Shown one piece after another: positions 1-64,000 of a stretch of DNA of 64,000 nt (position 1 is the stretch's first letter; every line of letters starts with the position of its first letter). A program made the position numbers and the translations under genes. Origin of the DNA: Roseivivax marinus (GTDB lineage Bacteria; Pseudomonadota; Alphaproteobacteria; Rhodobacterales; Rhodobacteraceae); the NCBI RefSeq assembly GCF_900109705.1, contig NZ_FOAI01000004.1:62001-126000 (forward strand), in the 5' to 3' direction. The notes under the pieces are model-generated. The model saw nothing but the letters and a program-made list of their open reading frames with translations. It made no database searches and had not been told where the DNA came from.

Positions 1-428
1 TGGCCGAAGACCAGCCGGCCGACCACCGGCAGGTCCGTCAGCGGTCCGAGGTCGATGCGCGGCAGGGTGGGGGACTTCATGCCCTCGTAGGGTTTGCCGA
101 TCAGCGCCGAGAGGCCGAGCCCCACCAGCGTCAGGCCAAGCCCGGTGGCCACCTGGTTCGACAGGAAGACCTGCGTGAGCACGCCGAAGGTCAGCGACAG
201 CACCGCCGAGGCGAGCGCCGCCGCGGCGAAGCCCGGCAGCGGCGCGCCGGTGTTCACCGCAACGGCAAAGCCCACCACGGCGCCCGTGACCATCATCCCC
301 TCGACCCCGAGGTTCAGCACGCCCGAGCGTTCCACCACCAGCTCGCCGATGGCGGCGAACAGGATCGGTGTCGCCGAGACCATGACCGACGCCAGAAGCA
401 GGACCGGGTTGATCGAGCCGAAATCCAT
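1..428 (-). CDS. ABC transporter permease, nucleoside (BMP) type, partial
   Basis: The 5' part of a membrane permease; its 3' end lies beyond the window edge. The start codon at 428 shares one base with the stop of the upstream permease (TGATG), so the two are translationally coupled. The visible N-terminus begins MDFGSINPVLLLAS and has hydrophobic membrane segments, including the Glu-rich turn VERSGVLNLGVEGMM typical of the BPD_transp_2 family. That family forms the membrane pore of importers for nucleosides and purines fed by BmpA-like lipoproteins. Together with the two genes upstream it forms an ATPase-permease-permease operon; a substrate-binding protein gene may lie outside the window. 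The substrate is inferred from the xdh genes next door, not from the protein itself. Confidence 0.85.
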   Translation of the reverse strand, partial: MDFGSINPVLLLASVMVSATPILFAAIGELVVERSGVLNLGVEGMMVTGAVVGFAVAVNTGAPLPGFAAAALASAVLSLTFGVLTQVFLSNQVATGLGLTLVGLGLSALIGKPYEGMKSPTLPRIDLGPLTDLPVVGRLVFG

Positions 429-1513
429 CACGCCGCCTCCCGCGCAGTCGGCCTCAGCCGGTAATGAGTGAACACGTCGACGCCCAGCAGAAAGAACAGC
501 AGCATCCCCTGGAACAGCTGGATCGACGCGCCGGGCACGCCCAGCATGAGCTGTGCGAGCTCGCCGCCGATATAGGTAAGCGCCATCAGCAGGCCCGCGA
601 ACAGGATGCCCACTGGGTGCAGCCGCCCGAGGAACGCCACGATGATCGCCGTGAACCCGTAGCCCGAGTTGAAGTCGATCGAGATCTGGCCCGCCGGGCC
701 CGCGACCTCGAAGAGCCCCGCCGCGCCCGCGAGCGCCCCGGCGGTGCCGAGGCAGAAGATCACGATGCGCGCGGGGCTGACGCCTGCGAGTCGGGCCGCC
801 TTCGGTGCCGCGCCCGACAGCCGGACCTGGAAGCCGAGGATGTGACGCGACAGCAGAACGTAAGCCAGGATCACCGCTATGAAGGCCGCGACCACGCCCC
901 AGTGCATCCCCGTGCCCGAAATCAGCTCGCGGTTCGCGGATGCGTCCCACTGCGCGAGGTTGCGCGAGCCGGGAAAGCCCATGCCCTCGGGGTTCCGCAA
1001 CAGACCCGACGAGACCGAAGCGAGGATCGACTCGGCCACGTAGACCAGCATCAGCGACACGAGGATCTCGTTCGTGCCGAAGCGCGTCTTGAAGAGTGCG
1101 GGGATCATCGCCCAGACCCAGCCGCCAAGTCCGCCTGCGATCACCATCAGCGGAAAGATCAGGACCGACTCGGAGGGGTAGAAGATCAGACCGGCGCCCG
1201 CGCCGCAGATCGCGCCCATGATGTACTGGCCCTCGGCGCCGATGTTCCACACGCCGGCACGGAAGCCCAGCGACAGGCCGATGGCGATCAGGATAAGCGG
1301 CCCGGCCTTCACCAGCAGCTGCGGCCGCGAATAGGACGCGAACTGCGGATTGAAGAGCGGGTCCCAGAAGATCGTGCGGATCGCGGCCACCGGGTCGACA
1401 CCGAGCGCGGCGAACATCGCACCACCCACGATCATGGTCAGCAGCACCGCCATCAGCGGAGCCATCGCGGACCAGAAGGTGGAGGGCTGGCGGCGTTTCT
1501 CGAGCCGGATCAT
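428..1513 (-). CDS. ABC transporter permease, nucleoside (BMP) type
   Basis: A complete 361-residue inner-membrane permease of the BPD_transp_2 family (YufP/NupP-like). A long hydrophobic stretch begins at about residue 16, and about eight to ten membrane segments follow. The motif RAGVWNIGAEGQYIMG (about residues 85-100) is the family signature loop. It starts 33 bases downstream of the ATPase gene and shares one base with the next permease. It should pair with that permease to form the channel of a purine-nucleoside importer, which fits the adjacent xanthine dehydrogenase operon. Substrate specificity is inferred. Confidence 0.9.
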   Translation of the reverse strand: MIRLEKRRQPSTFWSAMAPLMAVLLTMIVGGAMFAALGVDPVAAIRTIFWDPLFNPQFASYSRPQLLVKAGPLILIAIGLSLGFRAGVWNIGAEGQYIMGAICGAGAGLIFYPSESVLIFPLMVIAGGLGGWVWAMIPALFKTRFGTNEILVSLMLVYVAESILASVSSGLLRNPEGMGFPGSRNLAQWDASANRELISGTGMHWGVVAAFIAVILAYVLLSRHILGFQVRLSGAAPKAARLAGVSPARIVIFCLGTAGALAGAAGLFEVAGPAGQISIDFNSGYGFTAIIVAFLGRLHPVGILFAGLLMALTYIGGELAQLMLGVPGASIQLFQGMLLFFLLGVDVFTHYRLRPTAREAA

Positions 1514-1546
1514 GGGCGGGCTCTCCGGATGGCGGGGGGCGTCGGA

Positions 1547-3067
1547 TCAGGCATGGTGGGCCGCCTCCATGTCGTGGGCGCCGCCCATCATCAGGCCGAT
1601 CTTCTCGAGGCTCAGCTCGGAGACCGGGCGGGCAGGCGACAGCCGCCCCTCGTTCAGCGCGGCGAAGCGGTCCGCGACCTGCATCAGCTCGTCGAGATCC
1701 TGGCTGATGACGAGGATCGCGGCGCCCTCCGCGGCCAGGTCCAGAAGCGCCTGCCGGATCGCGGCGGCGGCTGCAGCGTCGACGCCCCAGGTCGGCTGGT
1801 TCACCACCAGAAGGTCAGGCCGCTGGAGGATCTCGCGCCCGATGACGAATTTCTGCAGGTTGCCGCCCGACAGCGCCCGCGCGGCGGTGCCGGTGCCCGG
1901 CGTGCGGACGTCGAAGGCGTCGATGACCTTTTGTGCAAAGCCCCGCGCGGCGGACCAGTCGATCAGCCCGCGCGACACCAGCCCCTCGCGCCGCGCGCCG
2001 GTCAGGACAGCGTTCTCGGTCAGGCTCATGTCCGGCGCGGCGGCGTGGCCCAGCCGTTCCTCGGGCGCGCAGAGAAGACCCGCGTCGCGCCGCGCCATCG
2101 GTCCCGCGCGGCTGATGTCGCGGCCGGCGAAGGCGATGGTGCCCGCCGGGGCCAGCCGCTCGCCCGAAAGCGCGGCCAGAAGCTCGTCCTGCCCGTTGCC
2201 GGCGACCCCGCCGACGCCCAGCACCTCGCCCCGGCGCACCGATAGCGATACGTCGCGCAGCGGCGTGCCGAAGGCGCCCGGCGCGGCCAGCGACAGGCCG
2301 GTGACCTCGAGCAGCACGTCACCGGTGCTGTGGGCGCGGCCCTCGGGCATCTCGAAGGAGGAGCCGACCATCATCTCGGCCAGCGCCCGCGCGGTCTGCT
2401 CCGACGGGGTGCAGGTGTCGACCTTCTGACCCTGCCGCAGGATCGTGGCGGTGTCGCAGAGCGCCCGGATCTCGTCGAGCTTGTGCGAGATGTAGAGGAT
2501 CGAGCGCCCCTCGTCCTTGAGCTGGCGCAGCGTGGCAAAGAGGATTTCCACCTCCTGCGGCGTCAGCACAGAGGTCGGCTCGTCCATGATCAGAAGCTGC
2601 GGCTCCTGCAGCAGGCAGCGCACGATCTCGACCCGCTGACGCTCGCCCGCCGACAGCGTGCCCACGGTGCGGAACGGGTCGAGCGGCAGGCCGTATTCCT
2701 CGGAAACCTCGCGGATGCGGCGCGCAAGGTCGCGGGTCGGCGGCGGCGCCTCCATCCCGAGCGCGACGTTCTCGGCCACCGACAGCGCGTCGAAAAGCGA
2801 GAAGTGCTGGAACACCATCGCCACGCCGGCGCGCCGGGCTTCCGATGGCTCGGACGGCGCGAAGGTTTTGCCGCGCAGCTGCATGGCGCCGGAATCGGGC
2901 GTGACGAGGCCGTAGATCATCTTGACCAGCGTCGACTTGCCCGCGCCGTTCTCGCCCAAGAGCGCGTGGATCTCGCCCTCGCCGATGTCGAACGAGACGT
3001 CGTCGTTCGCGACGACGCCGGGATAGGCCTTGGTCAGGCCCGTCAGGCGGAGGAGCGCATCGGCCAC
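1547..3067 (-). CDS. ABC transporter ATP-binding protein, nucleoside/sugar type (tandem ATPase)
   Basis: About 506 residues with two fused ABC ATPase domains, as in the RbsA/YufO class. The N-terminal half has Walker A GENGAGKST, signature LSAGERQRVEI and Walker B LLIMDEPTSVL. The C-terminal half has the degenerate Walker A GVAGNGQ and signature LSGGNLQK, usual for this class. I chose the GTG start at 3067 (VADALLRLTGLTKAYPG), because the frame upstream of it is antisense-like translation of xdhC. With this start the gene overlaps the end of xdhC by 25 bases, so the transporter is transcribed with the xdh genes. It energises import through the two permeases that follow. Confidence 0.9.
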   Translation of the reverse strand: MADALLRLTGLTKAYPGVVANDDVSFDIGEGEIHALLGENGAGKSTLVKMIYGLVTPDSGAMQLRGKTFAPSEPSEARRAGVAMVFQHFSLFDALSVAENVALGMEAPPPTRDLARRIREVSEEYGLPLDPFRTVGTLSAGERQRVEIVRCLLQEPQLLIMDEPTSVLTPQEVEILFATLRQLKDEGRSILYISHKLDEIRALCDTATILRQGQKVDTCTPSEQTARALAEMMVGSSFEMPEGRAHSTGDVLLEVTGLSLAAPGAFGTPLRDVSLSVRRGEVLGVGGVAGNGQDELLAALSGERLAPAGTIAFAGRDISRAGPMARRDAGLLCAPEERLGHAAAPDMSLTENAVLTGARREGLVSRGLIDWSAARGFAQKVIDAFDVRTPGTGTAARALSGGNLQKFVIGREILQRPDLLVVNQPTWGVDAAAAAAIRQALLDLAAEGAAILVISQDLDELMQVADRFAALNEGRLSPARPVSELSLEKIGLMMGGAHDMEAAHHA

Positions 3068-3972
3068 TGTGATCTGTCCCTGTCGTTTTTCCGGTCGAGT
3101 AGGTCGGCGGCCACGCCGAGTGCAATGGCCTGCGGGTGCTTGCCGAGAGATTTGCGACCGATCGGACACTGAATGCGCGCGATCGCGGCATCCGCGTGGC
3201 CGAGCGCCCGGAGCCGCGACGCGAAGCGCGCCCGCTTCGTGTCCGACCCGATCAGCCCCGCGTGCCCGAACCCGTGGGCTAGCAGCGTATGGCAGAGCGA
3301 GAGGTCGATCTCGTGGCTGTAGGTCAGCACGAGGTGCCAGGCGTTCCTCGGCGCCAGCGCGACCGCGCGCGCCGGATCGGCAGCGGGCAGGCAGCGCACG
3401 CCGTCGGGGGCCGTGTCCGGGAAACGCTCGGGTGCGGTGTCGATCCAGGTCAGCGCGAAGTCGGGCAGGGGAGCCAGCGCGCCGGCAATGGCGCGTCCGA
3501 CGTGGCCCGCCCCCCAGAGCCAGAGCGGAACACTGTCGTGCGCCAAGGGCTCCACGAACCAGCCCTGCACGAGCTGCGGCGCCAGCGCGGCCCCGGTCGA
3601 CCGCGCCGCGTCCACGATCCGCGCGACCGCCAGCGGCATCTCTCCGGCCCCCCGCGCCACCACGGGCCCATCGAGCGCGACGAGGCGCGCGGCGTCCCAG
3701 CGCTCGGTCAGAAGCGTCACCGCCCCGCCGCAGCACTGGCCAAGCGAAGGCCCCAGCGGATGCCGGGTCAGCCCGTCGCGGTCGAAGGCGAGGCGCGCGG
3801 CCTCCAGTTCCAGCGCGCCGCCGCCGATGGTGCCGGACTGACCGCCCGGCCACACCAGCATCGACGCGCCGACCTCGCGCGGGGCCGAGCCCGCGACCTC
3901 GGCGACGACGACCCGGGCCACGTGGCCGTGGGCGGCCACCGCCGCGGCGATTTCCTCGCGGTCAAACGCCAT
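3043..3972 (-). CDS. xdhC: Xanthine dehydrogenase accessory protein XdhC
   Basis: 309 residues. The N-terminal XdhC/CoxI domain includes VAEVAGSAPREVGASMLV and the GTIGGGALE loop. A C-terminal Rossmann-like domain contains LWGAGHVGRAIAGAL. Known role: XdhC binds the molybdenum cofactor, promotes its sulfuration and inserts it into XdhB; it is not part of the final enzyme. It overlaps the end of xdhB by 11 bases and the start of the ABC ATPase by 25. The tail after about residue 285 lies in the ATPase overlap and looks unconserved. Confidence 0.92.
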   Translation of the reverse strand: MAFDREEIAAAVAAHGHVARVVVAEVAGSAPREVGASMLVWPGGQSGTIGGGALELEAARLAFDRDGLTRHPLGPSLGQCCGGAVTLLTERWDAARLVALDGPVVARGAGEMPLAVARIVDAARSTGAALAPQLVQGWFVEPLAHDSVPLWLWGAGHVGRAIAGALAPLPDFALTWIDTAPERFPDTAPDGVRCLPAADPARAVALAPRNAWHLVLTYSHEIDLSLCHTLLAHGFGHAGLIGSDTKRARFASRLRALGHADAAIARIQCPIGRKSLGKHPQAIALGVAADLLDRKNDRDRSQWPMRSSA

Positions 3973-6427
3973 CGCGCACCCGGCTCACCGCCTCCAGCAC
4001 GCGTTCGGGCGTCGCCGGCGCGTCGAGCGCCGGGTAACCCGGGCCGCAGGACGCCACCGCGTCCGACAGCGCGAGGAAGGCCGACATGCCCAGCATGAAG
4101 GGCGGCTCGCCAACCGCCTTCGAGCGATAGATCGTCTCTTCCCGGTTGGACCCCTCCCAGAGCGCGACGTTGAACACCCGTGGCCGGTCCGAACAGGCGG
4201 GGATCTTGTAGGTCGACGGCGCATGGGTCCGAAGGCGGCCGTCGCCGTCCCAGACCAGCTCCTCGGTCGTCAGCCAGCCCGCGCCCTGCACGAAACCGCC
4301 CTCGATCTGCCCGATGTCGATGGCCGGGTTCAGCGAGGCGCCCGCATCATGGAGGATGTCCGTGCGCAAGAGCTTGTACTCGCCGCTCAGCGTGTCGATC
4401 ACCACCTCGGTGCAGGCCGCGCCGTAGGCGAAGTAGTAGAACGGCCGGCCCTGGCCCCGGATGCGGTCCCACTGCAGCTTGGGCGTGCGGTAGTAGCCCG
4501 TGGCCGACAGCGACACGCGCCCCTCGTAGGCAAGTTTCGCCGCCGCGTCGAAGGCGTAGCTCTCGCCGCCCACGTGAACGCGCCCGCCCTCGAAGCGCAC
4601 CACCGACCGGTCGGTCTGGTGGCGCTCGGCGAGATGCGCGGCGATGCGGTCGCGGATGGTGTCGCAGGCGGCCTTCACCGCCATGCCGTTCAGGTCCGAG
4701 CCCGACGAGGCCGCGGTGGCCGAGGTGTTGGGCACCTTGCCGGTGTCGGTCGCGGTAATCTTCACCCGCTCCAGCCCCACGCCGAAGCGCGCCGCCGCCA
4801 CCTGCGCAACCTTCTGGAACAGGCCCTGTCCCATCTCGGTGCCGCCATGGTTCAGGTGGATCGAGCCGTCCTGGTAGACGTGCACCAGCGCGCCCGCCTG
4901 GTTGAGATGCGACAGCGTGAACGAGATGCCGAACTTCACCGGCGTCAGCGCGAGCCCTTTCCTGAGGATAGGGTTCGCCGCGTTCCACTCGGCGACGCGG
5001 GCGCGCCGCCCGGCATAGTCGCAGCTCTCCGCGAGGCGTTCGGTGATGCCGTGCAGGATGAAATCCTCCACCGCCATGCCGTAAGGGGTGGTTTGCACGC
5101 CCGCGGGCGCAGCGGGCGCGCCGCCCTCGGGCACCGAGCCCACCGCCCCGCGCGAGGCCACGTCCAGCGCGTCGTCTCCGGGCAGCCCGGCGGTGGCGTC
5201 CGCGCCGTCCCCCGGCTTCTTCTCGTCGGAAATACTCTCCGGGGGGGCGCCGGAGGCGCGGGGGGCGGACAGCCCCCCTCCGTCGGCCTCCGCGTAGTAG
5301 TTCCGCCGGCGCAGCTCGAGAGGATCGAGCCCGAGCACGTGGGCGGCGTGGTCCATCACCCGCTCGATCCCCAGCATCCCCTGCGGGCCGCCGAAACCGC
5401 GGAAGGCGGTGGCGCTCTGGGTGTTGGTCTTGAGCCGGTGGCTCTCGATCCGCGCGGCGGGCAGGTTGTAGGCGTTGTCGGCATGCAGCATCGCGCGGTC
5501 GGCCACCGGCAGCGAGAGGTCCTGCGCCCAGCCGCAGCGGATGTAATGCTCGAACTCCACCCCGAGCATGCGGCCCTCGTCATCGAAGCCCGCGCGATAC
5601 TCGATGCGCGCATCGTGGCGCTTGCCGGTGATGACGAAATCGTCGTCGCGGTCGTACCGCATCCGGCAGGGGCGTCCCGTGATCCGCGCGGCCACGGCGC
5701 AGGCGACCGCCAGCGCGTTTCCCTGGCTTTCCTTGCCGCCGAAGCCGCCGCCCATCCGCCGGGTCTCGACCCGGACGCCGTGCATCGGGATGCCCAGGGC
5801 CTCGGCCACCTTGTGCTGGATCTCGGTCGGATGCTGGGTGGAGGCGTGGACGATCATGTCCCCGCCTTCCTGCGGCAGCGCGAGCGAGGCCTGACCCTCG
5901 AGGTAGAAATGCTCCTGCCCGCCCATGGTGATCTGGCCCGACACCACGTGCGGCGCGCCGTCGATGGCCTCTCCGGCGTCGCCCTTCTCCCAGATGCGGG
6001 GGCCTTCTTCGAAGCGCGATTCGGCGTCCAGCGCATCGTCCACGTCGAAAATGGCATCGCGCGAGCGGGTCTCGAACCCGGCGAGCCGCGCGGCTTTGCG
6101 CGCGGCGAGGTGCGAGGTCGCGACCACGAGGAACACCGGCTGGCCGAGGTAATGCACGGTGCCGCCCGACAGCAGCGGCTCGTCGTGGACCGAGGGGGAG
6201 ACGTCGTTGGCGTGTGGCAGGTCGGCGGCCTCCAGCACCGCAATCACGCCGGGCGCGGCGCGCACGGGCGCGAGGTCGAGCGAGGCGATGCGCCCCGCCG
6301 CGATGGGCGACAGGCCGAAGGCGAGGTGCAGGCAGTCGCGCGGCGCCGGGATGTCGTCGACATAGCGCGCGGCGCCGGTGACGTGCAGGCGCGCGGCGTC
6401 GTGGGGCAGGGGCTTGGCGATGCTCAT
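3962..6427 (-). CDS. xdhB: Xanthine dehydrogenase molybdopterin-binding subunit, with in-frame insert
   Basis: 821 residues from the ATG at 6427, which overlaps xdhA by four bases (ATGA); translation upstream of it is a shadow of xdhA. This Mo-cofactor subunit oxidises hypoxanthine and xanthine to urate. Visible motifs are MGGGFGGKE, RGFGGPQGM and the C-terminal catalytic region KAVGEPPFMLG. Oddity: between NYYAEADGG and QTTPYGMAVEDF, contiguous in the homologues I know, lie about 64 extra residues (about 383-446) rich in Gly, Ala, Pro and Asp. Their DNA (about 5093-5285) holds a copy of a repeat also found between genes. The frame stays open, so the enzyme may tolerate the insert as a surface loop. 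Confidence 0.92.
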   Translation of the reverse strand: MSIAKPLPHDAARLHVTGAARYVDDIPAPRDCLHLAFGLSPIAAGRIASLDLAPVRAAPGVIAVLEAADLPHANDVSPSVHDEPLLSGGTVHYLGQPVFLVVATSHLAARKAARLAGFETRSRDAIFDVDDALDAESRFEEGPRIWEKGDAGEAIDGAPHVVSGQITMGGQEHFYLEGQASLALPQEGGDMIVHASTQHPTEIQHKVAEALGIPMHGVRVETRRMGGGFGGKESQGNALAVACAVAARITGRPCRMRYDRDDDFVITGKRHDARIEYRAGFDDEGRMLGVEFEHYIRCGWAQDLSLPVADRAMLHADNAYNLPAARIESHRLKTNTQSATAFRGFGGPQGMLGIERVMDHAAHVLGLDPLELRRRNYYAEADGGGLSAPRASGAPPESISDEKKPGDGADATAGLPGDDALDVASRGAVGSVPEGGAPAAPAGVQTTPYGMAVEDFILHGITERLAESCDYAGRRARVAEWNAANPILRKGLALTPVKFGISFTLSHLNQAGALVHVYQDGSIHLNHGGTEMGQGLFQKVAQVAAARFGVGLERVKITATDTGKVPNTSATAASSGSDLNGMAVKAACDTIRDRIAAHLAERHQTDRSVVRFEGGRVHVGGESYAFDAAAKLAYEGRVSLSATGYYRTPKLQWDRIRGQGRPFYYFAYGAACTEVVIDTLSGEYKLLRTDILHDAGASLNPAIDIGQIEGGFVQGAGWLTTEELVWDGDGRLRTHAPSTYKIPACSDRPRVFNVALWEGSNREETIYRSKAVGEPPFMLGMSAFLALSDAVASCGPGYPALDAPATPERVLEAVSRVRDGV
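5216..5284 (-). repeat. Short GC-palindrome plus GAGTATTTTC-type element inside xdhB
   Basis: Read on the minus strand, a run of G/C blocks (GGGGGGCTG, then CGCCCCCCGCG, then GGCGCCCCCCCGG) leads into GAGAGTATTTCCGACGAG and AAGAAG. The same tail occurs between genes at 53615-53639 with one substitution and a two-base difference. From memory, similar hairpin-plus-GTATTTT elements are common between genes in Rhodobacteraceae. Here it is translated in frame as part of the XdhB insert (LSAPRASG, then ISDEKK). Confidence 0.7.
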
Positions 6428-7788
6428 GGTGCCACCTCCAGAACGTCGACCGCCGCGCCCAGATCCTCGAGCAGGTAGCGCGACAGCAGGTTGCGGGCGG
6501 CGTTCAGCCGGTAGCCGGCCGAGGCGCGCATGTCCGATAGCGGCTGGAAGTCCCTCTCCCAGGCCTCCCACGCAGCGGCGATAGCCTCTTCGCCCCAGCG
6601 CACGCCCAGAAGCGCCTCTTCCACGTGGCGCGCGCGTTTGGGGATCGCGGCCATGCCGCCGAAGGCGATGCGCGCCCAGCCGACGCGGCCCTCGTCGTCC
6701 ACGCCGATGTCGAAGGCGCCGCAGACAGCCGAGATGTCCTGATCGAAACGCTTGGACAGCTTCCAGACCTTCAGGCGCGGCGCGCGGGCGGGCAGGCTGA
6801 TCGCCTCGACGACCTCGCCGGGGCGCAGGTCCTGCTTGCCGTAGTCGATGAAGAAGTCCTCGATGGGCATCTCGCGGCGTCCGTCGCGGTGCGCCAGGTG
6901 CAGGATCGCGCCGAGTGCGATGAGCGCGGGCGGGTTGTCCCCGATGGGCGAGCCGTTGGCGATGTTGCCGCCGATGGTCGCCGCCGCACGCACCTGCGCC
7001 GAGCCGTAGCGGCGGATCATCTCGGCGTAGTCCGGGTGGTGCTCGACCATCAGGCGATGCACGCGGTCCATCGTGACGCCCGCGCCGATGCGAAGCCGCT
7101 CGCCGTCGTCCTCGATCCGCTGAAGATCGGCGCAGCGGTTGAGGAAGATCACGTCGTCGAGGTCACGCAGGTCCTTGGTCACCCAGAGGCCCACGTCGGT
7201 GGCTCCGGCGATCAGCGTCGCCTCGGGCCGGGCGGCGGTCTCTTCCAGCAGGGCCTCGAGCGTCGCGGGCGCGTAGCGCGCGGCCTCGACCGAGGGCAGC
7301 GCCGCGTCGCGCATCCAGGCAGGCACCGGCGCGTCGGCGGCGTCCTCGGCGGCGCGCACGATGGGCGCGTAGCCGGTGCAGCGGCAAAGGTTGCCCGCGA
7401 GCGCGTCGTCGTGGCCGCGGTCTCCGCGGGCATGGGCGGTGGCCATGGCGACCACGAAGCCCGGTGTGCAGAAGCCGCACTGGCTGCCGTGCCGATCGAT
7501 CATCGCCTGCTGCACCGGGTGCAGCGCACCATCCGGGCCCGAAATACCCTCGACCGTGCGCACCGCCTTGCCGTGCAACTGGGGCAGGAACAGGATGCAG
7601 GCGTTGAGGGCGCGGGGACCGTCCTCGTCGGTGACCATGACGGTACAGGCGCCGCAATCGCCCTCGTTGCAGCCCTCCTTGGTGCCGCACAGGCCGCGGT
7701 CCAGCCGCAGCCAGTCCAGCAGGGTCTGTGTCGCCGCGGCGTCGCGCAGCGTGATCCTCTCTCCGTTCAGAAGAAAGTCGATGTCCAT
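6424..7788 (-). CDS. xdhA: Xanthine dehydrogenase small subunit (2Fe-2S and FAD)
   Basis: 454 residues, the electron-transfer subunit. The N-terminal plant-type ferredoxin domain has a Cys cluster at about residues 34-48 (CGTKEGCNEGDCGACTV). The second [2Fe-2S] domain has CGFCTPGFV and NLCRCTGY at about residues 105-145. The FAD domain follows, with TIGGNIANGSPIGD as the FAD-binding loop at about 270-285. First gene of the xdhA-xdhB-xdhC-transporter operon; its stop overlaps the xdhB start by four bases. Electrons from purine oxidation at XdhB pass through this subunit to NAD. Confidence 0.95.
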   Translation of the reverse strand: MDIDFLLNGERITLRDAAATQTLLDWLRLDRGLCGTKEGCNEGDCGACTVMVTDEDGPRALNACILFLPQLHGKAVRTVEGISGPDGALHPVQQAMIDRHGSQCGFCTPGFVVAMATAHARGDRGHDDALAGNLCRCTGYAPIVRAAEDAADAPVPAWMRDAALPSVEAARYAPATLEALLEETAARPEATLIAGATDVGLWVTKDLRDLDDVIFLNRCADLQRIEDDGERLRIGAGVTMDRVHRLMVEHHPDYAEMIRRYGSAQVRAAATIGGNIANGSPIGDNPPALIALGAILHLAHRDGRREMPIEDFFIDYGKQDLRPGEVVEAISLPARAPRLKVWKLSKRFDQDISAVCGAFDIGVDDEGRVGWARIAFGGMAAIPKRARHVEEALLGVRWGEEAIAAAWEAWERDFQPLSDMRASAGYRLNAARNLLSRYLLEDLGAAVDVLEVAP

Positions 7789-8013
7789 GATGAAAGCCTG
7801 CCGCGTTACCGATCGCCCGTTGGTCGTGCGCGCCCTCGATGCGGCGTAGAAGGCGGCGGGCCGGTCGTGATGTGTTCCGGGGATCGACGCTAGGGGGCGG
7901 GGGCCGGGCTTGGCAAGAAAAAACCGGAGGCCGCGCCGGCCGACGGCGCGTCGATGCCCGAGAAACGGGCGGTCGTCGGGAGGGTCAGGCGGGCGTGCGG
8001 GCGCCCGCTCGCG

Positions 8014-8199
8014 TCACTCGGTGGCCGGCTCGGAACCGTCCTGGATCGCCTCGCCCGTGTTCTCGAGCGCCTCGCCGACGCTGTCCTGCGCGCCGTCGAT
8101 GGCCTGTTCGCCCTCCGGGCTGAGTTGCAGGAACCCGAAGAAGATCAGCACGGCGATCACGGCGACGATGAGGATGACAAGGCCGAGAAGGGTGCGCAT
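8014..8199 (-). CDS. Small single-span membrane protein with acidic tail
   Basis: 61 residues. Residues 4-24 form one hydrophobic span (LLGLVILIVAVIAVLIF). The acidic tail (about 28-61) contains spaced repeats of the type EGEQAIDGAQDSVGEALENT and probably forms an amphipathic helix. A good ribosome site (GGAG, about nine bases ahead) supports the ATG at 8199 over the much longer open frame upstream. I do not recognise the family. It is transcribed away from dnaE and stands alone. It could be a membrane-stress or envelope microprotein, but nothing visible fixes a function. Confidence 0.7.
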   Translation of the reverse strand: MRTLLGLVILIVAVIAVLIFFGFLQLSPEGEQAIDGAQDSVGEALENTGEAIQDGSEPATE

Positions 8200-8292
8200 C
8201 GGGAATACTCCGTGAGGGGCAGGGACGCGGATCAAACGCCGATTGGGCGATCCGTGTTCCCCTCCCCGCATCCGAGGCTTTCGCCCGCCGGA

Positions 8293-8313
8293 GCCACAAC
8301 ATAATGTGGCGCC

Positions 8314-8314
<1 letters not shown>
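8293..8314 (+). promoter_or_regulatory. Possible -10 element close to the dnaE start
   Basis: CATAAT at 8299-8304 lies nine bases before the dnaE ATG, inside a small dyad CCACA...TGTGG (8294-8309). No Shine-Dalgarno-like sequence is seen in the 15 bases before the ATG. No clear -35 is visible, so this is a weak call. Confidence 0.3.
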
Positions 8315-11814
<3,500 letters not shown>

Positions 11815-12109
11815 TCCGCCGGGGCGCGGCCCTGCGCGGGCCGCGCGCACGTCGCCCCGGGGGCAGGCCCCCGGACCCCCTGTCCGCCGCTGGCGCGCCG
11901 GACGTCGCGTGACGCGGAGCGGGCCAGATCCGAGCGAACGGCGAATGTGCGGCCGTCATCCCGGTCGCGGGGCGTCAGGTGTTAGGGGCGGAAAGATTAA
12001 CCGTGCGCTGCCGGCCACGCCCGTCGATCCGCGCCCTGCGACGGAAACGGCAAATCCGGGATGTGAGGCGGATCGCGCGGCCCTGTACCGGGCGGCGGCG
12101 GACCGGCCG
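11815..12109. other. Intergenic region after dnaE
   Basis: About 295 bases between dnaE and the end of slyX. It starts with GC hairpins (see the terminator at 11857-11874). The rest is GC-rich sequence with no ORF I can support. Confidence 0.6.
11857..11874 (+). terminator. GC hairpin downstream of dnaE
   Basis: CCGGGGG / CCCCCGG, a 7-bp stem with loop CAGG, 40 bases after the dnaE stop. No T-run follows, so it may be a pausing or Rho-assisted end rather than a classical intrinsic terminator. Confidence 0.45.
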
Positions 12110-12313
12110 TCAGTAATGCGGCGGGCGCTCGTTGGTGTAGACTTGGCTGCCCGAGCCGTCGGCCTCGCGCTCGGCCTCGCGCCGCAGGAGCATGTCCACG
12201 CGGGCGGCGAGGCGGGCGATCTCGGTGTCCTGCCGCGCCACCACCTCGGACAGGTCGTCGACCTGCCGGGTCAGTTCGGCGATGTGGGACTCGAGGCGAT
12301 CGGTGTCTGACAT
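12110..12313 (-). CDS. slyX: SlyX family protein
   Basis: 67 residues, the usual SlyX size. The N-terminal two thirds form a predicted coiled coil (heptad Leu/Ile/Val from LESHIAELTRQVDDL to ARVDMLL). The C-terminus ends in the family hallmark PPHY. The ATG at 12313 gives the normal SlyX start MSDTDRLE; the longer open frame upstream is not SlyX-like. The function of SlyX is unknown; it is a small cytoplasmic protein that probably oligomerises through the coil. It is divergent from hisS, with about 110 bases shared between them for promoters. Confidence 0.88.
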   Translation of the reverse strand: MSDTDRLESHIAELTRQVDDLSEVVARQDTEIARLAARVDMLLRREAEREADGSGSQVYTNERPPHY

Positions 12314-12422
12314 GGATCCGCGATAGCGCCCCGCGCGCGGCCGCGCAATGGCGGCTTGCTTGCCCCGGCGGGACCGAGCGGCTAAAGGGGCCGCGCACTT
12401 CCCTCTCAGACAGGTCAGGCAC

Positions 12423-14057
12423 ATGGCCAAGCCGAAGAAACAGCCCCGTCCCAAGGCCGAGACGCCCAAGGGCTTCCGCGACTATTTCGGCGCGGAGGTC
12501 ACCGAGCGCGGCGACATGCTCGCCAAGATCGCGGCGGTCTACCATCGCTACGGGTTCGAGGCGCTGGAAAGCTCGGCGGTCGAGACCGTGGAGGCGCTGG
12601 GCAAGTTCCTGCCCGACGTGGACCGCCCGAACGAGGGGGTCTTCGCCTGGCAGGAGGCCGATGACGACGGCCGCGGCGACTGGCTGGCTCTGCGTTACGA
12701 TCTGACCGCGCCGCTCGCCCGCGTTTACGCCCAGCACCGCAACGACCTGCCGACGCCCTATCGCCGGTTCGCGATGGGTCCCGTGTGGCGCAACGAGAAG
12801 CCGGGACCGGGGCGCTTCCGCCAGTTCTACCAGTGCGATGCGGACACCGTGGGGGCGCCGTCGGTGGCCGCCGACGCCGAGATCTGCGCGATGCTGGCGG
12901 ATACGCTGGAAGAGGTCGGCATTCCGCGCGGCGACTACCTGATCCGCGTGAACAACCGGAAGGTTCTGAACGGGGTTCTGGAGGCCATGGGGCTCGAGGA
13001 CGACACCCAGAAGGACGCCGTGCTGCGGACCATCGACAAGTTCGACAAGGTCGGAGAGGCGGGCGTGCGCGAACTGCTCGGTGCGGGGCGCAAGGATCAG
13101 TCGGGCGCGTTCATCGACGGCGTGGGACTCGGCAAAACGCAGATCGAACCTGTGATGGGTTTCTTGAATTCATTCGCTGTTGTTCAGGACAAACTTGCCC
13201 AAGAGGCTTCTCGAGCGTTTCAAGAAGGCGATGAAGCGAGAGGAAGAAAGCTCGAAAGTGCTCGTCACTGCGTCGCTCCAGAATTCAAGAATCATCCAGA
13301 AATTGCAGCAAATGCCGAAGCAGCGCGCATCTGGAATACCCGCGTTTTAGATCATCTGCGTACCATTATCGGTGACTCCGGAGTTGGGTTCGCAGGCGTC
13401 GAGGAATTGACAGAAATTGCGGACCTTCTGGCGGCGCAGGGCTACGCCGCGGACCGCATCCGTATCGACCCTTCCGTCGTGCGCGGTCTAGGCTATTACA
13501 CTGGCCCGGTATTTGAGGCCGAGCTGACCTTCGAGATCACCGACGAGAAGGGCCGGCCGCGCCAGTTCGGCTCGGTCGCGGGCGGCGGGCGCTATGACGA
13601 CCTGGTGAAGCGCTTCACCGGGCAGGCGGTGCCCGCGACGGGGGTGTCGATCGGTGTCGACCGTCTTCTGGCGGCGCTGCGCGCGACGGGCCGCGTCGGC
13701 GGGCAGGCCGAGGGGCCGGTCGTGGTCACCGTGATGGACCGCGCGCGCATGGCCGACTACCAGGCGATGGTGGCCCGGCTGCGGCAGGCGGGGATCCGGG
13801 CCGAGGTCTATCTCGGCAACCCCAAGAACTTCGGAAACCAGCTCAAGTACGCCGACCGGCGCGGATCGCCCGCCGCGGTCATCGCGGGCTCGGACGAGTT
13901 CGAGCGCGGCGTGGTGCAGATCAAGGACCTCGTGCTGGGCGCGCAGATCGCCGAGACCGCGACGCTCGATGAGTGGAAGGAGCGGCCCTCGCAGTTCGAG
14001 TGCACGCTGGACGACATGGTCGAGCGCGTGCGCGCCATCGTGGACGGCGAGGCATGA
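12423..14057 (+). CDS. hisS: Histidyl-tRNA synthetase, with atypical low-GC central block
   Basis: 544 residues from the ATG at 12423 ([23 protein letters not shown]). Class II aminoacyl-tRNA synthetase that charges tRNA-His. Motif 2 is in [22 protein letters not shown]; later motifs include [18 protein letters not shown] and motif 3-like [13 protein letters not shown]. hisZ starts within its stop (ATGA). Oddity: codons about 240-336 (13141-13430) are AT-rich with TTT, ATT, GAA, CAA and AAT codons unlike the rest, and encode a segment ([13 protein letters not shown] to [13 protein letters not shown]) about 40 residues longer than I recall for this region in related HisS proteins. The frame is intact and the conserved motifs on both sides are present, so it looks functional. 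Confidence 0.93.
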
Positions 14058-15139
14058 GCCGCGCCGAGGCCCGCGATCTGGCCGCGCGGTTCTGCGCGGC
14101 GTTCGAGACGGCCGGCGCCGTGCCGGTGGATTGCGACATCCTGCAATCGGCGGAGACGCTGCTCGATCTTTACGGAGAGGACATCCGCAGCCGCGCCTAC
14201 GTCACGCAGGACCCGGCGCTGGGCGAGCGGATGCTGCGCCCGGACTTTACGGTGCCGGTGGTCGAGGCGCACATGCGCGACGGCGCCGAGCCCGCGCGCT
14301 ATACCTATGCCGGCGAGGTCTTCCGCCGGCAGGAGGACGACCCCGAGCGCGCGCCGGAATACATCCAGGCGGGCTACGAGATCTTCGACGGCCGCGATGC
14401 CGAGGACGCCGACGCGGCCGTCTTCGCGCGCTTCGCCGAGCTTCTGGCGGAGTGGGAGCTGACGCCCGCCACCGGCGACATCGGCATTCTCAGCGCGGCG
14501 ATCCGCGGGCTCGAGACGTCCGAGCGCCGCCGCTCCGCCCTCCTGCGCCACATCTGGCGGCCGCGGCGGTTCCGCGCGCTCCTCGACCGCTATGCCGGCC
14601 GCACGCCGGTGCCCGCGACCCGGACGGCGCTGCTCGAGGCTGCGAACCCGATGGCCGCCGCGGGGCCGATGATCGGGCGCCGCACCGAGGCCGAGATTAG
14701 CGACCGGCTCGTCGCGCTGCGCGAGGACGCGGCCGAGCCGCCGCTGTCCGACGGGCAGGTGGATCTGATCGAGACGCTCCTGAAGGTGTCCGAGACCTGC
14801 CCCTACGCGCTGCAGCATCTGCGCGACATGGAGGTCGACCTGCCGGCGCTGCGCCCCGCCGTGGACCGGTTTGCCCGTCGCTGCGACCGGCTGGCGGCCC
14901 AGGGCGTGAACGTCGACACCCTCGACTTCGAGGCCTCCTACGGCCGCACCTCAATGGAGTATTACGACGGCTTCGTCTTCGGTTTCTCCGCGGTCCGCCG
15001 TCCCGACCTGCCGCCGGTGGCCACCGGCGGACGCTACGACGCGCTGACCGAGCGCTTGGGGCAGGGGCGGACGCTGCCCGCCGTGGGCGGCGTGATCCGG
15101 CCCGACCTGCTGCTCGCGCTCACGGAGGACCGGGGATGA
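14054..15139 (+). CDS. hisZ: ATP phosphoribosyltransferase regulatory subunit
   Basis: 361 residues, a catalytically inactive paralogue of class II HisRS. The MRPDFTVPV-like core ([14 protein letters not shown]) and the C-terminal [12 protein letters not shown] are recognisable, while the tRNA-binding domain is absent. HisZ forms the hetero-octameric HisG-HisZ enzyme that starts histidine synthesis and carries feedback inhibition by histidine. It overlaps hisS by four bases upstream and hisG by four bases downstream, so all three are translationally coupled. Confidence 0.93.
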
Positions 15140-15828
15140 CCGTGAAGCTTGGTGTGCCCTCCAAGGGCCGGCTGATGGAGAAGACCTTCGACTGGTTCGC
15201 CGAGCGTGGCGTGACGCTGACGCGCACGGGGTCCGAGCGCGAATACGCCGGCGCGGTCGAGGGCGTGGAGGGCGTCGAGTTGGTGCTCTTGTCGGCATCG
15301 GAGATCCCGCGGGAGCTGGCACGGGGACGTATCCACCTTGGCGTGACCGGCACCGACCTCGTGCGCGAGACGCTGGTACAGTGGGACCAGAAGGTCGAGC
15401 CGCTGGCGGAGTTGGGCTTTGGCCATGCCGATCTGGTGCTGGCGGTGCCGGCGGCCTGGGTCGACGTGGACACGCTCGACGATCTCGACGCGGCGGCGGC
15501 GGCGTTCCGGGCGGCCCACGGCATGCGGTTGCGGATCGCGACTAAGTATCACCGGCTCGTCCGCGACTACCTCCGCGACGGGGGCGTGGCGGATTATCGG
15601 CTGGTGGACAGCCAGGGGGCGACCGAGGGCACGGTGAAGAACCTGACCGCCGAGGCGATTGCCGACATCACCTCCACGGGCGAGACGCTGCGTGCGAACC
15701 ACCTGAAGGTGCTGGACGAGGAGCCCATACTGCGGAGCCAGGCGACGCTTTTCCGTTCGCGCAGCGCCGTGCAGGATGAACGGCAGCGCGCGACGCTGGC
15801 CGGGCTGCTGGAGCGGATCGGTCTGTGA
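15136..15828 (+). CDS. hisG: ATP phosphoribosyltransferase catalytic subunit, short form
   Basis: 230 residues: the short HisG without the C-terminal regulatory domain, which therefore needs HisZ. It joins ATP and PRPP, the first step of histidine synthesis. Family features include LGVPSKGRLME at the N-terminus and the PRPP loop LVDSQGATEGTVKN. Last gene of hisS-hisZ-hisG; the rest of the pathway is partly encoded at 47.7-52.8 kb. Its end is followed by two palindromes before the convergent prepilin peptidase gene. Confidence 0.95.
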   Translation: MTVKLGVPSKGRLMEKTFDWFAERGVTLTRTGSEREYAGAVEGVEGVELVLLSASEIPRELARGRIHLGVTGTDLVRETLVQWDQKVEPLAELGFGHADLVLAVPAAWVDVDTLDDLDAAAAAFRAAHGMRLRIATKYHRLVRDYLRDGGVADYRLVDSQGATEGTVKNLTAEAIADITSTGETLRANHLKVLDEEPILRSQATLFRSRSAVQDERQRATLAGLLERIGL

Positions 15829-15834
15829 ACGCGG

Positions 15835-15866
15835 GCCTACGCAATTTTAGATAAAATTGCGTAGGC
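15835..15866. repeat. Perfect palindrome 1, ATTTTA-GA-TAAAAT core
   Basis: Two 15-base arms (GCCTACGCAATTTTA and its complement) around a GA centre, between convergent hisG and the prepilin peptidase gene. The GC-rich part lies at the base and the AT-rich part at the tip, the reverse of an intrinsic terminator with a trailing U-run. Paired with the element at 15915-15938; similar to 34596-34627 and 34638-34669. Confidence 0.85.
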
Positions 15867-15914
15867 GGGCAGTTTGGCGTCGGCTGGAGGCTGCGTGGAC
15901 GGTCGGGGCAGGGC

Positions 15915-15938
15915 GCAGAATTTTAGATAAAATTCTGC
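15915..15938. repeat. Perfect palindrome 2, ATTTTA-GA-TAAAAT core
   Basis: Two 11-base arms (GCAGAATTTTA and its complement) around GA. Centre-to-centre distance from palindrome 1 is 76 bases. It ends nine bases before the stop codon of the convergent prepilin peptidase gene. Confidence 0.85.
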
Positions 15939-15946
15939 CGCGAGGC

Positions 15947-16441
15947 TCAACTGCCGTAGGCGACCCCGAGCGCGAGGTAGAGTGCCAGCGTCCCGCCGAG
16001 GGCAAGCCCCATGGGAAACCGCTCTCCGGACGACCAGCTCACCCAGTTCGGAGCGAGCCGCCGCAGCGGCGTCGCCCGGGCCAGGCGGTGGGCGGCGAAG
16101 GCCGCCAGCAGCGTCGCGGCGAACAGCACCATCAGGAAGCGCAGGTCGCCGAGATGAATGAACGGCGCCGCCGCCGCGGCGAACTTGGCGTCACCCGCGC
16201 CCATCGCCCCGCCCGCGTTCAGCGCGATCCCCGCGACCAGCACGACCAGAAGGTGCGTCCAGCGCCAGGCCCAGATGTCAAAAGGCAGCGCGAGAAGACC
16301 CAGCACCGCGTAGACCGCCACGAGACAGACCACCGCGTTGTTGGTGATCTTCATCCGGCTCATGTCGGTGTACATCACCCACAGGCAGATCGGCCCCACG
16401 ACGGGCAAAAACCACAGCGCGGTGGCCGACGCGATGTCCAT
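15947..16441 (-). CDS. cpaA: Tad prepilin peptidase (A24A, CpaA/TadV)
   Basis: 164 residues, nearly all hydrophobic, with about five to six membrane spans. The two aspartates of type 4 prepilin peptidases are visible in MYTDMSRMKITN and GAMGAGDAKF (the GxGD motif). The ATG at 16441 follows GGAGGGG; the longer upstream open frame is antisense to the TPR gene. It would cleave the leader of the Flp pilins encoded at the other end of this locus. Last gene of the Tad cluster. Confidence 0.88.
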   Translation of the reverse strand: MDIASATALWFLPVVGPICLWVMYTDMSRMKITNNAVVCLVAVYAVLGLLALPFDIWAWRWTHLLVVLVAGIALNAGGAMGAGDAKFAAAAAPFIHLGDLRFLMVLFAATLLAAFAAHRLARATPLRRLAPNWVSWSSGERFPMGLALGGTLALYLALGVAYGS

Positions 16442-16466
16442 GACGAGGCCCCTCCACCTACGGCGC

Positions 16467-17345
16467 TCAGCGCGCCGAAGCGACCTGGCCCAGCGCGTCG
16501 AGCGCGCGCGCGGCGGCCTCGAAGTGCTGCGGATGCGTCTCGAGCGCGTCTTCCAGAAGCCCCTTGCCCAGCGCCACGTCACCGCGCTTGATCGCGGCGA
16601 GGCCCAGAGTGTGCAGAAGCTCGGCCCGCTCCTCCTGTGTCATCGGGATCGGGGGCAGGGCGTAGTTGCCCTGCGCCGAGCGCGCCAGCATCAGGTTGTT
16701 CTTGGCGGTGAAGAGCGAGGAATCCTGCCGGATCGCATCGGTGAACAGGCGCTCGGCCTCGCGGTGCTCGCCCCGGGTCAGCTTCGAGAAGCCCCAGTTG
16801 TTGAGCACGTTGGCCGGCGTCGTGGTGAGCCCCACGGCGGTCTCGTAGAAGCTGTCGGCCTTCGACCAGTCCTCGTTCACGTCGGCGATCATCGCCTCGA
16901 GCCGGTAGCGGCGGAAGGTCTCGTGGGTGGGCGGGACGGCATTGAGCGTCGCCTGCGCGCGTTCCCACTCGCCGGCGCGGATCAGCGCGTCGGCCAGCGC
17001 CACCCCGTCATCCGGAGCGGCGTCTGGATGCGCCACGACCTTGTCCCACGCGGCAATCGCCTCGGTGGTGCGGTCGGCGCGGACCAGGGAGGTCGCGAGC
17101 CCGCGCTGGAACTCGATGCGGTCGGGCTCCTGCCCGGCCGAGCGCTGGAAGTAGCGCACCGCTTCGTCGGGATCGGCCGATTGCAGCATGACGTCGTTGA
17201 GCCCGGTGCCGTCCACGGCATTCACGCCCTGGAACGCACGGTCGACCGTCTCCTGCGCGGAGGATTTGCCGAAGGGGAGCTTTTCGCATCCCGCAAGGCC
17301 CGTCGCCCCCGCCAGAACGAGGACGGCAAGAATGGAGTGGCGCAT
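16467..17345 (-). CDS. Tad-locus TPR lipoprotein
   Basis: 292 residues. Signal peptide with lipobox LAGC at about residues 17-20, so an acylated lipoprotein. Several TPR-like helical repeats follow, e.g. DEAVRYFQRSAGQEPDRIEF, TTEAIAAWDKVV, EWERAQATLNAV, REAERLFTDAIRQD. It lies between tadD and the prepilin peptidase gene and resembles a second TadD-type pilotin or assembly factor for the outer-membrane complex. The exact role is inferred from location. Confidence 0.8.
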   Translation of the reverse strand: MRHSILAVLVLAGATGLAGCEKLPFGKSSAQETVDRAFQGVNAVDGTGLNDVMLQSADPDEAVRYFQRSAGQEPDRIEFQRGLATSLVRADRTTEAIAAWDKVVAHPDAAPDDGVALADALIRAGEWERAQATLNAVPPTHETFRRYRLEAMIADVNEDWSKADSFYETAVGLTTTPANVLNNWGFSKLTRGEHREAERLFTDAIRQDSSLFTAKNNLMLARSAQGNYALPPIPMTQEERAELLHTLGLAAIKRGDVALGKGLLEDALETHPQHFEAAARALDALGQVASAR

Positions 17346-17377
17346 CGTGGTGCGTCCTTCACTGCTCTCGGGCCCGC

Positions 17378-17938
17378 TTATCTGTTGTTGCGGATCAGGT
17401 ATTCCCCTGTGCCGCGTCGCACGAGCCTCAGTTCATTTGCCTCGGCGTCAGCATAGAAGGACTCGTCCTGTTTTGCGAGAGCCAAGCGCAGATTGTCGCG
17501 GATTGCGTCACTTTGGCCGCTGTCGAGCGCGTAGGCCTTTCGGAAAATCTGCGCCGCCTCGGAGGTCTTGCCCCGTTCCATGAGCACGACGCCAAGGTTG
17601 TTCCAGACCTCGGGGTTGGCGGTGTCGCTGTCCACGGCGCGACGCAGCTGGTCCTCCGCCTGGTTCAGGCGGCCCAGCGCGAGGTTCGCCGAGCCGATGG
17701 CCGACAGCACCTCTCCGGTCAGTCCGTAGACCCCCGCGGCACGGATATAGGCTTGCAGCGCCAGTTCGGGTTCGCGCGCGTCCATGAGGCGATGGCCCAC
17801 AAGCAGGCCGTCCACCGCGTCGCCGCGCGGGTCGGCGGTGGGGGCGAATAGGCGGTCGCCGGATTCGGAAAAGCCGCCCGATGAACAGGCGGCCAGTCCG
17901 AGGATCACGATCAGGAGCGCGATGGGCGCTGTGCGCAT
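17378..17938 (-). CDS. tadD: Tad pilus TPR lipoprotein TadD
   Basis: 186 residues. Signal peptide and lipobox LAAC at about 15-18, then TPR repeats (ELALQAYIRAAGV, NQAEDQLRRAVDSDTANPEVWNN, EAAQIFRKAYALDSGQSDAIRDN). TadD is needed for Flp pilus assembly and is thought to help place the secretin. It follows tadC by four bases, and the second TPR lipoprotein gene follows 32 bases later. Confidence 0.87.
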   Translation of the reverse strand: MRTAPIALLIVILGLAACSSGGFSESGDRLFAPTADPRGDAVDGLLVGHRLMDAREPELALQAYIRAAGVYGLTGEVLSAIGSANLALGRLNQAEDQLRRAVDSDTANPEVWNNLGVVLMERGKTSEAAQIFRKAYALDSGQSDAIRDNLRLALAKQDESFYADAEANELRLVRRGTGEYLIRNNR

Positions 17939-17942
17939 GGCC

Positions 17943-18902
17943 TCACTTGCCGAGTTGCGTGATGCCCACCGCGGACGGACCGACGAGAATGATCAGGAGC
18001 GGAGGGACCGTGAACATCATTGTGGTCAATGTCATCTTGGTCGGCAACTTGTTTGCCTTCTCCTCTGCGCGCATCACGCGCTTGTCACGCATTTCGGCGG
18101 CGTAGACCCGCAGCGCGTCGGCCACCGAGGTGCCGAACGTCGCCGACTGGTTGAGCACGGTGACGAAGGAGGAGACGTCCTGCACGCCGCAGCGCTCGGA
18201 CATGTCGTCCAGCACGCTCGACTTGTCCTTGCCCGCTTTCATCTCGTAGCTCACCAGCTGGAATTCGGCGGCAAGGTGCGGATAGGACGGGCGCAGTTCC
18301 TTGGCGATGCGCACGATCGCCTGGTCCATCGACTGACCCGCCTCCACGCAGACCAGCATCATGTCGAGCGCGTCCGGGAAGCCGTCCTGGATTTCCTGCT
18401 GCCGTTCCTGCTGGCGCTTGTTGATCCAGTATTTCGGTCCGTAATATCCGACGAGGCCCGGCCCAAGGACGTACATCGCCATCTGCTTGGGCGTCGCATC
18501 GGGGCCCATGAACAGCAGGTAATAGACGAGACCGCAGCACAGCAGGCCGATGCCGAAAACGAACTGCGCGAGGTAGTAGTAGCGCACCGCCTCCTTCGAC
18601 CGGTATCCCGCCTGCATCAGCTTCATGCGGATCTCGGACAGCTCGGTCGCGTCCTGGGGCTCGAGGAAGTGGGCGTACTTGTTGAGCTTCTCGCCCCGCC
18701 GCTTGTCGCGCAGAACGGCGCGGGTCTCGGCCTCCATGCGGTCGCGGTTGGTCTGCTTGAGCTTGTCGTAGGGATCGGGCTTCTGCGACAGCAGCAGCGG
18801 AATGCAGGCCAGCAGCAGCAGGAGCGCGAGGCCCCCCACCGCGATCAGCGGGCCTGCGGGGCCGAGCGTATCGACGAGGAGCGCGTTGAACTGGTCGAGC
18901 AT
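17943..18902 (-). CDS. tadC: Tad pilus inner-membrane platform protein TadC
   Basis: 319 residues of the T2SSF family, with hydrophobic segments near the N-terminus (AVGGLALLLLLACIPLLL), in the middle (FGIGLLCCGLVYYLLFM) and at the C-terminus (MFTVPPLLIILVGPSAVG). The cytoplasmic platform domain contains LDMMLVCVEAGQSMDQAI. With TadB it forms the inner-membrane platform that works with the CpaF ATPase. It starts ten bases after tadB ends. Confidence 0.9.
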   Translation of the reverse strand: MLDQFNALLVDTLGPAGPLIAVGGLALLLLLACIPLLLSQKPDPYDKLKQTNRDRMEAETRAVLRDKRRGEKLNKYAHFLEPQDATELSEIRMKLMQAGYRSKEAVRYYYLAQFVFGIGLLCCGLVYYLLFMGPDATPKQMAMYVLGPGLVGYYGPKYWINKRQQERQQEIQDGFPDALDMMLVCVEAGQSMDQAIVRIAKELRPSYPHLAAEFQLVSYEMKAGKDKSSVLDDMSERCGVQDVSSFVTVLNQSATFGTSVADALRVYAAEMRDKRVMRAEEKANKLPTKMTLTTMMFTVPPLLIILVGPSAVGITQLGK

Positions 18903-18912
18903 GCGTGGGACC

Positions 18913-19875
18913 TCAGACCTTGATGTTGGTGAGCATCTTCATGACGAAGAGGTTCAGGACCAGGAAGATGCCGACGATGAAGCAGGCGGGGATGAACCAC
19001 GGGTGGTCCAGCACGTCGTCGTAGTAGTGCGGGTCGGTCAGCTGGATCACGATCAGCGCGCCCACCGGGAAGCCTGACAGGAACTTGCCCGACCACTGCG
19101 CCTCGGCGGTGATCGCCTTGACCTTCCGGAACAGGCGGAAGCGGGCGCGGATCACCTTGGCGAGGCCCTCGAGGATCTCGGCAAGGTTGCCGCCCGACTG
19201 CTGCTGGATAGTCACGGCCACGGCGAGGAAGCGGAGGTCCTGAAGGTCGAGCCGCTCGGCCATGTGCTTGAGCGCCTCGCCGATGTCGCGGCCGTAGGCG
19301 CTTTCGTCGGCGATGATGCCAAACTCGGTCGCCAGCGGGTCCTTGATCTCCTTCGACACGATCGAGATCGCGGACGAGAACGGGTGACCGACGCGCAGGC
19401 TGCGGACCATCAGCTCGACCGCGTCCGGCAGCTGTTCCTCGATCATGCCGATGCGCTTCTTGGCTTTCATGTTGAGCCAGGTGAAGACGCCGCCGACCCC
19501 CATGCCGATGCCGATCACGATGCGCACCGGCAGCGATGCCTCGGTGCCGACGGACAGGCCGACGAAGGCGACGATCGACAGACCCACCATCATCATGATG
19601 AGCTGCTTCGGTGTGAAGGCGAGCGCCGCCTTCTGCGCGCGGTCGGCCAGCAGCGAGTAGATCGGGATCGACCGGCTTTCGAGGTGCTGGTCCATCTCCT
19701 TGCGGAGCTTGGCGAGGACTTCGTCGCGCCGGGTGCCCTTGTCGAGCATCTCGAGCCGGCGGTTGACCTTCGAGTTCAGGCTGATCGACTTGCCGAACGC
19801 GACCAGGTAGATGCCCTCCACCAGGCCGAGAACGGCGACGAAGATCACGCCGTAGATGATGAGTTCGGCGCTCAT
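18913..19875 (-). CDS. tadB: Tad pilus inner-membrane platform protein TadB
   Basis: 320 residues, T2SSF family. An N-terminal span (IYGVIFVAVLGLVEGIYLVAF), two mid-protein spans and one C-terminal span flank the platform domain LPDAVELMVRSLRVGHPFSSAI. The conserved QQSGGNLAEILEGLAKVIR is characteristic of TadB. Partner of TadC; four bases separate it from cpaF upstream. Confidence 0.92.
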   Translation of the reverse strand: MSAELIIYGVIFVAVLGLVEGIYLVAFGKSISLNSKVNRRLEMLDKGTRRDEVLAKLRKEMDQHLESRSIPIYSLLADRAQKAALAFTPKQLIMMMVGLSIVAFVGLSVGTEASLPVRIVIGIGMGVGGVFTWLNMKAKKRIGMIEEQLPDAVELMVRSLRVGHPFSSAISIVSKEIKDPLATEFGIIADESAYGRDIGEALKHMAERLDLQDLRFLAVAVTIQQQSGGNLAEILEGLAKVIRARFRLFRKVKAITAEAQWSGKFLSGFPVGALIVIQLTDPHYYDDVLDHPWFIPACFIVGIFLVLNLFVMKMLTNIKV

Positions 19876-19879
19876 GGCG

Positions 19880-21328
<1,449 letters not shown>

Positions 21329-21339
21329 TCAGCGGCTCC

Positions 21340-22614
21340 TCAGGCTGCGTCTGCGTCGGTCTGGCCGACGGCATAGAGGGACTGCGCGAGCTTCTGGAGT
21401 TCGCGGCGGAGCGGATTCTTGGCGGCCTGGCTCGCCAGCGGCAGGCCGTGGTCGCAGGCTTGGAGAACCTGCCGTCCGCCGTCGGGCATTTGCAGGTCGA
21501 ACGCGACGCCGAGGCTCTCGGCCATGCGCTTGGCGCGGCTCTTGGCCTGCAGGTCGGTGAACTTCGGCGCCCGGTTGAGCACGAAGCGCAGCTTGTCGAA
21601 GGGCAGGTCCTCGGATTGCAGCGCGCGCTTGAGGCGGACGGTGTTCTGGGCAGAGCGCATGTCGAGTTCGACGAGGGCGAAGAAGACCTGCGCGGCGTTG
21701 AGGACGGTCTCGGACCACTGGGTGATCGCCTGCGGCAGGTCGACCACGACGAAGTCGAAGTGATCGCGCGCGATGTCGAGGATCTTGCCCACCTCGGTCG
21801 GGCCGATCATGTCCAGCGGCAGAAGGTCGGGCGGCGCGGTGAACACCGAGAGCCGGTCGTCGAAGCGCACCAGCGCCTGCGCGAAGCTGTCGCTGTCGAG
21901 CGTGTCGATGTCGGTCATGATCTCGAGCACGGTCTCGCGGCGCGGCAGGTCGAGATAGGTCGCCACCGACCCGAACTGCAATCCGAGGTCGAGGAGAAGC
22001 ACGCGTGGCGCCTTCTCCTTGTCCTTCTCGACAGTGGCCAGTTCCCAGGCGAGGTTCACCGCGAAGGTCGTGGCGCCGACGCCGCCGGCCATGCCGTGAA
22101 CCGCGATGGTCACGCCATCGCCGCCGCGGGTCAGCTTGACCGATCCGTTGGCCTCTCCTGCGGCACCGCCCTCTTCGGCGGCGAGCGCAAGCGCGGTCGT
22201 CGGCGCGGGACGGCGCAGCCGCTCGACCGCCTCGGCCAGCTCGCCCTCGGGCAGCGGGTAGGGGACGAACTCGTCCGCACCCGTCCGCAGGAGCGTGTGC
22301 AGCGCGCCGGGGGTCACGTCCTCGGCGATCAGCACGACCTTCACGCCGCGGCTCTTGGCCAGCGTGATCAGTCCCGCGATCTGGTCGATATTGTCCTCGT
22401 CGGTGTCGTCGATGGCCAGCGCCACGAATTCCAGCGACTTTGCCTCGTCCTGACCGAGGAACATCCGCGCCTCGGCAAAGCCGAGATCGCCCCAGTTCTC
22501 GCCCAGAAGCGATTCCATGTCCTCGATCAGCAGGTCGAACAGCTGGACGTCACGACTGATCGTGCACGCGCGCACCGGGCTGCTTTCTGCGGAACTCGGC
22601 GTGGAACTGGTCAT
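21340..22614 (-). CDS. cpaE: Tad pilus localisation protein CpaE/TadZ
   Basis: 424 residues from the ATG at 22614, preceded by AAGG at about six bases; the open frame upstream runs into intergenic DNA. An N-terminal receiver-like domain (about 20-140) is followed by a MinD/ParA-like ATPase domain with the deviant P-loop GGVGATTFAVNLAWEL. CpaE/TadZ directs the pilus machine to the pole. It precedes cpaF by 11 bases. A 290-base gap with an AT-rich patch precedes it, so it may also have its own promoter. Confidence 0.9.
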   Translation of the reverse strand: MTSSTPSSAESSPVRACTISRDVQLFDLLIEDMESLLGENWGDLGFAEARMFLGQDEAKSLEFVALAIDDTDEDNIDQIAGLITLAKSRGVKVVLIAEDVTPGALHTLLRTGADEFVPYPLPEGELAEAVERLRRPAPTTALALAAEEGGAAGEANGSVKLTRGGDGVTIAVHGMAGGVGATTFAVNLAWELATVEKDKEKAPRVLLLDLGLQFGSVATYLDLPRRETVLEIMTDIDTLDSDSFAQALVRFDDRLSVFTAPPDLLPLDMIGPTEVGKILDIARDHFDFVVVDLPQAITQWSETVLNAAQVFFALVELDMRSAQNTVRLKRALQSEDLPFDKLRFVLNRAPKFTDLQAKSRAKRMAESLGVAFDLQMPDGGRQVLQACDHGLPLASQAAKNPLRRELQKLAQSLYAVGQTDADAA

Positions 22615-22904
22615 GTGCCCTTCATCCTTCTCCATCAGACCGGGCACGGCCGACCGGACGCGGAATCGCGCGCGTGTCGGGGCCCGGCGGCTCCGGGTGA
22701 CGTCCCGCGATCGGGACGGGACGGAGGCCGTCATTGGGGAAGGTGCCGTCGAATGGCGGCGACATTTGGACCAAAAAATCGTAATTGTACGGTATCGGTC
22801 CACGATGGTCGGACACTCACGCGTCTGTGCGTGGGCTCCGGCGGCCGCCTATTTCAAGCGTGCCGCGATAGCAGGGGAGGGGCGCCCGGGGCCGGACGCC
22901 GGTC
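22615..22904. other. Intergenic region upstream of cpaE
   Basis: 290 bases inside the Tad cluster, the largest gap between its cpa/tad genes. An AT-rich patch at about 22765-22800 contains TACAAT on the minus strand (22789-22784), a plausible -10 for a cpaE promoter; no convincing -35 is seen. No ORF is supported here. Confidence 0.4.
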
Positions 22905-23567
22905 TCAGTCGCCGACGGTCGAGACCTCGCCCGAGGCCAGCGTGGTCGGCGCCTGCGCGCTTGCCACGTAGTCGCGGTAGATGATCTGCGCGTACTTGCC
23001 GTCGAGCACGTTCTGGTGGCCCTGCACGAAGCCCGACACTTCGGTCACCGTGCGGCGGTTCCGACGCTCGCGGCCCTGCGTCACGATCAGCGGCTGGGTT
23101 TCACCGTAGGAGACGACCGCCTCGAGCCGCGACAGGCTCACACCCTGCGTGCCGAGATAAGCCACGGCAGCCTGCGCGCGGGCGAGGCCGAGCGCCTTGT
23201 TGTAGGCGTCCCCGCCCACGAGGTCGGTGTGACCATAGACGCGGAAGTTGATTTCGGGGAATTGCCGGATCCAGTTCGCCTGCCGGCGCAGGGTCTCGCG
23301 TGCGGCGGGGCTCAACTCGGCGGAGTTGAAGGCGAAGTTGACCGTGGTCTCGACCTCGGCCGCGAAACGCTGGGCGAGGTCATAGGTATAGCGCGCCTGA
23401 CCCTTCATCAGGGCGGTGTTGCGCTTGGTCGCCTCGCCGAAACCGGTGGTATCGATCAGCGCGCCGCTCTCGCGGTGGAACTGGGTGTAGACGGGATCGT
23501 GTCCCGCGTTCTCGCAGGCCGCGGCGCCAAGGAGGCATCCGGCGATCAGGATGGTGCTGCGGCGCAT
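22905..23567 (-). CDS. Tad-locus OmpA-family lipoprotein (CpaD position)
   Basis: 220 residues from the ATG at 23567, preceded by GAGGAGG at six bases. Signal peptide and lipobox-like GAAAC at about 14-18, then an OmpA-like peptidoglycan-binding domain: VNFAFNSAELSPAARETLRRQA, FRVYGHTDLVGG, NKALGLARAQAAVAYL, VSYGETQP. It sits where CpaD/RcpB is usually found and probably anchors the outer-membrane secretin to the cell wall. It begins 23 bases after cpaC. Confidence 0.82.
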   Translation of the reverse strand: MRRSTILIAGCLLGAAACENAGHDPVYTQFHRESGALIDTTGFGEATKRNTALMKGQARYTYDLAQRFAAEVETTVNFAFNSAELSPAARETLRRQANWIRQFPEINFRVYGHTDLVGGDAYNKALGLARAQAAVAYLGTQGVSLSRLEAVVSYGETQPLIVTQGRERRNRRTVTEVSGFVQGHQNVLDGKYAQIIYRDYVASAQAPTTLASGEVSTVGD

Positions 23568-23590
23568 CGGCGGCCTCCTCATTGTCCGTC

Positions 23591-25006
23591 TCAATCCATC
23601 ACGTAGCCGTAGGACCCGTTGAAGTCCTGGCGCGCGACCTCGCCCGCGGCGCCGCTTTGCGGGCGGCGGGTGCCGCCGGTGGTGCGGCCGTACAGGAACA
23701 GGTCCTTCTCGGACGGCGGGCGCACCCGGTCCGTGGGCAGGGCCAGAGCCTCGCCACGCGTCGGCGTCACGAGGTGCGGGGTGATGATGATCACCAGCTC
23801 GGTCTGGCTGCGTTGGTATTCCGCCGAACGGAACAGCGCGCCGAGGACCGGGATATCGCCGAGCCACGGCACCTGACCGTTCAGGTCGGTGAAGTCGTCC
23901 TGCAGCAGACCCGCGATGGCAAAGCTCTCGCCGTCACGCAGCTCCACTGTGGTGGAGGCCTCGCGGCGCGAAAACGCGTCGATCGAAAAGCCCTCGATCT
24001 GTACGCCGTTGGCACTGTCGATCGCCGACACGGCGGTCTTTAGCTCGAGGTTGATGAGATCGCCGTCGACCACGCGCGGAACGAAGTCCAGCTCGATGCC
24101 GAAGGGCTTGTATTCGACCGAGACGGCGCCGTCCTGCTGGCTGACCGGCACGGGGTATTCGCCGCCGGCGAGGAACTGGGCTTCCTGGCCCGACAGCGCG
24201 GTGAGGTTCGGCTCGGCCAAGGTGCGGACCATGCCCTTGGTCTCGAGCGCCTCGAGCAGGATGCCGACCTCGAGGCCGCCCGCGTCGAAGCCTAGAAGCG
24301 CCGCGCCGGTGGAGTCGCCGCTAGGCGTGGCCTGTCCGACGGCCGTGTTGCCCACCGAGTTGCCAGTGCCGGCGCGCACGCCAAGATCACCGCCGAAGCC
24401 GTCGCCGAGGATCGAGAGCGACGAGCGCAGCGCCTTCGAAACCGAGCGTTGCATCTCGGCAAAGCGGACCTTGAGCATGACCTGCTGCACGCCGCCCACC
24501 GTCATCAGGTTCGAGACCCGTTCGGGGGCATAGCGTTGCGCGAGTTCAAGCGCGCGGTCGAGCTTCTGGATCGAGGACACGGTGCCCGACAGAACGATGC
24601 CGTCGTTGGCGGTGCGCACCTCGATGTCCTCGCCGGGCAGGATCTGCCCCAGCCGTTCCTTGAACTCGGTGACGTCCGCGGCGACGCGCACGTCGACGTT
24701 GGAGATCAGTCGCCCGTTCTCGTCGAGAATCGTCAGCGTCGTGGTGCCGGGCGCCTTGCCGAGCACGTAAATGGTGCGATCCGACAGCGATGAGATGTCG
24801 GCGATGGCGGGGTTGGCGATGGAGAGCTCCGCGAAGGGAGTCTCGCTCTCGACCACGACGGCACGGTTCATGGGGACGCTGAGCGCCCGCCCGATGCTGC
24901 CCTGCACCACGCGAAGGTTCTGAGCGCTCGCGATGTCCGCCGCCATGGGTGCAGCGGCAAGGACCACCCCCGCGAGGGCCGCCCGGAGAAACCTGTCGAT
25001 GTTCAT
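23591..25006 (-). CDS. cpaC: Tad pilus secretin CpaC/RcpA
   Basis: 471 residues from the ATG at 25006 (AGG at about five bases). Signal peptide ending near DIASA-Q. N-terminal pilus-assembly and BON-like domains (LSIANPAIADI, RTANDGIVLSGTVSSIQ) precede the secretin domain with VPWLGDIPVLGALFRS and the conserved TELVIIITPHLV. It forms the outer-membrane pore for the Flp pilus. A strong hairpin at 25149-25177 separates it from cpaB, so its expression may be set apart from that of the pilins. Confidence 0.93.
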   Translation of the reverse strand: MNIDRFLRAALAGVVLAAAPMAADIASAQNLRVVQGSIGRALSVPMNRAVVVESETPFAELSIANPAIADISSLSDRTIYVLGKAPGTTTLTILDENGRLISNVDVRVAADVTEFKERLGQILPGEDIEVRTANDGIVLSGTVSSIQKLDRALELAQRYAPERVSNLMTVGGVQQVMLKVRFAEMQRSVSKALRSSLSILGDGFGGDLGVRAGTGNSVGNTAVGQATPSGDSTGAALLGFDAGGLEVGILLEALETKGMVRTLAEPNLTALSGQEAQFLAGGEYPVPVSQQDGAVSVEYKPFGIELDFVPRVVDGDLINLELKTAVSAIDSANGVQIEGFSIDAFSRREASTTVELRDGESFAIAGLLQDDFTDLNGQVPWLGDIPVLGALFRSAEYQRSQTELVIIITPHLVTPTRGEALALPTDRVRPPSEKDLFLYGRTTGGTRRPQSGAAGEVARQDFNGSYGYVMD

Positions 25007-25148
25007 GTGACCTGCCTTTCGATCACGCCTCGGGTGCAGGTCTTGTTGCCTGCATTTGCGGTCACACTGCGTGAGTTTCCGAATCCATGCAAGAATCAAT
25101 GACTTCGCCGCGACCCCTGATGTGGACAAGCGGCAACACGCGAATCGA

Positions 25149-25177
25149 AAACGGCGCGGGAGAGACCCGCGCCGTTT
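25149..25177 (-). terminator. Intrinsic terminator or attenuator between cpaB and cpaC
   Basis: A perfect 12-bp stem (AAACGGCGCGGG with its complement) and a five-base loop, followed on the minus strand by TTTTCGATT. It lies 22 bases after the cpaB stop and 143 bases before the cpaC start. Confidence 0.75.
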
Positions 25178-25199
25178 CTGATAAGGCTTTGATTTAGCA

Positions 25200-26063
25200 T
25201 CAGTTCGTGCAGGGGATCGGGATTTCCACCACGTCCGAGCCGCGCCGGGTGCGAATCGTGCAGACCTCGAGCGTCTTGTTCTCGGCCTTGCGATCGCGGC
25301 CCTCGATACCCAGGAGCTTGCGCTGGTCGACCTCGATCGCCTCGGCGATGGTGTCGTCGTGCGCGGCCATGAGCGACAGCGACAGGCGGCCGGTGGATTG
25401 CGCCTGTGCGAGCGAGGCGACCACCTGCGGCGTCGCCGCGACGGTCACGGTGCGGGCGATGGCCGCTGCGGTGCTATCGGTGTTGGCGGTCTGGTCGATG
25501 GCGATCAGCTCGACGCCGGTCTGGATCAGCTTGGTGACCTCGCCCTTGGGCACGTCGACGCCCTCGGCGCGGACGTTGCCGGTCCAGTAGATGTCCACAC
25601 GGTCGCCGGGACGCAGGAAGCCCGACACGCCGGTGGCCACGTTGACCTCGATGGCGAAGGCGCGCTGGCCGCGCTCGAGGCGCGAGGTCAGGCCGGCATC
25701 GCCGCCGGGTTCGCTGACCTTCACCTTCATCAGGGCCTCGTTCTTCTCGATCTGGCGGGTCGCGACGCGGGGGAGGTCTCCTTCGACCACCGGCGGCTCG
25801 GCCTCGGGGAAGAAGTCCTGCGGAAGCGCGTCCTTGGGCCAGTGGGCCAGTCGCACGTCGTCCGGGCTGAGCGGCTCACCGTAGAGGATGGAGCGCTTGG
25901 CCACCCAGATGCGTTCGGTCGGGACGCTGGCGGCCTCGGCGGCCTTCGCGCGTTCCTCCTTGAGTGCCTGCTCGTAGGCCCCGATGTAGTTCTGGGCCAT
26001 GTAGACCGCGAAGCCGGCCAGACCCAGCCCGGCGATCAGGACAAGTCCGAAGATCAGTCTCAT
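25200..26063 (-). CDS. cpaB: Tad pilus assembly protein CpaB/RcpC
   Basis: 287 residues. One N-terminal membrane span (LIFGLVLIAGLGLAGFAVYM), then a SAF domain (VAKRSILYGEPLSPDDVRL) and the RcpC/CpaB domain with GQRAFAIEVNVATGVSGFLRPGDRVDIYW. A periplasmic partner of the secretin. It follows the second flp gene by 232 bases, and a terminator lies between it and cpaC. Confidence 0.92.
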   Translation of the reverse strand: MRLIFGLVLIAGLGLAGFAVYMAQNYIGAYEQALKEERAKAAEAASVPTERIWVAKRSILYGEPLSPDDVRLAHWPKDALPQDFFPEAEPPVVEGDLPRVATRQIEKNEALMKVKVSEPGGDAGLTSRLERGQRAFAIEVNVATGVSGFLRPGDRVDIYWTGNVRAEGVDVPKGEVTKLIQTGVELIAIDQTANTDSTAAAIARTVTVAATPQVVASLAQAQSTGRLSLSLMAAHDDTIAEAIEVDQRKLLGIEGRDRKAENKTLEVCTIRTRRGSDVVEIPIPCTN

Positions 26064-26223
26064 GCTCGTTCCTTTCGGCGTTCTCTCTGCCCCGCGGGCG
26101 GGGATGTTATCGGAACGGGTCTAGCCCGCCGTTGGGGTGAAAACATGGCGCGACCGCGCCGATTTCGCGGATCGTGGCAAGGGGCGGGCATTCGGCCCCG
26201 GATCGTGGCGCACATGAACGAGA

Positions 26224-26274
26224 AGAGGCCCCGAAGGGCCTCTGGGTCGAGCGGTCGCGGCGCGGGGCCGCGAC
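26224..26274 (-). terminator. Terminator downstream of the second flp gene
   Basis: Two hairpins. On the minus strand AGAGGCCC-TTCG-GGGCCTCT has an 8-bp stem with a stable UUCG loop and is followed by TCTTCTCGTTC. The second is GTCGCGG/CCGCGAC (26254-26274). They would limit read-through from the abundant pilin transcripts into cpaB. Confidence 0.7.
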
Positions 26275-26295
26275 ACGTTCGGGATCGTCCGTCCG

Positions 26296-26499
26296 TCAGG
26301 AACCGCCTGTCATCGCCGCCAGCTTGGCCTGCTCTGCGCCGACCTGGTTGCTGGCGCTCTGGATGAGCGACACCGAGTTCTGGTTGATCTGCACGTAAGC
26401 GGCCGTTGCCAAGCCGACCACGGCGGCCGTCAGAACGACCCAGTCGACCGTCACAGCGCCGTCTTCGTCTTCAATGATCCGGCCGAAAAGCTGTTTCAT
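26296..26499 (-). CDS. flp: Flp family type IVb pilin (second copy)
   Basis: 67 residues. A short cytoplasmic leader (KQLFGRIIEDED) is followed by GAVTVDWVVLTAAVVGL, the type IVb pilin signature and hydrophobic helix. Cleavage is expected after the Gly in EDG. At the conserved +5 and +6 positions it has Asp-Trp rather than Glu-Tyr/Phe. The C-terminal half is Ser/Gln/Asn-rich (NQNSVSLIQSASNQVG). A paralogue of the flp upstream, identical over the 17 residues from DEDG to VVGL. Confidence 0.9.
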   Translation of the reverse strand: MKQLFGRIIEDEDGAVTVDWVVLTAAVVGLATAAYVQINQNSVSLIQSASNQVGAEQAKLAAMTGGS

Positions 26500-26638
26500 C
26501 GTAGAGGCCCGTTCTGATGATCACGCGGCGTCGGGGAACCCGACGTGCCGCCCGGGCTGCCCTGGTCCGGTTCGGGGGAACCCGGGAGGCAGCGGTTCAG
26601 ACGAAGCGGGAGAGCCGGGGCCCTCCCGCCGAAAGGCA

Positions 26639-26824
26639 TCACTCGTCGAAGGTGTCCTGCGCGGCCACTTCTTCGCCGGCGGCATTGATGAGGCCCAGCG
26701 CGTTTTCCGAGATGGTGCCGTATGCTGCGATCGCCAGGCCGACGACGGCCGCGGTCAGCACGACCCAGTCCACGGTGACTGCGCCGTCTTCGTCTTTGCG
26801 GAAGGTGTTGATGAACTTGAACAT
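26639..26824 (-). CDS. flp: Flp family type IVb pilin (first copy)
   Basis: 61 residues from the ATG at 26824, preceded by GGAG; the upstream in-frame ATG at 26866 would add an unlikely basic leader. Leader FKFINTFRKDEDG, then AVTVDWVVLTAAVVGLAIAAY. It is the major fibre subunit candidate because it is first in the Tad cluster. It shares the Asp5-Trp6 variant with the other copy. A 7-bp GC hairpin (26606-26629) follows it. Confidence 0.9.
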   Translation of the reverse strand: MFKFINTFRKDEDGAVTVDWVVLTAAVVGLAIAAYGTISENALGLINAAGEEVAAQDTFDE

Positions 26825-27190
26825 GGAAGCTCTCCGTAGATGTAAAGTTTGCTCTCTTTTTCCCAACCGGCCGGTCCGTTGGCGGGGTCTCTCAGGTCCC
26901 TGTCCCGTCGCGGTATGGGTATAATTAGCCGTTGGATTGCGGCACGAGTTGGACGCGATCGGTTCGTTTTTGCAAACCGCCTTGTTTCACGCGGCCGCGC
27001 CTGCAACCGTTTGAATGTATTAAAAAAGTATTTCCGAAATGAGGTGCGCACCCCTGTGGGACGTGACGTTTGTGGCAGCCTTGCCGCCCATATGACCGGG
27101 ATGCGAAGCCCACGCTTGGTGATGCGGCGTCACTCTGGCATCCTGTGGACAAAGGGCCCGCTCCGAGGCCTGTCGAGGCAGGAAAAACCC
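26825..27190. other. Divergent intergenic region between flp and the lytic transglycosylase gene
   Basis: 366 bases, the longest non-coding stretch in the window. The middle (about 26925-27055) is strikingly AT-rich for this genome, with ATTAAAAAAGTATTTCC at about 27017-27033 and TATAATTA at about 26919-26926. It probably holds the promoters for the Tad operon (minus) and the transglycosylase gene (plus). No exact -35/-10 pair or CtrA box is convincing, and short ORFs across it look like chance. Confidence 0.5.
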
Positions 27191-28054
27191 ATGCGACCGA
27201 TCCCCCGATGGCGGGCCATGGCCGCGATCTGGCTGACGATCCAGATGTGTGCCGCCCCCGCGAGCGCCGAGTTTACCTTCAAGCGCGTGAAGCCGCCCGA
27301 ATCCGGCGTGGGCAAGCGCATCACCGTACAAATCGCACCGCGGGCCAATCCCGCCGTGCTGCCACCGCCCGAGCGTCGTGCACCCACGGCCGAGCCGGAC
27401 GGCGCCATCGCCACAGCGGCGGCCGGCGCCGCGGCGCCACGTGCGCCGGGCCGCGCCGGGGGTGCCGGACGCTACGGCTGGTTCTGGGACGCGGTCGGCG
27501 CGGGCCTCGACGGGGCCGGGCCCGGTCGGCTGGAGCCCGCCCTGCTGGAACTGAAGAAGCCGCGCGGCGGGGGGGCGGTGTCCGCACCCCGTCTCCAGAC
27601 GCTCCAGGACATCGCGCGGCGCCACGGCCGCGACATCCTCGCCGCCAGCGTCGGCACGCAGGTCTCGCCCGCGCTGGCGCTCGCCGTCATGGCGGTGGAA
27701 TCGGGTGGCCGGGCCGAGGCGGTGAGCGGTGCAGGCGCCAAGGGCCTCATGCAGCTCATGCCCGCCACGGCCAAACGATTCGGCGTCTCCAACAGCTTCG
27801 ATCCCAAGGACAACATCCAGGGCGGCGTGGCCTTTCTCGACTTCCTGATGACCAAGTTCGACGGCGACCCGATCTTCGTGCTGGCGGGCTACAATGCCGG
27901 CGAGAACTCGATCGAGCCGCACGGCGGCGTCCCGCCCTATGCCGAAACGCGGGACTACGTGCCGAAGGTTCTGGCCGCGTTCGAGACGGCGCGGGGCCTC
28001 TGCCTGACGCCGCCCATGTTCCTGTCGGACGGCTGCGTCTTCGCAGGCATGTAA
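27191..28054 (+). CDS. Lytic transglycosylase (SLT domain)
   Basis: 287 residues from the ATG at 27191, preceded by AGGA. Signal peptide (MAAIWLTIQMCAAPASA). A low-complexity Ala/Gly/Pro region (about 60-125) precedes the SLT domain with catalytic Glu in AVMAVESGGRAEAVSGAGAKG, then GLMQLMPATAKRFGV, NIQGGVAFLDFLM and LAGYNAGENSI. It cleaves peptidoglycan glycan strands in the periplasm. It is divergent from the Tad cluster, so it might open the wall for the pilus machine; that link is inferred from position only. Confidence 0.88.
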   Translation: MRPIPRWRAMAAIWLTIQMCAAPASAEFTFKRVKPPESGVGKRITVQIAPRANPAVLPPPERRAPTAEPDGAIATAAAGAAAPRAPGRAGGAGRYGWFWDAVGAGLDGAGPGRLEPALLELKKPRGGGAVSAPRLQTLQDIARRHGRDILAASVGTQVSPALALAVMAVESGGRAEAVSGAGAKGLMQLMPATAKRFGVSNSFDPKDNIQGGVAFLDFLMTKFDGDPIFVLAGYNAGENSIEPHGGVPPYAETRDYVPKVLAAFETARGLCLTPPMFLSDGCVFAGM

Positions 28055-28066
28055 GTCGCGGTCGGC

Positions 28067-29485
28067 CTAGTCACGCGCCCGCAGGACCGCGCCGGGGTTC
28101 ATGATGCCTCTAGGGTCGAGCGCGGACTTGATCGCGCGCATGGCGCCCAGCTTGGCCGGGTCCTGGTAGCGTTCGAGGTCGTCCACCTTCAGCCGGCCCA
28201 CGCCGTGCTCGGCGCTGACGGACCCGCCCATCTCGTGCACGAGGTCGTGGACGCAGCGTTTGATGGCGTCGCGGTCGCCTTCGTGGTCGGCGCGGCTCCG
28301 GCCCGGGACCGGGAACACGTTGTAGTGCAGATTGCCGTCACCCACGTGGCCGAAGCAGTTCACCCGGAAGTCGCCGATCTTCTTCAGCCGCGCGATGCCT
28401 TCGGGAATGAAGTCGGCGATCGCACCCAGCGGGACCGAGATGTCGTGCGAGCTGACCGCGCCGATCAAGCGGTTCGCCTCGGGGATACGTTCTCGGACCT
28501 CCCAGAAGTCGTGGGTCTGCGCCTCGGATTGCGCCACGAGCCCGTCGGTCACGCAGCGCCCGTCGAACGCCTCGGCGAAGAGAGCCTCCAAGGCGGCCTG
28601 CGCGTCGAGGCCCTGCGCCATCCCGACATCGATCAGAACGGTCCACTCCGGCGCCGGGTCGAAGGGGCGGCGCACCTCCGGCAGGGTCTCGGCAAGGAAG
28701 TCGAACCCGGTGCGCCCGATCAGCTCGAACGCGCTGACGCCCTCGCCGAGACGTGCGCGGGCGCGGGCGTAGAGGTCGAGCGCCGCGCGCGGGTCGGGCA
28801 CGGCCATCAAGGCGGTGCCGGTGACCGCGGGCCGGGGGAAAAGCCGCAGCGTCGCGGCGGTGATGAAGCCGAGCGTGCCTTCCGCCCCGATCAGGAGGTT
28901 CTTGAGGTCGTAGCCGGTGTTGTCCTTCCGCAGCCGTCGCAGCCCGTGCCAGATCTCTCCCGAAGGCAGCACCGCCTCGAGGCCGAGGCACAGGTCGCGC
29001 GCGTTGCCGTAGCGCAGGACGTTCACGCCGCCCGCATTGGTCGATAGCAGTCCGCCGATCCGGGCCGAGCCTTCCGAGGCGAGTGACAGCGGGAACAGCC
29101 GGTCGGCCTCCTGCGCCGCGGCCTGCACGTCGGCCAGCACGGCGCCGGCCTCGGCGGTCAGGACGTATTCCTCGGGGTGGACGGCGCGGATCGCGGTCAT
29201 CCGGTCGAAGGAGACGATCAGGGGGGCGCCGCCCTGCATGATCTGCCCGCCGACAAGCCCCGTTCCGCCACCCTGCGGCACCAGCGCCACGCGCCGTTCG
29301 GCGGCGAGCCGGACGATCTCGGACACGTCCTCTGCGCTGCGGGGCAGGGCCAGCGGGGCGTCAGCGCCCCGCCAACGTCCGCGCGGCTCTTCGAGATGGC
29401 GCGCCTCGGCCCGGCGGATCGTGTCGTCTGGCAGGCGTGCGCGCAGGTCCGAGAGAAACGCGTCGTCGGCTGGGGATAGGGGCAT
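28067..29485 (-). CDS. FAD-binding oxidoreductase, GlcD/D-lactate dehydrogenase type
   Basis: 472 residues from the ATG at 29485 (MPLSPADDAFLSDL). An FAD_binding_4 domain has VPQGGGTGLVGGQ and GLLSTNAGGVNVLRYGN. The C-terminal FAD-oxidase domain contains FGHVGDGNLHYNVF and ends SAEHGVGRLK...LDPRGIMNPGAVL. This family oxidises D-2-hydroxyacids such as D-lactate, D-2-hydroxyglutarate or glycolate; the substrate cannot be read from sequence alone. Convergent with the lytic transglycosylase gene, 12 bases apart. Confidence 0.88.
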   Translation of the reverse strand: MPLSPADDAFLSDLRARLPDDTIRRAEARHLEEPRGRWRGADAPLALPRSAEDVSEIVRLAAERRVALVPQGGGTGLVGGQIMQGGAPLIVSFDRMTAIRAVHPEEYVLTAEAGAVLADVQAAAQEADRLFPLSLASEGSARIGGLLSTNAGGVNVLRYGNARDLCLGLEAVLPSGEIWHGLRRLRKDNTGYDLKNLLIGAEGTLGFITAATLRLFPRPAVTGTALMAVPDPRAALDLYARARARLGEGVSAFELIGRTGFDFLAETLPEVRRPFDPAPEWTVLIDVGMAQGLDAQAALEALFAEAFDGRCVTDGLVAQSEAQTHDFWEVRERIPEANRLIGAVSSHDISVPLGAIADFIPEGIARLKKIGDFRVNCFGHVGDGNLHYNVFPVPGRSRADHEGDRDAIKRCVHDLVHEMGGSVSAEHGVGRLKVDDLERYQDPAKLGAMRAIKSALDPRGIMNPGAVLRARD

Positions 29486-29551
29486 GGTCCGGTCCGCTGT
29501 GGTGCAGGGCGGAACCCTAGCGACCAACGCGGGAAGGTCCAGCCGCCGGGC

Positions 29552-30427
29552 CTAGTCCGACGGTGTCGCCGGGGCCTCGTCGGCCGCCGCGTCCGTCAAC
29601 CAGCCGGGCTCCAGCACCATGACGGTGCGCCGGTCGGGCAGGTCGGCGAGCGACACTTCCAGTGTCGGACCGCCCACGCGCTCCACCGCCCAGATTTCGG
29701 ACACGCCGTCGAGGAAGTCCTCCAGCGCATAGGTCGAGAACCAGTGCATCGGGATGACGATGGGGGCCTTCAGCCGCTCGACCACCTCGATCATGTTGCC
29801 GCGCGGCATGGTGTAGCCGCCGTCCACCGGCACCATCAGCACGTCCGCGCGGCCGAGCGCGGCATATTGCTGCTCGTTCGGCTCGTGGTGGAGGTGGCCC
29901 AGATGCACGATGCAAAGGCCCGCCGTCTCGAACACGAAGATCGAGTTGCCGCTTTCCTCGCGGTTGCCGAAGCCGGACCGGATGTCGGTCGAGACATTCC
30001 GGACGGTCATGTCGCCGATGCGGACGTGGTGGTCTATGCCCGTTCCGAAATCTTCGCCCCAGCCCTGCAGGACGTGCGGAATGGCCGGGTCGGGATGCGC
30101 GGTCCAGTGCGAGGAATGGGCGTGGTTCATGGTGACCACATCGGGGATCATCGTGGTGTTGCCGATGTAGCCGGTGAAATCGGTGACCGCGTTCAGGCCT
30201 TCCTCGGTCCGGATCAGGAACGAGGCGTGGGTAATGTAGTGCAGCCGGACCGAGTATCGCGGCACCGGTGCCTGCCAGCTGGCCTTGTGCAGGTACTCGA
30301 TGCCGGGCGCCGCGTCGGCGATGGCGATGCAGTGGCTCGGTTGTGCGTCGGACTGCGCGGCGGCGGGGCCGGCGAGGGGCGCGAGGGCGACGAGGCCGAG
30401 GCAGGCGGCGACGAGAGTTCGGATCAT
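29552..30427 (-). CDS. Secreted MBL-fold metallo-hydrolase
   Basis: 291 residues. Signal peptide (LVAACLGLVALAPLAGPAAA-Q). A UlaG-like beta-lactamase fold: THASFLIRTEEG, then the metal-loop equivalent MNHAHSSHW and HLGHLHHEP, with IPMHWFSTYALEDFLDG near the end. The usual HxHxDH has Ser where Asp is expected, so metal binding may differ. Periplasmic or exported; substrate unknown. It stands alone, minus strand, upstream of the FAD oxidoreductase gene. Confidence 0.8.
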   Translation of the reverse strand: MIRTLVAACLGLVALAPLAGPAAAQSDAQPSHCIAIADAAPGIEYLHKASWQAPVPRYSVRLHYITHASFLIRTEEGLNAVTDFTGYIGNTTMIPDVVTMNHAHSSHWTAHPDPAIPHVLQGWGEDFGTGIDHHVRIGDMTVRNVSTDIRSGFGNREESGNSIFVFETAGLCIVHLGHLHHEPNEQQYAALGRADVLMVPVDGGYTMPRGNMIEVVERLKAPIVIPMHWFSTYALEDFLDGVSEIWAVERVGGPTLEVSLADLPDRRTVMVLEPGWLTDAAADEAPATPSD

Positions 30428-30549
30428 GGGCGTCCTCCTTCGCCCCCAAGGCTAGCAACGGGACGGCCGCACCGGACCATCACATCCTCGTGGGGGGACG
30501 AAAGGACGCGCGCGGTCGCGCAGGGATGCCCGGGAGGCGGGCAGCGGGC

Positions 30550-31134
30550 TCAGCCGACCTGCGTGCGCCCGCGCCTGTCGAGCCGCAGCGCGGCGTAGAG
30601 GACATGCGTGCGCCAGCGCCCGTTGATCTGCAGGTAGCTTTGCGCGACGCCCTCGTACTTGAAGCCCGAGCGTTCCAGAAGCCCGCGCGAGGCGACGTTC
30701 TCGGGCAGGCAGGCGGCCTCCACCCGGCTCAGGTCCATGCGCTCGAAGGCGTGGTGGACGACCGCGCCGATGGCCTCGGCCATGTAACCCTGCCGCGCGA
30801 AGGGCTGGCCGATCCAGTAGCCCAGCGTGCCCGACTGCGCCGGTCCGCGGCGCACGTTGTCCAGCGTGATCGCGCCCAGCAGACGGTCGTCCTCCCGGCG
30901 GAACAGGAACAGCGGCACCGCCGTGCCCGAGGCGATCGAGCGGTTGGCCCAGTAGACCCGGTTGGTGAACGCCTTGCGGCTGAGGTGGTCCGTGGCCCAG
31001 GTCGGCTCCCACGGGCGCAGGAAGGTCTCGCTTTCGGCGCGCAGGGCCGTCCACGGCGTGAAGTCCGCGTGCACCGGCGGGCGCAGGCTGAGACGCTCGG
31101 TCTCTATGCGAAGCCGCCGGCGCAGCATCCGCAT
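30550..31134 (-). CDS. GNAT acetyltransferase, RimJ/RimL type
   Basis: 194 residues. Acetyl_transf_3 features: TERLSLRPPVHADFTPW at the N-terminus, LGYWIGQPFARQGYMAEAI (acetyl-CoA loop) and LPENVASRGLLERSGFKYEG. Enzymes of this group acetylate N-terminal amines of ribosomal proteins or other amines. Its ATG shares one base with the stop of the M16 peptidase gene, so it is the last member of the SURF1-thrC-M16-GNAT chain. Confidence 0.87.
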   Translation of the reverse strand: MRMLRRRLRIETERLSLRPPVHADFTPWTALRAESETFLRPWEPTWATDHLSRKAFTNRVYWANRSIASGTAVPLFLFRREDDRLLGAITLDNVRRGPAQSGTLGYWIGQPFARQGYMAEAIGAVVHHAFERMDLSRVEAACLPENVASRGLLERSGFKYEGVAQSYLQINGRWRTHVLYAALRLDRRGRTQVG

Positions 31135-32396
31135 CAGGCGGCGCGGCGCGCGTCGAGGGTGGCAAGGTCGGGGGCGTCCTCGACCGGGCCGTAAAGCGCC
31201 ACCGCCAGGGCTTCTTCGGAAGCAGTGCGTCCGGCAAAGCGGCGCACGTCCGCGTCCGTGACCGCGTCGATGCGCGCGGCGGTATCCTCTACCGGCGGCA
31301 CGCCGCCCCAGATCTGCAGCATCCGCGCGGCCCTCTCGGCGCGGGCCGAGGGGCTTTCCAGCCCCATGAGCAGCCCGGCCTTCATCTGCGCCCGGGCGCG
31401 GGCGATCTCGTCGGCGCGCAGGTCGTCGGCGGCGCGGCGCATCTCGTCCACGGTGAGGCTCGTCAGCTCTGCGATCTCCTCCCCGCTGGTGCCGGCGTAG
31501 ATTGTCGTGGTGCCGGTATCGGCATAGGCGCCGGACTGCGCGAAGATCGTGTAGCACAGGCCGCGGTTCTCGCGGATCTCCTGGAACAGGCGCGAGGACA
31601 TGCCGCCGCCAAGCGCGGTCGAGTAGACCTGCGCCGCGTAGAAGTCGGGATCGCGGTAGCCCGGTCCCTCGAAGGACATCGCCATGTGCGCCTGCTCGAG
31701 CGGTTTCACCCGCCGGACCTCGCCGCCCGAAAAGCGCGCGGGCTGCGCCACGGCCGCACCGCGCGGCGTCATGTCGCCGAAGAGCGCCTCGGCCTGTTTC
31801 ACGATGGTGGCGTGATCGACGGACCCCGCCGCCGACAGGATCATCTGGTCGGGGCCGTAATGCTCCTCGACGAAGGTGGCGAGGTCGGCCTTGCCGTAGC
31901 CGTTGACCCGGCCGGCCTCGCCGAGGATGGCGCGACCGATGGGCTGGTCGGGATAGCAGGTCTCCTGCAGCCAGTCGAAGATGATGTCGTCGGGCGTGTC
32001 GAGCGCCTGGCCGATCTCCTGCAGGATCACGTGGCGTTCGGTCTCGATCTCTTTCGGGTCGAAGGCCGGATTTCGCAGGATGTCGGCGATCACGTCGAGC
32101 GCGAGCCCGGTATCCGCCGCCAGCACCCGCGCGTAATAGGCCGTGACCTCGCGCGAGGTATAGGCATTGATGAAGCCGCCCACGTCCTCGATCTCTTCGG
32201 CGATCCGCAGGGCCGAGCGCGTGGCCGTGCCCTTGAACGCCATGTGCTCGAGGAAGTGCGCGACGCCGTTCTGCTCGGGCCGTTCGTGCCGGCCGCCGGC
32301 CGAGACCCAGATGCCCAATGCCGCCGATTGCAGGCCGGGCATGGTTTCGGTCACGACGCGAAAGCCGTTCGACAGCGTGGTGATCTCGGGGGTCAC
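31134..32396 (-). CDS. M16 family zinc peptidase (processing-peptidase type)
   Basis: 420 residues, GTG start overlapping the thrC stop by four bases (GTGA). The inverted zinc motif HFLEH spans residues 47-51, with the downstream Glu in the EEIEDVGGFINAYTSRE region. Homologous to the beta subunit of mitochondrial processing peptidase and to bacterial PqqL/YmxG proteins. Bacterial substrates are unknown. The thrC-M16 pairing is common in Rhodobacteraceae as I recall it. Confidence 0.92.
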   Translation of the reverse strand: MTPEITTLSNGFRVVTETMPGLQSAALGIWVSAGGRHERPEQNGVAHFLEHMAFKGTATRSALRIAEEIEDVGGFINAYTSREVTAYYARVLAADTGLALDVIADILRNPAFDPKEIETERHVILQEIGQALDTPDDIIFDWLQETCYPDQPIGRAILGEAGRVNGYGKADLATFVEEHYGPDQMILSAAGSVDHATIVKQAEALFGDMTPRGAAVAQPARFSGGEVRRVKPLEQAHMAMSFEGPGYRDPDFYAAQVYSTALGGGMSSRLFQEIRENRGLCYTIFAQSGAYADTGTTTIYAGTSGEEIAELTSLTVDEMRRAADDLRADEIARARAQMKAGLLMGLESPSARAERAARMLQIWGGVPPVEDTAARIDAVTDADVRRFAGRTASEEALAVALYGPVEDAPDLATLDARRAA

Positions 32397-33784
32397 GTTC
32401 GGATGCGCTCCTCTATCAGTGTCTCCAGCGCGTCCAGCTCGTTGGGCACGCGGGTGATCCGCTCGTCCCTCTCGAAGAGATCGGCCATGCGCTCGGGCAG
32501 GGGCGGACGGATGCCGGTCGCCGCCTCGACGGCGTCGGGGAACTTGGCGGGGTGGGCGGTGGCCAGCGTGACCATGGGCTCGGACCTGTCGCGGGTTTCG
32601 CAGGCGACATGCACGCCCACCGCCGAGTGCGGGCAGAGCAATTCGCCGGTTTCGCGCCAGAGCCGGGCTATGGTGGCCGAAGTCTCATCCTCAGACGCGC
32701 GCCCCGAAGCGAAGTGATCGCGCAGCGCTTCGAGCGCGCCCTGGCTCACGTGGTAGGTGCCGTTGGTCTTCAGCTCATCCATCAGCTGCGCCACGGCGTT
32801 GCCGTCACGGCCGTAGGCGTCGAACAGCGCCCGCTCGAAATTCGAGCTGACCTGGATGTCCATGCTGGGCGAGATCGACGGCTGCACCCGGTCGAGCGTG
32901 TGGGTGCCGGTGGCCAGGGTCCGGTGCAGGATGTCGTTCTGGTTGGTCGCGACCACGAGCCGGTCGATGGGCACGCCCATGCGCTTGGCGATGTAGCCCG
33001 CGAACACGTCGCCGAAATTGCCGGTGGGCACGGTGAAGTTCACCTTGCGGTCCGGCGCGCCGAGCGCCACCGCCGAGGTCACGTAGTAGACGACCTGCGC
33101 CAAAACCCGCGCCCAGTTGATCGAGTTCACCCCGGCGAGGCGCACGCGGTCGCGGAACTCGAAGTGGTTGAACATGTCCTTGAGCCGCGCCTGCGCGTCG
33201 TCGAAATGACCGTCGATGGCCAGCGCGTGGACGTTCTCTTCCGTCGGGGTGGTCATCTGGCGGCGCTGCACCTCGGACACCCGGCCCTCGGGGTAGAGGA
33301 TGAAGACGTCCACAGCGTCGAGCCCACGGAATGCCTCGATCGCCGCAGACCCGGTATCGCCCGAGGTGGCGCCGACGATGGTCACGCGCTCGCCGCGTCG
33401 GGTCAGCGCCTCCTCGAAGAGCTGCCCGATCAACTGCATGGCGAAGTCCTTGAACGCCAGCGTCGGCCCGTGGAACAGCTCGAGCAGGAAGTGACCGGGC
33501 GCCAGTTGCACCAGCGGCGCACGTGCCGTGTGGTCGAATTGCGCGTAGGCTCGCGCGATCAGATCGCCGAAGGTCTCGTCGTCGAAGCTGTCACCCACGA
33601 AAGGGCGCATGACGCGGAACGCGACTTCCTCGTAGGACAGGCCGTTCATGGCGCGCAGATCGTCGGCCGAAAGCTGCGGAATCTCCTCGGGCACGTAGAG
33701 GCCGCCGTCACGGGCGAGACCGGACAGCATCGCCTCCTCGAACGAGAGGGCCGGGGCTTGGCCGCGTGTCGAGACGTATTTCAT
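32393..33784 (-). CDS. thrC: Threonine synthase
   Basis: 463 residues from the ATG at 33784 (MKYVSTRGQAPALSFEEAML). PLP lysine K112 in HGPTLAFKDFAMQ; phosphate-binding GATSGDTGSAAIEAF. It converts O-phosphohomoserine to threonine in the cytoplasm, last step of the threonine branch. Its start overlaps the SURF1 stop by four bases, coupling an amino-acid gene to the cytochrome oxidase cluster. Confidence 0.95.
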   Translation of the reverse strand: MKYVSTRGQAPALSFEEAMLSGLARDGGLYVPEEIPQLSADDLRAMNGLSYEEVAFRVMRPFVGDSFDDETFGDLIARAYAQFDHTARAPLVQLAPGHFLLELFHGPTLAFKDFAMQLIGQLFEEALTRRGERVTIVGATSGDTGSAAIEAFRGLDAVDVFILYPEGRVSEVQRRQMTTPTEENVHALAIDGHFDDAQARLKDMFNHFEFRDRVRLAGVNSINWARVLAQVVYYVTSAVALGAPDRKVNFTVPTGNFGDVFAGYIAKRMGVPIDRLVVATNQNDILHRTLATGTHTLDRVQPSISPSMDIQVSSNFERALFDAYGRDGNAVAQLMDELKTNGTYHVSQGALEALRDHFASGRASEDETSATIARLWRETGELLCPHSAVGVHVACETRDRSEPMVTLATAHPAKFPDAVEAATGIRPPLPERMADLFERDERITRVPNELDALETLIEERIRT

Positions 33785-34467
33785 GGCTGCACGTCCTTGG
33801 AGAAGTGGCCGCGCCGCAGCCAGATGCCGGTCATGGCGATCCACACGGCGGCGAGGGAGAACCAGGTGATGGCGTATTGCAGGTGGTCGTTCGGAATGCC
33901 TTCGGTCGAGACCGGAAGCGGCGTGACGCCGGGGACCGGGGGCTTCTCCGAGCGCACCACGGCGAGGATCGGCTCGGTTCCCAACGCATCGGCCATCGCG
34001 GCAACGTCGCGCGCGAACCAGATGTTCCGGTCGCGATCGGTCTCCGGCGTGAAGCTGCCGGTTTCCTGCGGCCAGTGGAGGTTGGCGGTGATCGTAGCCT
34101 CACCAGCGGGGCGCTCGAGGTCCTTGTCCTCGGTCGGGACGAAGCCGCGGTCGATCAGAACGCGGCGGCCGGCATCGGTGGTGAACGGCGCGATGATCCG
34201 GTAGCCGGCGCCGACGCGCTTCTGGCTGACGAGGACGTGGAGTTCGCCCTCGTCGACGGTGCCGGCCAGCTGCACGGGACGGTACCGGTCTGCCTCGGGA
34301 GCCGGATCGGAGGGCAGGGTGGTGTCCGCGGGGCCCGAGATCGTCGAGGTGATATCGTCGAGGATCGCTTCCTTCCACGCGAGGCGCTGGACCTGCCAGA
34401 TCCCCAGCGCACACAGAATGGCGGCGCCGACGAGGCCGATCAGAAGCGGGGCGATGAGACGTTTCAC
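33781..34467 (-). CDS. SURF1 family cytochrome oxidase assembly protein
   Basis: About 228 residues with a GTG start at 34467 (VKRLIAPLLIGLVG). A TTG at 34494 is an alternative; neither has a strong ribosome site. Two membrane spans, one at each end (LLIGLVGAAILCALGIWQVQ and ITWFSLAAVWIAMTGIWL), enclose a periplasmic domain with VLIDRGFVP and the conserved HLQYAITWF. SURF1 helps insert heme a into subunit I of aa3 oxidase. It follows the cta genes after a 273-base gap with two palindromes. Confidence 0.9.
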   Translation of the reverse strand: MKRLIAPLLIGLVGAAILCALGIWQVQRLAWKEAILDDITSTISGPADTTLPSDPAPEADRYRPVQLAGTVDEGELHVLVSQKRVGAGYRIIAPFTTDAGRRVLIDRGFVPTEDKDLERPAGEATITANLHWPQETGSFTPETDRDRNIWFARDVAAMADALGTEPILAVVRSEKPPVPGVTPLPVSTEGIPNDHLQYAITWFSLAAVWIAMTGIWLRRGHFSKDVQP

Positions 34468-34595
34468 AACGGGCGCGGGTCCGGCCGGTGGCAAGGGAAC
34501 GGTGGGGGCCGGATGCGCTCCGGCCCTGCACGGCTTTAGCGGGTCGATGGGGGCGGGTTCAACCGCAAAGGCATGTGCGGGCGGCCTCCCGCGGG

Positions 34596-34627
34596 GCCTC
34601 AGGATTTTAACTAAAATCCTGAGGCCG
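34596..34627. repeat. Perfect palindrome 3, ATTTTA-AC-TAAAAT core
   Basis: Two 15-base arms (GGCCTCAGGATTTTA and its complement) around AC, in the gap between ctaE and the SURF1 gene. Same architecture as the pair at 15835-15938 but with different GC arms. Confidence 0.85.
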
Positions 34628-34637
34628 GTGCGGATCG

Positions 34638-34669
34638 CGCGCAGAATTTTAGGTAAAATTCTGCGCGCC
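34638..34669. repeat. Perfect palindrome 4, ATTTTA-GG-TAAAAT core
   Basis: Two 15-base arms (GCGCGCAGAATTTTA and its complement) around GG, 42 bases centre-to-centre from palindrome 3. The inner arm GCAGAATTTTA is identical to that of palindrome 2. It lies about 70 bases downstream of the ctaE stop. Confidence 0.85.
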
Positions 34670-34740
34670 CCAGGCTCCGGAACGGGAAACGCCCGCGCGG
34701 CTGCGCGGGCGTTCCGGAAATTCCGAGCGGGTGGGCCGGG

Positions 34741-35541
34741 TCAGCCGCCCCAGACGTAGACGGCCGCGAAGAGGAACAGCCAGACCACGTCCACGAAGTG
34801 CCAGTACCAGGCGGCGGCCTCGAAGCCCACGTGCTTGTTCGGGGTGAAGGCGCCGTTCATCAGCCGGATCAGGCAGACGAACAGGAAGACCGTACCGATG
34901 ATCACGTGCGCACCGTGGAAGCCGGTCGCCATGAAGAAGTTGGCGCCGTAGATGTTGCCCGAGAAGCCGAAGGCGGCGTGGCTGTACTCGTACGCCTGGA
35001 AGAAGCTGAACAGCAGGCCCAGCAGGATCGCGATGATCAGGCCCCACTTCATGTCCTTGCGGTTGTTCTCGTGCACCAGCGCGTGGTGCGCCCAGGTTGC
35101 CGCCGCGCCCGAGCACAGCAGGATCAGGGTGTTGATCAGCGGCAGGTGCCAGGGGTCGAAGGTCTCGATTCCGGCGGGCGGCCAGACGCCGTCCACGCCG
35201 GGGCTCTCGGGGCCCATCGGGTAGATCGCGTGTTTGAAGAACGACCAGAACCACGCGAAGAAGAACATCACCTCGGACATGATGAACAGGATGAAGCCGT
35301 AGCGCAGGCCGATCTGCACCACCGGCGTGTGGTCGCCCACTGAGCTTTCCGAGATTACGTCCGACCACCAGCCGAACATGACGTAGAGCACGCCCACGAG
35401 GCCGATCAGGAACATCCAGGGGCTGCCGGATTTCATGAAGGGCACGGCGCCGAAGAGCATGATGAAGGCGAAGACCGCGGCCAGGAACGGCCAGATCGAC
35501 GGGCTCAGGATGTGGTAGTCGTGGTTCTTGGCGTGCGCCAT
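34741..35541 (-). CDS. ctaE: Cytochrome c oxidase subunit III
   Basis: 266 residues from the ATG at 35541 ([19 protein letters not shown]). Seven predicted spans. Family landmarks are [35 protein letters not shown] and the C-terminal [16 protein letters not shown]. Core subunit of the aa3-type oxidase in the inner membrane. It follows ctaG by 25 bases. Confidence 0.96.
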
Positions 35542-35566
35542 TGGTTCTGTCCCTCTTCGGATGGCG

Positions 35567-36154
35567 TCAGTTGACGGAGGTTTCTTCGGCTTCGTCGAGC
35601 GCGGCCTGCTGCGCGTCCTGCGGCAGGTCGATCTCGTAGAAAGTGTACGACAGGGTGATCGTCTTGGTGAACTTGGCGTCACGGTCCTCGGTGATCGCCG
35701 GGTCCACGTAGAAGTAGACCGGCATCTCGACCCGCTCGCCGGGCTGCAGCACCTGCTCGGTGAAGCAGAAGCACTGCACCTTGTTGAAGTACGATCCTGC
35801 GGTGAAGGGCGCGACGTTGTAGCCGGCCTGTCCCGCGATCGGGTGGTCGGTGGGGTTGTAGGCCTCGAAATAGGCCAGCCCGTCCTCGCCGATCTTGAGC
35901 GTCATCTCGCGCTCGACCGCCTCGAACTCCCACGGCATCCCGGCCTCGACATTGGCGTCGAAGCGCACGGTGATGGTCTGATCGAGCACGGTGTCGCTGC
36001 CCGCCTCGGCGGTATTGGTGGTGCCGCCGTAGCCGGTGACCGCGCAGAACCAGTTGTAGAGCGGGATCGACGCCCAGGCCATCGCGCCCATGAACACGAT
36101 CACGCCGCCCAGCGCCGCCACCGTGCGGGTCTTGCTATCGAGTTTCCTCATCAT
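35567..36154 (-). CDS. ctaG: Cytochrome c oxidase assembly protein CtaG/Cox11
   Basis: 195 residues. One N-terminal span ([21 protein letters not shown]) anchors a periplasmic domain with the copper-binding pair in [12 protein letters not shown]. It delivers copper to the CuB site of subunit I. The start codon overlaps the stop of the small upstream ORF by four bases; a second ATG directly follows the first, so either may be used. Confidence 0.95.
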
Positions 36155-36345
36155 TGAGTGTCCTCCGTTTCAGCGGCCGTGCCGGACGCGGAGGTGGCGG
36201 CGCGGGGCGATTCGAAGTCCCCGCGGGTCACCTTCACCACGGTCAGGCCGAAGATCACGGCGATGAACGCGGCCAGCGTCAGGCCGACGCCCAGGTTCCG
36301 GCCATAGCGCCGGTCATGCAGGTCATGCGTGGGTTTGAGGGCCAT
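36151..36345 (-). CDS. Small membrane protein of the cytochrome oxidase cluster
   Basis: 64 residues: a charged N-terminus ([17 protein letters not shown]), one span (LGVGLTLAAFIAVIFGLTVV) and an acidic tail. It shares one base with the ctaB stop and four with the ctaG start, so it is certainly in the operon. Small ORFs in this position occur in other Rhodobacteraceae; their function is not established to my knowledge. It may assist oxidase assembly or be a loosely conserved subunit. Confidence 0.82.
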   Translation of the reverse strand: MALKPTHDLHDRRYGRNLGVGLTLAAFIAVIFGLTVVKVTRGDFESPRAATSASGTAAETEDTQ

Positions 36346-37289
36346 CAGAAGCCTGCCCACAGGATGCCGGCGCGGTCGACCGCGGCCTCGGCCAGAAGCG
36401 CGCCGAAATGCAGGAAGAGGTAGAGAAGCGACAGTTTGAAGAACGACTTCTCGACCGCGTAGTTGTCGGTCTCGGCCATGTGCTCGTCGCGCTGCCAGAT
36501 TTCCCAGGCGCCCTTGAGGAACATGACGTTCAGCACGATCGCCACCGACAGGTACAGCGGTCCGCCCGCCGAGGTGAAACCGGTCGCGAGCGCCAGGGCC
36601 GCCAGCAGCACGGTGTAGATAAGCACGTGGCGGCGGGTGGCGGGACGGCCGTGGGTCACGGTCAGCATCGGCACGCCGGCATTGTCGTAGTCCTTGCGCA
36701 TGAACAGCGCGAGCGCCCAGAAGTGCGGTGGTGTCCACAGGAAGGTCAGCGAGAACATCAGGAGCGATTCGACCGAGATGCCGCCCGTGGCCGCAGCCCA
36801 GCCGATCATCGGGGGGAAGGCGCCCGCGGCGCCGCCGATGACGATGTTCTGCGGCGTCCAGCGCTTGAGCCACATGGTGTAGATCACGACGTAGAAGAAG
36901 ATGGTGAAGGCCAGCAGGCCCGCCGCGACCCAGTTGGTCGCGAGGCCGAGGAAGACAACCGAAAAGCCCGAAAGCGCAAGCCCGATCGACAGCGCCTCCT
37001 GCCCGGTGACGCGGCCCGATGGCACGGGGCGCTTGGCGGTGCGGCGCATCACCGCGTCGATATCGGCGTCCCACCACATGTTGAGCGCGCCGGACGCGCC
37101 GCCGCCCACGGCGATGAACAGGATCGCGCAGAAGGCGACGAAGGGGTGGATCTCAGCGGGCGCGGCCAGAAGGCCGACCAGCGCCGTGAACACCACCAGC
37201 GTCATCACCCTCGGCTTCAGCAGAGCGAAGTAGTCCCCGAACTGCGCGTCGCTCTCGAGGTCCGTGGGATTGAGGGATGCGTCGCTCAT
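36345..37289 (-). CDS. ctaB: Protoheme IX farnesyltransferase (heme O synthase)
   Basis: 314 residues of the UbiA prenyltransferase family with about eight or nine spans. The active-site motif [19 protein letters not shown] is complete. It converts heme b to heme o, precursor of heme a for the oxidase. It is separated from ctaC by a GC hairpin and overlaps the next small ORF by one base. Confidence 0.95.
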
Positions 37290-37325
37290 GCTGCGTGTCC
37301 GGTGTCTTGGTCTGGGTGCGTAAGC

Positions 37326-37349
37326 CGCGGCCCCGCTTCGGGGGCCGCG
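37326..37349 (-). terminator. GC hairpin between ctaC and ctaB
   Basis: A 9-bp stem CGCGGCCCC / GGGGCCGCG with a six-base loop, within the 112-base gap after ctaC. No T-run follows on the minus strand, so it more likely stabilises the ctaC mRNA end or attenuates transcription than fully stops it. Confidence 0.5.
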
Positions 37350-37401
37350 TTATCCGGGTTGGCGCGGACGCGACGGGCGTCGTCCGCGAGATGGTGTTCG
37401 G

Positions 37402-38304
37402 TCACTCGGCCGAAGCGACCTGGATCGGTGCGTCGGCGGCCGGGGCGGAGGCGTATTCCTCGACCATGTTGGCTTTCCAGGCCTCGTACTCTTCCTCGCT
37501 GACGACCTTTACCGTGATCGGCATGTAGGCGTGGGCGATGCCGCACAGCTCGGAGCACTGACCGAAGTAGACGCCTTCCTGCTCGGGCTGGAACCACAGC
37601 TCGGCAAGACGGCCGGGAACCGCGTCCTGCTTCACGCCGAAGGCCGGGATGGTCCACGAGTGGATCACGTCGCCGCCGGTCACCTGGATGACCACGGTCT
37701 TGTTGACGGGCACCACGACCGCGGTGTCGGTGGCCAGGCGGAAGTGCTCGGGCTCGTAGCCGGCGTCGAGAAGCTGCTGCTCGACCTCTTCCGAGTAGGA
37801 GTTGTCGCCGCCGGTTGCCGGCGAACCGATCATGTAGCTGTCGAATGCGAAGCCTTCGTCGATGTACTCGTGGTTCCAGTACCACTGGTAGCCGGTGGCC
37901 TTGATGTAGATGTCGCCCTCGGGGATCTCCTGCTGCTTGAACAGCACGGGCAGCGAGAACGCCCCGATGAAGACCAGCACGAGGATCGGACCCACGGTCC
38001 ACGCGATCTCGAGCGGGGAGTTGTGGGTGAACGTGCCGGGGTTCGGGTTGGTCTTGCGGTTGTAGCGGACGATGCAGAACGCCAGCAGCGCCGTCACCAG
38101 GATCACGATTGCGGTGATGATGACGGTGATCATGCCGTCGAGCCAGTGGATATCGCGCGCGAGCTCCGTCGCAGCGGGCTGGAAGCCGATCCCGCCGTTC
38201 TCGGGCGCACCGATCACGGGCAGGTCCTGTGCCACTTCTTGCGCGAAGGCCGGGGCCGCGGCGACGGCGGCAAGGGCGCCCGTCAGCATGGTCTTAAGTT
38301 TCAT
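37402..38304 (-). CDS. ctaC: Cytochrome c oxidase subunit II
   Basis: 300 residues. Signal peptide ([14 protein letters not shown]), two spans (about 55-80 and 95-120) and a periplasmic CuA domain. CuA ligands are visible in [12 protein letters not shown], with the upstream His in [25 protein letters not shown] is the electron-entry aromatic patch. First gene of ctaC-ctaB-orf-ctaG-ctaE. The subunit I gene is not in the window. Confidence 0.97.
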
Positions 38305-38499
38305 GTCTCACCCTGAGCGGTTCTACGTCATTCCGAAAAGCGGGTCGCGAGGTCGTGTCTCGCCGGTCCGCCGGACGGACCCCCGTTGTCTTGGCCCCGT
38401 CTCTAACCATATCCTTCGGGCCAGATAAAGAACCTCGCTTGCGGCAGATGGCCGCTCGCTGTCGATGCAGATCATAATACCAGCCCGACCGGAGCTTCC

Positions 38500-39921
38500 A
38501 TGACCGATGCGCCCTTTCGTCCGTTCGACACCCATCTCGAGCGGGAGGCTGCGCTCGGACGCCTGCGCGACGCGCTGTCGGGTGCCGAGGATGGCGAGCT
38601 GTTCCTCGAGCGCAAGCGCTCCGAAGGTCTGCTCTTCGACGATGGCCGGGTGAAGCAGGCAAGCTACGATGCCGCCGAGGGATTCGGCCTGCGCGCGGTA
38701 AAGGGAGAGGTGGCGGGCTATGCCCACGCGACCGAGATCAGCGAAAGCGCCCTGACCCGCGCGGTGGAAACCGCGCGCCTCGCCGTGGGAGACGGCGGCG
38801 GCACCATGGCGCCCGCGCCCTCGCGTACCAACCGGACGCTCTATACCGACGTCGATCCGATCGCCGGGCGTCCCTTCGCGGCCAAGGTCGAGACCCTGTC
38901 GGAAATCGACGCCTTCCTGCGCGACCTCGATCCGAGGGTGGTGCAGGTGACCGCCTCGGTCGCCGCCTCGATCCAGGAGGTCGCGATCCTGCGGGCCGAC
39001 GATTCGCTGGTGACGGACGTGCGTCCGATGACGCGGCTCAACGTATCGGTGATCGTCGAGGAGGACGGCCGTCGGGAAAGCGGTTCGGCCGGCGGCGGCG
39101 GGCGCGTGGGCCTCGACGGGCTGCTCGATCCCGAGGACTGGAAGGCCAAGGCTCGCGAGGCGCTGCGCATCGCGCTGGTGAACCTGCGCGCCGAACCGGC
39201 GCCCGCAGGCGTCTTCGACATCGTACTCGGACCCGGCTGGCCCGGAATCCTGCTGCACGAGGCGGTCGGGCACGGGCTGGAGGGCGACTTCAACCGCAAG
39301 GGCACCTCGGCCTTTGCCGGACTGATGGGCCAGCGCGTCGCGGCGCCCGGCGTCACCGTGCTGGACGACGGCACGATCCCCGACCGGCGCGGCTCGATCA
39401 CCGTGGACGACGAGGGCACGCCCTCGGGAAAGAACGTCCTGATCGAGGACGGCATTCTGGTGGGCTACATGCAGGACCGCCAGAACGCCCGCCTCATGGG
39501 GGCCGCGCCCACCGGCAACGGCCGGCGCGAAAGCTACGCCCACGCGCCGATGCCGCGGATGACCAACACCTACATGCTGGGCGGGGACGCCACGCGCGAG
39601 GATCTCGTGTCGGAGCTGAAGGACGGTATCTATGCCGTGGGTTTCGGCGGCGGGCAGGTGGACATCACCAACGGCAAGTTCGTATTCTCCTGCACCGAGG
39701 CCTACCGTGTAAAGGACGGCAAGGTCGGCGCGCCTGTGAAGGGCGCCACTCTGATCGGCGATGGCGCCACGGCGCTTCAGCACATCCGGGGGCTCGCCAA
39801 CGACATGGCGCTCGATCCGGGCATGGGCAATTGCGGCAAGCAGGGCCAGTGGGTGCCGGTCGGCGTGGGCCAGCCCTCTGTGCTGATCGGCGGACTGACG
39901 GTGGGCGGCGCGGGGTCCTGA
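38500..39921 (+). CDS. tldD: Metalloprotease TldD
   Basis: 473 residues, preceded by GGAG at five bases. The zinc motif is in LLHEAVGHGLEGDF (HExxxH), with further family blocks ENVLIEDGILVGYM-like (KNVLIEDGILVGYMQD) and GFGGGQVDITNGKFVFSC. TldD forms a heterodimeric protease with TldE/PmbA that degrades unfolded peptides and matures modified peptides; no tldE is in the window. Divergent from ctaC. Confidence 0.94.
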   Translation: MTDAPFRPFDTHLEREAALGRLRDALSGAEDGELFLERKRSEGLLFDDGRVKQASYDAAEGFGLRAVKGEVAGYAHATEISESALTRAVETARLAVGDGGGTMAPAPSRTNRTLYTDVDPIAGRPFAAKVETLSEIDAFLRDLDPRVVQVTASVAASIQEVAILRADDSLVTDVRPMTRLNVSVIVEEDGRRESGSAGGGGRVGLDGLLDPEDWKAKAREALRIALVNLRAEPAPAGVFDIVLGPGWPGILLHEAVGHGLEGDFNRKGTSAFAGLMGQRVAAPGVTVLDDGTIPDRRGSITVDDEGTPSGKNVLIEDGILVGYMQDRQNARLMGAAPTGNGRRESYAHAPMPRMTNTYMLGGDATREDLVSELKDGIYAVGFGGGQVDITNGKFVFSCTEAYRVKDGKVGAPVKGATLIGDGATALQHIRGLANDMALDPGMGNCGKQGQWVPVGVGQPSVLIGGLTVGGAGS

Positions 39922-40033
39922 CCCCGGTCGGTCGGCTTTTCGCCATCCGGCCGCCACAATGTTCGTGCGCCTTCAGGTTTCGTTAAGGGTGGGTGCGTAG
40001 ACAGGCTCTGCAAGAGTTCGGAGCCGAGGGCGC

Positions 40034-41590
40034 ATGAGGGTCGAACATCACCACTCTTCCACTCACCCCCTACTCCCACCCACCACGGAAGACGACCGCA
40101 TCGCGCGGCTTCGGCTCTTGCGCTCCCGCCGTGTGGGGATCGCTACATATCACCGGCTGATTGCCGAGCTTGGCTCGGCCGCCGCGGCGCTGAACGCCCT
40201 CCCCGAAATCGCCCGCGCCGCCGGGCTCGACCGCTACGAGGCCGCGACCGAGCGCGCCGCGCTGGCCGAGATGCGCGCCGGCGCCCATGCCCGCGCACGC
40301 CTGATCTTCCAGGGGGAGGCCGCTTACCCTGCGCGTCTCGCCGACCTGTCCGACGCGCCGCCATTCCTCTGGGCCGTCGGCGACATCGCCGCTCTCGCCC
40401 GTCCGATGGTGGCGCTCGTCGGCGCGCGCAATGCCTCGTCGCTCGGCACCCGCATGGCCCGTGCCCTCGCGCAGGACCTCGGCGCGGCGGGGTATGTCGT
40501 GGTGTCGGGACTGGCGCGCGGGGTCGATGCGGCCGCCCATGCCGGCAGCATCGCCACAGGCACGGTCGCAGTGCTCGCGGGCGGGGTGGACGTGCTCTAT
40601 CCGCAGGAAAACGCCAGGCTGGCGGAAGATATCCCCGCGGCGGGCGGGGTGCGCCTGTCGGAACATCCGCCGGGCCTCCAGCCGCAGGCGCGGCACTTTC
40701 CCGCGCGGAACCGCATCGTTTCCGGCCTAGCCGAGGCCGTGGTCGTGGTGGAGGCGGCGGCCAAGTCCGGCTCGCTTATCACCGCACGCGCGGCGCTCGA
40801 CCAGGGGCGCGAGGTGTTCGCGGTGCCGGGCCATCCCTTCGACGCCCGCGCCGGGGGCTGCAACATGCTGATCCGCGACGGCGCGCGCCTCGTGCGCGGC
40901 GCCGCCGACGTTATCGAGGCGATCGGTCCGGGGCCGGGTCCGGTCGCGCGGGGGGACCTGCCGCTGGACGCCGTGCCATGCGCCGCTCACGAGGCTCGGG
41001 GCGCGCACACCGGGCCGGAGACGTCTCAGGCGAAGCCGGGGGATAGCGTCGCCAGCCAGGTCTCGACGTCCAGGATGCAGGCGGGTGCCGCGCCGGATGG
41101 GGCTCAGACTACTCACCAGCGCGACGGTGGAGGGAAGTCCCATGCGCTCGCAACGCGACCGGACACGGTTCAGGGAACTGCCGCAGGGGACGCTGCGACA
41201 CAAGGCGGCGGCGCTACCTGCGGGAAGGCTGAAAACCTCACGGAGGATGGCGCACGCGGTGCTGACCGGCGTGAGGCTGCAGGCGGTCCGTCCGGACAAG
41301 CCCCGCGCCGCTCCCGCAGCGTCGCCCGCCGGCCCACGGCGCCCACCGGAACCTCGGCGGACGCACGGCGCGACCAATCCGCACGGGGAGAGGAGGCGCG
41401 CACCCTCTCGGAGACGGCGGCGCTTCATGCGCGGATTCTCGACCGGCTCGGGCCCTCCCCACTGGCCGAGGATCAGCTGATCCGCGATCTCGGCCAGCCC
41501 AGCGGGACCGTCGCGCCTGCGCTCACCGACCTTGAACTCGACGGCCGGATCCGTCGCCAACCGGGCGGTCTGCTGGCGCTCGCCCCGTGA
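40034..41590 (+). CDS. dprA: DNA-processing protein DprA with very long linker
   Basis: 518 residues; the DprA proteins I know have about 290-400. An N-terminal SAM-like region (about 20-80) precedes the Rossmann fold with VALVGARNASSLGTRMA, VVSGLARGVDAAAH, FPARNRIVSGLAEAVVVVEA and KSGSLITARAALDQGREVFAVPG. The C-terminal winged helix (about 455-518) has LDRLGPSPLAEDQLIRDLG. Between them lie about 150 low-complexity residues (about 300-454) rich in Gly, Ala, Arg and Thr. DprA loads RecA on incoming single strands in transformation and gene-transfer-agent uptake. The frame is open throughout. Confidence 0.9.
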   Translation: MRVEHHHSSTHPLLPPTTEDDRIARLRLLRSRRVGIATYHRLIAELGSAAAALNALPEIARAAGLDRYEAATERAALAEMRAGAHARARLIFQGEAAYPARLADLSDAPPFLWAVGDIAALARPMVALVGARNASSLGTRMARALAQDLGAAGYVVVSGLARGVDAAAHAGSIATGTVAVLAGGVDVLYPQENARLAEDIPAAGGVRLSEHPPGLQPQARHFPARNRIVSGLAEAVVVVEAAAKSGSLITARAALDQGREVFAVPGHPFDARAGGCNMLIRDGARLVRGAADVIEAIGPGPGPVARGDLPLDAVPCAAHEARGAHTGPETSQAKPGDSVASQVSTSRMQAGAAPDGAQTTHQRDGGGKSHALATRPDTVQGTAAGDAATQGGGATCGKAENLTEDGARGADRREAAGGPSGQAPRRSRSVARRPTAPTGTSADARRDQSARGEEARTLSETAALHARILDRLGPSPLAEDQLIRDLGQPSGTVAPALTDLELDGRIRRQPGGLLALAP

Positions 41591-41685
41591 CCGGCGACCC
41601 CCGGCTCGATTGACAATTCGGGCTTGCACCCCACATGCTGCGCGGCCAAAGACAGGCCCGTTCCCCCAGAGAGGTGCCCCGAGAC

Positions 41686-44430
41686 ATGCCCGTCGTCGTC
41701 GTCGAGTCCCCGGCCAAGGCCAAGACCATCAACAAGTATCTGGGCTCCGACTACACTGTCCTGGCCTCGTACGGACACGTCCGCGATCTGCCGCCCAAGG
41801 ACGGGTCGGTGAACCCTGACGAGGGGTTCGACATGACCTGGGAGGTGGGCAACGACTCCAAGAAGCACGTGAAGGCCATCGCCGACGCGCTCAAGGACGA
41901 CAACGCGCTGATCCTCGCGACGGACCCCGACCGGGAAGGCGAGGCGATCAGCTGGCACCTCAAGGAGGCGCTGACCAAGCGCAAGTCGATCAAGAAGGAT
42001 ACCGACGTCCGCCGGGTCACCTTCAACGCGATCACCAAGCAGGCCGTGACCGAGGCCATGGCCAACCCGCGAGACATCGACGCGCCGCTGGTCGAGGCCT
42101 ACCTCGCCCGCCGCGCGCTCGACTATCTCGTCGGCTTCAACCTTAGCCCGGTGCTCTGGCGCAAGCTGCCCGGCGCCAAGTCGGCGGGCCGCGTGCAGTC
42201 GGTGTGCCTGCGCCTCATCGTCGAACGCGAGATGGAGATCGAGGCGTTCGACGCCCGCGAATACTGGTCGGTGAAGGCGCTGCTCTCCACCCCCCGCGGG
42301 CAGGACTTCGAGGCGCGGCTGACCACGCTCGCCGGCAAGAAGCTCGAGCGCTACGACCTGTCGAATGAGACCCAGGCCGAGATGGCCGTCCAGGCGGTGT
42401 CCAGCCGCAAGCTGCACATCGCTTCGGTCGAGGCGAAGCCGGCCAGCCGCAATCCCTCGGCGCCGTTCATGACATCAACACTGCAGCAGGAGGCCAGCCG
42501 CAAGTTCGGCATGGGCGCCAAGATCTGCATGTCCACGGCGCAGCGGCTCTACGAGGCCGGGCACATCACCTACATGCGGACTGACGGCATCGACATGGCG
42601 CCCGAGGCCGTGCAGGCTGCCCGCGATGCGATCAAGGACCGCTACGGTGCGGACTATGTCCCCGGCAGCCCGCGCATCTACAAGAACAAGGCCAAGAACG
42701 CGCAGGAAGCGCACGAGTGCATCCGCCCCACGGACATGACCAAGGACGCCGAGTCGCTGGGTCTGCGCGAGGCCGATCAGAAGAAGCTCTACGACCTGAT
42801 CTGGAAGCGCACTCTGGCCTGCCAGATGGAGGCCGCGCGGCTCGAGCGCACCACGGTCGAAATCGCGTCTGACGACAAGCAGGTGGGCCTGCGCGCCACC
42901 GGGCAGGTGGTGCTGTTCGACGGTTTCCTCCGCGTCTACGAAGAAGGCCGCGACGAGCCGCAGGACGAGGACGACAAGCGCCTCCCCCAGATCATGGAGG
43001 GGGAGGCCGCCGCGTTTGCGAAGGCCGGGCTGCGGTCCGAGTTCGACAAGGTCGGCGAAAAGGAGGGCGCTGTCCTCGAGGCCGATACCGGTCCGGGGCC
43101 CGACCGCAACGGCAAGGCCGTGATCGGGGGCGGCGACGCGGTTCTGGCGCTTCAGCACCACACCCAGCCGCCGCCGCGCTACACCGAGGCCACGCTTGTC
43201 AAGAAGATGGAAGAGCTCGGCATCGGCCGGCCGTCGACCTATGCCTCGGTCATCACCACGATCCAGGACCGCGAATACGTCCGGAAGGACAAGAACCGCC
43301 TGATCCCCGAGGACAAGGGCAGGATCGTCACGATCTTCCTGCTCAACTTCTTCAAGCGCTACGTGGAATACGACTTCACCGCCGCGCTGGAGGACGAACT
43401 CGACGATGTCTCGGCCGGCGAGATGGACTACAAGGAGCTGCTCGCCAAGTTCTGGCGCGACTTCCACGCCGCGATCTCGGAGACCTCCGAGCTGCGCATC
43501 GCGCAGGTGCTCGACGTGCTGGACGAGGCGCTGGCGCCGCAGCTCTACCCGCCGCGCGACGACGGGTCTGACCCGCGCACCTGTCCGCTTTGCGGCGAGG
43601 GCAGCCTGCACCTCAAGACCTCGCGTTCGGGCGGCTTCGTGGGCTGCTCGCGCTATCCCGAATGCCGTTACACCCGCCCCCTCGGCGGGGACGAGGGTCA
43701 GGGCGACCGCGTGCTCGGCTACGACAATGGCGACGAGATTTCGCTGCGATCGGGTCGGTTCGGCCCCTACGTCCAGCGCGGCGAACCGACAGAAGAGCAA
43801 CCGAAACCGCCACGCGCGAGCCTGCCCAAGGGCTGGTCCGCGGACGCGATGGACCTCGAGAAGGCGCTGACGCTGCTGTCCCTGCCGCGCCAGGTGGGCA
43901 TCCACCCCGAGGACGGGGAGCCGATCGAGGCGGGCATCGGGCGTTACGGCCCGTTCGTGAAGCACAATCGCCTTTACGCGAACCTCAAGGAAGTGGACGA
44001 GGTTTTCGAGATCGGCATTAACCGCGCGGTCGATCTGCTCGCCGAGAAGGCCGCCAAGCGCGGTGGCGGGCGCGGCGCGGCGGCGAAACCGCTCAAGGAA
44101 CTGGGCGAGCATCCCGAACACGGTGGGCCGGTTATTATCCTCGACGGGCGCTACGGGCCTTACGTGAAGTGGGAAAAGGTCAACGCTACCCTTCCGAAGG
44201 GGACCGAGCCCGCGGACGTGACGCTCGAGGAAGCGGTCGCTCTGGTGGACGAAAAGGCGGCCAAGACCGGCAAGGGCAAGAAGAAGGCCCCGGCCAAGAA
44301 GGCCGCCGCAAAGAAGGCTCCGGCCAAGGCCTCGACCGCGAAGAAGACTACCGCGGCCAAGAAGCCCGCCGCGAAAAAGTCCACCGCGGCCAAGGGGTCG
44401 GCGGCAAAAGGAAGCGATGCCGCCGAGTGA
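41686..44430 (+). CDS. topA: DNA topoisomerase I
   Basis: 914 residues from the ATG at 41686 (MPVVVVESPAKAKTINKYLG). TOPRIM domain with ATDPDREGEAISWHL, catalytic Tyr296 in HITYMRTDGIDM, a C-terminal zinc-finger segment (CPLCGEGSLHLK, then CSRYPECRY) and further repeats (GRYGPFVKHNRLYANL, GRYGPYVKWEKVNATL). The last 50 residues are an Ala/Lys-rich tail (KKAPAKKAAAKKAP), common in actinobacterial and some alphaproteobacterial enzymes and thought to aid DNA binding. It relaxes negative supercoils. Follows dprA by 95 bases. Confidence 0.96.
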   Translation: MPVVVVESPAKAKTINKYLGSDYTVLASYGHVRDLPPKDGSVNPDEGFDMTWEVGNDSKKHVKAIADALKDDNALILATDPDREGEAISWHLKEALTKRKSIKKDTDVRRVTFNAITKQAVTEAMANPRDIDAPLVEAYLARRALDYLVGFNLSPVLWRKLPGAKSAGRVQSVCLRLIVEREMEIEAFDAREYWSVKALLSTPRGQDFEARLTTLAGKKLERYDLSNETQAEMAVQAVSSRKLHIASVEAKPASRNPSAPFMTSTLQQEASRKFGMGAKICMSTAQRLYEAGHITYMRTDGIDMAPEAVQAARDAIKDRYGADYVPGSPRIYKNKAKNAQEAHECIRPTDMTKDAESLGLREADQKKLYDLIWKRTLACQMEAARLERTTVEIASDDKQVGLRATGQVVLFDGFLRVYEEGRDEPQDEDDKRLPQIMEGEAAAFAKAGLRSEFDKVGEKEGAVLEADTGPGPDRNGKAVIGGGDAVLALQHHTQPPPRYTEATLVKKMEELGIGRPSTYASVITTIQDREYVRKDKNRLIPEDKGRIVTIFLLNFFKRYVEYDFTAALEDELDDVSAGEMDYKELLAKFWRDFHAAISETSELRIAQVLDVLDEALAPQLYPPRDDGSDPRTCPLCGEGSLHLKTSRSGGFVGCSRYPECRYTRPLGGDEGQGDRVLGYDNGDEISLRSGRFGPYVQRGEPTEEQPKPPRASLPKGWSADAMDLEKALTLLSLPRQVGIHPEDGEPIEAGIGRYGPFVKHNRLYANLKEVDEVFEIGINRAVDLLAEKAAKRGGGRGAAAKPLKELGEHPEHGGPVIILDGRYGPYVKWEKVNATLPKGTEPADVTLEEAVALVDEKAAKTGKGKKKAPAKKAAAKKAPAKASTAKKTTAAKKPAAKKSTAAKGSAAKGSDAAE

Positions 44431-44462
44431 GCGTGGCACGCTCCCTCGCGGGGCGATCAAGT

Positions 44463-44491
44463 TTGACTTCACCCTTGTGCCGGGTCACATA
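44463..44491 (+). promoter_or_regulatory. Candidate sigma-70 promoter of scoA
   Basis: TTGACT (44463-44468), a 17-base spacer and CACATA (44486-44491), with AGGGAG as the ribosome site just before the scoA ATG at 44522. The -35 is good and the -10 weak. Confidence 0.4.
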
Positions 44492-44521
44492 TCCAGCAAC
44501 CAGCGCACGAGGGAGTGAACC

Positions 44522-45220
44522 ATGAAGAAAGTCTACGGCTCTGCCGCAGAGGCGCTCGACGGACTGCTGTTCGACGGCATGACCATCGCGTCGGGGGGCT
44601 TCGGCCTGTGCGGCATTCCCGAGCTTCTGATCCAGGCGATCCGCGACGCGGGGCCCAAGGACCTGACCGTGGCGTCGAACAACGCGGGCGTCGATGGCTT
44701 CGGCCTCGGGCTGCTGCTTGAAAGCAAGCAGGTCAAGAAGATGATGTCTTCCTACGTGGGCGAGAACAAGGAGTTCATGCGCCAGTACCTCGGCGGCGAA
44801 CTCGAGCTGGAATTCAACCCGCAGGGCACCCTGGCCGAGCGCATGCGTGCCGGGGGTGCGGGCATCGCGGGCTTCTACACCAAGACCGGCTACGGCACGC
44901 AGATCGGAGAGGGCAAGGAGGTCAAGGAGTTCGACGGAGAGAACTACATCCTCGAACGTGGAATCTTCGCCGACCTTTCGATCGTGAAGGCGTGGAAGGC
45001 CGACACCACCGGCAACTGCATCTTCCGCAAGACCGCGCGCAACTTCAATCCGCCGGCCGCCATGTGCGGCAAGGTCTGCGTGATGGAGGTCGAAGAGATC
45101 GTCGAGCCGGGCGAACTCGATCCCGATCACATCCACCTGCCGGGCATCTACGTCCATCGTCTCATCGAAGGTGAGCACGAGAAGCGGATCGAGCAGCGCA
45201 CCACGCGCCCGGCGGCCTGA
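44522..45220 (+). CDS. scoA: 3-oxoacid CoA-transferase subunit A
   Basis: 232 residues of CoA-transferase family I alpha subunit. Landmarks: [51 protein letters not shown] and [15 protein letters not shown]. With ScoB it moves CoA from succinyl-CoA to acetoacetate, in ketone-body and polyhydroxybutyrate breakdown. The B subunit is not immediately downstream: a LOV sensor gene lies between, 16 bases after this stop. Confidence 0.94.
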
Positions 45221-45236
45221 TCGGAGTCCCGGACCG

Positions 45237-46301
45237 GTGACGGTGGCAGAGCAACAGAGACGCGCCCTGTCGGCGATCCTCGATGACCGGGATGCGCTGG
45301 ACGGGTTCTCGCGTCTGGCGATCTCGATGATCATCACGAACCCGTTGGCGCCGGACAATCCGATCGTCTACGTCAACGACGCGTTCGAGCGGACGACCGG
45401 GTATTCGCGCACGGCCGTCATCGGGCGCAACTGCCGGTTCCTCCAAGGCGAGCGGACCGACAAGCGCGACGTGGACAAGCTGCGTGCGGCCATCGCGACG
45501 GGCGACGACGTGGCGGTGGATATCCTCAACTACCGTGCCAGCGGCGAGCCGTTCACCAATCGGCTCATCATTGCCCCAATCGCGGACGAAACCGGGCGCC
45601 CGATCTACTTTCTCGGCCTTCAGAAAGAGCTTCGGGACACCAGCGGTGAGACCAGTCTGTCCGACATGCGGCTGCATGCGATCCGGTCCCGGGTCCGTGA
45701 GGACCTGGCGATGATCCTGTCCAGCATCGGGGAGCCGGAGCGGCGGCTTAGTATCGACGATCCGCTGACCGAGATCGACGCCCTGCCGCGGCGTCTCGAA
45801 TGTCTTCAGCTTGTCTACGAGGAACTGCGGCTGAACGACGAGGACACCGCCACCGGCCGCGCGGGGATCGAGCTTGGCGCCCTCATGAGCCGGATCGCGA
45901 GCAATGTCGCCCATCACGAGGGGCGACCCGGGGTGAGGTTCGTCCAGCAGGTCGATCAGATGCAGGTTTCGCTCGAGACCGCTGTGCGCGTTGCCCTGAT
46001 CCTCTCGGAAACCGTGTCGAACGCGTTCACGCACGCCTTCGATGGCCTGGATCGGGGCTACGTGGAGCTGCGCATTGCCCGGCTGGCCGCCGGTGGACTT
46101 CGGATGACGATCTCGGACGACGGGGTCGGCATCCCGGCAAAAATCGACTGGCCGTCTGCCGCCACGCGCGGTGGCCGGCTCATCGCGTCCCTGCTCGACG
46201 GGCTGGACGTGACCATCAACGTGGCGCGGGGCGCTGCCGGAACCGTCGTGATGATCGACGTTCCGGTCGACCTGCATGATTTGGAAAACAAGGGAGCCTG
46301 A
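45237..46301 (+). CDS. LOV-domain photosensor with histidine-kinase-like ATPase domain
   Basis: About 354 residues from GTG 45237 (GGAG about ten bases ahead; GTG 45243 is an alternative). LOV domain about 25-145: flavin-binding GRNCRFLQGERTDKRD with photoactive Cys66, NYRASGEPFTNRL, and the terminal Gln in YFLGLQ. A dimerisation helix region resembling HisKA_2/HWE kinases (RSRVREDLAMILSSIG, then LQLVYEEL) leads into a HATPase domain with N-box ALILSETVSNAFTHAF and G1 DDGVGIP. At the aligned phospho-acceptor site (HHRV in typical members) it reads RSRV, so autophosphorylation may be lost or use another residue. It lies between scoA and scoB and probably shares their transcript. No response regulator is adjacent. 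Confidence 0.87.
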   Translation: MTVAEQQRRALSAILDDRDALDGFSRLAISMIITNPLAPDNPIVYVNDAFERTTGYSRTAVIGRNCRFLQGERTDKRDVDKLRAAIATGDDVAVDILNYRASGEPFTNRLIIAPIADETGRPIYFLGLQKELRDTSGETSLSDMRLHAIRSRVREDLAMILSSIGEPERRLSIDDPLTEIDALPRRLECLQLVYEELRLNDEDTATGRAGIELGALMSRIASNVAHHEGRPGVRFVQQVDQMQVSLETAVRVALILSETVSNAFTHAFDGLDRGYVELRIARLAAGGLRMTISDDGVGIPAKIDWPSAATRGGRLIASLLDGLDVTINVARGAAGTVVMIDVPVDLHDLENKGA

Positions 46302-46307
46302 CCGAAT

Positions 46308-46937
46308 ATGCCGTGGGATCGCAATGAGATGGCCGCACGGGCGGCGCAGGAACTGGAAGACGGCACCTACGTGAACCTCGGGATCGGCATCCCGACGCTG
46401 GTGCCGAACTACATCCCCGAGGGGGTCGAGGTGACGCTCCAGTCCGAGAACGGCATGCTGGGCATGGGGCCGTTCCCCGTCGAGGGGGAAGAGGATCCGG
46501 ACCTCATCAACGCCGGCAAGCAGACCATCACCGAGCTGCCGCACACTTCCTATTTCGACAGCGCCACCAGCTTCGGGATGATCCGCGGCGGCAAGATCGC
46601 CATGGCGATTCTCGGCGCGATGGAAGTGGCCGAGAACGGCGACCTCGCGAACTGGATGATTCCCGGCAAGCTCGTGAAGGGCATGGGCGGTGCGATGGAC
46701 CTCGTGGCCGGCGTGAAGCGCGTGATCGTGGTCATGGACCACACCAACAAGGCCGGCGAGCCGAAGCTGCTCAAGGAGTGCACGCTGCCGCTGACCGGCA
46801 CGGGCGTCGTGAACCGGATCATCACCAATCTCGGTGTGATGGACGTGGTCGAGGGCGGTCTGAAGATCGTCGAGACCGCGCCCGATGTGACCGAGGACGA
46901 GATCCGCGAAAAGACCGAGGCCACGATCGTTGGCTGA
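46308..46937 (+). CDS. scoB: 3-oxoacid CoA-transferase subunit B
   Basis: 209 residues of the beta subunit. The catalytic Glu47 lies in [12 protein letters not shown]. Other landmarks: [64 protein letters not shown]. It starts six bases after the LOV gene, with GGGAG inside the end of that gene as ribosome site. It forms the heterotetrameric transferase with ScoA. Confidence 0.95.
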
Positions 46938-47232
46938 TGCGCCCGACGCCAATGGCATCGCGCGCGAACACCGCGACGGGCGGGGGCGCTACGTCCTCGT
47001 CCGTGACGGCCACGAGGCCGAACTGACCTACCGCGCGCTGGGCGACGACCGGATCGTCGCCGAGCATACCGGCGTCCCGCGCGAGATGGGGGGCACGGGC
47101 GCCGGCAAGGCGCTGGTCGCCCGGCTGGTCGACGATGCCCGCGCCGAGGGCGTGCGCATCGTGCCGGCCTGCTCCTTTGTCGACGCCATGCGGCGACGAC
47201 ACCCGGACTGGGCGGACGCCTTCGCGGCCTGA
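46930..47232 (+). CDS. Small GNAT-like N-acetyltransferase (YjdJ type)
   Basis: 100 residues with a TTG start overlapping the scoB stop by eight bases; no ATG or GTG lies in a fitting position. The minimal GNAT fold is visible: [41 protein letters not shown] (acetyl-CoA loop) and [20 protein letters not shown], matching the YjdJ family. Substrate unknown. Translational coupling puts it in the sco operon. Confidence 0.8.
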
Positions 47233-47268
47233 ACCGCGCCGCCCGCCGTCGAAGCAGAGACATTCCGC

Positions 47269-47712
47269 ATGACCGACAAGACCACCGACACCACTTTGCC
47301 TGATCGCGTGGCCATGCATGACGGGCACGACCTGCCTACGGTCCAGCCAACCATCCGGACCATCGCCATGCCCGCCGACACCAACCCGGCGGGCGACATC
47401 TTCGGCGGTTGGCTGATGAGCCAGATGGACCTTGCCGCGGGCACCGTCGCGGCGCTCGCCGCGCGCGGCCGCAGCGCGACGATCGCGGTCGAGGGGATGA
47501 AGTTCCACAGCCCGGTGAAAGTCGGCGACGAGGTGTCGCTCTATGCCGAGATCCGGCACGTGGGCCGCACCTCCATGCACATCCACGTGGAGGCATGGCG
47601 GCGGGAACGCCGTTCCACCCTGACGCAGATGGTGACCGAGGCCCTGTTCACCTTCGTCGCGCTCGACGAAGAGGGCAACGCGCGCCCGGTGAAAGAGCCG
47701 CCCGAGGCTTGA
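47269..47712 (+). CDS. Acyl-CoA thioesterase, YciA family
   Basis: 147 residues, a single hotdog fold. Conserved block PADTNPAGDIFGGWLMSQMDLAAG carries the catalytic Asn/Asp region; later VEGMKFHSPVKVGDEVSLYAE and a VTEALFTFVALDE strand. It hydrolyses acyl-CoA thioesters in the cytoplasm. Its position after scoAB fits CoA and acyl metabolism. Convergent with hisE, 24 bases apart. Confidence 0.9.
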   Translation: MTDKTTDTTLPDRVAMHDGHDLPTVQPTIRTIAMPADTNPAGDIFGGWLMSQMDLAAGTVAALAARGRSATIAVEGMKFHSPVKVGDEVSLYAEIRHVGRTSMHIHVEAWRRERRSTLTQMVTEALFTFVALDEEGNARPVKEPPEA

Positions 47713-47736
47713 GATACAGGGCAGGGCGGGCCGATG

Positions 47737-48048
47737 TCAGCCTTGCCGCGCGGCCTTCTCGGCGATGCCCGACGTGCCCTGACGCCGGGCCAGCTCGTCC
47801 ATCACCTCCGACAGCGGCACGTCGCGGGCGCGCAGCATCACCAGAAGATGAAAAAGCACGTCGGCGGCTTCGGAGGTCAGGCGCGCGCGGTCGTTCTTCA
47901 CCGCCTCGATGATCGCCTCGACCGCCTCTTCGCCGAACTTCTCGGCACATTTCTCGGGGCCCTTGGTCAGAAGCTTGGCCGTCCAGCTTTCGTCCGGCGA
48001 GGCCTCCGCGCGGGCGGCGACCACGCGCTCCAGCTCTTCCAGCGTCAT
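47737..48048 (-). CDS. hisE: Phosphoribosyl-ATP pyrophosphatase
   Basis: 103 residues, all-alpha MazG-like fold. Metal-binding Glu/Asp in [13 protein letters not shown] and [14 protein letters not shown]. It removes pyrophosphate from phosphoribosyl-ATP, second step of histidine synthesis. Its start overlaps hisF by four bases. The cyclohydrolase HisI is not in the window. Confidence 0.95.
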
Positions 48049-48812
48049 GCGGCCTCGCGCACGGGAATGCCGGCGGCCTTCATGTGGGCCTTGGCCTCTT
48101 GGATGGTGAAGGTGCCGAAGTGGAAGATCGACGCGGCCAGCACCGCCGATGCGCCGCCCTCGGTGATGCCCTCGACGAGGTGATCGAGCGTGCCGACCCC
48201 GCCGCTCGCGATGACCGGGATCGGCACCGCGTTGGCGATGGTCCGCGTCAGCTCGAGATCGAAGCCCGACTTGGTGCCGTCACGGTCCATCGAGGTCAAA
48301 AGCAGCTCGCCCGCGCCCTTGGCGGTCATGTCGAGCGCGAACTCCACCGCGTCGATGCCCGTCGCGTTACGGCCGCCGTGGGTGTAGATTTCCCAGCCCG
48401 GAGCGTTCTCCTTCCGCTTGGCATCGATCGCCACGACGATGCACTGGCTGCCGAAGCGGTCGGCGGCGGCTGTCACCACGTCCGGGTCCTTCACGGCGGC
48501 CGAGTTGAAGCTGACCTTGTCGGCGCCCGCGAGCATCAACTTGCGGACGTCCTCCACGGTGCGGACGCCGCCGCCCACGGTCAGCGGGATGAAGCACTGC
48601 TCTGCGGTGCGCCGCACCACGTCGAGGATCGTCTCGCGGTCCTCGTGGGTGGCGGTGATGTCGAGAAAGCAGATTTCGTCGGCCCCGGCGTCGTCATAGG
48701 CGCGCGCGGCATCGACCGGGTCGCCCGCGTCGCGCAGGTCGACGAAGTTGACGCCCTTCACGACGCGCCCGTCGGCCACGTCGAGGCAGGGGATGATGCG
48801 GGTCTTCAGCAT
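48045..48812 (-). CDS. hisF: Imidazole glycerol phosphate synthase cyclase subunit
   Basis: About 255 residues from the ATG at 48812 ([20 protein letters not shown]); the longer open frame upstream is not HisF-like. TIM barrel with catalytic Asp11 and the second Asp in [10 protein letters not shown]; phosphate loops [10 protein letters not shown] and [10 protein letters not shown]. It uses ammonia from HisH to close the imidazole ring. Coupled to hisE by a four-base overlap; the upstream neighbour DUF302 gene is divergent. Confidence 0.95.
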
Positions 48813-48957
48813 GGTCCACTCCTTGGCTTGGTCACGGAGTATCCGAACGCGCCCGCGCAGCGCAACCGGGACGGCACGGCGGAACCGGGGGCAGGGGCCG
48901 GCGTTGCCCCGGCAGAGGCGGCCCGTCCCGGCGTCGCCATCCCGGAGGACCCCGACC

Positions 48958-49404
48958 ATGACCCGCCTGACGACCCTTGCGGCCGCCGCCTTCGCGCTCG
49001 TGGCCACCCCGACGCTCGCCGACCAGATCAGCGTCGAAAGCCCGTATTCCGTCGCCGAAACCATGGACCGTCTCGAATCCGCGGTCGAGGAGGCCGGTGC
49101 AACGGTCTTCGCCCGCGTGAACCACGCCGAGGGGGCCGCGTCCGCGGACATGGAGCTGGATCCGGCGGAACTTCTGATCTTCGGAAACCCGCAGCTCGGC
49201 ACGCAGGCCATGCAGGACGACATCCGCGCGGGCCTCGTGCTGCCGATGCGGGTCCTGGCCTACGAATGGGACGGGCAGGTCTATCTCGGCTGGCAGGAGC
49301 CCGAGGACATGTTCGACGATCTCGATATCGACGACGACGCCAATTACATCGAAGAGATCGAGGGCGCGCTCAACAGGCTGACCGAGCAGGCAGTTTCCGA
49401 GTGA
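48958..49404 (+). CDS. Secreted DUF302 family protein
   Basis: 148 residues from the ATG at 48958, GGAGG eight bases ahead. Signal peptide ([19 protein letters not shown]). The rest matches the DUF302 pattern: [54 protein letters not shown]. Periplasmic; the biochemical role of the family is unknown. It lies on the opposite strand between hisF and hisA. Confidence 0.85.
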
Positions 49405-49411
49405 TGCGGTC

Positions 49412-49434
49412 GCGGCCCCGCAGGACGGGGCCGC
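49412..49434. terminator. Bidirectional hairpin between the DUF302 gene and hisA
   Basis: A 9-bp stem GCGGCCCCG / CGGGGCCGC with loop CAGGA, between two convergent genes (stops at 49404 and 49454). There is no T-run on either side. Confidence 0.55.
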
Positions 49435-49453
49435 ATGGATGGCGGCGCGGGCC

Positions 49454-50170
49454 TCAGCCGAGCGCCGCCAGAGCCTCGCGCAGGTCCAGTGCACCGTCGT
49501 AGAGCGCGCGGCCCGAGATGGCGCCCGCGATCACGCCGGTATCGCGCAGCGCCGTGAGGTCCGCCAGCGAGGAGACGCCGCCCGAGGCGATGACCGGGAT
49601 CGACACCGCCCGCCCGAGGTCTGCCGTGGCCTCGACATTGGGGCCGCCCATGGCGCCGTCGCGGTCGATGTCGGTGTAGATGATGGCGGCGACGCCGGCG
49701 TCCTCGAAGCTGCGGGCGAGGTCGGTGGCTTGGACGTCGGTCTCCTCGGCCCAGCCTTTCGTCGCGACGCGGCCCTTGCGCGCGTCGATGCCCACGGCGA
49801 CCTGTCCGGGGAAGGCGCGTGCGGCCTCGCGCACGAGGCCGGGGTTTTCGACCGCCACGGTCCCGAGGATCACCCGCGCCAGCCCCTTGTCCAGCCACGC
49901 CTCGATCGTCGCCATGTCGCGGATGCCGCCGCCGAGCTGCGCGGGCATGTCCGTTGCCGCGAGGATCGACTCGACCGCCGCGGCATTCTCGGGGCGTCCG
50001 GCGAACGCGCCATTGAGGTCGACGAGGTGCAGCCAGGTGCAGCCGGCGTCGACGAAGGCGCGCGCCTGCGCCGCCGGGTCGTCGTTGAACACGGTCGAGC
50101 TGTCCATGTCGCCGCGCAGCAGGCGCACGGCCTGGCCGTCCTTCAGGTCGATGGCAGGATAGAGGATCAT
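49454..50170 (-). CDS. hisA: Phosphoribosylformimino-5-aminoimidazole carboxamide ribotide isomerase
   Basis: 238 residues from the ATG at 50170 ([18 protein letters not shown]). TIM barrel, catalytic Asp8 and the second Asp in [17 protein letters not shown]; phosphate loops [11 protein letters not shown] and [10 protein letters not shown]. Fourth enzyme of histidine synthesis. It is isolated on the minus strand between the two opposite-strand secreted-protein genes, so it probably has its own promoter or is read from the hisB-hisH transcript. Confidence 0.95.
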
Positions 50171-50309
50171 GGCCGGGCTCCGGTGGTCTGACAGGCCGCT
50201 CGGCTCTGCCATGACGGAACGGCACATGCAACGCGACCTTGCGTCAGTCTTGATCGGGCGCCGCTCCGCCGCGCAGGCTTCGGCCCATCTCTGGGAGGAG
50301 GAACAACAG

Positions 50310-50696
50310 ATGAAACGTATCAGCGCGATGATCGCGGGCCTCGTGATGGCAGCAGGTGCCGCCGCGGCCGATCCGGTCGAGGGCATGTGGAAGACGCAGC
50401 CCGACGACGGCTCCTACGCCCATGTCCGCATGACCCCGTGCGGCGACAAGCTTTGCGGCGTGATCCAGCGCACCTTCGACTCAAACGGCGAATACGACTC
50501 GCCCAACAAGGGCAAGGTGCTGGTGATCAACATGGTCCCGCAGGGCGGCGGCGCCTACGAGGGCCGTGTCTGGCGCCCGTCGAACGACAAGGTCTACTTG
50601 GGCAAGATGCAGCTTGCCGGCAATTCCCTGAAGCTTCAGGGCTGCGTCGCGGGCGGGCTGCTGTGCTCGAGCCAGACCTGGAGCCGTCTGCAGTAA
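50310..50696 (+). CDS. Secreted DUF2147 family protein
   Basis: 128 residues from the ATG at 50310 with GGGAGGAGG ahead. Signal peptide ([18 protein letters not shown]). DUF2147 pattern: [31 protein letters not shown], then [38 protein letters not shown]. Four Cys could form two disulfides. Periplasmic; function of the family unknown. Divergent from hisA. Confidence 0.88.
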
Positions 50697-50773
50697 ATCA
50701 GCAACTTTCGCGCGGGCGCCCGGACCATGCGGCGGCCGCGCGGGGATACCGCGTCCGCGCCGTCCACGCCCGA

Positions 50774-51454
50774 CTAGACCCGTGCCGTGGGAATGACGTC
50801 CGCGTAGACGAAGCCGTCCCGCGTCACGACCTCGCCGGTCGTGTGGCGGATCGGCGCGGGGAAGTCGGGTCCATCGACCACGACGGTGTGGAACTCGCCG
50901 TTCTCTCCGCAGGGATCGACGCCCGGCGGCAAGTCGGCCAGAAGGTCCGCGTCCCACATCCGCCCGGCGAAGCTTTCGGGTACGCGCGACGGGTCGCAGG
51001 TGGCGATCCGAGCGCGCAGCCCGCCCAACAGCATCTCGTCCGCCAGCGTGCGCGTGTCGCGGCCCCAGAGCGGGAAGATCGGCGTCAGCCCGGTGCCCTC
51101 AAGCTGCGCTTCGCGGTAGGCGCGCACGTCCTCGAGGAAAAGATCCCCGAACACCACGTGGGTGATCCCGTCCGCGACTAGCGCCGCGACGGCCCCTTCC
51201 ATCGCGCGTTCGTAGTCCGCGTTCGAGCAGGGCCAGGGCAGGGGGACGGCGGTGAGCGGCAGCCCGAGTGCCGCCGCCTGGGCCTCGAGCAGGGCGCGCC
51301 GCGTGCCGTGCATGGCGACCCGGTCGAAGGCGCTGTTGACCGTTGTCAGCAGCGTCGCGACATCGGCCAGCCCTTCGGTGCGGCAGGCATGGAGGGACCA
51401 GGCGCAATCCTTGCCCGACGACCAGCTCAGTGCGGCGCGGGGGAACGCGCTCAC
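50774..51454 (-). CDS. PP-loop ATPase, diphthine-ammonia-ligase-like (DUF71)
   Basis: 226 residues with a GTG start overlapping the hisH stop by four bases. The ATP pyrophosphatase loop is ALSWSSGKDCAWSL at residues 8-21; VPLPWPCSNADYERAM and HVVFGDLFLEDVRAYREAQL are DUF71 signatures, and the C-terminus has VDPCGENGEFHTVVVDGP. The eukaryotic relative amidates diphthine, a modification bacteria lack, so the bacterial substrate is unknown. Its coupling to hisH, a glutamine amidotransferase that generates ammonia, is suggestive but may be coincidence. Confidence 0.88.
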   Translation of the reverse strand: MSAFPRAALSWSSGKDCAWSLHACRTEGLADVATLLTTVNSAFDRVAMHGTRRALLEAQAAALGLPLTAVPLPWPCSNADYERAMEGAVAALVADGITHVVFGDLFLEDVRAYREAQLEGTGLTPIFPLWGRDTRTLADEMLLGGLRARIATCDPSRVPESFAGRMWDADLLADLPPGVDPCGENGEFHTVVVDGPDFPAPIRHTTGEVVTRDGFVYADVIPTARV

Positions 51455-52086
51455 GGCGCCCAGGCGAGGAAGTTGGCGATCATCCTGAGCCCGGTCGCGC
51501 CGCTTTTCTCGGGGTGGAACTGCAGTCCGACGCAGTTGTCGCGTCCGACCACGGCGGTGACGTCCTCGCCGTAGTCCACGCGGGCAAGGCGCTGGTCCAG
51601 TCCCGACATCCGCATGTGATAGGAGTGGACGAAATAGGCGTGGTCGCCGCTCTCGATGCCTTCGAGCACCGGGTGTGGAATGTCGATCATCAGGTCGTTC
51701 CAGCCCATGTGCGGAACCTTGAGCATCGGGTCGGTGGGCGTGATTTTCATCACCTCGCCCTCGATCCAGCCAAGGCCGCGGGTCTCTTCGTATTCGTGCC
51801 CGTTGCGCGCCATCAGCTGCATGCCGACGCAGATACCCATGAAGGGCACGCCGCGGTTCTCCACCGCGTCGATCAGCGCCTCCTGTACGCCGCTCTCGGC
51901 CAGCGCGCGGGCGCAGGCCGGGAAGGCGCCGTCGCCCGGCAGGACGAGGCGGTCGGCGCGGGCGACGGTGTCGGCCTCGGAGGTGACGACCACCTCGCCG
52001 GCGTCGGTCTCTCGGGCCATCTTCTGGAAGGCCTTGTCGGCGGAGTGGAGGTTGCCGCTCTCGTAGTCGATGATCGCTGTCAGCAT
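51451..52086 (-). CDS. hisH: Imidazole glycerol phosphate synthase glutaminase subunit
   Basis: 211 residues, class I glutamine amidotransferase. Nucleophile Cys86 in MGICVGMQLM; His-Glu pair in LQFHPEKSG. N-terminal TAIIDYESGNLHSADKAF. It supplies ammonia to HisF, whose gene is separated from it by hisA and other genes. It lies 121 bases after hisB and overlaps the PP-loop ATPase gene. Confidence 0.96.
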   Translation of the reverse strand: MLTAIIDYESGNLHSADKAFQKMARETDAGEVVVTSEADTVARADRLVLPGDGAFPACARALAESGVQEALIDAVENRGVPFMGICVGMQLMARNGHEYEETRGLGWIEGEVMKITPTDPMLKVPHMGWNDLMIDIPHPVLEGIESGDHAYFVHSYHMRMSGLDQRLARVDYGEDVTAVVGRDNCVGLQFHPEKSGATGLRMIANFLAWAP

Positions 52087-52207
52087 GGCTGCCTCGGGTC
52101 TTCGGTCTGGTCAGTCGGTGCGCGGCGTGGCGGGTCGGCGCGCCGCGGTCGGATCGGTCGGGCACCCGTGAGCGGCGCGCTGGGTGCGCGCCGCCGGACG
52201 GGCGGTG

Positions 52208-52795
52208 TCAGAGCGCGCCCTTGGTCGACGGGATCGCGTCGGCCTTGCGTGCGTCGGTCTCGACGGCCTCGCGCAGCGCGCGGGCCACGGCCTTGAAGGC
52301 CGCCTCGGCGATGTGGTGGCTGTTGATCCCGTGCAGACGGTCCACGTGGAGCGTGATGCCGCCATGGGTGGCGAAGGCCTGGAAGAACTCGCGCACCAGC
52401 TCGGTGTCGAAGCGGCCTATGGCCGGCGTCGGGAAGTCCACGCTCCACACCAGGTAGGGGCGTCCCGAGAGGTCCAGCGCCGCGCGTACCAGCGCGTCGT
52501 CCATCGGCAGGAGGCAGGCGCCGTAGCGGCGAATGCCGCGCTTGTCGCCGAGCGCCTCCGCAAGCGCTTGCCCCAGGGCGATGCCCACGTCTTCGACGCT
52601 GTGGTGGTCGTCGATGTGCAGGTCGCCCGAGCAACGCACCTCGAGGTCGATCAGCGCGTGACGGGCGAGCTGGTCGAGCATGTGGTCGAAGAAGCCCACG
52701 CCGGTCTGGTTGTCATAGGTGCCGGTCCCATCGAGGGACACGGAGACCGAGATGTCGGTTTCGGCGGTGGTGCGGGTGATCCGGGCGCTGCGCAT
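52208..52795 (-). CDS. hisB: Imidazoleglycerol-phosphate dehydratase
   Basis: 195 residues, the monofunctional plant/alphaproteobacterial form. Metal-binding motifs [29 protein letters not shown] and [14 protein letters not shown] are all present. It dehydrates imidazole glycerol phosphate. First gene of hisB-hisH-PP-loop. The 163-base gap to the next divergent gene should hold the promoter; no clear element seen. Confidence 0.96.
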
Positions 52796-52959
52796 GGCGT
52801 TTCTGTGCGGTCCTGTGGTTCGGTCCGTCCCGCGGTGCGGGGGTCGGTCGGACTTATAGGCAGGCGAGGGGCCGAGGCCAAGGGCCGGGCGCCGCCCGTT
52901 GTGCTTCCGTGGCGGCTGTGCCAGCGTCGGCGCAAGTCGACCGCCAAGGAATAGCGCCC

Positions 52960-53199
52960 ATGACCACCTGCGTCTTCGTCCAGATCCGTTGCACCCCCGG
53001 CCGCACCTACAAGGTCGCCGAGGACATCGTCCTGCGCGAGATGCATTCCGAACTCTACTCGACGAGCGGCGAATGGGACCTGCTGATGAAACTCTACATC
53101 CCGGCCGATGCCGATGTGGGCAAGTACATCAACGAGCACCTGCTGGACATTCCGGGGATCGAACGGTCGCTCACCACGCTGACGTTCAACGCGTTCTGA
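52960..53199 (+). CDS. Stand-alone Lrp/AsnC ligand-binding (RAM) domain protein
   Basis: 79 residues, AAGGA nine bases ahead of the ATG. The whole protein is an AsnC/Lrp effector domain ([48 protein letters not shown]) without the DNA-binding helix-turn-helix. Such proteins form dimers or decamers that bind amino acids and can regulate partners; the actual role is unknown. It precedes two tRNA-Gly genes on the other strand. Confidence 0.85.
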
Positions 53200-53266
53200 G
53201 CCGACGCGCAGACACGCCCCGCGAGGGGCGGACTCCGCACCGTCGTGTCGTCGATGTGAGGAAGAT

Positions 53267-53341
53267 TGGAGCGGGTGATGAGATTCGAACTCACGACCCT
53301 TACCTTGGCAAGGTAATGCTCTACCCCTGAGCTACACCCGC
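53267..53341 (-). tRNA. tRNA-Gly (GCC), copy 2
   Basis: A 75-nt cloverleaf with encoded CCA. Acceptor GCGGGTG/CACCCGC, D arm GCTC...GAGC, anticodon loop TTGCCAA (anticodon GCC), T arm with GTTCGAATC. It differs from the copy upstream at the sixth acceptor pair, U-A here and C-G there. Confidence 0.97.
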
Positions 53342-53375
53342 GCTCCGTGCCCGGCCGTCCCGGACTGGACCCAAA

Positions 53376-53450
53376 TGGAGCGGGCGATGAGATTCGAACT
53401 CACGACCCTTACCTTGGCAAGGTAATGCTCTACCCCTGAGCTACGCCCGC
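53376..53450 (-). tRNA. tRNA-Gly (GCC), copy 1
   Basis: 75 nt with encoded CCA; acceptor GCGGGCG/CGCCCGC; anticodon GCC. A 34-base spacer separates it from copy 2, so both are probably processed from one transcript. Apart from the sixth acceptor pair the two copies are identical. Confidence 0.97.
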
Positions 53451-53614
53451 GTCCTTGGGTGTCGGCGGATGTATCGTCTCGCCCGGAGGTCTGCAAGAAG
53501 AAATTTCCGACGATTTCGCCACGGAAAGCGGGGGCGGCACGGGCCGGCCGCGCGCGTCCGACCGAGACCTTCGCGCCCGCATCCGACGCCCCGGCACCGG
53601 CGCGCCGCGTCCCC

Positions 53615-53639
53615 CTTCTTCTCGTCGAAAATACTCCGG
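53615..53639 (-). repeat. GAGTATTTTC-type intergenic element
   Basis: On the minus strand it reads CCGGAGTATTTTCGACGAG then AAGAAG, and matches the tail of the repeat inside xdhB (5216-5242) except for one substitution and a two-base difference. It lies in the gap between tRNA-Gly copy 1 and the hypothetical gene ending at 53700. Confidence 0.65.
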
Positions 53640-53699
53640 CCCGAGGCGTCCGTCATCGCCACATGCGAGCGCGCGAGCAGGGCGCGACCGCACAGGCGG

Positions 53700-54113
53700 T
53701 CAGGCAAATCGATCCCGGTCCGACCCGTTCCGAAAACGCGCTCCGTGCCGAAAGCCACCGGTGCCGACAAGGTCGCCCCGGCTGTGACGGGGCGGGAAGC
53801 CGTCGGAGGACTGCAAGCGCCCCTCCGTGAACTCGAACGTGAGGTCCATCGTCTCGAGGGCGAGGTCCAGAACGTCGCCCTCGGTCAGTCCCATATCCGT
53901 GTCGAACGCATCGAACCGGTTGAGGTCGTCGCGCAGCTTGGCCGTCAGCACGGCTTCTTCAAACGGCGGGTCGATCACTTCGATGCTTCCGACGGCTCTG
54001 ATGTCGTCGTCGATATCGTCGGGGTCACGACGCGTCAGCGTCCAGTACGGGCGTTTGATCGGACCGGGCCCGCTACAGGTACACAATTTGACCCGGTGGT
54101 CGGGGTCGCACAT
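53700..54113 (-). CDS. Hypothetical protein with N-terminal CTC motif
   Basis: 137 residues from the ATG at 54113, AAAGG eight bases ahead. The N-terminus MCDPDHRVKLCTCSG has three Cys and one His and could bind a metal. A PYWTLTRRDPDD segment and an acidic middle follow; the last 35 residues are Arg/Gly-rich and look unstructured. I do not recognise the family, but the ribosome site and position 85 bases after pyc support a real gene. No signal peptide or membrane span. Confidence 0.6.
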   Translation of the reverse strand: MCDPDHRVKLCTCSGPGPIKRPYWTLTRRDPDDIDDDIRAVGSIEVIDPPFEEAVLTAKLRDDLNRFDAFDTDMGLTEGDVLDLALETMDLTFEFTEGRLQSSDGFPPRHSRGDLVGTGGFRHGARFRNGSDRDRFA

Positions 54114-54198
54114 CGCTCGGCCTTTCAGTCCCTGAGGCGGCGCAATCTAATGCGATCGCGCCGCGTCAGGTCAACGGCGAAGGCCGCTTGGGCCGCCG

Positions 54199-57100
54199 TC
54201 ACTCGGAGTCGTACTCGACCAGCAGATCCTTTGCGTCGATCTGGCCGCCGGCCTGAACGTGGACCGCCTTCACCGTCGCGTCGCGCTCGGCATAGAGGCC
54301 GGTTTCCATCTTCATGGCCTCGATCACCAGCAGCAGGTCGCCGTCCTTCACCGGTTTGCCCGCCTCGACCGCGACCTGGCTGACCACGCCGGGCATGGGC
54401 GCGCCCACGTGGTCCGGGTTCGCCGGGTCGGCCTTGGGGCGTGCCGCCGCCGCGCCGGTTGCGCTGCGGTCGGGAACGCGGACCGCGCGGGGCTGGCCGT
54501 TCAGTTCGAAGAAGACACGCACCTCGCCCTCGTGCGGTTCGCCCACGGTCACGAGGCGAATCTCCAGCGTCTTGCCGGGGTCGATCTCGGCGGTGATCTC
54601 CTCGCCCGGCTCCATGCCGTAGAAAAACGCCCGCGTCGGCAGCACGCGCACCGGTCCGTAGGTTTCGTGGCGCGAGACGTAGTCGGTGAAGACCTTCGGA
54701 TACATCAGGTACCCGGCGAGGTCCTCGTCATCGAACTCGGCCTCGGGGAAGATCTCCTGCAACTCCTTGCGCTTGGCATCGAGGTCCACCGGATCGAGGT
54801 GCTTGCCGGGACGGTCGGTCAGCGGTGTCTCGCCCTTGAGGACCTTCTTCTGGATGCCCTCGGGCCAGCCGCCGGGGGGCTGGCCGAGATTGCCCTTCAT
54901 CATGTCGATCACGGAATCGGGGAACGAGATGTCCTTCTGCGGGTCCTCGACATCGGCCCGGGTCAGGCCCTGGCTGACCATCATCAGAGCCATGTCGCCG
55001 ACCACCTTGGAGGACGGCGTGACCTTAACGATATCGCCGAACATCTGGTTCACGTCGGCGTAGGTGCGGGCGACGTCGGGCCACTTCTCCTCGAGACCCA
55101 TCGAACGCGCCTGCGCGCGAAGGTTGGTGAACTGCCCGCCCGGCATCTCGTGGAGATAGACCTCGGAGGCCGGGGCCTGCATCGCGCTCTCGAAGGCGGC
55201 GTACTGCATCCGCACCTGTTCCCAGTAGGTCGAGATCGCGCGGATCGACTTGATGTCGAGGCCGGTGTCGCGCTCGGTGAAGCGCAGCGCCTCGACGATG
55301 GAGCCCAGTGTCGGCTGCGAGGTGTTGCCCGAGAGCGCATCCATCGCCGCGTCCACCGCGTCGACCCCGGCTTCGGCCGCGGCCATGATCGAGGCGATCG
55401 CCGCGCCGGACGTGTCGTGGGTGTGGAAGTGAACGGGCAGGCCGACCTCTTCCTTCAGCGCCCGGATCAGCGGCCCCGCGGCGGCGGGCTTCAACAGGCC
55501 CGCCATGTCCTTGAGCCCAAGGATGTGGGCCCCCGCGTCGCGCAGCTGCTTGCCAGTCTCCACGTAGTACTTGAGGTCGTACTTGGCGCGGTCGGGGTCG
55601 TTGATGTCGCCGGTGTAGCAGACGGTGCCCTCGCAGACCTTGCCGCTGTCGAGCACCGCGTCCATCGCCACGCGCATGTTCTCGACCCAGTTCAGCGAGT
55701 CGAAGACGCGGAAGACGTCGACGCCCGACTCGGCCGCCTGCTTCACGAAGAACTGTACGACGTTGTCGGGATAGTTCGTGTAGCCGACCCCGTTCGAGGC
55801 GCGCAGCAGCATCTGCGTCATGACGTTGGGCATCTTGGCGCGGATGTCGCGCAGACGCTGCCAGGGGCATTCCTGCAGGAAGCGGTAGGCGACGTCGAAG
55901 GTCGCGCCGCCCCAGCATTCGACCGAGAAAAGGCCCGGCAGCGTCTCGGCGTAGGCCGGCGCCACCTTGATCATGTCGAGCGACCGCATCCGCGTCGCCA
56001 GAAGCGACTGGTGGCCGTCGCGCATGGTGGTGTCGGTGATGAGGACCTGCTTCTGCGCCGCGAGCCAGTCGGCCACCGCCTGCGGTCCCTCACGGTCGAG
56101 CAGGGTGCGCGTGCCGTCGGGCGCCTTGCCCTCGACCGCCGGGGGCTTGGGCGTCTTGAGGTCCACCGGCGGCATCGCCCGGCCCTTGGTTTCGGGGTGC
56201 TCGTTGACGGTGATGTCGGCGAGATAGGTCAGGACCTTGGTGCCGCGGTCGCGCCGCTGCTTGAAGTCGAAGAGCTCGGGCGTCGTGTCGATGAAGGTCG
56301 TCGTGTACTCGTTCGACAGGAAGGTCGGGTGCCGCAGCAGGTTGTTCACGAAGTCGATGTTCGTGCTGACCCCGCGGATGCGGAACTCGCGCAGGGCGCG
56401 GTCCATGCGGGCGATGGCCTTCTCGGGCGTCGGCGCCCAGGCGGTGACCTTCACCAGGAGCGAGTCGTAGAACCGGGTGATGACCCCGCCCGCGTAGGCC
56501 GTGCCGCCATCGAGGCGGATCCCCATGCCGGTGGCCGAGCGGTAGGCGGTGATCCGGCCATAATCGGGAATGAAGTTGTTCTGCGGGTCCTCGGTAGTGA
56601 TCCGGGTCTGCAGGGCGTGGCCGAACAGCTCGACCTCGTCCTGGCTGTCCATGCCCGTCGCTTCGGCAAGGCTCTTGCCCTCGGCGATGAGGATCTGCGC
56701 CTGCACGATGTCGATGCCGGTGACCTCCTCGGTCACGGTGTGCTCGACCTGCACGCGGGGGTTCACCTCGATGAAGTAGAAATTGCCCGAATCCATGTCC
56801 ATCAGGAACTCGACGGTGCCCGCGCACTCGTAGTTGACGTGGGCACAGATCTTGCGGCCGAGCTCGCACAGCTCCTCGCGCTGGTCCTGCGTGAGGTAGG
56901 GGGCGGGCGCACGCTCCACGACCTTCTGGTTGCGGCGCTGGACCGAGCAGTCGCGCTCGTAGAGGTGATAGATCTGGCCGTGCTTGTCGCCGAGGATCTG
57001 CACCTCCACGTGTCGCGCGCGCTCGATCATCTTCTCGAGGTAGCCCTCGCCGTTGCCGAAGGCGGCCTCGGCCTCGCGACGGCCCTCGCTGACCTTGTCG

Positions 57101-57642
57101 GCCAGCTCCTTCTCGGACCGGATCGGGCGCATCCCGCGGCCGCCGCCGCCCCACGATGCCTTGAGCATCAGCGGGTAGCCGATCTCGGCGGCCTCCTTGC
57201 GGATAGCCTCCATGTCGTCGCCAAGGACCTCGGTCGCGGGCACCACCGGCACGCCGGCCTCGATCGCCACGCGCCGGGCGCTGGCCTTGTCGCCCAGCGC
57301 GCGCATGGTCTCGGCGCGGGGACCGATGAAGGTGATGCCGGCCTCGTCGCAGGCGTCGACGAATTCGGGGTTCTCCGACAGCAGGCCGTAGCCCGGATGG
57401 ATCGCGTCGGCACCGCACTCCTTGGCGACGCGGATGATCTCGGGGATCGAGAGGTACGCCTGCACCGGCCCGAGCCCCTCGCCGATGCGGTAGGCCTCGT
57501 CCGCCTTGAAGCGGTGCAGGCCCAGTTTGTCCTCCTCGGCGAAGACGGCGACCGTCCGTTTCCCCATCTCGTTCGCGGCGCGCATGATGCGGATCGCGAT
57601 TTCGCCGCGGTTGGCGATGAGGATCTTCTGGAATTCGGGCAT
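54199..57642 (-). CDS. pyc: Pyruvate carboxylase
   Basis: 1147 residues from the ATG at 57642 (MPEFQKILIANRGEIAIRIM), GAGGA seven bases ahead. Biotin carboxylase domain about 1-460 (ATP-grasp GGGGRGMRPIRSE, FIEVNPRVQVEHTVTEEVTG), carboxyltransferase about 540-810 (ITDTTMRDGHQSLLATRMR), tetramerisation region, and biotinyl domain with the biotin lysine K1111 in EAMKMET. It makes oxaloacetate from pyruvate and bicarbonate, replenishing the TCA cycle. The full-length single-chain form is usual in Rhodobacteraceae. Confidence 0.97.
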   Translation of the reverse strand: MPEFQKILIANRGEIAIRIMRAANEMGKRTVAVFAEEDKLGLHRFKADEAYRIGEGLGPVQAYLSIPEIIRVAKECGADAIHPGYGLLSENPEFVDACDEAGITFIGPRAETMRALGDKASARRVAIEAGVPVVPATEVLGDDMEAIRKEAAEIGYPLMLKASWGGGGRGMRPIRSEKELADKVSEGRREAEAAFGNGEGYLEKMIERARHVEVQILGDKHGQIYHLYERDCSVQRRNQKVVERAPAPYLTQDQREELCELGRKICAHVNYECAGTVEFLMDMDSGNFYFIEVNPRVQVEHTVTEEVTGIDIVQAQILIAEGKSLAEATGMDSQDEVELFGHALQTRITTEDPQNNFIPDYGRITAYRSATGMGIRLDGGTAYAGGVITRFYDSLLVKVTAWAPTPEKAIARMDRALREFRIRGVSTNIDFVNNLLRHPTFLSNEYTTTFIDTTPELFDFKQRRDRGTKVLTYLADITVNEHPETKGRAMPPVDLKTPKPPAVEGKAPDGTRTLLDREGPQAVADWLAAQKQVLITDTTMRDGHQSLLATRMRSLDMIKVAPAYAETLPGLFSVECWGGATFDVAYRFLQECPWQRLRDIRAKMPNVMTQMLLRASNGVGYTNYPDNVVQFFVKQAAESGVDVFRVFDSLNWVENMRVAMDAVLDSGKVCEGTVCYTGDINDPDRAKYDLKYYVETGKQLRDAGAHILGLKDMAGLLKPAAAGPLIRALKEEVGLPVHFHTHDTSGAAIASIMAAAEAGVDAVDAAMDALSGNTSQPTLGSIVEALRFTERDTGLDIKSIRAISTYWEQVRMQYAAFESAMQAPASEVYLHEMPGGQFTNLRAQARSMGLEEKWPDVARTYADVNQMFGDIVKVTPSSKVVGDMALMMVSQGLTRADVEDPQKDISFPDSVIDMMKGNLGQPPGGWPEGIQKKVLKGETPLTDRPGKHLDPVDLDAKRKELQEIFPEAEFDDEDLAGYLMYPKVFTDYVSRHETYGPVRVLPTRAFFYGMEPGEEITAEIDPGKTLEIRLVTVGEPHEGEVRVFFELNGQPRAVRVPDRSATGAAAARPKADPANPDHVGAPMPGVVSQVAVEAGKPVKDGDLLLVIEAMKMETGLYAERDATVKAVHVQAGGQIDAKDLLVEYDSE

Positions 57643-57796
57643 GGGACGTCCTCGGTTATGTCGCGGTGCAGCAAGATTAGGGCGGTGCAGCGAGATCCTC
57701 AACTCGGGCAAATGGTCGGGAGACTGTTGCCGGGCGGGTAGGGCGCTGTCCGCCTGTCGGGTGGGCAGGTTCGGGTTGGCGGCGGGCCAGTTCGTG

Positions 57797-57812
57797 TTAA
57801 CCTTTCGTTAAC
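57797..57812 (+). promoter_or_regulatory. CtrA-type box upstream of the 57838 gene
   Basis: TTAACCTTTCGTTAAC: two TTAA half-sites separated by seven bases, a perfect match to the known alphaproteobacterial CtrA consensus TTAA-N7-TTAAC. It ends 26 bases before the ATG of the hypothetical gene, in position to act at its promoter; pyc is about 155 bases away on the other side. Confidence 0.72.
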
Positions 57813-57837
57813 TTTTGCGAATCCCGGAAACGCCTGC

Positions 57838-58287
57838 ATGTCCGAAACCGAAATCGCGTTGCTCCTTTGCGGCCTGCTTGCCGGTGGAGATACCGAGGTC
57901 TCGCACGATTTCGACAATCTCGGAGGACGCCGGGGCATCCGTGTGGACTGCGAGACCGAAACCCACGTGATCGAGGTGGGGCTGGACAAGACGTCGTCGC
58001 GCGACAGCCTGCACCAGGCCCTGTTTGCCGCCGAGCTGACCGGGAAGATCCCGCTGGTCGTCCTGATCGACCGTGACGGCGAAGAGGGCCGCACCGAGTT
58101 CGAGATGCGTCGGATCGCCGAGCGGGCGGGCGTCGGATATGTCCGCTGCGCCGAGCACATGGTGGTCCGGTGGCGGGCGACGCAGCCGTGGCGCAGCCTC
58201 GACGGCGGCACCCATGACCTGCCGCAGGAGGGTCCGGCGCGCGGCCTGTGCAATCTCGCCCGCTACATGCCGCCCGCCTCCGGCTGA
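57838..58287 (+). CDS. Hypothetical protein under a CtrA-type box
   Basis: 149 residues, cytoplasmic, no membrane span. The core reads GIRVDCETETHVIEVGLDKTSS, then SLHQALFAAELTGKIPLVVLIDRDG. The order Asp37, Glu46, Asp50-Lys51 on alternating hydrophobic strands followed by a helix vaguely recalls PD-(D/E)XK nuclease-like folds, but the (D/E)xK triad is not exact, so this is only a suggestion. A CtrA box just upstream suggests control with motility, competence or gene-transfer-agent genes. uvrD follows 91 bases later with its own SOS box. Confidence 0.75.
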   Translation: MSETEIALLLCGLLAGGDTEVSHDFDNLGGRRGIRVDCETETHVIEVGLDKTSSRDSLHQALFAAELTGKIPLVVLIDRDGEEGRTEFEMRRIAERAGVGYVRCAEHMVVRWRATQPWRSLDGGTHDLPQEGPARGLCNLARYMPPASG

Positions 58288-58322
58288 GAAGGCCCGGCTG
58301 CTAAACCGCCGCAAGATCGTGC

Positions 58323-58337
58323 GAACATTTGCCGAAC
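58323..58337 (-). promoter_or_regulatory. LexA (SOS) box upstream of uvrD
   Basis: GAACATTTGCCGAAC on the plus strand, i.e. GTTC-N7-GTTC on the minus strand, a perfect match to the alphaproteobacterial LexA consensus. It lies 41 bases before the uvrD ATG. Confidence 0.8.
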
Positions 58338-58378
58338 GCCGCCTTTATCTCGGCGGCCGGAGGCGCTATCTTCGCGCC

Positions 58379-60757
58379 ATGAGCAGCTTCGACGAAATGG
58401 ACGCCTTCGAGGGCGCGTCGCTCGCCTCGCGCGCCATGCAGGCCCGGCCGACCCCGTATCTGGACGACCTGAACCCCGCGCAGCGCGAGGCGGTCGAGAC
58501 ACTGGACGGACCGGTGCTGATGCTGGCCGGGGCAGGGACGGGCAAGACCAAGGCGCTGACCGCGCGAATCGTGCACCTGCTGAACACCGGCCGGGCGCGT
58601 CCGAACGAGATCCTGTCGGTCACGTTCACCAACAAGGCCGCGCGCGAGATGAAGGACCGCGTGGGCCGGATGCTGGGCCAGACGGTGGAGGGGATGCCGT
58701 GGCTCGGCACCTTCCACGCGATCTCGGTCAAGCTCCTGCGCCGCCATGCCGAGCTGGTGGAGCTGAAGTCGAACTTCACCATCCTCGACAGCGACGACCA
58801 GCTCCGGCTGATGAAGCAGCTCATCGCGGCCTCCAACATCGACGAGAAACGGTGGCCGGCGCGGCAGCTGGCGAACGTCATCGACGGCTGGAAGAACCGC
58901 GCGATCACGCCCGACAAGATTCCCGCGGCCGAGGCCGGCGCGTTCAACCACGAGGGCCCGCGGCTCTACGCGGAATACCAGGCCCGCCTGCGCGAGCTGA
59001 ACGCCGTCGATTTCGGCGACCTGCTGCTGCACTGCGTGACCATCTTCCAGACCCACGAGGACGTGCTGGCGCAATACCAGCGCTGGTTCCGCTACATCCT
59101 CGTGGACGAGTACCAGGACACCAACGTCGCGCAGTACCTGTGGCTGCGGCTGCTGGCGGCGGGTCACAAGAATGTCTGCTGCGTGGGGGACGATGACCAG
59201 TCGATCTACGGCTGGCGCGGCGCGGAGGTGGGCAACATCCTGCGCTTCGAGAAGGATTTTCCCGGCGCCCACGTGGTCCGCCTGGAGCAGAACTACCGCT
59301 CGACCCCGCACATCCTCGCCGCAGCGTCTTCGGTCATCGAAGGCAACCAGGGCCGTCTGGGCAAGACGCTCTGGACCGAGGCCGACGAGGGCGAAAAGGT
59401 TCGCCTGATCGGCCACTGGGACGGCGACGAGGAAGCCCGCTGGGTCGGCGAGGAACTGGAGGCGATGCAGCAGGGCACGCGCGGGATGCGGCCCTACAGC
59501 CTCGACGACTGCGCCATTCTCGTGCGCGCCTCGCACCAGATGCGCGCCTTCGAAGACCGCTTCCTGACCATCGGGCTGCCCTACCGGGTGATCGGCGGCC
59601 CCCGGTTCTACGAGCGGATGGAGATCCGCGACGCCATGGCCTACTTCCGGCTGGTGGTGTCGCCCGATGACGACCTCGCCTTCGAGCGCGTGGTCAACAC
59701 GCCCAAGCGCGGCCTCGGCGACAAGGCCCAGCAGACCATCCAGCGCATCGCCCGGGACCGCAGCGTGAACCTCGTGGAGGGCGCGCGCATCGCGGTGTCC
59801 GAGGAAGCGATCCGCGGCAAGGGCGGCGCGGCGCTGCGAGTGCTGGTGGACGATCTCGACCGCTGGGGCCGGCTGACCGGCGATCCGGACCTGACCCACA
59901 TGGAACTGGCCGAGCAGGTGCTGGACGAAAGCGGCTACACCGCGATGTGGCAGAACGACAAGACGCCCGAGGCGCCGGGCCGGCTGGAGAACCTCAAGGA
60001 ACTGATCAAGGCGCTCGAGGGCTTCGAGAACCTGTCGGGCTTCCTCGAGCACGTGGCGCTGGTCATGGACAACGAGACCGAGGCCGAGGGCGCCAAGGTG
60101 TCGATCATGACCCTGCACGCGGCCAAGGGCCTTGAGTTTCCCGCCGTGTTTCTGCCGGGCTGGGAGGACGGGCTGTTCCCCTCGCAGCGTTCGATGGACG
60201 AGCAGGGGGTCAAGGGCCTCGAGGAAGAGCGACGTCTCGCGTACGTCGGCATCACCCGGGCCGAGGAGGTCTGCACGATCTCGTTCGCGGGTAACCGCCG
60301 GGTCTTCGGCCAATGGCAGAGCCAGCTGCCCTCGCGCTTCATCGACGAGCTCGACGAGGCGCACGTGGAGGTGCTGACCCCGCCGGGGCTCTATGGCGGC
60401 GGCTACGGGGCGGCGGGCATGGCGGCGAGCGCCTCGCCCGAGATCATGGCGCGCCAGCAGAGCGACCTGCATGACCGCGCGAGCCGCGCGGACGTCTACA
60501 ATTCGCCGGGCTGGCGGCGGCTGCAATCCCGGTCGGGCGAGCGGCCGGTGAGCCAACCGCGCGAGAGCAAGACCCAAGTGATCGACATGAACGCCGTCGC
60601 CGCCTACGTGATCGGTGAGCGGGTGTTCCACCAGAAATTCGGCTATGGCGCGGTCGCCGCGATCGAGGGCGACAAGGTCGAGGTCGACTTCGAAAAGGCA
60701 GGCACCAAGAAGGTGGTCTCGCGCTTCATCTGCGCCGCCGACGACGTGCCCTTCTGA
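58379..60757 (+). CDS. uvrD: DNA helicase II (UvrD/PcrA family)
   Basis: 792 residues from the ATG at 58379 (MSSFDEMDAFEGAS). SF1A helicase: Walker A GAGTGKTKAL, motif Ia SVTFTNKAAREMK, motif II LVDEYQDTN, motif III VGDDDQSIYGWRGA, motif IV LEQNYRST, motif V TLHAAKGLEFPAVFLPG and motif VI YVGITRAEE. A C-terminal Tudor-like domain (FGYGAVAAIEGDKVEVDFEKAG) binds RNA polymerase in PcrA. It acts in mismatch and nucleotide excision repair. The LexA box upstream predicts SOS induction. Confidence 0.95.
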   Translation: MSSFDEMDAFEGASLASRAMQARPTPYLDDLNPAQREAVETLDGPVLMLAGAGTGKTKALTARIVHLLNTGRARPNEILSVTFTNKAAREMKDRVGRMLGQTVEGMPWLGTFHAISVKLLRRHAELVELKSNFTILDSDDQLRLMKQLIAASNIDEKRWPARQLANVIDGWKNRAITPDKIPAAEAGAFNHEGPRLYAEYQARLRELNAVDFGDLLLHCVTIFQTHEDVLAQYQRWFRYILVDEYQDTNVAQYLWLRLLAAGHKNVCCVGDDDQSIYGWRGAEVGNILRFEKDFPGAHVVRLEQNYRSTPHILAAASSVIEGNQGRLGKTLWTEADEGEKVRLIGHWDGDEEARWVGEELEAMQQGTRGMRPYSLDDCAILVRASHQMRAFEDRFLTIGLPYRVIGGPRFYERMEIRDAMAYFRLVVSPDDDLAFERVVNTPKRGLGDKAQQTIQRIARDRSVNLVEGARIAVSEEAIRGKGGAALRVLVDDLDRWGRLTGDPDLTHMELAEQVLDESGYTAMWQNDKTPEAPGRLENLKELIKALEGFENLSGFLEHVALVMDNETEAEGAKVSIMTLHAAKGLEFPAVFLPGWEDGLFPSQRSMDEQGVKGLEEERRLAYVGITRAEEVCTISFAGNRRVFGQWQSQLPSRFIDELDEAHVEVLTPPGLYGGGYGAAGMAASASPEIMARQQSDLHDRASRADVYNSPGWRRLQSRSGERPVSQPRESKTQVIDMNAVAAYVIGERVFHQKFGYGAVAAIEGDKVEVDFEKAGTKKVVSRFICAADDVPF

Positions 60758-60766
60758 TCCCGCGGA

Positions 60767-60786
60767 GCGCGCCCGGTCGGGCGCGC
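60767..60786. terminator. GC hairpin between uvrD and the hydrolase gene
   Basis: An 8-bp stem GCGCGCCC / GGGCGCGC with loop GGTC, nine bases after the uvrD stop. The neighbouring genes converge here. Confidence 0.5.
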
Positions 60787-60878
60787 GCCGTCCCTCTCGT
60801 CCGCGGCCCTGTGGGCCGCGGCCTCGGCGCCCGTGGCGGCGTGACGTGAGCCGGTGGTGAGCGGCGCGTGTTGAGTTG

Positions 60879-61829
60879 TCAGTTCTGCGGGCTGGGCACC
60901 CAGCCGGACCCGGCGGTCGCGGCCCGGCGGGGCCGGAGCCGGGCCCAGCGGGGATCGGTGTCCTCGGGCAGAATCGTGCGGAGCCGGTCGAAGGACAGCC
61001 GCGCTTCGAGAAGCGCGCGGTAGAGCGGGAAGGCCCCCGGCCGCAGGTAGGGCGACCAGTGGCAGACCCGTCGCGTGGCCGGTGCGACCCGGTGCCCGGC
61101 CCGCCCGAGGGCCGCGAGCGTGTCGCGGTGATCGAGCTGCAAGGTCAGCGCGTTGGGCGCGGAGAGCCCGCCACGCCCGATGACCGCATCGCCGCGCCGT
61201 GGGGCCGGCACGAACAGCTCCAGCAACAGGTCGAAGAGGTCGTTCTCGCGGCTGGTGACGGCCAGCACCCGCGCGCTGCGGCCGGCTGGACTGGCGAGCG
61301 CCGCGCGGGCGGTGGCGGCGAACTCGGCCGGGGCGAGCAGGATCGCCCAGTCGAGGCTGGGCCGTTCGGACCGGGCCAGCGCGTCGAGTATCACCCGCGC
61401 GCCGAGGGAATGGCCGATGGCATGCACGGGCCGGACCGGATCGGCGGCACGGAACGACGCGACGAGGCTGGCGAGTGCCGCGCCGGCCCCGGCCGCCCCG
61501 CGATAGGCCTGCCAGATCGAGCCGCGGGCGGGCCACCCGACCGAAACGTGCAAGCCGCGGTTCGCGTCGGCCCGGGCCGCGCCCAGGTGCCGCGGCCAGC
61601 TGACCAGCCGCGGATCGGCGCCGGCAGCGCGCGGTGCCTCGGAGAAGATGGTGTCGTGGGGACAATGGCCGGCGACCCCGGGCGCATACTTGAAGCCGTG
61701 GACCATCAGCGTGACCGGCCCGTGTCCCACCCGCGGGTCGCGCAGCGCGGTGCGTATGGCTGCGTCGAGCGGGCCGCCCGCCTCGGGGACCGGCGCGCCG
61801 TCCCGGACCGTGATGCGAAGAACGGGCAT
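60879..61829 (-). CDS. Alpha/beta hydrolase
   Basis: 316 residues from the ATG at 61829 (MPVLRITVRDG), GGAG eight bases ahead; a GTG at 61844 is less likely. VTLMVHGFKYAPG is the oxyanion-side strand and AIGHSLGARVILDAL the nucleophile elbow (Ser in GHSLG); the acid and His residues are less clear. No signal peptide. Substrate unknown. Divergent from the SAM-II-controlled metZ. Confidence 0.8.
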   Translation of the reverse strand: MPVLRITVRDGAPVPEAGGPLDAAIRTALRDPRVGHGPVTLMVHGFKYAPGVAGHCPHDTIFSEAPRAAGADPRLVSWPRHLGAARADANRGLHVSVGWPARGSIWQAYRGAAGAGAALASLVASFRAADPVRPVHAIGHSLGARVILDALARSERPSLDWAILLAPAEFAATARAALASPAGRSARVLAVTSRENDLFDLLLELFVPAPRRGDAVIGRGGLSAPNALTLQLDHRDTLAALGRAGHRVAPATRRVCHWSPYLRPGAFPLYRALLEARLSFDRLRTILPEDTDPRWARLRPRRAATAGSGWVPSPQN

Positions 61830-61918
61830 GGTCGACAGCTCCACTACATCTTGTGTGTGGGCGCTATCGTGGCACCGTGACGGTAACGTTGCGGTGACGT
61901 GACAGGGCGATGAACACC

Positions 61919-61947
61919 TTGACGGCGCGACAATCTGGCACTACCGA
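61919..61947 (+). promoter_or_regulatory. Candidate promoter of the metZ leader
   Basis: TTGACG (61919-61924), a 17-base spacer and TACCGA (61942-61947). The -35 is strong and the -10 poor, but the implied start site would fall almost exactly at the 5' edge of the riboswitch. Confidence 0.45.
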
Positions 61948-61953
61948 CCGCCG

Positions 61954-62006
61954 CGTGGCGATTTGTTACCGGATTGCGGGCCACGTTAAACATGCCGCTA
62001 AAGAGG
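61954..62006 (+). ncRNA. SAM-II riboswitch (metA motif)
   Basis: P1 stem CGTGGC (61954-61959) with GCCACG (61980-61985), loop GATTTGTTACCGG, then TTAAACATGCCGCTAAAGAGG, which supplies the pseudoknot strand and the invariant GCTAAA-AGG tail. Spacing and conserved bases match SAM-II aptamers, which bind S-adenosylmethionine and repress methionine-synthesis genes in alphaproteobacteria. A terminator hairpin follows at 62018, then metZ. Confidence 0.93.
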
Positions 62007-62017
62007 TCATACGGAAG

Positions 62018-62053
62018 AGCCCCTTCTGCGTGACCGCGGAACGGGGCTTTTTT
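62018..62053 (+). terminator. Intrinsic terminator of the SAM-II leader
   Basis: AGCCCC / GGGGCT with extended inner pairing (TTC/GAA across a bulge), followed by six T. It starts 11 bases after the aptamer, so SAM binding probably favours termination before metZ. Confidence 0.85.
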
Positions 62054-62089
62054 CATGCCGCGGCCGGGATCGCGGCAGAGGAGACGATC

Positions 62090-63283
62090 ATGAAAGACAC
62101 CGGACAGGACACCCGCCGCGCCCGCACCAAGCTGGTGCACGGCGGCACCAAGCGCAGCCAGTGGGGCGAGCTGAGCGAGGCGATGTTCCTCACGCAGGGC
62201 TTCGCCTACGACAGCGCGGCGCAGGCCGAGGCGCGCTTCCAGAAGGCGGGCGAGGACGAATACATCTACGCCCGCTACGGCAATCCCACCGTGCGGATGT
62301 TCGAGGAGCGCATCGCGCTGCTCGAGGGCGCCGAGGATGCCTTCGCCACCGCCTCCGGCATGGCGGCGGTAAACGGCGCGCTGGTGTCGATGCTGAAGGC
62401 GGGCGACCACGTGGTCGCGGCGCGCGCGCTGTTCGGGTCGTGCCTCTACATCCTGCAGGACGTCCTGCCGCGATACGGCGTGGAGGTCACGCTGGTCGAT
62501 GGCACCGACCTCGACCAGTGGAAAAAGGCCCTGCGGTCGGACACGCGGTGCGTGTTCTTCGAGTCGATGTCGAATCCCACGCTCGAGATCGTCGACATCG
62601 AAGCGGTGTCGGACCTCGCGCATTCCGTGGGCGCGACAGTGGTCGTGGACAACGTGTTCTCGACGCCGATTTACTCGAAGGCCATCGCGCAGGGGGCGGA
62701 CGTGGTCGTCTACTCGGCGACCAAGCATATCGACGGACAGGGGCGCACACTGGGTGGCGTGATCCTCGGCACGCAGGAGATGATCCGCGGCACGGTCGAA
62801 CCCTACATGAAGCACACCGGCGGATCTCTCAGCCCGTTCACGGCCTGGGTGCTGCTCAAGGGCATGGAGACGTTGGACCTGCGCGTGCGCGCCCAGACCG
62901 AGACCGCGGGCGTTCTGACCGCACGGCTCGAAGGGCACCCCAAGCTGACCCGCGTGATCTATCCCGGCTCGGCGTCCCACCCGCAGGCGGAGCTGGCCGA
63001 CCGGCAGATGGGGGCGGGCGGCACCATGCTTGCCTTCGAGGTCGCCGGCGGCAAGGACGCGGCCTTCGCCGTTCTCGACGCGCTCGAGGTCATCCTGATC
63101 TCGAACAACCTCGGCGACGCCAAGTCCATCGCGACGCACCCGGCCACCACCACCCACTCGCGGCTCGCTCCCGAGACCCGCGAGGAGCTGGGAATCACCG
63201 ACGGGCTGATCCGGCTGTCGGTGGGCCTCGAGGATGCCGAGGACCTCGCCGAGGACCTTCTCGGCGCCCTTTCGCGGGTCTGA
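62090..63283 (+). CDS. metZ: O-succinylhomoserine sulfhydrylase
   Basis: 397 residues from the ATG at 62090, with AGAGGAG just ahead; the open frame further upstream only translates the riboswitch. Cys/Met metabolism PLP enzyme: K212 in VVYSATKHIDGQG, GNPTVRMFEERIALLEGAEDAF, FFESMSNPTLEI. The N-terminus HGGTKRSQWGELSEAMFLTQGF is MetZ-like. It makes homocysteine directly from O-succinylhomoserine and sulfide. Controlled by the SAM-II riboswitch in its leader. Confidence 0.95.
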   Translation: MKDTGQDTRRARTKLVHGGTKRSQWGELSEAMFLTQGFAYDSAAQAEARFQKAGEDEYIYARYGNPTVRMFEERIALLEGAEDAFATASGMAAVNGALVSMLKAGDHVVAARALFGSCLYILQDVLPRYGVEVTLVDGTDLDQWKKALRSDTRCVFFESMSNPTLEIVDIEAVSDLAHSVGATVVVDNVFSTPIYSKAIAQGADVVVYSATKHIDGQGRTLGGVILGTQEMIRGTVEPYMKHTGGSLSPFTAWVLLKGMETLDLRVRAQTETAGVLTARLEGHPKLTRVIYPGSASHPQAELADRQMGAGGTMLAFEVAGGKDAAFAVLDALEVILISNNLGDAKSIATHPATTTHSRLAPETREELGITDGLIRLSVGLEDAEDLAEDLLGALSRV

Positions 63284-63294
63284 GGCGATCCGTC

Positions 63295-63330
63295 GCACCG
63301 GCGGCCTGGCCGCCGGTGCAGGGGTATTTT
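63295..63330 (+). terminator. Terminator downstream of metZ
   Basis: An 11-bp stem GCACCGGCGGC / GCCGCCGGTGC with loop CTG, followed by AGGGGTATTTT. The GTATTTTC tail resembles the elements at 5216 and 53615. Confidence 0.7.
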
Positions 63331-63426
63331 CATCCGGAACACGTCCCCGTGCGTAAGAGCCTCGAAAATGGAAATTTCGGCCGCTGCGCCTAGATGCACG
63401 ACGGTACGAGCCTTGGAGGCCCCTCA

Positions 63427-64000
63427 ATGAACGTTCATCTGCCAGAGTTCGACAGAGAGCCCAGCCGAGACGAGGCCGAGGCGGCCCTGCGGCTGCTTCG
63501 GCACTGGGCGGACACGGCGGAGTCCGCCGAGATCGATGCGCTCGACCCCGCCATCGCGCGTCTGCTGTCCGGCAAGGTCGACTACCCCGCGCTGGAGCGC
63601 CGCTACGACCACGAGTTCGACGCCGACGACGCCTATCGCCGCACGCTGCCCGATCTGCAGAACGGTCCGGCCTCGCTGATCCGCGGCGCAAAGCGGTCGA
63701 TCCAACATGTCGGTATTTCGAACTTCCGCCTGCCGCTGCGCTACCGCACCCGCGACAACGGCGCCCTGGTGCTCGAGACCAGCGTCACCGGGTCGGTCAG
63801 TCTCGATGCGGACAAGAAGGGCATCAACATGAGCCGGATCATCCGGTCGTTCTATGCCCATGCCGAACAGACCTTCAGCATCGGCACGGTCGAAGCCGCG
63901 CTCGACGACTACAAGCAGGACCTCGAGAGCTTCGACGCCCGGATCGCGCTCGCGCTGCGCTTCCCGATGCGGGTGGAAAGCCTGCGTTCGGGGCTCGAAG
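63427..64000 (+). CDS. folE2: GTP cyclohydrolase FolE2, partial
   Basis: The first 191 codons; the gene continues past the window edge. FolE2 (type IB) signatures: SIQHVGISNFRLPLRYRT, LETSVTGSVSLDADKKGINMSR, RIIRSFYAHAEQTF. It makes dihydroneopterin triphosphate from GTP for folate and, in contrast to FolE, does not need zinc, so it often replaces FolE in low zinc. No clear Zur box is seen in the 140 bases upstream. Confidence 0.93.
   Translation, partial: MNVHLPEFDREPSRDEAEAALRLLRHWADTAESAEIDALDPAIARLLSGKVDYPALERRYDHEFDADDAYRRTLPDLQNGPASLIRGAKRSIQHVGISNFRLPLRYRTRDNGALVLETSVTGSVSLDADKKGINMSRIIRSFYAHAEQTFSIGTVEAALDDYKQDLESFDARIALALRFPMRVESLRSGLE

What the first reader, a model, noticed from the sequence alone, without database searches (positions are those of the whole stretch)
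5093..5285. In-frame repeat-derived insert in the catalytic subunit of xanthine dehydrogenase
About 64 codons interrupt XdhB between NYYAEADGG and QTTPYGM, contiguous in the XdhB proteins I know. About 70 bases of the insert form a GC-palindrome plus GAGTATTTTC-like element whose tail recurs between genes at 53615-53639. The length keeps the frame. This resembles Rickettsia palindromic elements, which insert in genes and add a peptide. If right, a roseobacter intergenic repeat can move into coding DNA and survive.
Basis: partly seen in the sequence, partly recalled or inferred. Interest (0 to 1): 0.72.

Follow-up and report, generated by a model that had tools for sequence, protein, structure and literature searches.

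The report
Genome-dialect repeat inside xanthine dehydrogenase gene
A short hairpin-plus-tail DNA repeat that marine roseobacters scatter between genes also sits, in frame, inside a xanthine dehydrogenase gene in many members of the family, and the copy inside the gene is usually spelled in the same private dialect as that genome's other copies.

Summary
The insert is real, but the reading changes. The XdhB loop is 68 codons (5090-5293); only 63 bases (5216-5278) are repeat: two hairpins, GAGTATTT, three variable bases, ACGAGAAGAAG. The rest is an XdhB loop shared with relatives. Of 37 other copies found by their tail in this genome none is in a gene (one after correcting a gene call); one more, found by its hairpins, with a decayed tail, is in frame in cobN.

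The xdhB copy is not unique: a recognisable one holds the same site, strand and frame in 28 of 79 named XdhB loops, spread over the Rhodobacteraceae. XdhA has another slot, antisense.

Each genome writes its copies in its own tail 'dialects', and xdhB follows: 11 of 15 genomes match exactly (1.7 expected; 0 of 100,000 permutations as good). One dialect has 47 copies in one genome, xdhB among them, and none in 36 others. Slots stay put while spelling changes; the spacer is not homogenised.

Best reading: an old repeat slot in a permissive linker, kept in concert with a genome-wide, probably protein-recognised DNA signal. Recognition is inferred, function unknown. Rickettsia-like in location only.

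The parts
3962..6427 (-). xdhB, molybdopterin-binding subunit of xanthine dehydrogenase, 821 aa
   Evidence: TIGR02965; gene; Pfam MoCoBD_1 ends at residue 377 and MoCoBD_2 begins at 465, so the loop lies between the two domains
5090..5293 (-). whole variable loop of XdhB, 68 codons, between NYY and TPYGM
5216..5278 (-). repeat element inside the loop, 63 nt, encoding GGLSAPRASGAPPESISDEKK
   Evidence: 38 genome hits of the 19-base piece with up to 3 mismatches, 0 reversed control; coordinates
5260..5278 (-). hairpin 1 GGGGGGCTGTCCGCCCCCC
   Evidence: sequence; a hairpin-1-like pattern in 21 of 79 named XdhB loops
5247..5259 (-). hairpin 2 GCGCCTCCGGCGC
   Evidence: 5-base-pair stem, shuffle p 0.024; in relatives the stem differs in letters and pairs better than shuffles in 10 of 18 tested segments, this one included
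5230..5237 (-). left half of the tail, GAGTATTT
   Evidence: unchanged in 31 of the 37 other copies
5227..5229 (-). variable three-base spacer, CCG here
   Evidence: low information at these columns; 16 different spacers in 47 copies of one dialect of another genome
5217..5226 (-). right half of the tail, dialect ACGAGAAGAA
   Evidence: same ten bases in 25 of the 37 other copies; CCGAGAAGAA in 9
5090..5209 (-). non-repeat part of the loop (DGADATAGLPGDDALDVASRGAVGSVPEGGAPAAPAGVQT)
   Evidence: similar pieces in relatives that lack the repeat
6424..7788 (-). xdhA, iron-sulfur and FAD subunit; in relatives its linker has a second in-frame slot, empty here
   Evidence: TIGR02963; Pfam Fer2_2 ends at 147 and FAD_binding_5 begins at 172; 12 of 98 extracted linkers hold the element, antisense, the window's does not
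53615..53639 (-). intergenic copy of the tail in the same window
   Evidence: gene context (L014)
1514..1546 (.). intergenic slot between a transporter ATPase gene and a permease gene; no element here, filled in Roseivivax sediminis and other genera

Best explanation
The insert is a resident copy of a family-wide Rhodobacteraceae repeat (one or two GC hairpins, then [A/G]TATTT, three variable bases and a ten-base right half) lying in the linker between the two molybdopterin-binding domains of XdhB. SHOWN: same site, strand and frame in many genera; further in-frame slots in xdhA (antisense) and cobN; each genome has one or a few right-half dialects; in-gene copies mostly use a local dialect; positions persist while the dialect changes; the spacer is not homogenised. 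INFERRED: the slot was filled early in the family because the linker tolerates extra residues, and it has decayed in many lineages. Concert among copies is kept not by copying whole elements but by a DNA-level process that acts on the two halves and ignores the spacer, most simply a protein that recognises the bipartite site and shifts specificity between lineages, with biased replacement (molecular drive) or selection bringing copies into line, as with dialects of DNA uptake sequences. The added peptide is probably tolerated rather than useful.
For: Repeat: (25 of 44 genomes have a match; up to 124 strict copies; reversed control 0 or 1 per strand). Same site and frame; tree (29 of 81 rows carry it, counting the window; fewest changes 19). 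Related peptide in PDB chain 1jro_B. XdhA slot. cobN slot: own genome and four relatives. Dialect match: (11 of 15 exact, permutation mean 1.7, 0 of 100,000 as good; one genome per genus 9 of 13). Specificity: 47 copies in G018, one of them xdhB, 0 in 36 others; 51 in G024 including xdhB, 66 in G017, 0 in 35 others. Named genomes: xdhB against xdhA n = 9, 5 exact, 2 of 20,000 permutations as good; xdhB against the intergenic slot n = 13, 5 exact, 1 of 20,000; xdhA against the slot n = 7, 3 exact, 21 of 20,000. cobN tails: local dialect in G006 and G008, one base off in G010. Slot kept with other dialects. Spacer differs between same-dialect copies. Linkers: Pfam bounds for XdhB and XdhA; another in-gene copy lies before the second ATPase domain of a two-ATPase transporter protein (L251). 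DNA level: 52 sense against 38 antisense in tandem gene pairs (p = 0.17); xdhA antisense but xdhB sense; orientation follows replication in G017 (59 of 66).
Against: Four of 15 genomes do not match exactly: G020 and G036 one base off, G027 four, G014 six. In named loci several pairs disagree, e.g. L075, L080, L090. The own cobN tail is decayed and fits no dialect. Local dialect lists were compiled by hand from searches of uneven depth; those of G018, G024 and G034 were completed with a wider pattern run on eight genomes only. No recognising protein was found, and only one transposase family was sought. Spacer letters are variable but not random: third base A or G in 96 of 98 copies of two dialects. 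Replication polarity is strong in one genome only: G011 24 of 37, own sample 6 of 13. Hairpin folding energy does not beat dinucleotide shuffles (median z -0.71, 2 of 26 below -2; loops without the element -0.30, 1 of 28). Whether the peptide is ordered or useful is untested.
Confidence: 0.6

Rival explanations
1. A small mobile element, moved by an enzyme encoded elsewhere, inserts repeatedly into the same permissive linkers; local dialect in xdhB simply means recent insertion from the local pool.
For: Repetitive, hairpin-bearing, intergenic; the G017 replication-strand bias is what insertion into single-stranded DNA would give; presence in XdhB is patchy on the tree (fewest changes 19).
Against: It would need the same site, strand and frame every time. 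Copies of one dialect differ in spacer and often in hairpin. REP-associated transposase family PF01797 is in 2 of 37 genomes (G015, G023), which have 6 and 3 copies.
Confidence: 0.22
2. Gene conversion between copies homogenises them, including the one in xdhB.
For: xdhA and xdhB tails are identical, spacer included, in G010, and tails agree across slots within a locus.
Against: Conversion tracts would carry the three-base spacer along; in L069, L111, L113 and L115 the right half agrees between slots while the spacer differs.
Confidence: 0.13
3. An RNA signal in the xdhB message, for example a pause or processing hairpin between two protein domains.
For: Hairpin 2 is palindromic with different letters in different genera (10 of 18 tested segments p < 0.05, combined p 1.3e-9, rows not independent), and it lies between domains.
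Against: The xdhA copies are antisense; intergenic copies show no clear sense preference (52 to 38); folding energy is not unusual.
Confidence: 0.05

Closest known systems
Rickettsia palindromic elements (RPE)
   Same: A palindromic repeat present between genes and, in frame, inside conserved genes, with the product tolerated (passages of review PMC2229807).
   Different: RPEs are 105-146 bp with predicted long stem-loops and terminal inverted repeats, and were found in 19 reading frames (same passages); here 63 nt, hairpins plus a bipartite tail, few genes invaded, and genome dialects.
DNA uptake sequence dialects of Neisseriaceae
   Same: Short repeats with lineage dialects, two dialects sometimes in one genome, inverted pairs between genes, placement in permissive regions (passages of PMC3630211).
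   Different: Uptake function and receptor not tested here; up to 124 copies per genome by one pattern, nearly all outside genes; GC hairpins precede the tail.
REP elements with RAYT transposases
   Same: Extragenic palindromic repeats (general knowledge, and abstract of PMC3733652).
   Different: Transposase family PF01797 not found in 35 of 37 genomes, the copy-rich ones among them; the GTAG/CGTC survey PMC3733652 has no occurrence of Rhodobacter, Roseobacter, Ruegeria, Silicibacter or Paracoccus.
KOPS-type polar chromosome motifs (recalled)
   Same: In G017, 59 of 66 copies agree in orientation with the GC-skew halves of the chromosome.
   Different: Not significant in G011 (24 of 37) and not seen in the own-genome sample (6 of 13).

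Membership tests
Rickettsia palindromic elements | repeat inside conserved genes, in frame | tested here: met
   xdhB, xdhA and cobN slots
Rickettsia palindromic elements | 105-146 bp long stem-loop with terminal inverted repeats | tested here: not met
   63 nt, two short hairpins and a non-palindromic tail; size from PMC2229807 passages
Rickettsia palindromic elements | many genes invaded in a genome | tested here: not met
   own genome: xdhB and cobN only, 0 of 37 other tail-found copies in genes; relatives: 122 of 126 outside genes, 1 of the other 4 convincing. The searches would miss in-gene copies with decayed tails and hairpins
DNA uptake sequences | lineage-specific dialects shared by the copies of a genome | tested here: met
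DNA uptake sequences | promotes uptake of DNA | not testable with these tools
   needs a transformation assay
DNA uptake sequences | frequent intragenic copies | tested here: not met
REP/RAYT | REP-associated tyrosine transposase in the genome | tested here: not met
   PF01797 in G015 and G023 only, of 37
REP/RAYT | GTAG or CGTC tag at the hairpin foot | not tested
   no formal scan made
known RNA families | match to an Rfam model | tested here: not met
   no family reached its gathering score at the element; three microRNA scores far below threshold in 5000-5400
polar chromosome motif | orientation follows replication in carriers | tested here: inconclusive
   G017 59 of 66, G011 24 of 37, own sample 6 of 13

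The most novel reading that the evidence does not exclude
Rhodobacteraceae possess an undescribed self-DNA signal: a hairpin-tagged bipartite motif recognised by a co-evolving protein, whose specificity shifts give each lineage its dialects and rewrite copies in place, even those translated inside xdhA, xdhB and cobN.
Probability: 0.3. Interest if true: 0.88.

Novelty: new variant of a known kind. Interest (0 to 1): 0.7.

Why it matters
Repeats inside genes are usually read as scars of past insertion. Here the in-gene copy keeps following its genome's dialect across genera, so a protein segment is being written by a genome-wide DNA process rather than by protein selection alone. It also exposes an abundant repeat family of an ecologically important group for which the literature searches made here found no description (listings and starts of abstracts seen). 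It offers a natural experiment on how dialects of short repeats spread: fixed slots, changing halves, variable spacer.

Tried and rejected
Insert unique to this genome: rejected. Whole 192-base interval as repeat: rejected; 63 nt. L018 as an in-gene copy: rejected, the predicted gene is a fused open frame whose coding signal starts only beyond the element. My own first conclusion that xdhB is the only in-gene copy here (note) was wrong: rechecking the BLAST-only places showed a copy in cobN that the tail search had missed. Three of four apparent in-gene copies in relatives (L211, L222, L265) lie at predicted gene starts and are probably start errors; L251 stands. L348 in G017, called in-gene, was not examined; of the other peptide hits only 14 loci were looked at, L381 and L394 had no Pfam match. 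REP transposase: not found in copy-rich genomes. Rfam: nothing. Strong-RNA-fold test: negative. Early regular expressions lost loops: one search found none (my error), one search left 23 of 80 unread, one search showed them, got 79 of 80.

Rows dropped before the dialect test: G015 and G035 (no readable core in xdhB), G003, G004 and G007 (0 or 1 genome copies), G029 (one copy), and genomes whose xdhB lacks an element. G000's list was seeded with its own xdhB sequence; a neutral pattern counted 39 copies there but did not list them. The ACGAGAAGAA dialect of G006 rests on one listed copy besides xdhB and the cobN copy. For the G011 polarity count I dropped, by eye, hits that did not look like the element, and xdhB; 37 of the 52 copies counted or found were placed. 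Some automatic tails (XdhA of L070 and L105; slot of L088 and L098) may be chance. The literature library lacks most subscription papers; Ogata 2002 was not held, so RPE facts come from passages of PMC2229807.

Full report
What is there. The window lies in a 4.0 Mb genome, nearest by XdhB to Roseivivax sediminis among the named genomes listed (84%), so probably a Roseivivax; this is an inference. xdhB is on the minus strand (3962-6427), after xdhA and before xdhC. Between NYY and TPYGM it has a 68-codon loop. On the coding strand the loop soon reaches a 63-nt element: GGGGGGCTGTCCGCCCCCC, GCGCCTCCGGCGC, a C-rich joint, GAGTATTT, CCG, ACGAGAAGAAG (5278 down to 5216). Then follow about 40 codons of another kind (DVASRGAVGSVPEGG and so on), with similar pieces in relatives that lack the element.

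The element is a genome-wide repeat. A 19-base piece has 38 hits with up to three mismatches in the genome, none for the reversed pattern. Of the 37 copies outside xdhB, 31 have GAGTATTT unchanged; the right half is ACGAGAAGAA in 25 and CCGAGAAGAA in 9. They are preceded by hairpins of a few recurrent types. Gene calls put 36 of 37 outside genes; the other is a false fused frame. Of the 36, 13 lie between convergent genes, 21 between tandem genes and 2 between divergent genes. In relatives 122 of 126 copies are outside genes: 43 convergent, 69 tandem, 10 divergent. Base rates of these arrangements were not computed.

The tail search is not complete. The BLAST search also touched four places not in the list; three are outside genes and one is inside cobN, in frame, reading GRGLSAPRAGGAPPSDISIRKKP, with a decayed tail. 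A peptide search of 23 of the relatives' genomes (18 with a match at E up to 1) showed the same slot in cobN of G001, G006, G008 and G010, all five confirmed as CobN by PF02514, whose matched stretch begins near the element.

It is family-wide and speaks dialects. A neutral pattern finds matches in 25 of 44 genomes; the seven included genomes of other families have none. Copies by this pattern reach 124 per genome. Within a genome the letters on both sides of the spacer are nearly fixed, but between genomes they differ: AAGAGATGAA in G013, CCAAGATGAA in G030, GCAAGATGAA and CAACGAAGAA in G018, CCAAGAAGAA and GCAAAATGAA in G024, GAAAGATGAA in G033, GACAGAAGAA among others in G010 (lists partly capped). 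The spacer is variable: 16 kinds in 47 copies of one dialect and 17 in 51 of another, though its third base is A or G in 96 of these 98.

The xdhB slot is old. Loops were read in 28 of 30 fetched relatives (L052 and L057 not read) and 79 of 80 named loci. A recognisable tail is in 28 of 79 named loops by the automatic pattern, all in the same phase as the window's, giving peptides such as PPEDISTKKN or ASGGDISGQKK. On a tree of 81 XdhB sequences with the loop removed, carriers are spread through the family; the fewest changes of state are 19 (FastTree, 23 of 78 inner branches weak). The seven rows on one side of the drawn root, among them Microvirga, Methylobacterium and Mesorhizobium, have none. 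Some rows scored as lacking it hold altered or decayed forms (L081, L106, L110, L127, L133, L135), so 19 may be too many. The Rhodobacter capsulatus XdhB of PDB entry 1JRO carries GGLSAPPSPPEPIATKK at this site; in the DNA of another strain the hairpin is clear and the core decayed (L127).

A second slot is in xdhA, after the 2Fe-2S domain, on the opposite strand: 12 of 98 extracted linkers by one pattern, 15 of 79 by another. In the window's XdhA the Pfam domains leave residues 147-172 between them. A third slot, between genes, follows a transporter ATPase gene near xdhC. One search printed it for 65 sequences, the window included; one search found the ATPase motif in 65 of the 80 named loci and a tail in 24 of these. 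The window's own slot is empty, that of R. sediminis holds an inverted pair.

In-gene copies follow the local dialect. For 15 genomes with a readable xdhB tail and a known local list, 11 match exactly, against 1.7 on average when tails are dealt out among genomes (0 of 100,000 as good); with one genome per genus 9 of 13. Two dialects found late were then counted in 37 genomes: CAACGAAGAA 47 in G018 and 0 elsewhere; GCAAAATGAA 51 in G024, 66 in G017, 0 elsewhere. In G018 and G024 xdhB is one of the copies. In named loci the three slots agree within a locus more than between loci in all three comparisons. The cobN tails of G006 and G008 are also in a local dialect, that of G010 one base off; G001's local list was not seen; the own cobN tail is decayed. 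Different loci of one genome sharing a lineage-specific spelling is concerted evolution. Because copies that share a right half differ in spacer and hairpins, whole-copy conversion or fresh transposition does not explain it well.

Where it sits. Pfam places the loop between MoCoBD_1 (to residue 377) and MoCoBD_2 (from 465). A further in-gene copy, in G024, is near residue 265 of a transporter protein with two ATPase stretches, the better one 303-448 (the bounds of the other were not printed).

Hairpins. The second hairpin differs in letters among genera but pairs more than shuffled segments in 10 of 18 cases (combined p 1.3e-9; rows are related, so this is generous; 7 of 25 loops were too short to test). 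Folding energy against dinucleotide shuffles is not unusual.

DNA or RNA. Neither strand is clearly preferred relative to transcription (52 against 38 in tandem pairs, p 0.17). In G017 orientation follows the GC-skew halves (59 of 66; the boundaries were set from 20 sampled stretches), while in 20 copies examined the upstream neighbour was a gene end 10 times and a gene start 10 times. In G011 the trend is weak and in the own-genome sample absent. This favours a DNA-level role but does not settle it.

Comparison. By location the case resembles Rickettsia palindromic elements; by dialects, inverted pairs and permissive placement it resembles DNA uptake sequences (passages of PMC3630211). It is filed in neither: size, architecture and rarity in genes fail the first, and uptake is untested and intragenic copies are rare for the second. 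Searches of the held literature gave no description of this family (listings only). PMC3733652 and PMC2267715, searched for terms, do not mention Rhodobacter or Roseobacter.

Noticed in passing
G000:C20:11175-11237 (L004, L393), inside cobN: A second in-gene, in-frame copy in the window's own genome, with intact hairpins and a decayed tail; the same cobN slot is filled in G001, G006, G008 and G010.
   Followed up: partly
G017 contig C3; L315-L354: ATATTTnnnGCAAAATGAA copies are oriented by replichore: 59 of 66 agree with the GC-skew halves of the chromosome; two of the seven exceptions lie near 0.83 Mb, where the sampled skew is locally reversed.
   Followed up: partly
xdhA linkers, e.g. L093 near 9075, L111 near 8994, L113, L127: A second in-frame slot of the repeat, antisense, in the linker after the 2Fe-2S domain of XdhA.
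   Followed up: yes
L251 (G024), minus-strand gene 706-2313: An in-gene copy in the linker of a transporter protein with two ATPase domains.
   Followed up: partly
G024 lists; own genome L013; L069, L094, L102, L133 near 14.9 kb: Copies often form tail-to-tail inverted pairs, in G024 commonly 6-11 bases apart, sometimes of two different dialects.
   Followed up: no
window 5090-5209 and relatives' XdhB loops: Two other recurring loop modules, xDxASRGA and GTGxRFGGxHSP, occur across genera with or without the repeat (SRG in 21 and HSP/FSP in 11 of 79 loops).
   Followed up: no
window 61945-62022, plus strand: Alpha-proteobacterial SAM riboswitch (RF00521, 61.5 bits).
   Followed up: no
G009, G012, G021, G022, G025, G032: These family members have no copy with either of two patterns, so the repeat is absent there or spelled beyond the patterns.
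   Followed up: no
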